Source: a virus
Virus record (IMG/VR): IMGVR_UViG_3300032053_010050
Span: 1-23,836 of that record
Strand: one strand, 5' to 3'
DNA: 23,836 bases
A program made the translations under genes and the position numbers. The notes below the pieces were generated by a model that saw nothing but the letters and a program-made list of their open reading frames with translations, was not told where the DNA came from and did not search any database. Shown in pieces: positions 1-23,836 of this stretch; the stretch's first letter is position 1, and each line of letters starts with the position of its first letter.

Positions 1-581
1 TCTTTCAATCCACATTCTTTGCAAAGCTTTTCGACTTCTTCTTTAATAACACTTCTGACGCCTTCCATTAATTTTCCCATAGGTTTACCTTTCGTTGGCG
101 GCTCAATACTAGTTTCTCTGCCCGTAACATTATCTTCCATATCCTCTGGTTCTGTCTGAACTCCCGATATCTTGTTCGCCCACATAACCGCAGTTGAAGC
201 GTCTAATTGATTATAAACATCTTCTTCTGAGCTATCAGGTTGCACACCGCTCTCCATTGGACCCGGTTTATATATTCTGGATAATTGTGATAATGCTGCG
301 TACTCTGGAGAGCCTTGCCCACCATGATTGTCTGCCAGCCACCAATATAAGGCTGGAATAACATCGTTCTCTTCATATTGAGCGCTCCAAGGCTTTTCAT
401 TTTCGTGGGAGGTTTCCTCAACTGGAAGCCTATCAGGATTTAGTTTATTGTCCGCCGTTCTTAAGGGAACTTTGCGTGCCACTTGAGTTGATGGGCGCTC
501 CTCTTGTCCAAGTCGTCTTAATGGTTCAACCTTGGGTTGGGTTAAATTGGGGTTTCTTTTGAATTTATCAATCATTGTCAT
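1..581 (-). CDS. Hypothetical phage protein, 3' end cut by the window edge
   Basis: An open frame runs from an ATG at 581 to the left edge with no stop, giving 193 codons; the C-terminus lies outside the window. The start reads MTMIDKFKRNPN and a second ATG at 575 is also possible. An AAAGGA Shine-Dalgarno-like stretch lies about 12 bases upstream. The protein is hydrophilic and probably partly disordered at the N-terminus, with a Trp/Tyr-rich central stretch (PALYWWLADNHGGQG, about residues 80-95), then an acidic linker and a helical, Cys-containing end (EEVEKLCKECGLK). I do not recognise the family. The mix of low-complexity linker and C-terminal amphipathic helix resembles the acidic protein at 6421-7233, and both follow a CTATTTAT element, so a virion or assembly role is possible; that is inference. 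The overlapping 72-residue frame at 203-421 is a shadow. Confidence 0.7.
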   Translation of the reverse strand, partial: MTMIDKFKRNPNLTQPKVEPLRRLGQEERPSTQVARKVPLRTADNKLNPDRLPVEETSHENEKPWSAQYEENDVIPALYWWLADNHGGQGSPEYAALSQLSRIYKPGPMESGVQPDSSEEDVYNQLDASTAVMWANKISGVQTEPEDMEDNVTGRETSIEPPTKGKPMGKLMEGVRSVIKEEVEKLCKECGLK

Positions 582-613
582 TATTTTCTTTATTCCTTTC
601 GCATAGTTATTCT

Positions 614-621
614 ATAAATAG
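614..621 (-). promoter_or_regulatory. CTATTTAT element in the gap before the left-edge gene
   Basis: On the coding strand this reads CTATTTAT and is followed by AGAATAAC. It sits in the 52-base gap between the stop at 634 and the start codon at 581, ending 32 bases before the ATG. The same octamer occupies the gaps at 3232-3239 and 7269-7276. It could be a late-type promoter core. On the other strand the site reads TATAAATAG, which contains the T4 late-promoter consensus TATAAATA, so orientation is uncertain. Confidence 0.35.
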
Positions 622-633
622 GCAGAAAGTATA

Positions 634-903
634 TCAAATAGCAGAAATTATTTCAATTCCTCGGGCAGTTAATTGCCACGATTGATCACCTGGATAACTA
701 CAGTTAAATCCTATAAGTTTTATTAATTCTTTCTTTTCGAGATAAAAGAAAACCTCTGACACGACAGCATTTGAAAACGTCGCCATCTCTGTTACATCTT
801 TTTGATAAAAAGGCGCAGATTGGCAACCTTCGCGATTAACAAAAAACTTAATGATTGAAAGAACCTTTTTTTGATGATAGCTAAATTCCTGTTTGTTTTC
901 CAT
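634..903 (-). CDS. Small winged-helix-like protein (putative regulator)
   Basis: An 89-residue soluble protein. The order of elements is an N-terminal helix (HQKKVLSIIKFFVNREG), a helical pair (YQKDVTEMATFSNAVVSEVFFYLEKKELI) and a C-terminal beta-like strand pair ending WQLTARGIEIISAI. A helix-turn-helix followed by 'LT.RG.e.i' is typical of winged-helix regulators such as MarR/PadR-like and phage replication-initiator wings. No specific family is recognised. It starts at ATG 903 inside the last codons of the upstream membrane-protein gene (23-base overlap), and the nearest Shine-Dalgarno-like sequence (AAGGAG) is about 15 bases away, so translation is probably coupled. Calling it a DNA-binding protein is inference from predicted fold. 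Confidence 0.62.
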   Translation of the reverse strand: MENKQEFSYHQKKVLSIIKFFVNREGCQSAPFYQKDVTEMATFSNAVVSEVFFYLEKKELIKLIGFNCSYPGDQSWQLTARGIEIISAI

Positions 904-1216
904 TAGTTATAACTGTTTCTCCTTTTTCAAGCTCTAACATCTTGACAACATTGGCCAAAGTCTTTATACTATCCTCAAGTTCCACCATGGACGAGTATAA
1001 ATGACCAAGAATAAAAGAAACAATTATAAGATAACTTGTCAAAAACCAGCCCAACAATGTAAAAGCACTGGGCAAATCCAACATCAACAATATTGCGAAT
1101 ATCCCACCAATTACCAGCCTATTCCTTTGCTTTCTTCTAATCTCTTTAATAGTAGAGTTAATGCCTTCAATTTGCCTATCCATATCGCCAGGGTCAACAT
1201 CAAACATGAGAATCAT
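881..1216 (-). CDS. Small membrane protein with two transmembrane helices
   Basis: A 111-residue protein. I start it at ATG 1216, which overlaps the upstream stop as ATGA and follows AAGGTGGG closely; the frame extends upstream only to a TTG at 1249. A second ATG at 1207 (MFDVDPGD) is also possible. A short acidic N-terminus leads to a basic helix (IKEIRRKQRNRLV), then two hydrophobic segments: GGIFAILLMLDLPSAFTLLG and an adjacent WFLTSYLIIVSFILGHLY. A C-terminal coiled-coil-like stretch follows (MVELEDSIKTLANVVKMLELEKG). Two helices joined by a short turn and flanked by charged segments recall holin-like topology. It is far from the amidase, so a lysis role is only one option; membrane anchoring is all the sequence supports. 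Confidence 0.65.
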   Translation of the reverse strand: MILMFDVDPGDMDRQIEGINSTIKEIRRKQRNRLVIGGIFAILLMLDLPSAFTLLGWFLTSYLIIVSFILGHLYSSMVELEDSIKTLANVVKMLELEKGETVITNGKQTGI

Positions 1217-1635
1217 CCCACCTTGCCTCTTTTTATTCCTTTTCCCCAAATAAACTTATTTTTTTGTTGATCTGTCACCAAAACCGCTGCTAAAATCATG
1301 TCGTCTGGCATTGGAGAGCAAACCACAACTTCTGATAACTTGCCAAACATTGATTCTCTTTCTGTTTTCTCAAACTTCTTCCGCTCTGGCGGTTTATTAA
1401 GGTAGTTCATGCAAGCAATCCCAATCTCTTTTAATGTTGTACCCTTCCCTAGATAGTCACTAATTTTGCCCTCCTCTAAAACAATATAACAAGAAAAAGC
1501 CCATTTAGTTTTTCCGTAACCCTCTACACGATAAATACTGTTTGAATATCTGCCAAGACGAACTTCATGGCTAGAACCACTTTTAAACTCTAGCATTGGC
1601 CGGAGAAAACAAGGGATGTTTATTTCTGCTGTCAT
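1213..1635 (-). CDS. Hypothetical protein
   Basis: A 140-residue protein that I do not recognise. It starts at ATG 1635 overlapping the upstream stop (ATGA) and ends in the ATGA that starts the membrane-protein gene. The N-terminal half looks beta-rich (HEVRLGRYSNSIYRVEGYGK, then WAFSCYIVLEEGKIS). A helix follows (TTLKEIGIACMNYLNKPPE), then a basic linker (RKKFEKTERE) and a hydrophobic strand region (SEVVVCSPMPDDMILAAVLV). The end is very basic (GKGIKRGKVG), which could suit nucleic-acid contact. No signal peptide or membrane helix is seen. The ribosome site is poor (AGAGGA about 16 bases away), so expression probably relies on coupling. Reality is supported by its place in a chain of ATGA overlaps. 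Confidence 0.6.
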   Translation of the reverse strand: MTAEINIPCFLRPMLEFKSGSSHEVRLGRYSNSIYRVEGYGKTKWAFSCYIVLEEGKISDYLGKGTTLKEIGIACMNYLNKPPERKKFEKTERESMFGKLSEVVVCSPMPDDMILAAVLVTDQQKNKFIWGKGIKRGKVG

Positions 1636-2006
1636 TTGGTTACAAAGCCGTCCTCTGGCTTGGGGCAGCCCCCCTCCCCTGCTACCACGGTACTACCACC
1701 GCCCCACCCCTTCTCTATCGGTACTGCCGACCCGTCCTTGTAGGATTGATATGCCATCATCTGCACGTCGGCCTCTTCAATAAGAGCATATAATTCTTGA
1801 AGAGATCGCATCGCATCTCCGAGTTCTACATGCGCTGCTCGAATCGATGAGTCTTCACTTTCTCGATCGAACAGCGCAGAAAGAGAATTATTAACAAACT
1901 TAGAAACATCTTCAATCTTTTGACCGGAGGTTTTTGATAGATGTTCGTGAATCAAATCAAGAACATCCTCGTCGTTACAGCTCCAGCTTAATTTAATGCG
2001 TGTCAT
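1632..2006 (-). CDS. Hypothetical helical protein with Gly-rich C-terminus
   Basis: A 124-residue protein. I choose ATG 2006 (MTRIKLSWSCNDED) over the upstream ATG at 2024, because it overlaps the previous stop as ATGA and follows a near-ideal GGAGG six bases upstream. The first 85 residues look helical, with a DUF1778/Arc-like flavour (DEDVLDLIHEHLSKTSGQ, then SKFVNNSLSALFDRE) and a later helix (HVELGDAMRSLQELYALIEE). The last 30 residues are Gly-rich and probably disordered (EKGWGGGSTVVAGEGG). I recognise no domain with confidence. It belongs to the tightly packed operon of small genes from 2905 to 634. Confidence 0.6.
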   Translation of the reverse strand: MTRIKLSWSCNDEDVLDLIHEHLSKTSGQKIEDVSKFVNNSLSALFDRESEDSSIRAAHVELGDAMRSLQELYALIEEADVQMMAYQSYKDGSAVPIEKGWGGGSTVVAGEGGCPKPEDGFVTK

Positions 2007-2281
2007 TTTGTTCCTCCATGGCACTCCTTCATTGTAATATAATCTAGCATTCTTTCAATAGCCACTTTTCGAACATCTGAATCGGGATCGTTAATAAAAG
2101 CGTCAAGTAGTTTAATAGTACATCTTTCTGCCGCAATTTTTCTAAGGCTCCATCCCATTGAGTTTTCTCCGCGATACACATAATTAGATAAAAATTCAAC
2201 GGGACACTTTTTTGCAATCATCTCCCGAACATTGGGAGAGCTATCTTTGCAACATTGTTCACAAATTTCATAGGATGTCAT
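2003..2281 (-). CDS. Small HEAT-repeat-like protein
   Basis: A 92-residue protein with two to three short helical repeats. Telling segments are SPNVREMIAKKCPVEFLSNY, WSLRKIAAERCTIKLLDAFI and PDSDVRKVAIERMLDYI. The pattern 'D.d..VRk.aaer' followed by a hydrophobic helix is the signature of HEAT/Leu-rich-variant repeats, which usually form protein-binding solenoids. It has four Cys, three of them at the N-terminus (CEQCC). It starts at ATG 2281 as ATGA with AAGG eight bases upstream, and ends in the ATGA of the next gene. The partner is unknown. The repeat style (degenerate, about 30 residues) differs from the regular 22-residue repeats of the gene at 13455-14252. Confidence 0.62.
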   Translation of the reverse strand: MTSYEICEQCCKDSSPNVREMIAKKCPVEFLSNYVYRGENSMGWSLRKIAAERCTIKLLDAFINDPDSDVRKVAIERMLDYITMKECHGGTK

Positions 2282-2532
2282 CGCTTTGCCTTTCTCTTGG
2301 AAACGCGCTTCTTTTTTAGGGCAAGCTTTTCAAGTCCCAAAGCCTCCATAATTTGTTCAGGAGTTTGCAAAACGTCCCAATCGTTTCCATCAGACATTGT
2401 GATACAGGTGGAGCTATTCCCATGTTCTTTTGGCCAACCATGAAAAGAAACAATATTCCTTGCTGAAATATAAATTGGAATCTCTCCATCCACAAGCATC
2501 AACTTAATCATTTCCACTCCTGGTATTCTCAT
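2278..2532 (-). CDS. FlbD-like small protein
   Basis: An 84-residue protein. The core from Met8 (IKLMLVDGEIPIYISARNIV ... ITMSDGNDWDVLQTPEQIME) follows the layout of the small FlbD family seen near flagellar genes and in many phages: a strand with 'DG', a strand with 'I.iN/A.nI', a strand, then 'V.eTpe.I...L'. The role of phage members is unknown. Two starts are well supported: ATG 2532 directly after the upstream TAG with GGGAGGAATAG before it, and ATG 2511 with AGGAGTGGAA before it. Family shape favours 2511, so the first seven residues are doubtful. The C-terminal tail is very basic (LKKKRVSKRKAKR), unusual for the family and suggestive of RNA or DNA contact. Confidence 0.6.
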   Translation of the reverse strand: MRIPGVEMIKLMLVDGEIPIYISARNIVSFHGWPKEHGNSSTCITMSDGNDWDVLQTPEQIMEALGLEKLALKKKRVSKRKAKR

Positions 2533-2730
2533 CTATTCCTCCCTATATTCAAATGTACCGTCTTCTTGACGGCAAAAAGAAAAAACTGATACTCTAATTG
2601 GAACGGTAGCCTCCCCATCAAAAGTGGTAATCTTTGCTGTTTTCTTTGGAACTCGATATTCAACTGGAAAGGGATATTGAACCTCGTGAAACGTGGATGT
2701 CCCATCCGAATGAACAAACTTAATTTTCAT
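2533..2730 (-). CDS. Small hypothetical beta-rich protein
   Basis: A 65-residue protein starting MKIKFVHSDGTSTFHEVQYP, with a good ribosome site (GAGG five bases upstream of ATG 2730). It appears to be all beta: 'VHSDGT', 'VEYRVPKKTAKIT', 'VPIRVSVFSFCRQEDGTFEY'. The stop TAG is followed at once by the ATG of the FlbD-like gene. No family is recognised. An overlapping frame at 2529-2717 is a shadow; this one has the better ribosome site and continues the operon spacing. Confidence 0.55.
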   Translation of the reverse strand: MKIKFVHSDGTSTFHEVQYPFPVEYRVPKKTAKITTFDGEATVPIRVSVFSFCRQEDGTFEYREE

Positions 2731-2740
2731 TAAAACCTCT

Positions 2741-2905
2741 TTATAAATTGATGATAATCACAGTTTCTTTTTTTGGGTCATCATCTTCAGGAACAGTATA
2801 TTCGATTTCGTCCAAGAAGTCAAATAACGGAATAGAAGAATCTTTTTTCTTTTGATTCTCGGCGATTATATAAGCTTCGATATCAATGTTATTTTGTGGG
2901 TTCAT
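2741..2905 (-). CDS. 54-residue acidic ORF
   Basis: A short frame of 54 codons plus TAA begins at ATG 2905 (MNPQNNIDIEAYIIAENQKK). AAGG lies nine bases upstream, and the frame overlaps the end of the membrane-protein gene by 17 bases. The middle is KDSSIPLFDFLDEIEYTV, and the end is charged then hydrophobic (PEDDDPKKETVIIINL). It fills exactly the space between two genes and has its own ribosome site, which supports it being real. Function is unknown. It carries no lipobox, so it does not look like an outer-membrane spanin partner for its neighbour. Confidence 0.5.
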   Translation of the reverse strand: MNPQNNIDIEAYIIAENQKKKDSSIPLFDFLDEIEYTVPEDDDPKKETVIIINL

Positions 2906-3212
2906 TTTTTTGAACCTTAATCTCCCACAATTGCTTTTTAATCGTGGTTAGATCTGTTTTAATACTATCAAACTTTTCGTTAACAACCTTGTTATCCCCT
3001 TTGAATCCTTCAAGATCCAATTGAGTCTGCTTTAAACCGTCTTGAAGATTTACAACTTCTTTGGATATTACCACTTGATCCATTATAAGAAATTCAATGC
3101 TCTTGTCGGCCTTCGCCTGAGACACATAAGTAAAAAGAATGAAGCCGCCAATCAAAACGGCAATCGTTACAATCTGAGGTATCACATATTTCTTTGCTAA
3201 TTCCATAACCAT
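2889..3212 (-). CDS. Membrane-anchored coiled-coil protein (i-spanin-like topology)
   Basis: A 107-residue protein when started at ATG 3212 (MVMELAKKYVIPQ); ATG 3206 is an alternative and the frame further upstream opens only with TTG. One transmembrane helix lies near residues 10-32 (PQIVTIAVLIGGFILFTYVS). It is followed by about 75 charged residues with heptad character (VVISKEVVNLQDGLKQTQLD ... NEKFDSIKTDLTTIKKQLWE). An N-terminal anchor plus an external coiled coil is the shape of inner-membrane spanins and of several phage lysis accessory proteins. The amidase is only two genes upstream, which fits a lysis role. No matching outer-membrane lipoprotein is present, so this stays inference. 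A CTATTTAT element lies in the gap before it. Confidence 0.62.
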   Translation of the reverse strand: MVMELAKKYVIPQIVTIAVLIGGFILFTYVSQAKADKSIEFLIMDQVVISKEVVNLQDGLKQTQLDLEGFKGDNKVVNEKFDSIKTDLTTIKKQLWEIKVQKNEPTK

Positions 3213-3231
3213 TATATTAATATCCCTCAAA

Positions 3232-3239
3232 ATAAATAG
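3232..3239 (-). promoter_or_regulatory. CTATTTAT element downstream of groEL
   Basis: The coding strand reads ATCTACTATTTATTTTGAGG in the short gap between the groEL stop (3249) and the membrane-protein start (3212). The octamer ends 19 bases before the ATG. It is identical to the elements at 614-621 and 7269-7276. It could be a promoter core allowing separate expression from groEL. No -35-like sequence is evident. Confidence 0.35.
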
Positions 3240-3248
3240 TAGATTAAT

Positions 3249-4874
3249 TTAGCATTTACATTTCTTTTCTTTTTCATCCGGAACTTCTACAATCGCCCCT
3301 GACATCATTAACAATGCACAGGCGGCGCTTGCCGCATTAACCAAAGACAATGACACAACCCTAGAAGGATCAACAATTCCGGCAACAAACATATCATCAA
3401 CCCATTTCCAATTTGCAAAGTCAAATCCTCCTTTGCAATCGTTATCGTAAAACTTCTTTTGCATATCTTCTGCTTTGGCCATATCTTGTTTGGCATTTTG
3501 AACCAGCTTGTGGAAGGGCCATTCAAGTGCTTTCGCAACAATTTGCAATCCAATCTTGTCCACGTTAGAGACCGTATCGCTATTTGTCAAAGAAAGCAAA
3601 TCTTTTGCGACTGCCAACTGAGTTGTTCCGCCGCCTGCAACGATTCCACCGTCGATTGCGGCCCTGACAGCTTCTAGAGCATCTTGAACTCTGTGCAGCT
3701 TTTCAATCGTTTCGGATTCTGTCTGGCCGCCAACCTTAACGATCGCTGCCCCAGAAGACAGTCTTGTAACACGATTCTGAATAACCTTTGCAAGATTTTC
3801 ATCGCTCTCTTCTTTAACTTCTCGCTTTAAGATTTCAATCCTTTCATTAATCTTTTCTTTGTCTCCTGCGCCTTTGACAATAATGGTGGAATTCTTGGAA
3901 ATTTCAATCTTCTCGGCTCGCCCTAAATCTTCCAATTTGATATCCTGCAAATTCATTCCGAGATCGCGTCTAAAATATTTACCGCCGAGGAATAAAGAAA
4001 GATCGTCGAGAATAGCCTTGCGATTTTCGCCCCAATCTGGGCATTCTACGCCGCTCGTTAACATCGTGCCCCTGGCAGCGTTAACAATTAAAGCTGCCAA
4101 AGCTTGATCTCTAATGTCCCCGATTACGACCAAAGGAGCGTTCTCGCGCGCTGCCAATTCTAATACTGGCATCAGGTCTTGAACCATAGTAAAAGAAATA
4201 TCCGAAACTAGAACCAATGGATTTGAATAAACGACAATTCCCTTTCTTGGGTCGTTAACAAACTGATTCGAGAGATAGCCTGAATTAAATTTAAAGCCGT
4301 CGATCAGAGAGAGTGTCGTGTTAAAAGAATGTGATTCTTCTATCGAGATTGCTCCGCCAACCCCAACACTATCGACTGCCCTAACTATTAAATCGCTAAT
4401 AACATCGTCTCCGTTTGAAGAAATGAGAGCAATGTTTTTAATTTCTTCGAGACTTGAAATAATCTTTGTTCTATCGTTAATGTAGGTTGCTGACCGTTGT
4501 ATCGCACGTTCAATTGATTTTTTTAGAGAAGTAACGGTAATGTAATCCTTGGCAGAATTTAACATTTCGATGGCGTTCTGTAGAATGGCGTAGGTAAGAA
4601 TTATTGAAGTGCTTGTTCCGTCGCCGCAAGAAATATTGGTAGCCGAAGCTGATTGTTTGGCAATAGTACATGCCGCATTTTCAAAAGGATCTTCAAGCTC
4701 AACAAATTTAGCTGCACTAATTCCATCTTTGGTTAAAATAATCCCATCTTTTGACTCTTGTAATAATACCGTTTTCCCGTTCGGTCCAAGAGTGTCTGAA
4801 ACAATCGAGTACAATTTCCGAACGCCTTCAAGACATTTAGTTTGAAGCTCTTTACCTGTACATATTTTTTTCAT
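3249..4874 (-). CDS. groEL: GroEL chaperonin (phage-encoded, complete)
   Basis: A group I chaperonin subunit of 541 residues (E. coli GroEL is 548). Such subunits form double-ring ATPases that fold substrates in a chamber closed by GroES. Hallmarks in order: TLGPNGKTVLL near residue 28 and DGISAAKFVELEDPFENAA near 50; GDGTSTS near 85, holding the ATP-site Asp; GYLSNQFVNDP near 197 at the start of the apical domain; VQDALEAVRAAIDGGIVAGG near 393, holding the hydrolysis Asp; and GIVDPSRVV near 490. The equatorial, intermediate and apical domains are all present, so it should be active. The usual GGM tail is replaced by a charged Cys-containing end (EKEKKCKC). ATG 4874 follows GGAGGAATAA. It lies between the amidase and a membrane protein, far from the GroES-like gene at 14301. 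It probably folds phage proteins; the substrate is unknown. Confidence 0.96.
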   Translation of the reverse strand: MKKICTGKELQTKCLEGVRKLYSIVSDTLGPNGKTVLLQESKDGIILTKDGISAAKFVELEDPFENAACTIAKQSASATNISCGDGTSTSIILTYAILQNAIEMLNSAKDYITVTSLKKSIERAIQRSATYINDRTKIISSLEEIKNIALISSNGDDVISDLIVRAVDSVGVGGAISIEESHSFNTTLSLIDGFKFNSGYLSNQFVNDPRKGIVVYSNPLVLVSDISFTMVQDLMPVLELAARENAPLVVIGDIRDQALAALIVNAARGTMLTSGVECPDWGENRKAILDDLSLFLGGKYFRRDLGMNLQDIKLEDLGRAEKIEISKNSTIIVKGAGDKEKINERIEILKREVKEESDENLAKVIQNRVTRLSSGAAIVKVGGQTESETIEKLHRVQDALEAVRAAIDGGIVAGGGTTQLAVAKDLLSLTNSDTVSNVDKIGLQIVAKALEWPFHKLVQNAKQDMAKAEDMQKKFYDNDCKGGFDFANWKWVDDMFVAGIVDPSRVVSLSLVNAASAACALLMMSGAIVEVPDEKEKKCKC

Positions 4875-4920
4875 TTATTCCTCCGGTTCTTTCCAATATC
4901 TTGCAATTTACGAAAAAAGA

Positions 4921-5706
4921 TTAAATCTCGTTAATTCTTTTTAACATTTTTTCAAAATCAAATCCAATTGGGTCTATCTTGTTAGTTGTAATCATGTAGT
5001 GGCCGATTATGCCACGATATTTGTTTAAATCTTCTTGTTTCATGGCCGTCGAAATAATTTTTCCATCTTTGTCTCGTGGAGTCTCCAATGGAATACTACA
5101 AATATTACAAACAACTTTTACCAACTCGGCGACCGCTCGCTCTTGTACATCGTAAAACCCCAAAAATGGTCCTAATTTTTGGCCATGTACGATTTCGTCC
5201 AAAATAATCGGCCTTGGGCCTATATGCTTTGTACAGTAAGGTTGAAATTTCAAAAAATAAGGATTTACGATTTCTATACCAATCGACCGGGAATTCGCTC
5301 CAGCGCAATGTTCCGTTATTTCAGCGATGTCGGCCAACTGTAGGATAACGCCATTTTCTGAAACGATGAAATTTACTCCGAGATTTCTTTCCTTTAAAAC
5401 TCTTATTGTACTTTGAGCATCTGTTGTAACCGTCCAATGTAAAACTATTAAATCATTAACCTTGTTATCTTTTTTAATTGAATTACAGCTTTTTCCATCC
5501 GGGTCGAGAAAATTAATTGTTTTCCACTGGATTGGATATTTTTGTCCTTTATAAATAATCGAATATTCTCTCTTCTCTCCAGTCGCATCAATACAGCAAT
5601 CTGTTCCTAAACCTAAACGCTCTTCTGCCGCTCTTTTCCTACACACGTCATTTTCGTCGTTAAGATCAATGATATCTTTTGTTACAATTTCTACCTTGCT
5701 AGACAT
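4921..5706 (-). CDS. N-acetylmuramoyl-L-alanine amidase (endolysin)
   Basis: A 261-residue Amidase_2/PGRP-type zinc enzyme that cuts the bond between MurNAc and L-Ala in peptidoglycan. The catalytic domain spans about residues 80-250. Candidate zinc ligands, by AmpD-type alignment, are His90 (VLHWTVT), His236 (GHYMITTNKIDP) and Asp245. The segments GVNFIVSENG and EHCAGANSRSIGIEIVNP are typical of the fold. The first 75 residues (Cys-containing, with FLDPDGKSCNS) match no cell-wall-binding domain I know and may be a small recognition module. There is no signal peptide or membrane anchor, so export would need a holin. ATG 5706 follows AGGAG. It sits between clpP-like and groEL genes. A tail-associated or remodelling role is possible, but a lysin is the simplest reading. 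Confidence 0.88.
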   Translation of the reverse strand: MSSKVEIVTKDIIDLNDENDVCRKRAAEERLGLGTDCCIDATGEKREYSIIYKGQKYPIQWKTINFLDPDGKSCNSIKKDNKVNDLIVLHWTVTTDAQSTIRVLKERNLGVNFIVSENGVILQLADIAEITEHCAGANSRSIGIEIVNPYFLKFQPYCTKHIGPRPIILDEIVHGQKLGPFLGFYDVQERAVAELVKVVCNICSIPLETPRDKDGKIISTAMKQEDLNKYRGIIGHYMITTNKIDPIGFDFEKMLKRINEI

Positions 5707-5717
5707 TGAAGCGTCTC

Positions 5718-6350
5718 CTACAATATATGATCTGCGATACTATACTTAATCGCCTCTTCTGCCGAAAAATAATAATTAACTTTCTTTTTTAATATCTGCT
5801 TAATCATTTTGTCATTAACGGCAGAAGTTTCTTTTAAAATATCATAATATTTTTTCTTTGCAAGTTTTATTTCTTTGATCTCGTTAGTGATGTGCTGTAA
5901 GTCCCCAATCATTGAGCCGTCCACCGATATATCGTGCAAAAGTATCCGACAATTTTTCCCAAGAAATCGATAGCCAACTGTTCCAGCAGACAATAACGGA
6001 ACTCCGGCTGAAAATACCTTTCCAACCCCAACTGTTTTAATTATTACCCCTTTCGATTTTGCATGTTCGATTACATCGTAAAGAGCAAACATATCTTCTG
6101 TGTTGCCGCCAGCAGTTGAAATATAAAACGTAAATGGAATTTGTTTGTTAACGTCTTCTTCTTCAAGTTCTTCAAGTATGTGAACATATTGAAGAATTGC
6201 AAAGATTGCGCCAGCACAAGAAGATTCTTCAACCGGACCATATAAGCCAACTACCGAAATTCCTAAATTCGCGATTGAGGGAAGCGTTTCACAATCTTCA
6301 CAAGATTCATCGTTATTTTCTTCGGCTTCTGCTGCTAAAATTTTAAACAT
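5718..6350 (-). CDS. ClpP-like serine protease with Ser-His-Asn active site
   Basis: A 210-residue protein of the S14/ClpP-crotonase fold. I start it at ATG 6350, with GGAGG seven bases upstream; the extended frame opens only with TTG. Landmarks are FYISTAGGNTEDMFALYDVI (ClpP INSPGG region), GKVFSAGVPLLSAG with nucleophile Ser114, and RILLHD with His139. The C-terminal SAEEAIKYSIADHIL matches ClpP SAEEA..YGLVD. The residue matching catalytic Asp171 of E. coli ClpP is Asn192 (KKVNYYFSAEEA). The N-terminus is short, acidic and Cys-containing (ESCEDCE), not a normal ClpP propeptide. The family degrades proteins with an AAA+ partner or matures phage heads. No Clp ATPase is in the window, and the acidic protein just upstream could be a substrate or scaffold; that is inference. 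Confidence 0.85.
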   Translation of the reverse strand: MFKILAAEAEENNDESCEDCETLPSIANLGISVVGLYGPVEESSCAGAIFAILQYVHILEELEEEDVNKQIPFTFYISTAGGNTEDMFALYDVIEHAKSKGVIIKTVGVGKVFSAGVPLLSAGTVGYRFLGKNCRILLHDISVDGSMIGDLQHITNEIKEIKLAKKKYYDILKETSAVNDKMIKQILKKKVNYYFSAEEAIKYSIADHIL

Positions 6351-6389
6351 TATTATTCCTCCATAGATCAAGTATATCCTATGTTTTGG

Positions 6390-6398
6390 ATAAAATAG
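6390..6398 (-). promoter_or_regulatory. Degenerate CTATTTTAT element before the clpP-like gene
   Basis: The coding strand reads TTTTCTATTTTATCC in the gap between the acidic-protein stop (6421) and the clpP-like ATG (6350). It differs from the CTATTTAT elements by one inserted T and lies about 40 bases before the start codon. A TATACT hexamer lies between it and the ribosome site (GGATATACTTG) and is an alternative -10, though its -35 region is poor. Confidence 0.22.
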
Positions 6399-6420
6399 AA
6401 AATTTATTAATAGGAATTAA

Positions 6421-7233
6421 TTACTTCTTGAGAGCGGAAGTCTTTTTGGCAAGCGCTTCTTTAACCAGACCAGTAAGGCGCGCATAAACACGGTTCACCA
6501 GTTCTTCCATCAACTTGTCATTCTCTAGTAAACCCTTGTCAATGGTTTGTGCCTTCGGACCTTTGGCAGCGCCTGGCTTCGGAGCATTCGGAACCTTGCC
6601 TTTGCCTTCCTCTACCGGAACTTCCTCTTCCTGCATAAGATTGGCAGGAACCTTGTTCGCGGTATTGCCAGGAACCTTGCCCGTCGAACCTACGAGACCT
6701 GGCTTAACGGCCTGTGCCTTTGGAGAAGACGGAGGAGACATTTTTTCGCCTTCTTTTAACGGCAGCTCTTCCTCTTCGCCCGGTACCGGCGGCATCGGGG
6801 GTTCGCCACCTTCTGGAGCCGGAGGAGGAACGCCTGCATCGGCCGGGGGCAGTGCTTCTTCGCCGCCCATTTCGCCACCTTCCATGCCCGCACCAGCACC
6901 AGCACCTTCAACCGAAACCGGAACGCCGGTAGTAGCCTGGATTGTATCTGCAATCGCCTGCACTAGCTCAGTTACTTGTGCCTCTGGCACGGCCCCGCCT
7001 TCCATTCCCTCTGCGCCCTCTGGGGGCATCGGGCTTTCGGCCGGCGGCATCTCACCGCTATCTTCTGCCGGGGGGAAGGCTTCTTCTTCGCCGCCCTCGT
7101 GCTCTTCCTCTTCCTCTTCCCCGCCCTCCATCTGTAGATGTCGCTGAGTTAAGGACTCATTGATCTTCGCCATTTTTCCCCATTTGCTAATAACTTCATT
7201 GGAAAGGATTGGCTTTGCTTTATTCTTTGCCAT
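6421..7233 (-). CDS. Pro/Glu/Gly-rich acidic protein (possible structural or scaffold protein)
   Basis: A 270-residue protein started at ATG 7233, with AAGGAG 11 bases upstream; the frame further upstream opens only with GTG. The N-terminus is basic and helical (ILSNEVISKWGKMAKINE), resembling the 'L.E..I.kw.klA.i' segment near the start of various phage structural proteins. Long low-complexity stretches follow: Glu runs, PPAE/MPPEG repeats and Gly-Ala-Met clusters. The C-terminus is helical and basic (LMEELVNRVYARLTGLVKEA). The gene is markedly richer in G and C than its surroundings because of Pro/Gly/Ala/Glu codons. Disordered acidic middles with helical ends suit prohead scaffolds or virion linkers, but the exact role is unknown. 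Long frames on the opposite strand are composition artefacts. Confidence 0.75.
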   Translation of the reverse strand: MAKNKAKPILSNEVISKWGKMAKINESLTQRHLQMEGGEEEEEEHEGGEEEAFPPAEDSGEMPPAESPMPPEGAEGMEGGAVPEAQVTELVQAIADTIQATTGVPVSVEGAGAGAGMEGGEMGGEEALPPADAGVPPPAPEGGEPPMPPVPGEEEELPLKEGEKMSPPSSPKAQAVKPGLVGSTGKVPGNTANKVPANLMQEEEVPVEEGKGKVPNAPKPGAAKGPKAQTIDKGLLENDKLMEELVNRVYARLTGLVKEALAKKTSALKK

Positions 7234-7268
7234 GTGTCTGATTTCTCCTTTTATTCTCACTTGCTTTA

Positions 7269-7276
7269 ATAAATAG
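7269..7276 (-). promoter_or_regulatory. CTATTTAT element before the acidic-protein gene
   Basis: The coding strand reads TTGAAACTATTTATTAAAGC in the gap after the stop at 7303. It ends 35 bases before ATG 7233. It matches the octamers at 614-621 and 3232-3239. A fourth copy at 7339-7346 lies inside the coding region just upstream, so this site may be doubled or one copy may be chance. Confidence 0.35.
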
Positions 7277-7302
7277 TTTCAATACTTACCAAAATCATGA
7301 TT

Positions 7303-7617
7303 TTATAAATAATTTTTGTATCTTTCGATTATATCGTTATAAATAGAGCGCCGCCGAACCTTTTGACTGGCTATTTCTTCTACTTTTTTCACTTCCAGTA
7401 TTGTCATCCTTAACCGTTTTCCAACTTCTTTTGGTGACATTGGGCCATTTTTTTCAATCGCGATAAGACAACAATTTAAATCTTCATCATAATTCATCCA
7501 ATGGTTACAATCGTCATGAGGACATGGATAGTTATACTTTTGACACGTTTTACAACAATCTCTTTTTTCTTCATCTTTCGCCAAAACTTCTATTTGCTTA
7601 TCAAGTAAATTCATCAT
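7303..7617 (-). CDS. Cys-cluster plus sigma70-region-4-like helix-turn-helix protein
   Basis: A 104-residue DNA-binding protein. A Cys-rich segment (residues 21-50: CCKTCQKYNYPCPHDDCNHW, then DLNCCL) probably binds zinc. Next comes NGPMSPKEVGKRLRMTILEV and KKVEEIASQKVRRR, which follows the sigma-factor region 4 pattern 'G.mt.eEvg..l.lTr.rv.qIE..al.klR'. Similar 'CPw..C..h' plus region-4 proteins occur in phages and bacteria as small regulators. The normal 'R.RvrqIE' recognition helix is changed to 'ILEVKKVEE', so DNA specificity may differ. ATG 7617 and ATG 7614 are both possible behind AGGAG; the first gives an ATGA overlap. It may direct phage transcription or act as a co-factor; that is inference. 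Confidence 0.72.
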   Translation of the reverse strand: MMNLLDKQIEVLAKDEEKRDCCKTCQKYNYPCPHDDCNHWMNYDEDLNCCLIAIEKNGPMSPKEVGKRLRMTILEVKKVEEIASQKVRRRSIYNDIIERYKNYL

Positions 7618-8099
7618 TTTCTCCTAAGTTCATCATACCCGGCGGCAATTATATCAAAAACATTCTCAATTTCTTTCTTTTCAAGCGCGAATTGACCAAT
7701 AATTTGCTCTCTTTTTTCTTTCTCCTTCTCTTCTCCCCCCTCTTGTGCCCTTACCATATCATCTTGAATCTTAATCTCTTTTTTCACTTTGTCAATAAAC
7801 ACTCTAAGATCTTTGTCTCCGGCTATGTAACCCCTTACAAATGCTCTAAAAATCGTTAGAGGGTTCAGCTTGTCTCGAAAAACACAAAGATAGAACTGCT
7901 CTAGGATGTATCGATTATCTATATAAGAATACTTTCCCGTTGGCTTAGGAACGCCTTTACTTTCTTTATCGAGATACAAATAATAATTTATTGCTCGATC
8001 ATACACGTTTCTACACTTCGGGTTTAGAAGCGTGAAAAGATCCCAATACTTCTTGGAAGTTTTGAGGTTGTAATATTCCTTGCGAGACTTTTGTTTCAC
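7614..8099 (-). CDS. Hypothetical protein, Tyr/Lys-rich
   Basis: A 161-residue protein starting with GTG at 8099, overlapping the upstream stop as GTGA; AAAGG lies within the upstream gene's last codons. The first 110 residues are helical and aromatic (YWDLFTLLNPKCRNVYDRAI, then YILEQFYLCVFRDKLNP and RAFVRGYIAGDKD). The rest is a charged coiled-coil-like helix with a Glu/Lys run (EGGEEKEKEKREQIIGQFA). No motif is recognised. It sits in the four-gene coupled chain from dnaE to the sigma-like gene, so it is probably made with the replication enzymes. Confidence 0.65.
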   Translation of the reverse strand: MKQKSRKEYYNLKTSKKYWDLFTLLNPKCRNVYDRAINYYLYLDKESKGVPKPTGKYSYIDNRYILEQFYLCVFRDKLNPLTIFRAFVRGYIAGDKDLRVFIDKVKKEIKIQDDMVRAQEGGEEKEKEKREQIIGQFALEKKEIENVFDIIAAGYDELRRK

Positions 8100-8347
8100 G
8101 GTCTTTTACCTTTTATCACTTTATAATTTCTTTCCAAAGTTTCAGAATTGATAGTTACCACTCCGAGAACATCTGACCATATTCGATAAATGTCAAGAAT
8201 TCTTTTGTTGTGCTCCTGCCCTTGGTCATCCACCTCTGCCAACTCAAGACAGCTTTCTGTCCCTCTTAAAATTAAAATCACTTTTTCTGTATAATTCCAA
8301 ATTGACGGATTTCTCCAAAACAAGGTTCCTTTGGGATAGAGCGTCAT
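8096..8347 (-). CDS. SH3/KOW-like small protein, dispersed member of the paralogue family
   Basis: An 83-residue beta-rich protein (MTLYPKGTLFWRN ... TEKVILILRGTESCLELAEV). Its end, NYKVIKGKRP, matches the C-termini of the five tandem genes at 15393-16528 (KLIKGERK, KKIVGKR, NLIKGKR, EKVVGKR, KKIIGER). It is therefore a sixth copy, 7 kb away. It starts at ATG 8347 as ATGA with dnaE, and the last dnaE codons supply GGAG. Its own KGKR codons (AAAGGTAAAAGA) supply the ribosome site of the next gene, which begins GTG. The function of the family is unknown; small SH3-like barrels often bind RNA, DNA or proline-rich peptides. Confidence 0.68.
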   Translation of the reverse strand: MTLYPKGTLFWRNPSIWNYTEKVILILRGTESCLELAEVDDQGQEHNKRILDIYRIWSDVLGVVTINSETLERNYKVIKGKRP

Positions 8348-11300
8348 TTTCTCTCCAACAACACAAAATTCTTCTTTATATTCCTTGCACTATATCCCCA
8401 TTGTTCACTAAAGTCAATTTTCTTGGCGTAATATGCTCGATGAATAAGAAAGTTGTTTACACTTGGATCGGTTCCCCAACACTTGATGCTGTTAATCTGA
8501 CCCGTGCTATCAACAACATCAAGAATACAGTAATATTTATTTTCTTTTGTCTTCCGCCAATTAAATTCCTTCACGATAAACCAACAGGTTTCCAGTATCT
8601 CATCATGAACCGACAAAGGACAGACAAAGTTATCAGAAAGGGTTTTCAAGGTTCTTTTCCCAACCGCCAATTCAACTGGATATATCCCGAGCAATTCAGT
8701 CTTAAACTCAATTACTTCTTCTAAAGTAAATTCGCCTTCTGGTTTATATGTTTCAATATTTTCCAATAATTTCTTTTTTGTCTTCGGCCGATCCACTGCA
8801 ACGCAAGACCAAAAGTGCTTTGCTCCAACGAATCTATCATCCATTAAGCCTGAAAGCGTGCTAGACCTAATCAAAACGTCGAGCGCTTTCTTGTTTAATT
8901 TCTGATAAGAAATCTCTTCGTGAAATATAAGCTCTTCAACAGTATTAAAAGGACGATGAGCAATTATTTCTTCTATCGCCTTTCCTCCAAGACCCTTGAT
9001 AATAACCAAAGGTTGAATCAAAGTCTTTGGCTTGGCGGGCGAAACTGCCCAGTGATAGCCATCAGAGTTGTTTAAATCTGCCTCTTCAATTGTATAGCCT
9101 AGCGCCATGGCGGCCCCGATAGCTTGCGACTTATTATCTTCAGGCTCGTTATCAAGAAACGCAACAATCCATTCATCCGGATAGTAGTGCATCAGATGAG
9201 CGCAGATATAGGAAATGATTGTGTAGCTCGTGGAATGTCCGGCGCAAAATCCGTATTTATTGAATGATTCCATAGACTTCCACATGTCATCGCTTTGTTC
9301 TTTTGTAATTCCCTTTTCGGCACATCCCTCTATAAATCTATTGTAAATTGATTCTTTCTTTTCAATTCCCTTATCGGTTCCCTTCTTAATCAACAATTTG
9401 CGAAGTTGGTTTCCCTCGTTAAGAGAAATGTTTTTTCCCAAAGCGCACGTTAAAGCTGCAATATTTTCTTGGTAAATACACATCCCATAAGTTTTTTCAA
9501 GAGTCTGCTTTATGATAGGATGCAGATACTGTACTCTTTCTGGCTCTTTCTTAGCTTCCAAATAAGAAATGTCGACGCCACTAGACAGTGGGCCTGGCCG
9601 ATAAATCGCCGAAATATTCGATAATTCTTCTATCGTTGTCGGATTTACATTCCTACAAAACGCTTGCGCACCCTGAGATGAAAACTGAAATATCCCCGCC
9701 GCCATCTTTCGAGGGTTAACAAATACATCCGTCCAAACAGCTTTATCGTTAAAATCAATAACGTCAGGGTCAAGGTTCTCGTTATAAAATTTTCTTATCT
9801 CGTCAAAGGTTGGATCAATCCCTCGTTGCTTTTTTAAGATCAAATGTATCGTTCTTTCGAACATCGCCAATGTCGCAAGACCAAGAAGATCGAACTTAAT
9901 AAATCCGAACGGCTCAAGATGTCTTACGTTCAAACCCTCGGCCCAGGGAGTTTGAACTTCTCCCCGCGCCACAATAAGCGGCATATTTTCGTCTGCATTG
10001 TCGGTAATGATAACGCCCGCCGCATGTTTAGCAACCGTTCTAATCTGTCCAATTAGTTGCTCAACATGATCTTTGAGTAACGGGTAAGATTTGAAATATC
10101 TCTGTAAAGACGGGCTATATTCTAATACTTCTTGATATGTCGGATCATATACCCCGCTCTTAATTCCATGTACTTCTTTAGCTTTCGGAGTTGCTTCCAA
10201 CATCATTTGACTTGTTACTGCGTTCGTTTCAGAAAAGTCAATATGATAAAACTTAGAAATATCTTTAACAAGAGATTTTAATTTCAAAGTATTAAAATTG
10301 GAAATAGAAATAACAGAATTAGAGCCCCATTTTTCTCGGCACATCTCTTTTAATAGAGAGTTGTTCGAACTGTCAAAGTCAATATCGGGATAACCAAGAT
10401 ACTCGTCTGGATTGTCAGGCAATGTCAGAAATCGTTCAAACATTAATCCCCAACGAATGGGGTCAACAGAGGTAATGCCAAGAACGTAGGACAACAACGA
10501 CCCTGCTGCCGAACCTCTTCCTGGCCCAACCAGCATTCGTTCTTTGGCGAGATCCACAATGGTTTTCATTGTAAGAAAATAATTGCTGAACCCTCGCTTT
10601 TGAATGATGAGAAGTTCGTGCATCAATCGCTTAACATACTCAGGTTTTTTATTTAGTTTCTTCGCTTTTAAACCAGCAACAGCCATTTCAGAAAGAACTG
10701 TTTCAGCGCTCTTGCCCGCAGGGAGTTGTACCTTCGGGAGTTTGGTAGAAGTGTCCGGAAGAAAGCTTTCAATCTTCGAAATCCCGATGTCATAAGCTGT
10801 CTTGATGCTTTCGAAGATAACAGTATCATCATAAACGATACCAGCACGAGCTGAGTATGACTTATATGCTTCCCACAATTCGTCACCGCTTCTTGGATAC
10901 AACTCGCATTCCAATTCATCAACTCCGCTAGGCAATGAAAAATCAGCTTTTTCACTTAAAAACCCCAATTTCTTATAAAGTAATCTATCTTTCCACAGTT
11001 CTTTTCTGGCATAATGCGCGTCACAAGTTGAAACCAACTTCAATCCTGTTTCTTTTGAAAGTTGAATTAGCTTCTGATTAATGGTGTGCTGCTCTGGAAA
11101 GGCGTTCCATTGTAACTCGCCATACCAACGATCTTTCCCAAAGATAGCAAACATTTTATTTGTTGTTTCTCGCATCGCATTCATTACCGCTTCATCGCCA
11201 TCATCACGATTCCTGAAGTAGTCCTTTGCATAAATTCCAGATAAGCAAGCGCCAAGTCCGATAAGACCTTCGCTATTGTTTTTAATCAATTCATAATCAA

Positions 11301-11793
11301 TTCTGGGAAAACGATAGAAATTTCCTGGCCGATAGCTAGAAGAAATAATCTTAAAGAGATTTTTCAGCCCTTTCGGGGATTGAGCAAGTAATACGATATG
11401 CGCTCTCCAATTGATTTTATTCTTGAACATAGACCCCGCTTTGCCCATATCGTCAGTATTAACAATCGTACCGGCCAATTCATCTTTATCATCTTTATGT
11501 CCTTTTTCTTCTAGGTATTCTTGATAAAGCTTTTGCCACTCAGTAAAAGAATCGATGTAATAAGCTTCTACTCCAAAGATTGGTTTAACGTTTATATTTT
11601 CCTTCTTCAGCTTTAAATGTGCCTCCACTTGATACGAAAGAGAATTTTGATTACCATGGTTGGTAATGGCAATCGCTTCTTGCCCGTTCGCGTGAGCCGC
11701 TTTCATAAAGTCCATTGGAAAACCAAATCCATCGTTCACGCTAAAGGTATCGTGGCAATGAAGATTGATAAATGGAATCTTAGATTCAGTCAT
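8344..11793 (-). CDS. dnaE: DNA polymerase III alpha subunit (family C, DnaE type)
   Basis: A 1149-residue replicative polymerase, close to E. coli DnaE (1160). I start it at ATG 11793 with GGAG before it; the longer frame begins with TTG. The N-terminal PHP domain (residues 10-270) has LHCHDTFSVNDG, ITNHGNQNS, PIFGVEAYYID and CDAHYARKE. The palm has GPGRGSAAGSLLSYVLG and LGYPDIDFDSS, whose Asp472 and Asp474 are the first two catalytic residues. GFIKFDLLGLATL near 640 carries the third. Fingers follow with YGMCIYQEN and NQLRKLLIKKG. A helix-hairpin-helix (IKGLGGKAIEEI) precedes an OB-like C-terminus (YYCILDVVDSTGQINSIKCW). The PHP motif TDHG reads TNHG, so proofreading activity is uncertain. 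No separate exonuclease or clamp gene is in view. It overlaps both neighbours. Confidence 0.96.
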   Translation of the reverse strand: MTESKIPFINLHCHDTFSVNDGFGFPMDFMKAAHANGQEAIAITNHGNQNSLSYQVEAHLKLKKENINVKPIFGVEAYYIDSFTEWQKLYQEYLEEKGHKDDKDELAGTIVNTDDMGKAGSMFKNKINWRAHIVLLAQSPKGLKNLFKIISSSYRPGNFYRFPRIDYELIKNNSEGLIGLGACLSGIYAKDYFRNRDDGDEAVMNAMRETTNKMFAIFGKDRWYGELQWNAFPEQHTINQKLIQLSKETGLKLVSTCDAHYARKELWKDRLLYKKLGFLSEKADFSLPSGVDELECELYPRSGDELWEAYKSYSARAGIVYDDTVIFESIKTAYDIGISKIESFLPDTSTKLPKVQLPAGKSAETVLSEMAVAGLKAKKLNKKPEYVKRLMHELLIIQKRGFSNYFLTMKTIVDLAKERMLVGPGRGSAAGSLLSYVLGITSVDPIRWGLMFERFLTLPDNPDEYLGYPDIDFDSSNNSLLKEMCREKWGSNSVISISNFNTLKLKSLVKDISKFYHIDFSETNAVTSQMMLEATPKAKEVHGIKSGVYDPTYQEVLEYSPSLQRYFKSYPLLKDHVEQLIGQIRTVAKHAAGVIITDNADENMPLIVARGEVQTPWAEGLNVRHLEPFGFIKFDLLGLATLAMFERTIHLILKKQRGIDPTFDEIRKFYNENLDPDVIDFNDKAVWTDVFVNPRKMAAGIFQFSSQGAQAFCRNVNPTTIEELSNISAIYRPGPLSSGVDISYLEAKKEPERVQYLHPIIKQTLEKTYGMCIYQENIAALTCALGKNISLNEGNQLRKLLIKKGTDKGIEKKESIYNRFIEGCAEKGITKEQSDDMWKSMESFNKYGFCAGHSTSYTIISYICAHLMHYYPDEWIVAFLDNEPEDNKSQAIGAAMALGYTIEEADLNNSDGYHWAVSPAKPKTLIQPLVIIKGLGGKAIEEIIAHRPFNTVEELIFHEEISYQKLNKKALDVLIRSSTLSGLMDDRFVGAKHFWSCVAVDRPKTKKKLLENIETYKPEGEFTLEEVIEFKTELLGIYPVELAVGKRTLKTLSDNFVCPLSVHDEILETCWFIVKEFNWRKTKENKYYCILDVVDSTGQINSIKCWGTDPSVNNFLIHRAYYAKKIDFSEQWGYSARNIKKNFVLLERK

Positions 11794-12628
11794 TGTTGTC
11801 TCCAACTACTTTATAATCGTTCTCATCTAGCATTCTTGGATGATAATTAATTTTGCTAATATGTCTTGCAGCGCTTGAACGACAAAATTCTAAATAACTA
11901 TTCCAACTATCAATATAATAATAAAAAGGAGTTACCTGAGATGCCACTTTGTCTCCGTCTAATGGCTTAAAAATATCTTTTAGCTTGTAAATAGGTTTTC
12001 CTGCCTTTTCGCGAAGATCATAATTCTCCTGAATCCATTGCAAACTTTCTCTACAGAACGAAAAGTTAACCGGAGCATCCTCCAACACCGAAACCTTCTC
12101 GGGAGAATAAAGAATAATATTTTTATTTGTTGTCCCGCTGTTTCTAAACGCCTCTCCAATCGTTCTCGCTTTGGAAATAGAATGAATCGCAAGAGGAAAA
12201 GAAACATAATATCTTCGTGGAACTATGTTGTGAGCAAACATCCTTGCTATATGATTAACAACTGTCGCGCCGTATAAAATGCTCCATCCAACAGAACAAT
12301 TTCTAGTTTTCACATCTTCTTGATTTAACGAAAGATAATAAATATTCTTTTTTGTCTTATTCTTTACTTCGTAATATTCTCCCACACAAGATCTTAAAAG
12401 CGGTTCCATCGGATTCGTGCAAACAATCCAAACAGCCGAGCATCCTGCTCCGATGCACTCTAGCACCGCATGTTCAATTAAATTCAAATGTCTCCCAATC
12501 GGTAGCAAACAAGGGCCAACCGGAAGATGCAATCCCCCTTTAAAAATAGACCCGGCAACTGGAACAATGCCAGCCATATCAAAGGGATAGCCGTTTTCTT
12601 TCTTTTTAAGGATGGGAAACTTCTTCAT
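11786..12628 (-). CDS. Nucleotidyltransferase-like (GT-A fold) protein
   Basis: A 280-residue protein started at ATG 12628 behind GGTGAG; the longer frame starts with GTG. The N-terminus looks like sugar-nucleotidyltransferases: a strand with MAGIVPVAG, then LPVGPCLLPIGRHLNLIEHA and LECIGAGCSAVWIVCTN (compare 'K.llpi..kPlie..i..l..aGi..i.iv'). A second region (RNCSVGWSILYGATVVNHIA ... VSFPLAIHS) fits the substrate half. The signature 'G.GtRl' loop is replaced by AGSIFKGG and the usual Asp metal motif is not obvious. It may therefore be a divergent or inactive member. It lies between dnaE (8-base overlap) and an unknown protein (23-base overlap). It may act in nucleotide or DNA modification, but no substrate can be assigned. 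Confidence 0.6.
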   Translation of the reverse strand: MKKFPILKKKENGYPFDMAGIVPVAGSIFKGGLHLPVGPCLLPIGRHLNLIEHAVLECIGAGCSAVWIVCTNPMEPLLRSCVGEYYEVKNKTKKNIYYLSLNQEDVKTRNCSVGWSILYGATVVNHIARMFAHNIVPRRYYVSFPLAIHSISKARTIGEAFRNSGTTNKNIILYSPEKVSVLEDAPVNFSFCRESLQWIQENYDLREKAGKPIYKLKDIFKPLDGDKVASQVTPFYYYIDSWNSYLEFCRSSAARHISKINYHPRMLDENDYKVVGDNND

Positions 12629-13430
12629 CAATCTCACCGTGATTCAAAAAGATTATATTACTTGTGTTCTTATAGTAATTTATACTGCGACTAATTCTTT
12701 CTCTTTCTAAGAACGTAGCCTTCACACGATCGTAACCTTCTTTAACCGTTCCGTCAAGTAATCTGTATTTTCTTTTCCTTCCAAATACTTCCATGTGCTC
12801 CAAAATCTTTTTAAGTTTAATTGAAACAATTGAAGTGCTGAACTCAATGTCCTCCAGCATATCATTGCTAAAATAAGATATAACCGCAATCTTGTCAACA
12901 ATTCCCTTTTTATCCGAGGGCAACAATAAAACTTTTGAAATAAATCTTCTTTCTTCTTCCGGGCTCCAGGTTTTAAGAGTAGAGTGTACGGGCCGACCGG
13001 CTCTTTCTTTTAATTCAAAGTAATCTATGATAATGTATTCGCCACCATTATCTGTATGCGCTGGAAAGTCTATACCGACTGACCAACATTTATCATCGAA
13101 AACATAAAGCTTGTCAAATTTAATTTTAATCGGACGATAAACATTGTTGTCAACTTCTTCTGAAAATTGAACATTTACCGTGTTCTTTTCATGAGAAAAC
13201 GTTGTTATTGTTTTGTTTACAATGCCAAAGGGAAGAAGTCCCTGAAAAGACATCATAAACAATATTTCGTCCATCTCCTCTGAGCGCTCTTTGACGCTCG
13301 CTTCCAATATCGAATGAGGATAGCGAAGTTCCCCAATTAATAATGGGATACCGAGGCTGAAAGCAGATTTAACCGAACGATAGTCAGAGCCTATCGCCAG
13401 TTGAGGAATGTATATTTCTTTGCCGGCCAT
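12606..13430 (-). CDS. Hypothetical protein paired with the nucleotidyltransferase-like gene
   Basis: A 274-residue protein that I do not recognise. It begins MAGKEIYIPQLAIGSDYRSV, with an early hydrophobic strand (SLGIPLLIGELRYP) suggesting an alpha/beta N-terminal domain. A beta-rich middle follows (NTVNVQFSEEVDNNVYRPIK ... DDKCWSVGIDFPAH ... GGEYIIIDYFELKERAG). The C-terminal part is helical and charged (ILEHMEVFGRKRKYRLLDG). ATG 13430 lacks a clear ribosome site (GAGAAACG is weak). The 23-base overlap with the next gene suggests the two products act together. No nuclease, kinase or methylase motif is visible. Confidence 0.68.
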   Translation of the reverse strand: MAGKEIYIPQLAIGSDYRSVKSAFSLGIPLLIGELRYPHSILEASVKERSEEMDEILFMMSFQGLLPFGIVNKTITTFSHEKNTVNVQFSEEVDNNVYRPIKIKFDKLYVFDDKCWSVGIDFPAHTDNGGEYIIIDYFELKERAGRPVHSTLKTWSPEEERRFISKVLLLPSDKKGIVDKIAVISYFSNDMLEDIEFSTSIVSIKLKKILEHMEVFGRKRKYRLLDGTVKEGYDRVKATFLERERISRSINYYKNTSNIIFLNHGEIDEEVSHP

Positions 13431-13454
13431 TATTTTTTCGTTTCTCGAATTAAT

Positions 13455-14252
13455 TCACCACTTTCCCCAAGCCAACATTGGATTTGCAATCCACTTGACC
13501 GCTTCTTGATCTTGTTTAACCGCTGCAACCATGACAGCTCCAGAAGGCCAAATGCGCTTGCTCAAGAGCCAATGGATTGCATCTCCATCTTGCTTTACGG
13601 CTTCAAGCTGGACAGCCTCTGATGGGTTGTTGATATACTGGATTGCATCTCCATCTTGCTTTACGGCTTCAAGCTGGACAGCCTCTGATGGGTTGTTGAT
13701 ATACTTGATTGCATTTCCATCTTGCTTTACGGCTGCAAGCTGGACAGCCTCTGATGGGTTGCGGATATGCTGGATTGCATATCCATCTTGCTTTACGGCT
13801 TCAAGCTGGACAGCCTTTGATGGGTTGCGGATATAATGGATTGCATCTCCATATTGCTTTACGGCTTCAAGCTGGACAGCCTCTGATGGGTTGTTGATAT
13901 GCTGGATTGCATTTCCATATTTCTTTACGGCGTCAAGCTGAACAGCCTCTGATGGGTTGTTGACATACCGGATTGCATCTCCATTTTTCTTTACGGCTTC
14001 AAGTTGGACAGCCTCTGATGGGTTGTTGATATAATAGATTGCATATCCATCTTGCTTTACGGCTGCAAGCTGAACAGCCTCTGATGGGTTGTTGATATAC
14101 CGGATTGCATCTCCATCTTGCTTTACGGCTTCAAGCTGGACAGCCTCTGATGGGTTGCTGATATGCTGGATTGCATCTCCATATTTCTTTACGGCTTCAA
14201 GCTGCTCCTGTCCGGAAAGATGATCGTACAATTTCTTTGATTTTGATTTCAT
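13455..14252 (-). CDS. 22-residue tandem repeat protein (DUF4116-like helical repeats)
   Basis: A 265-residue protein made almost wholly of repeats of consensus EAVQLEAVKQDGDAI(R/Q)YINNPS. A degenerate first unit follows a basic N-terminus (MKSKSKKLYDHLSGQEQLEA), then nine regular units. A 26-residue unit with an insertion (HWLLSKRIWPS) comes next, then a variant last unit ending ANPMLAWGKW. Each unit should form two short helices, giving a solenoid. 'AV..dg.al.yi..' repeats like DUF4116 occur in protist and giant-virus proteins and some phages; their function is unknown. Conserved Asp, Tyr/His and Asn-Pro positions would line one face. It has no Shine-Dalgarno, and its ATG falls where a promoter at 14259-14287 should start transcription, so it may be translated from a leaderless message. 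Its G+C is higher than its neighbours, hinting at separate origin. Confidence 0.85.
   Translation of the reverse strand: MKSKSKKLYDHLSGQEQLEAVKKYGDAIQHISNPSEAVQLEAVKQDGDAIRYINNPSEAVQLAAVKQDGYAIYYINNPSEAVQLEAVKKNGDAIRYVNNPSEAVQLDAVKKYGNAIQHINNPSEAVQLEAVKQYGDAIHYIRNPSKAVQLEAVKQDGYAIQHIRNPSEAVQLAAVKQDGNAIKYINNPSEAVQLEAVKQDGDAIQYINNPSEAVQLEAVKQDGDAIHWLLSKRIWPSGAVMVAAVKQDQEAVKWIANPMLAWGKW
13611..14204 (-). repeat. Nine 66-bp direct tandem repeats inside the repeat-protein gene
   Basis: The words GACAGCCTCTGATGGG (plus strand) recur with exact 66-base spacing at 13611, 13677, 13743, 13809 (one change), 13875, 13941 (changed), 14007, 14073 (changed) and 14139. There is no insertion or deletion across nine units. 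Many third-codon positions are identical between units, so the copies look recent or homogenised. A further unit at 13533-13610 is 78 bases long. Such an array is prone to copy-number change and to assembly collapse. Confidence 0.93.
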
Positions 14253-14258
14253 GGATCG

Positions 14259-14287
14259 ATTTTAGCCGAAAAAAAAGAAAAAGTAAA
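14259..14287 (-). promoter_or_regulatory. Sigma70-like promoter for the repeat-protein gene
   Basis: On the coding strand, TTTACT (14287-14282) is followed after exactly 17 bases by TAAAAT (14264-14259), close to TTGACA/TATAAT. Six bases (CGATCC) separate the -10 box from the ATG at 14252, so transcription should start at or next to the A of the start codon. The -35 box abuts the U-tract of the terminator at 14289-14313. That arrangement supports an independent transcription unit. Confidence 0.6.
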
Positions 14288-14288
14288 G

Positions 14289-14313
14289 AAAAAAAGGAGA
14301 TTAAAAATCCTCC
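14289..14313 (-). terminator. Intrinsic terminator at the end of the GroES-like gene
   Basis: The coding strand reads GGAGGATT, loop TTT, AATCTCC, then seven T. The stem is seven base pairs with a single bulged G, and includes the stop codon TAA of the GroES-like gene. A T-rich tract continues after it. Moderately strong by eye. Confidence 0.6.
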
Positions 14314-14579
14314 TCTTCTGCCGCGATTACAGAAGAATAAGGAACGAAGTAAAGAATCTTGCCATCCAATTTAACTTCTTCAATGCCTGAAGAATGAACG
14401 ATCAATCGCTTTCCGTTGTAATAATCGTTTGACGGGCCAGAGCCAGAAATTTGCTTGACAACCCAATGGGCCTTTGAAGGTGCAGGCGCCATGTTGGCAA
14501 GACAAAAATCTTGATGCTTCTTTTCATCTTCCGTCTCAATCTTCTCGACAAGAAGATAACTATTCATTGGGTGAAACAT
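14301..14579 (-). CDS. GroES-like co-chaperonin
   Basis: A 92-residue protein (E. coli GroES 97, T4 gp31 111) that would cap the GroEL ring. It opens MNSYLLVEKIETEDEKK, the first strand and turn of the fold. A flexible stretch follows with a hydrophobic patch (FCLA, residues 25-28), where GroES has its mobile-loop IVL tripeptide. The rest, HWVVKQISGSG then NGKRLIVHSSGIEEVKLDGK and ILYFVPYSSVIA, matches the beta-barrel pattern common in phage co-chaperonins ('l.v..s.veei.vdG...y.v.e..v'). The short roof loop is replaced by GPSNDY. Start ATG 14579 has AAGGA nine bases upstream; ATG 14567 is possible. It is 9.4 kb from groEL and followed by a terminator, so the pair is not one operon. The family call rests on pattern, not an alignment score. 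Confidence 0.72.
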   Translation of the reverse strand: MFHPMNSYLLVEKIETEDEKKHQDFCLANMAPAPSKAHWVVKQISGSGPSNDYYNGKRLIVHSSGIEEVKLDGKILYFVPYSSVIAAEEEDF

Positions 14580-14581
14580 TT

Positions 14582-14884
14582 TTACTTATCCTTTGCGGAC
14601 TTATCAACCAACGACTCAATCAAGCCAACCTTATCATTGATCGTGTTATAAAAATCTGCCAACTGTTCAAGTTGCTCCTGATTCTTTAGCATCTTGTACG
14701 CCTTAACCGCCAGCTTCTGTTGGTCGGCGTCCAGCCACTTGTTTTCCTTGTAACGCTTCTTTACATCCTTCCAGTGCTCACGAAGAGGTTGAATCTCATA
14801 GTCAACCGTTGCCAACGTCTTGATAAAATCAATGATGTGCTCTTGCAAACTCTTGGGCTTCTCGATGTTGTCATTGTCAGTCAT
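14582..14884 (-). CDS. Small helical protein, GapR/DUF2312-like
   Basis: A 100-residue, probably all-helical protein. The segment LQEHIIDFIKTLATVDYEIQ then LREHWKDVKKRYKENKWLDA and VKAYKMLKNQEQLEQLADFY recalls GapR/DUF2312 proteins. These have a long dimerisation helix, a short basic helix and a C-terminal helix, and clamp overtwisted DNA ahead of replication forks. Similar small proteins are frequent in phages. The basic patch KDVKKRYKENK fits DNA contact. The assignment is tentative. ATG 14884 has an excellent AAGGAG seven bases upstream, and a possible promoter lies in the 59-base gap before it. It is co-transcribed with the GroES-like gene, two bases apart. Confidence 0.6.
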   Translation of the reverse strand: MTDNDNIEKPKSLQEHIIDFIKTLATVDYEIQPLREHWKDVKKRYKENKWLDADQQKLAVKAYKMLKNQEQLEQLADFYNTINDKVGLIESLVDKSAKDK

Positions 14885-14909
14885 TTTAGATCTCCTTTTG
14901 TTGGTGCAA

Positions 14910-14938
14910 AGTCTATCACATTTTGCCGAGAAACAAAA
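14910..14938 (-). promoter_or_regulatory. Possible extended -10 promoter downstream of dut
   Basis: The coding strand has TGATAGACT (14918-14910), an extended -10 of the form TGnTAnAnT. A weak -35 candidate, TTTTGT (14938-14933), lies 17 bases upstream. It sits in the 59-base gap between dut and the GapR-like gene, about 25 bases before ATG 14884. The weak -35 keeps this tentative. Confidence 0.35.
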
Positions 14939-14943
14939 AAATA

Positions 14944-15396
14944 TTACTTGCCCGTGCTACCAAATCCGCCATCCCCGCGATCTGTATCAGAAAGTTTGTC
15001 AACAACTTCTAAACTTGTACGCAGAACAGGCTGGATTACCATTTGGGCAATGCGGTCGCCTTTGCAAATAGAAAACGTTTCACAATCAAGGTTAATTAAA
15101 ATAACCTGGACAAGACCTCTGTAGTCGGCGTCAATCGTTCCAGGGTTGTTTAAGACTGTAATCCCTTGTTTAATTGCCAGACCGGATCTTGGACGAATTT
15201 GGGCTTCGTACCCCTCTGGCAATTCCATTGAAAATCCACAAGGAATAAGCTTCCGATCTCCGCTCTCGATCTCAATTAAGCTATCATAAGGGTAAACCAA
15301 ATCATATGCTGCGTCGTTCTCGTGCGCCTTTTTTGGCAAAGGAAAATTAGGATTAGCCAACTTAATTTTAATCTTCACGTTTCCATTGATTGTCAT
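14944..15396 (-). CDS. dut: dUTP diphosphatase (dUTPase)
   Basis: A 150-residue trimeric-type dUTPase that hydrolyses dUTP to dUMP and pyrophosphate. This keeps uracil out of DNA and provides the precursor for dTMP. All five family motifs are present in order: DAAYDL, RPRSGLAIK, PGTIDADYRG with the catalytic Asp, GDRIAQMV, and the C-terminal flap RGDGGFGSTGK with the Phe that stacks on uracil. Length is normal, so it should be active. ATG 15396 overlaps the upstream SH3-like gene as ATGA and takes its AAAGGAG ribosome site from that gene's KGE codons. It works with the dCMP deaminase-like enzyme at 21713. No thymidylate synthase is in the window. Confidence 0.97.
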   Translation of the reverse strand: MTINGNVKIKIKLANPNFPLPKKAHENDAAYDLVYPYDSLIEIESGDRKLIPCGFSMELPEGYEAQIRPRSGLAIKQGITVLNNPGTIDADYRGLVQVILINLDCETFSICKGDRIAQMVIQPVLRTSLEVVDKLSDTDRGDGGFGSTGK

Positions 15397-15641
15397 TTGC
15401 GCTCTCCTTTGATTAATTTAAAATCATTTTTATTTTTAGCCCATAAACCGGTTATATGCCCCACCTTATGTATTTGAAAAGAGTCCCTCAAATACATCGC
15501 TCTTCCTCTTTCCTGATTTTCATTAGCCCATAAATCCTCAAGACATAAAAAAATAGAACCTGCGTAAGAAGAATTTCGTATAGAAACAAGCTCTATAATA
15601 TCGCCTTTAAAGAAACAAGGCTTACGTTTGGTTTTTTTCAT
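15393..15641 (-). CDS. SH3/KOW-like small protein, tandem paralogue 5
   Basis: An 82-residue protein with the family layout: CFFKGDIIELVSIRN, then SYAGSIFLCLEDLWANE, a variable middle, and the tail FKLIKGERK. 'KGDII' followed by 'GxIFLCLE' is repeated in the neighbours. It is translationally coupled on both sides, with TAATG at its start (15641) and ATGA at its end. Its last codons AAA-GGA-GAG form a strong Shine-Dalgarno for dut. The layout suggests a five-stranded SH3-like barrel, as in KOW or CarD-type domains; function is unknown. Confidence 0.68.
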   Translation of the reverse strand: MKKTKRKPCFFKGDIIELVSIRNSSYAGSIFLCLEDLWANENQERGRAMYLRDSFQIHKVGHITGLWAKNKNDFKLIKGERK

Positions 15642-15868
15642 TATCTCTTGCCAACTATTTTTTTTGTATCACGGCCATCGTTATAAACATATCCTATTTC
15701 ACTTATAATATCTATCTTTTTAAGCCAAACTACTTTGACAAAACCACCTTCCTCAGATCCAACGACCAAGCCAATAGAACCCGCTCCCCAATCATAAGAT
15801 CCGATATTATTAAAGATTTTACTCTTTCCGGGTACAACCATAATAATTTCTCCAACTTTGAGACTCAT
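15641..15868 (-). CDS. SH3/KOW-like small protein, tandem paralogue 4
   Basis: A 75-residue protein: MSLKVGEIIMVVPGKSKIFN, then DWGAGSIGLVVGSEEGGFVK and VVWLKKIDII, ending TKKIVGKR. 'VGEII' with 'GSIGLVVG...G.vkVvWL' strongly resembles KOW/SH3 barrels that bind nucleic acid or ribosomal partners. This is the copy nearest to a classical barrel. ATG 15868 overlaps the previous stop (ATGA), with AAAGG supplied by the upstream IKGKR codons. Its own tail gives only a weak ribosome site. Confidence 0.68.
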   Translation of the reverse strand: MSLKVGEIIMVVPGKSKIFNNIGSYDWGAGSIGLVVGSEEGGFVKVVWLKKIDIISEIGYVYNDGRDTKKIVGKR

Positions 15869-16059
15869 CGTTTGCCTTTAATCAAATTATAAGAAATGTC
15901 TATCACGTCCTCTCTCTCTGCCGTCGCTACACAGCCTTTCCCAACATATGCTCCGGGAAGAGAGAATAAACATAATAGAAAATATATCCCATCGTGACAA
16001 TCTGTAACTTGCATAAACCACCGTTCACTTCTTATTATATCTCCAGGTTTAAATTTCAT
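15865..16059 (-). CDS. SH3/KOW-like small protein, tandem paralogue 3
   Basis: A 64-residue protein. I choose ATG 16059 (MKFKPGDIIRSERWF), which makes an ATGA overlap and gives the same N-terminal length as its relatives; ATG 16083 would add eight residues (MGKSGWEK). It reads FKPGDIIRS, then DGIYFLLCLFSLPGAYVGKG, ending SYNLIKGKR. The tail codons AAAGGCAAACG supply the ribosome site for the next gene. It contains three Cys. Function is unknown. Confidence 0.65.
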   Translation of the reverse strand: MKFKPGDIIRSERWFMQVTDCHDGIYFLLCLFSLPGAYVGKGCVATAEREDVIDISYNLIKGKR

Positions 16060-16277
16060 CTTTTCCCAACCACTTTTTCCCAATCAGCAATAACATCGCC
16101 CAAATAATATCTTTTAATTTCCAATTCTCGTTCAATAGAAAGTAACATTAATTTTCTATAGTTGTTTTTGTGATATCGACATATGTTTTCTAAACATAGA
16201 AACATCTCGCCTCCAAAATAATTATTATTTTTGGTAGATCTTATTATGCTTCCCTTTTTAAAAATAATTGGAGACAT
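16056..16277 (-). CDS. SH3/KOW-like small protein, tandem paralogue 2
   Basis: A 73-residue protein: MSPIIFKKGSIIRSTKNNNY, then FGGEMFLCLENICRYHKNNY, ending DWEKVVGKR. It is the closest in layout to paralogue 3 (GxIIRS) and paralogue 5 (GxxFLCLE). It starts at ATG 16277 in a TAATG overlap, with GGTGA six bases upstream inside the previous gene's IIGER codons. The charged middle (SIERELEIKRYYLGD) is specific to this copy. Confidence 0.66.
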   Translation of the reverse strand: MSPIIFKKGSIIRSTKNNNYFGGEMFLCLENICRYHKNNYRKLMLLSIERELEIKRYYLGDVIADWEKVVGKR

Positions 16278-16528
16278 TATCTTTCACCGATTATCTTTTT
16301 ATAATATTTTTTGTTATTTAAGTTCTCAACCGAGTCCCAGATTAAAGGTATTTTTTTTAATTCCATTACAATTGGCTTGTTGGGCCAAAAGGTCGGAATA
16401 CTGTATGTGGTGTTTACTATCGGCAACATTTGAAATCCTAAAGTTGAAGGATTCCCATATCTTCCCTTCTTTAAAATAAGATAATAACGATCGTTCTCGT
16501 CTAAAACTATATCTCCAGGTTTAATCAC
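16277..16528 (-). CDS. SH3/KOW-like small protein, tandem paralogue 1
   Basis: An 83-residue protein. I start it at GTG 16528 (MIKPGDIVLDENDRYYLILK), which overlaps the previous stop as GTGA and follows GGGGAG eight bases upstream; another GTG at 16546 would extend it by six residues. It has KPGDIV, a YYLILKK strand and a variable middle with FWPNKPIVMELKKIPLI. The tail YYKKIIGER is conserved. It is the first of the array in the direction of transcription. Confidence 0.65.
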   Translation of the reverse strand: MIKPGDIVLDENDRYYLILKKGRYGNPSTLGFQMLPIVNTTYSIPTFWPNKPIVMELKKIPLIWDSVENLNNKKYYKKIIGER

Positions 16529-16884
16529 ACCCAAAACTCCCCGCACTCATAATCAACTTCGCCTTTAACAAGCGGATTGCAGCGCCATTCACAAATTCTG
16601 TACCTGCCATCCTTGCCCGCTTGATCGTCAAAGATGACCTCCAAACAAGTAAAAATCATTGGGCCAGAAGACCAGGGCTCTGCTTGAACGACCTCTTCAA
16701 CCGTATATTCCTTTTCATCTTCTGGGTGGAATTTGATCTTCCAACAATAAAGAGGGTTCTTTTCCTCAAACATTCCTTCAACAGTGCTATACATTCTTCG
16801 GTTATTTTCATTGTCTATCGCGCACTCCATGATAAACCGTTGAGCGCACTTGTTTAGGCCAATGAATTGAGTTGAGCGAGACAT
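16525..16884 (-). CDS. Hypothetical protein at the head of the SH3-like array
   Basis: A 119-residue protein started at ATG 16884 behind AGGAGG. The N-terminal third is helical (FIGLNKCAQRFIMECAIDNE). The rest is beta-rich and Trp/Cys-containing: WKIKFHPEDEKEYTVEEVVQ, then SSGPMIFTCLEVIFDDQ and ICEWRCNPL, ending CGEFWV. The piece GPMIFTCLEVI looks like the GxIFLCLE segment of the following small proteins, so it may be a longer relative, but it lacks their K-G-[KE]-R tail. No known family is recognised. It lies 14 bases after nrdJ. Confidence 0.62.
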   Translation of the reverse strand: MSRSTQFIGLNKCAQRFIMECAIDNENNRRMYSTVEGMFEEKNPLYCWKIKFHPEDEKEYTVEEVVQAEPWSSGPMIFTCLEVIFDDQAGKDGRYRICEWRCNPLVKGEVDYECGEFWV

Positions 16885-16898
16885 TTAATCCTCCTGTT

Positions 16899-19310
16899 TT
16901 AGCAACGAGACCAGCCGCAAGTGCAGGCCAAACACCCCTCGCGATACATCAAAGGCAGGCTGCATTCTGGGCACACTCTTTCATTTCCACTCGCCATTGT
17001 ACCATCGGGAACATATTTTTTCAAGGTTCTTGCCATAACTTTGCAGAAGCTATTGAAATCACTATCATCTTCTCTCAACATCTGCTCGATAATAAAATTT
17101 GGAGCAGCGCCATGACGAAGCCCCAAAGACACCATCCTTGTCAAGATCCCATGGTTCGGATTATCAAACATCTTCAGAATATCTTTAATCTTTATTTCGC
17201 TTTCGTTGCCAAAGCACAAATCATATCGATTTAACTTCGTCTTCCATTTGCGCTTCTCAATAAAACCTTTATTATATTTCTCTGAAATTTCAAAGTTCTC
17301 CGCCAGTCCTGCAAACACTTCATATGGCTTGTTGTCAAGTTTACCAACAAGAATCATATAATCTTCGCCTTTGACCTTCGCTCGATGAATATCACATTCC
17401 AATCGCTCTGGTCGCTTAACCGGCCGAGTCTCAATAAATGGATTCTTTTTATGTTTCTCTTCGTCCGAAATCAACACGCCATCGCGGGAACCTTCAACGT
17501 AAATTGTAACGCCTTTTAATCCTTCTTCCCAAGCCATCATATAGATTTGACCAACTGTTTCTTCTGTTGTGCCGGCCGGAAGATTAATCGTCGAAGAAAT
17601 AGAATGATCAATATATTTCTGTATAGTCCCTTGTAACTTAACACGATTTTCCCACTTGATCGTATTTGCTTCAACAAAATAGCTTGGAAGTTTTTCCTTT
17701 CCTGAAATATTTATGTACTCCTGCACGTTATGATGATATACTGCATATTCCTTCCACTTGTCGCCAAGTGCGTCCGTAAAATCTGGTGCATCGTCCGTGC
17801 CCGACTCCAACTTGCGGCGACGAGTATATTTGTTTCTGAAAACTGGCTCAATTCCAGAGCTTACTTGGGCAACAATTGAAACTGTTCCTGTAGGGGCATT
17901 TGTCAATAGACAAATATTGCGTCTACCGTGCATCGCCATAAAATCCCGAATTGATTGAGGAAGCTTCTTAATAAATTCATTATCCTTCTCTTTCTCCCAA
18001 TCAAATGCCAGGAAGGCTCCTCTTTCGGCAGCAAGAATGGCACTTGTTTCATAAGCAGTGTTACGAAGCAGTTTGTAAATCTTATCAACGACTTTGAGAG
18101 CCTCTTCAGAATCATATGCCAGGCCAAGACAGGCCAGGGCGTCTGCAAGACCAGTTGTGCCGAGGCCAAATCGTCGTCCTCTTTTGCCAGAATCATAAAA
18201 CTCCTGCCACATTTCTTTTTCTTCTTTATTATCCGTTGTATCAATAATTTTTTGTTCTTTTTCCAATTCTAAATCAACTAAATCGTCGGCCAAACGACTT
18301 GCAATTTTAACTGATTCGCAATAAGAAGCAAAATCAAATTCCGCCTTATCCGTAAAAGAATTTTTTACATAATTTTTAAGACAAATACAAATAAGCCTGC
18401 AATTCTCGACACTTAGCGGGACTTCTCCACAGGGGTTTACACTGTAAGGTTGAAATTCTTTATATGAGCCATGAGGAGAATAGTCGACAATTCTATCCCA
18501 AAATAGAATCCCAGGTTCCGCAGTTGTAGTGGCAAGATGAACAATTTTTTCCCACAGTTCTTTAGCTCTAATTTTACGAACAATCAAACATTCTTCTTCT
18601 TTTTTATCAACTGGAAATTTTAAAGTAAATTCTTTATCTCCCACAACAGCTTTCATAAATTCATCTGTAATCTTAACAGAGATGTTTGCTCCGGTAATCT
18701 TCTTTAAATCCTGTTTTGCGGAAATAAACTTTTCAACATCTTCGTGTGCAATATCGAGTGTTACAATTAGTGCCCCGCGACGCCCGCTTTGCCCAATTGA
18801 GCGAACAACAAGAGAATAAAAATCTGCAAAAGACCAAGCTCCGCTCGAAGTTTTAGCAGCGTTACTAACCGATGATCCCTCCGGTCTTAATGTCGAAATA
18901 TCGACCCCGACCCCACAACGTCTTTTACTCAAATTGGCAATCTTTTTAGCTGTCTCAAAAATACCTGAGATTGTGTCAGAAGGGGATTCAACAACGACAC
19001 AATTTGAAAGGCTCATTAGTCCAAAATCATTTCCAATCCCTGCCATTGGAGAACCTTGGGGAATAACCTTTTTAAACCCTTTTAACTGTTCGTAAATATC
19101 CTCTTCTGACAATGGATTCTTATAGTTCTTCTCTATCCTCGCAAATTCTTTTGCAAGTCGCTTGTGCATATCATCAGGTGTAAGTTCATAATAATTTCCT
19201 TCTTTGTCCTGCAAACAATACTTTTTGACAAACACGTCAGCGGCTAAAGAGTCCCCTTTAAAATATTCCAAGCTCGCTTTTGCAACGTCGTCTTTATTAT
19301 ATTTCGTCAT
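16899..19310 (-). CDS. nrdJ: Adenosylcobalamin-dependent class II ribonucleotide reductase
   Basis: An 803-residue enzyme that reduces ribonucleotides to deoxyribonucleotides using a B12-generated radical. Key sites: Cys104 (LMSLSNCVVV) and the C-terminal side of the pocket at VNPCGEVPLSVENC, holding the Asn292/Cys294/Glu296 radical site and partner Cys304. GVGVDISTLRPEGS, SGRRGALIV and PTGTVSIVAQVSSGIEPVF are typical of the barrel. The C-terminal half has LECDIHRAKVKGEDY ... GKLDNKPYEVFAGL, then a Cys cluster (CPECSLPL ... EGCLACTCGWSRC) typical of class II enzymes and used to re-reduce the active site. No NrdB/NrdF or NrdG gene is nearby, as expected. The N-terminus is too short for an ATP-cone, so overall activity control is probably absent. 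Start ATG 19310 lies two bases after the helicase stop. Confidence 0.93.
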   Translation of the reverse strand: MTKYNKDDVAKASLEYFKGDSLAADVFVKKYCLQDKEGNYYELTPDDMHKRLAKEFARIEKNYKNPLSEEDIYEQLKGFKKVIPQGSPMAGIGNDFGLMSLSNCVVVESPSDTISGIFETAKKIANLSKRRCGVGVDISTLRPEGSSVSNAAKTSSGAWSFADFYSLVVRSIGQSGRRGALIVTLDIAHEDVEKFISAKQDLKKITGANISVKITDEFMKAVVGDKEFTLKFPVDKKEEECLIVRKIRAKELWEKIVHLATTTAEPGILFWDRIVDYSPHGSYKEFQPYSVNPCGEVPLSVENCRLICICLKNYVKNSFTDKAEFDFASYCESVKIASRLADDLVDLELEKEQKIIDTTDNKEEKEMWQEFYDSGKRGRRFGLGTTGLADALACLGLAYDSEEALKVVDKIYKLLRNTAYETSAILAAERGAFLAFDWEKEKDNEFIKKLPQSIRDFMAMHGRRNICLLTNAPTGTVSIVAQVSSGIEPVFRNKYTRRRKLESGTDDAPDFTDALGDKWKEYAVYHHNVQEYINISGKEKLPSYFVEANTIKWENRVKLQGTIQKYIDHSISSTINLPAGTTEETVGQIYMMAWEEGLKGVTIYVEGSRDGVLISDEEKHKKNPFIETRPVKRPERLECDIHRAKVKGEDYMILVGKLDNKPYEVFAGLAENFEISEKYNKGFIEKRKWKTKLNRYDLCFGNESEIKIKDILKMFDNPNHGILTRMVSLGLRHGAAPNFIIEQMLREDDSDFNSFCKVMARTLKKYVPDGTMASGNERVCPECSLPLMYREGCLACTCGWSRC

Positions 19311-19312
19311 TT

Positions 19313-20713
19313 TTAATTTGGTCTTTCCTTGTCAGTCTTGGTTAATTGATATGCCCTGAAAAGCGCTTCTTTCTGTAACTTTGCAACATTGGCCTTTTTT
19401 TCTTTCTCTGCCTTCGGAGCGTCTTCAATCTTAATTGGAAACACTTCAATCTTTACAGCGTCAGGATCAAATTTACAAGGAAATATCTGCCCATCATACC
19501 CAAATCGATTTTTGGCAATATAAAATCTGCCAACTTTTGCCAACTTTTCCTCTTTGGTTCGAGTACAAGTAAAAATAAAATCGCAAGGAAACACCTTATT
19601 ATAGGCTTCGCTAATTGCTTCCTGGGTAATAAGTTCCGCCTGAGCCCCAGACCTATTGCATTGACTTGCCGTAAAAAGTGGAACATTATATCCTTCTGCA
19701 ATCCCTCTCAGATCTTCATAAATCTCTTCTAACTCAAAGCGCTTGGCCTCTTTGCTAACAGTGATTGGCTTCATTCTATCAGCATAATCGATAAGAATAA
19801 TGTCAACGCCAACGCCACGCTTTTTAATCTTCTCAAGATGATTTTTAAGAGTTTGAGACGATGCCGTCTTTGCCGGGTATTTCTTGATAATCAACTGTCC
19901 CAGATTCATTTCATTTAATTTTTTGTATACTTCTTCTTTGTGCGACGCTAACTCGTTGATAGGGATACCAGTAATGCAAGAATCAAAGCGCTTGCCAATT
20001 GCTCTGTCAGATAGTTCCAAAGTATAAAAGATTACATTCTTTCCCTCTCTCAGCGCAGCGGCTCCAAGGTGAACAAGAATCATACTCTTGCCGCCACCAC
20101 TAGAACCGATTACAACTCCAAGCTCTCCACCTGCAAGACCGCCTTGAGTAATCCTGTCAACCTCAGTCCACCCGGTCGATACTGGGTTGCGAGACTTCAC
20201 CTCATAGCGCATTTCAAAATCTCTCAAATAGTCATATCCAAAGTTGGTGTCCAGCCCGAGAGACAAAGACGCATTAAGAATTTTGGAAATCTCATCAAAT
20301 GACGATGTGCCGATCAAAGGTACACACTTCAACATTGCCTTTTTTAAATCTTGTTTCTTGGCAAAGTCCAACGAAGCGTCTTTAATGAAATCGCGGTCAA
20401 TGATTTGACGCGAAGAGAAAGAAAAAAAATAATCTGAAAGTTGCTTATTAACAGCTTCGTTCCCTTCCGAACATTCTGATAGCAAAATCGAGTGCATTGT
20501 TTCAATGGTTGGATGCGACTTATATTTTTGTCGATACTCTTCCAGCTTAATTAAAAAGACTCGTAAATATTCTAGCTCAAAAAACTTAACGTCCATCACT
20601 TCCATGATTTGATCGCAGAAAGAACGTTCCTCAAAAATTATCTGTACCAATTTTTCCTGAAAATCCACGCCAAACTTAGAGTAAGTCTCTCGATCAATTA
20701 TTCTAGGAGTCAT
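19313..20713 (-). CDS. Replicative DNA helicase, DnaB/T4 gp41 type
   Basis: A 466-residue hexameric 5'-3' helicase. An N-terminal helical domain (about residues 1-150) is followed by a RecA-like motor. Walker A is GSSGGGKS (residues 203-210). The H1a motif is FYTLELSDRAIGKRFD, holding the catalytic Glu233. Walker B is IILIDYADRM (305-314), and H3 is LFTASQCNRSG. The arginine-finger region lies near VGRFYIAKNRFG. The C-terminal tail is Lys/Glu-rich and may bind a primase or loader. The sequence is nearer to phage gp41-like helicases than to bacterial DnaB (short N-domain, NPVSTGWTEVDRITQGGL). No primase gene is within the window. ATG 20713 has AAAGG nine bases upstream. Confidence 0.92.
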   Translation of the reverse strand: MTPRIIDRETYSKFGVDFQEKLVQIIFEERSFCDQIMEVMDVKFFELEYLRVFLIKLEEYRQKYKSHPTIETMHSILLSECSEGNEAVNKQLSDYFFSFSSRQIIDRDFIKDASLDFAKKQDLKKAMLKCVPLIGTSSFDEISKILNASLSLGLDTNFGYDYLRDFEMRYEVKSRNPVSTGWTEVDRITQGGLAGGELGVVIGSSGGGKSMILVHLGAAALREGKNVIFYTLELSDRAIGKRFDSCITGIPINELASHKEEVYKKLNEMNLGQLIIKKYPAKTASSQTLKNHLEKIKKRGVGVDIILIDYADRMKPITVSKEAKRFELEEIYEDLRGIAEGYNVPLFTASQCNRSGAQAELITQEAISEAYNKVFPCDFIFTCTRTKEEKLAKVGRFYIAKNRFGYDGQIFPCKFDPDAVKIEVFPIKIEDAPKAEKEKKANVAKLQKEALFRAYQLTKTDKERPN

Positions 20714-20732
20714 TCGGCACGCCTTTCAGGGT

Positions 20733-21716
20733 TTATTTCTTCTGATCTTGGTATTGTGCCACGATTTTAGACATTTGTCGAAATAATGGCTCAAAATTTA
20801 TCTCCGCAAAACCATCTGTGACACTGTACTGAATAAAATAAGTACGATTTAAAGTTGGTTCAAAGCTCTCTAATACATAGTTAAGTTTTTCTTTTACATC
20901 GTAACTGACTGTTGGAGCGGCGAGCTGCATCAAACTATAGTTCTCTTTAATTACATCCGAACTAGAGGCAACTTTAGCATAAATTAGAGGCGCCTTTTTA
21001 TTTTCTTCTATCTGTTTTTGAGCGTGTTGAACAACGTCGTTGATTGTATAAGATTTTTCCTCTACCAAAAAAGGAAAACGTTTGGCAATTGTTGGCAAAC
21101 CAGCGCCCTCAACCCCTTTTAAGTTGTCGCTTTTGTCGCCTGAAAGAGACCTCGCAAGACAAAAGTTATTAGGATGAATATTAAACTTTTCTATTACAGT
21201 TTTTGTGGTTAATATTTCACTTTGAGTGGGGCGATATAAGATCGTTTTGCTATCACATAATTGAATGAAATCTTTGTCGGAAGAAACAATAACTTTCTGG
21301 TCATTTTGATATGCTGGATGGTGAGCCAGAATTGCAATAATATCATCGGCTTCGACGGAATCGTACATAAATTGGATGATGGGAAGATTGTTTAAATAAT
21401 TGAGAAGTCTTGATTGTTGCCACAATTCATTCTCAATATTTTCAGCGTCTTCCATTAATTTATATGCACGGTTCAATCTAGCAACTTTTCTACCATTTTT
21501 ATAATCTTTATTTTGCCTCTTGCGCTTCAAACTTCCGCCACCGCCATCCCAAACGCAAAATATGGCCCCAGGGTTTATTTCTCGACAAAGCTTTTGAAGA
21601 GACTGAAGAAAGCCCACGACCCCTCCAACGGGAATTCCGTTATTTGACAGGGTTGGATTCACGATAAAATTCTTTATGAAAAGGTTAAGTGCGTCTATGA
21701 TTAAGATACGTTTCAA
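20733..21716 (-). CDS. 5'-3' exonuclease / flap endonuclease (PIN, T4 RNase H-like)
   Basis: A 327-residue structure-specific nuclease that should remove RNA primers and flaps. Acidic metal ligands appear in order: Asp8 (ILIIDALN), Asp57 (CVWDGGGG), Glu122/Asp124/Asp125 (VEADD), Asp147 and Asp149 (SSDKDFIQL), and Asp194/Asp197 (LSGDKSDNLKGVEG), the last leading into a helix-hairpin-helix. The basic arch region is KRKRQNKDYKNGRK. The start is a TTG at 21716 in a TTGA overlap with the upstream stop, with GAGG just before it; the family N-terminus begins exactly here, so this rare start is well supported. The C-terminal 90 residues are less typical and could bind SSB. Confidence 0.9.
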   Translation of the reverse strand: MKRILIIDALNLFIKNFIVNPTLSNNGIPVGGVVGFLQSLQKLCREINPGAIFCVWDGGGGSLKRKRQNKDYKNGRKVARLNRAYKLMEDAENIENELWQQSRLLNYLNNLPIIQFMYDSVEADDIIAILAHHPAYQNDQKVIVSSDKDFIQLCDSKTILYRPTQSEILTTKTVIEKFNIHPNNFCLARSLSGDKSDNLKGVEGAGLPTIAKRFPFLVEEKSYTINDVVQHAQKQIEENKKAPLIYAKVASSSDVIKENYSLMQLAAPTVSYDVKEKLNYVLESFEPTLNRTYFIQYSVTDGFAEINFEPLFRQMSKIVAQYQDQKK

Positions 21717-22141
21717 AGCCTCATTTCTCCAAACCCTTCATTAGTCGAATAAATAAATTTCTTTATCCCACAATATCGGGCCACTGCCTGACAGAGCGAG
21801 CACGGAGAAGAATTTTTTAGCTCTCCTCGATGATTAGTCCTTACAACATAAATTATTCCACCTTCTGTCAACTGTCTTGGCATATTAAGACAAGCTCCAA
21901 TTTCGGAATGCTTCGTGCCATACGAATAATTACCCCCCTTCTTCAAAAAACGAGTACCAAATGCACAAAACTCATTTTTATTGCAAGAAAGATTAACAAC
22001 GGTCCCTCCAGGACCAATCAAAACCGCGCCATGTTTGTGCAAACAATCGCTTGTTGCAGCAGTCTTTGCTGCGATTTCAATAATTCTTCGCTGACGATTA
22101 GAAAGAATATAATTATCGTTAATCCTCTCCTCCTTTATCAT
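21713..22141 (-). CDS. Deoxycytidylate deaminase-like zinc enzyme
   Basis: A 142-residue member of the cytidine/deoxycytidylate deaminase fold, expected to convert dCMP to dUMP. The zinc motif is KHSEIGACLNM (His and catalytic Glu), with PCSLCQAVARYCGIKKFIYS carrying the two Cys ligands. The first strand LHKHGAVLIGPGGTVVNLSCN is also typical. The usual HAE is HSE here, and the protein is shorter than T4 Cd (193 residues); a tRNA- or cytidine-acting relative cannot be excluded. ATG 22141 lies inside the end of uvsX (23-base overlap) behind GGCGGAAG. Its product dUMP is also the dUTPase product at 14944, so the two genes serve the same dTMP supply. Confidence 0.86.
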   Translation of the reverse strand: MIKEERINDNYILSNRQRRIIEIAAKTAATSDCLHKHGAVLIGPGGTVVNLSCNKNEFCAFGTRFLKKGGNYSYGTKHSEIGACLNMPRQLTEGGIIYVVRTNHRGELKNSSPCSLCQAVARYCGIKKFIYSTNEGFGEMRL

Positions 22142-23258
22142 CTTCCGCCTCTTCTTTAAGACTATTTCCTTTTATCAACATCTCTTCTCTAATTATAAAA
22201 ACCACTCTATCACGGAATTTCTGATTTTGCAATTTCTGTTTCCAATCTCCAGATTGGAACTTTTCTATTTCTCCATTTTCATATTTAAGAGTTCTCCAAA
22301 CTCCTCCCGTATAATGTGGAGATTTTTCAACAATTTGAAGCCAAGAATCCTCATCTTGAATAGACGGAGGATCTTCTCCCCAAAGAATTTTGAACTCACA
22401 AACTTTTCCTTCATTTCCAAATCGATCTTTTACCATTTTTGCTTTAACAGTAGAACCAATTTTATTTCCCTTGTCGTTATAAATAAAAGAATCTTTAGAT
22501 TTTGGCTTTGTTAACCATACCCGGAGAGAGTACGCATATAGTAAACTTTTTCCACCTGGGGTGAAGAACTTTTGTTCATCGGTGGCGTATTTCATGTTGA
22601 TTGATGAATCAATAACGGTTTTAAGCTGATTAAGAATTAAAACGCCGCCAGACGTAGCCACGGGCATAATAAGCTTTTTGAGCCCTAATGACATAATTCT
22701 TGCTTTCTCTGAAACCGCAGCAGTAGGATCGATCTTTTCTAATTCTGACTCTGCCTTTGTTGGGGTGTTTGCCAAAGAGTCCCAAACAAAAAACAACTTT
22801 GCCGCCTCTTCCTTCGAAACCGCTCCAAGCAAGCTTTCAATATGTTCCAAAACGTTTTCACAGGTGATTGTAGGAACATAAGTCAACTCTTGTAAATTAA
22901 TTCCTGCTTTTTCGAGGAATTGGGCGCTTGAGCCAAATTCCGACTCAAAGAAAATTACATTATATCCCTTTTTCTGGGCGTTGGCCATAATCTGTGCGGA
23001 CATATAGCTCTTGCCCGTTCCTTCAAGCCCGGCCAGCTCCGTAAATCTTCCAGCCGGAATGCCAGCTTCTTGTCCATTAACAATTGAAAGATCCAATAAA
23101 AACGATCCCGTACTAATCCAATCCCTAATCTTTGTTACATCCTCTTCTGCAAGATTAAAAGCAATCTTGTTTCCTTCTTTTTTATTGATAATCGCCCGAA
23201 TGTCGTCCGCCGATAATTTACCAGCTTTTGTTTCTTCATCTTTTCTTGGTCGACCCAT
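22119..23258 (-). CDS. UvsX/RecA-like recombinase
   Basis: A 379-residue strand-exchange ATPase. The N-terminus (MGRPRKDEETK) is basic. The core starts with IRDWISTGSFLLDLSI, then Walker A GLEGTGKS (residues 77-84). NVIFFESEFGSS follows, equivalent to the catalytic-Glu strand, then Walker B-like LFFVWDSLANTPTKAE. Loops carry FFTPGGKSLLYAYSLRVWL, typical of phage RecA/UvsX. The C-terminus is acidic (EEAEDDKGGED), as in UvsX and RecA. It should drive recombination-dependent replication and repair with the SSB upstream. ATG 23258 has AAGGAG seven bases upstream, and a strong terminator lies just before that ribosome site, so its expression depends on read-through. Confidence 0.9.
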   Translation of the reverse strand: MGRPRKDEETKAGKLSADDIRAIINKKEGNKIAFNLAEEDVTKIRDWISTGSFLLDLSIVNGQEAGIPAGRFTELAGLEGTGKSYMSAQIMANAQKKGYNVIFFESEFGSSAQFLEKAGINLQELTYVPTITCENVLEHIESLLGAVSKEEAAKLFFVWDSLANTPTKAESELEKIDPTAAVSEKARIMSLGLKKLIMPVATSGGVLILNQLKTVIDSSINMKYATDEQKFFTPGGKSLLYAYSLRVWLTKPKSKDSFIYNDKGNKIGSTVKAKMVKDRFGNEGKVCEFKILWGEDPPSIQDEDSWLQIVEKSPHYTGGVWRTLKYENGEIEKFQSGDWKQKLQNQKFRDRVVFIIREEMLIKGNSLKEEAEDDKGGED

Positions 23259-23271
23259 TTATATTCTCCTT

Positions 23272-23302
23272 AAAAAAAAGACGGGGGCTGTTAACCCCCG
23301 TC
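23272..23302 (-). terminator. Strong intrinsic terminator between SSB and uvsX
   Basis: The coding strand has GACGGGGG, loop TTAACAG, CCCCCGTC, then eight T. The eight-base-pair perfect stem begins 22 bases after the SSB stop codon. The U-tract ends about 13 bases before the uvsX ATG and runs into its ribosome site (TAAGGAG), leaving no room for a promoter. It should cut most SSB transcripts and let a fraction continue into the recombination genes. Confidence 0.93.
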
Positions 23303-23323
23303 CTGTTCCCGCCAGTCGCCTAC

Positions 23324-23836
23324 TTACTGCTTATCAGCATCTTCTTCAACGCTGGCAAACGCCGCATCAATATCGGGGTTGCCAGTCTTCTCTACTGCCG
23401 GTGCTGCGCCATACTGTGCAGTCTCGCTCGACCCTGCGGGCTCTGCGCCAGGAACGTCTTCAGGCGCGTTATCACTCTTCGACATGAACTTATCAACGAT
23501 CGACTGGATTTCCTCAGTGCTCTTGCGAGGAAACACTTGATGAAAATCTGGGACAGAATCAAGAAGCTTCTTAACCGCCTCGTCGGACTCTGCTAACTTG
23601 CTAACCGCTCGATCCCATTCCTTGTTAATCTTGCCAAACTCAGTACCAGTTTCTTTTGGAGTCTTCTTCGTCACGATAATGTCAGTTCCTTCGTCTACAT
23701 CGGTAACGTCGCCATACTGAGGATTTACCAGCTTCGCCCGAAGATCTGTATGAAACTCAAAATTGTATGACCACCACTTTGGCGGATCTTCTGGGCGTTC
23801 ACGAACCACAACAGGAGAAAAATAATACTCTTTTGA
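23324..23836 (-). CDS. gp32-like single-stranded DNA-binding protein, C-terminal part (5' end outside window)
   Basis: The frame is open from the right edge (first whole codon 23834-23836) to TAA/TAG at 23324, giving 170 residues of the C-terminal part. A GTG at 23809 is not needed as a start because the frame continues upstream (KEYYFSPVVVRERPEDP). The order is a strand region (WWSYNFEFHTDLRAKLVN), YGDVTDVDEGTDIIVTKK as in the core of phage SSBs, then a helical part with LLDSVPDFHQVFPRKSTEEI. A disordered Ala/Pro/Glu stretch follows, with an acidic tip (DAAFASVEEDADKQ) like the protein-recruiting tail of gp32. It lies upstream of UvsX as expected in a replication operon and is followed by a strong terminator, suiting high expression. 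The N-terminal OB core is not visible, so identity is moderately sure. Confidence 0.65.
   Translation of the reverse strand, partial: SKEYYFSPVVVRERPEDPPKWWSYNFEFHTDLRAKLVNPQYGDVTDVDEGTDIIVTKKTPKETGTEFGKINKEWDRAVSKLAESDEAVKKLLDSVPDFHQVFPRKSTEEIQSIVDKFMSKSDNAPEDVPGAEPAGSSETAQYGAAPAVEKTGNPDIDAAFASVEEDADKQ

Follow-up and report, generated by a model that had tools for sequence, protein, structure and literature searches.

A gene of the window, the whole 23.8 kb stretch of phage DNA that was analysed, encodes a DUF4116 repeat protein (PF13475) built from near-identical 22-residue units. These units recur in a second gene, on another contig; nonsynonymous change exceeds silent change at a few fixed unit positions, and the gene is accessory in its distribution. 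The main reading, to which we give a probability of about 0.5, is that the protein is a recognition solenoid that recombines rapidly, is re-tuned by unit exchange and diversifying selection, and is carried as cargo in phage–host conflict. Each DUF4116 unit would keep a fixed framework of hydrophobic and turn residues, and positions 7, 8, 10, 13, and 16, at the end of helix A, in helix B, and in the following loop, would be the recognition surface, presumably a single one shared by all five positions. The array may gain, lose, and swap units through recombination between near-identical 66-bp units, possibly also with the array in the second gene of what appears to be the same phage, and selection would favour change at the recognition positions. 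The accessory gene for the solenoid occupies a cargo slot within the replication region, and its product would bind some variable macromolecule on the host side, most probably a protein, and sequester or redirect it in phage–host conflict; binding, host partner, and anti-defence purpose are what we infer for the window protein. DUF4116 occurs widely, in phages, in Bacteroidales plasmids, and in giant viruses; it has no assigned function and is rarely named in the literature searched. The codon-level pattern leads to a testable claim about binding residues, a variable partner, and unit exchange between genes as a source of variation. If this claim is true, a rapidly adapting binding module is added to the phage–host arms race.

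The open reading frame starts with ATG and encodes 265 amino acids (Table 1). Tandem Repeats Finder detected at 13573–14204 a repeat of period 66 with 9.6 copies, 90% match, 0% indels, and a score of 1033, which is the strongest repeat of the window by a wide margin. Nine full units of 22 amino acids (residues 17–214, nt 14204–13611) follow one another without an indel, with pairwise identities of 85–97% at the nucleotide and 68–95% at the amino acid level. Unit nine is followed by a tenth half unit, the insertion WLLSKRIWPSG, and a degenerate eleventh unit. Two of the 15 variable nucleotide columns are purely silent (position 3 of codons 1 and 22); the differences mostly change amino acids and are clustered in codons 7, 8, 10, 13, 14, and 16. 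The first-pass annotation had described nine units in a row without an indel and variation at a few positions per unit, and this description of the array is confirmed, whereas its interpretation as a whole is partly supported.

Table 1. Coordinates of the repeat gene, its parts, and its surroundings in the window.
Feature	Position	Strand	Evidence or remark
DUF4116 repeat-protein gene, predicted alpha-solenoid	13455..14252	-	ORF; PF13475 E=7.3e-33; phrog_5925 E=1.9e-79; AlphaFold2 pLDDT 91.6
Nine perfect 66-bp / 22-aa units	13611..14204	-	residues 17-214
Degenerate C-terminal units: half unit, 11-residue insertion, divergent unit	13458..13610	-	
121-nt run identical to array in the 1564-aa ORF of L002	13905..14025	-	spans parts of three neighbouring units
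Upstream slot border, putative GroES/Cpn10-like small protein (assigned through homologues)	14301..14579	-	L077 homologue E=3e-8
Downstream slot border, protein next to DnaE region in relatives	12606..13430	-	
Upstream intergenic stretch, promoter-like/terminator-like sequence	14253..14300	-	not above chance

In a scan of IMG/VR, exactly one contig other than the window contained the unit DNA, namely IMGVR_UViG_3300032053_000600 (L002). It carries eleven full units of the 66-bp repeat of the window with identical silent codons, and one unit matches at 66 of 66 nucleotides. Beyond the array, DNA matches between the window and L002 are short and at chance level. The L002 array sits within a 1564-aa multidomain protein that comprises an N-terminal HELVH (HExxH) motif, a ligase-like part, an SC.YG..T.WC domain, the DUF4116 repeats, and a cytidylyltransferase. 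Relatives of this protein have the metallopeptidase-like and ligase–cytidylyltransferase parts without DUF4116, mostly as separate ORFs. When 89 related contigs were compared by tetranucleotide profile with the repeats removed, the window and L002 were closest to each other (0.186, where halves of the same contig average 0.221). On this compositional ground they are probably the same or a sister phage; origin from the same genome is not proven because the two contigs have no end overlap. The SC.YG..T.WC domain, which has no name in Pfam, precedes DUF4116 repeats at L002 137–4831, at L143 5110–7557, and in L004 (SCTP-2), and it occurs without repeats in the relatives L100, L101, and L114. Modelling of this companion domain failed (pLDDT 53.9).

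The nearly fixed silent sites, together with the position of the array within the replication region, would also suit a DNA-level element (iteron-like or a recombination site) to which the protein pattern is secondary, and an assembly artefact would suit the fact that tandem units can be mishandled by short-read assembly. Either is very improbable. Other phages retain the protein framework with different silent codons, which indicates that the DNA sequence of the repeat itself is not conserved. The longest shared exact run of 121 nt and the longest internal exact repeats of 67–74 nt are shorter than common reads, the array has unique flanks on either side, and similar arrays occur in closed plasmids. 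Recent expansion or homogenisation, as proposed in the first-pass annotation, is supported by the near-fixed silent sites and by the unit numbers of orthologous plasmid arrays (14 versus 10). The silent codon pattern differs from phage to phage but is constant over the units of one phage and even over neighbouring paralogous genes (five in L136, about ten in L140), and it is thus a mark of homogenisation within a phage. Clusters of five to about ten adjacent DUF4116 genes in one phage were seen at L136, L140, and L150, and the clustered genes of L136 have a common N-terminus of about 60 aa.

The window protein matches Pfam DUF4116 in seven stretches with 112.3 bits, far above the gathering threshold of 24.9, so the suggested DUF4116-like identity is correct. 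The family, as PF13475 and as PHROG 5925 and 17056, has the same 22-residue NPSE...AVK..G.AI.YI units. An AlphaFold2 model made from a three-sequence alignment confidently predicts an alpha-solenoid with two helices per unit, namely a ten-residue helix A (positions 20–7) and a six-residue helix B (9–14), with the NPS turn between them. An alpha-solenoid was also predicted for the DUF4116 family in a contact-based study (PMC8078820). Solved structures in the PDB gave no significant match to the window protein by sequence or by Foldseek, and the top viral structural matches to the model are DUF4116 proteins as well, of giant viruses and of the jumbo phage Atu_ph07. The best VIA-align Z of the model is 8.7, which is within the range of common repeat arrangements, and therefore no fold family is claimed.

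Helical units that are almost identical except for a few hypervariable polar or aromatic residues (D/N/Y/H and Q/R/K/H/Y) would also be expected of a solenoid that reads nucleic acid by a code of one unit for one base, like TALE or PPR, and the weak fold matches include PPR–RNA complexes (Z about 6). Such a function is improbable for the window protein, which is not basic (28 K+R versus 32 D+E, pI 5.9) and has no dedicated nuclease or activator domain. Its sequence gave no above-cut-off match to TALE/PPR-type nucleic-acid-binding repeat families. PPR is tied with ARM and ankyrin among the VIA-align matches, all within that same common range.

The window protein differs from its DUF4116 relatives in that they have N-terminal domains and it has no extra domain. 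Most other DUF4116 arrays are also more divergent, with a mean unit DNA identity of 0.48–0.88, compared with 0.90 in L002 and 0.85–0.97 in the window. Homologous repeats, several per genome, are found in the jumbo phages Salicola SCTP-2 and Agrobacterium Atu_ph07 and in giant eukaryotic viruses, often together with other domains, such as SC.YG..T.WC in SCTP-2 and F-box-annotated proteins in a marseillevirus-like record. The only PADLOC match, a weak one of the repeats to E1-E2 (E=0.0045), was judged to be due to chance. The window encodes another small helical-repeat protein of 92 aa at 2003–2281(-), which matches HEAT (PF02985, E=1.5e-6). Another contig with a DUF4116 gene, L003, has three adjacent pentapeptide-like repeat proteins with an ANL.GADL pattern at 4903–6539.

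A further scan provided 27 loci with related arrays, and unit positions were ranked across 12 pools. Nonsynonymous change was greatest at positions 10, 13, 8, 7, and 16. The search pattern for units does not constrain these positions or positions 1, 3, 6, 9, 11, 14, 17, 20, and 21, so that the ranking among free positions was not built in. For each array, the hot positions were chosen only from other phages. The window array had a pN_hot/pS ratio of 6.5, L002 one of 4.3, and L143 one of 2.5, with codon-bootstrap intervals that exclude zero and that are approximate because units recombine and are not independent. The ratio was 1.3–1.7 and not significant in the more divergent arrays L136, L138, and L148. 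Significance is thus limited to the three youngest arrays, two of which (window and L002) are mutually non-independent. The claim of selection depends on taking the positions from other phages; over all positions, with none preselected, the excess of pN over pS was not significant (P about 0.12; allele count P 0.11). The variable positions had been proposed as a modular binding surface, and they behave like a surface under selection, at which binding would take place. Homologues with a fixed repeat number and invariant binding positions, which the first-pass annotation had set against its own interpretation, were looked for and did not occur. Five fast residues per unit, combined with units that are common to an unrelated second gene, point to repeated re-tuning toward a changing partner, which is probably a host component.

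The solenoid could instead be structural or a scaffold, for example virion-associated or chaperone-related, with neutral turnover of repeats and exposed positions that are merely unconstrained. A DUF4116 array is fused to an SLT transglycosylase domain in L143 (5110–7557), and the contig that encodes the 1564-aa protein also bears a gp25 baseplate gene, which suggests that some DUF4116 arrays may be virion-associated. The window gene also adjoins the GroES-like gene, and in older arrays hot-position change is not above silent change. This explanation is nevertheless rather unlikely. Relaxed constraint alone cannot lift pN above pS, and the neutral reading is therefore weakened by the 6.5-fold excess at the hot positions of the window array.

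Targeted hypermutation in the style of a diversity-generating retroelement would also suit the array, since changes are found in only a few codons, of which several are A-rich. No reverse transcriptase (RVT_1) was found in the records of the window, L002, L136, L138, and L143, several of which are fragments, and changes other than those of adenine occur among the variable columns (C/T at 14.1, G/T at 13.3). The array was thus rejected as a target of such an element, and hypermutation of this kind is hardly probable.

The window belongs to a tailed phage with a RecA/UvsX-like recombinase, a DnaB-like helicase, ribonucleotide reductase, and dUTPase, and it further encodes DnaE polymerase, the chaperonin GroEL, a ClpP-like protease, and an amidase. 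Single-protein scans with the flanking genes gave no relatives; these came through DnaE, and 80 DnaE-bearing relatives have the common gene order RecA-Exo-DnaB-RNR-...-DnaE-...-ClpP-GroEL. DUF4116 units were absent by pattern and HMM from the 80 DnaE loci and from 24 L002-like loci, and no DUF4116 match over the Pfam cut-off was present in 18 long records (94–193 kb). The slot between the GroES-like gene and the counterpart of the gene ending at 13430 is empty in L098. In other relatives it is occupied by an SLT transglycosylase (L077, L058, L025, L059), ThyX (L092, L045), a GH25 lysozyme (L023), or a cytidylyltransferase (L064). The missing DUF4116 units and the variable slot content show that the window gene is accessory cargo in a variable slot of the replication region. 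At the upstream border, the L098 counterpart matches Cpn10 (PF00166) but is only weakly similar to the window protein in a direct comparison (E=0.022). With GroEL at 3249–4874(-) and this GroES-like protein, assigned by homology through relatives, the phage appears to carry both.

The first-pass annotation had regarded the gene as a mobile 'moron'. Its accessory nature holds, as it is absent from relatives at the same site, but a transcription unit of its own and a foreign composition are not supported. Candidate promoter-like (10 versus 7.8 expected) and terminator-like sites (5 versus 3.5) are not above those of shuffled sequences, the folding z is 0.14, and no Shine-Dalgarno sequence was found upstream of the ATG. 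Locally, the G+C content of the gene (0.460) exceeds that of its neighbours (0.412 and 0.368), but the gene is not unique in the window, where three predicted genes are richer (1632–2024, 0.473; 6421–7260, 0.550; 23324–23809, 0.496). Foreign G+C as a sign of mobility is not supported, and codon choice is not significantly foreign either: the RSCU correlation was 0.18, but this value lies in the 6% tail of an amino-acid-matched control, and foreign codon usage was dropped. The gene with the highest G+C of the window, 6421–7260(-), encodes a low-complexity protein rich in E, P, G, and A.

In closely related Bacteroides fragilis plasmids, orthologous DUF4116 genes have 14 and 10 units with block duplications, in flanking DNA that is 92–99.6% identical. 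In these plasmids, an ArdcN + MPTase-PolyVal (ArdC antirestriction) gene immediately precedes the DUF4116 gene, and two DUF4116 genes follow an LPD5/LPD1 polyvalent gene in Alistipes. Pattern scans of genome contigs gave no confirmed relative; this is a consequence of the pattern method rather than of true absence, since plasmid matches exist. Phages and conjugative elements encode polyvalent proteins, which have been described as injected early-phase conflict effectors (PMC5512222). A polyvalent protein has several (2–15) distinct effector domains per polypeptide. The window protein is a single module of repeats only and has no catalytic domain, in contrast to the products of polyvalent/ArdC operons, whereas the L002 protein with the same units combines several domains, as polyvalent proteins do. 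The full text of that paper does not mention DUF4116. An anti-defence or takeover role is suggested by this gene context, namely the polyvalent/ArdC plasmid neighbours and the L002 multidomain fusion, so that the cross-family link to conflict comprises two plasmid lineages and one fusion protein. It can tentatively be proposed, as a doubtful generalization, that DUF4116 solenoids form a general, combinatorial repertoire for recognition in phages and conjugative plasmids, built on a fixed framework with five hypervariable positions in each unit, in which rapidly adapting anti-defence binders would exchange units between the genes of a genome and be either free-standing or plugged into multidomain conflict proteins.

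Similar turnover is known from other repeats. In Bodo saltans virus, which is also large, ankyrin-repeat genes for solenoid proteins have likewise been duplicated and turned over recently (genomic accordion), and an arms race was proposed as the driver (PMC5871332). That case differs in its repeat family and in that the virus is a eukaryotic one, and its evidence is at the gene level more than at the unit level. Borg elements have recent amino acid tandem repeats inside ORFs, with unit numbers that vary within populations (PMC9879509). Their units are perfect and mostly disordered, whereas those of the window are predicted to be folded and differ at fixed hypervariable positions. In Mycoplasmopsis cynos (L167 4156–12786), three long tandem DUF4116 genes adjoin an Ig-specific serine endopeptidase gene.
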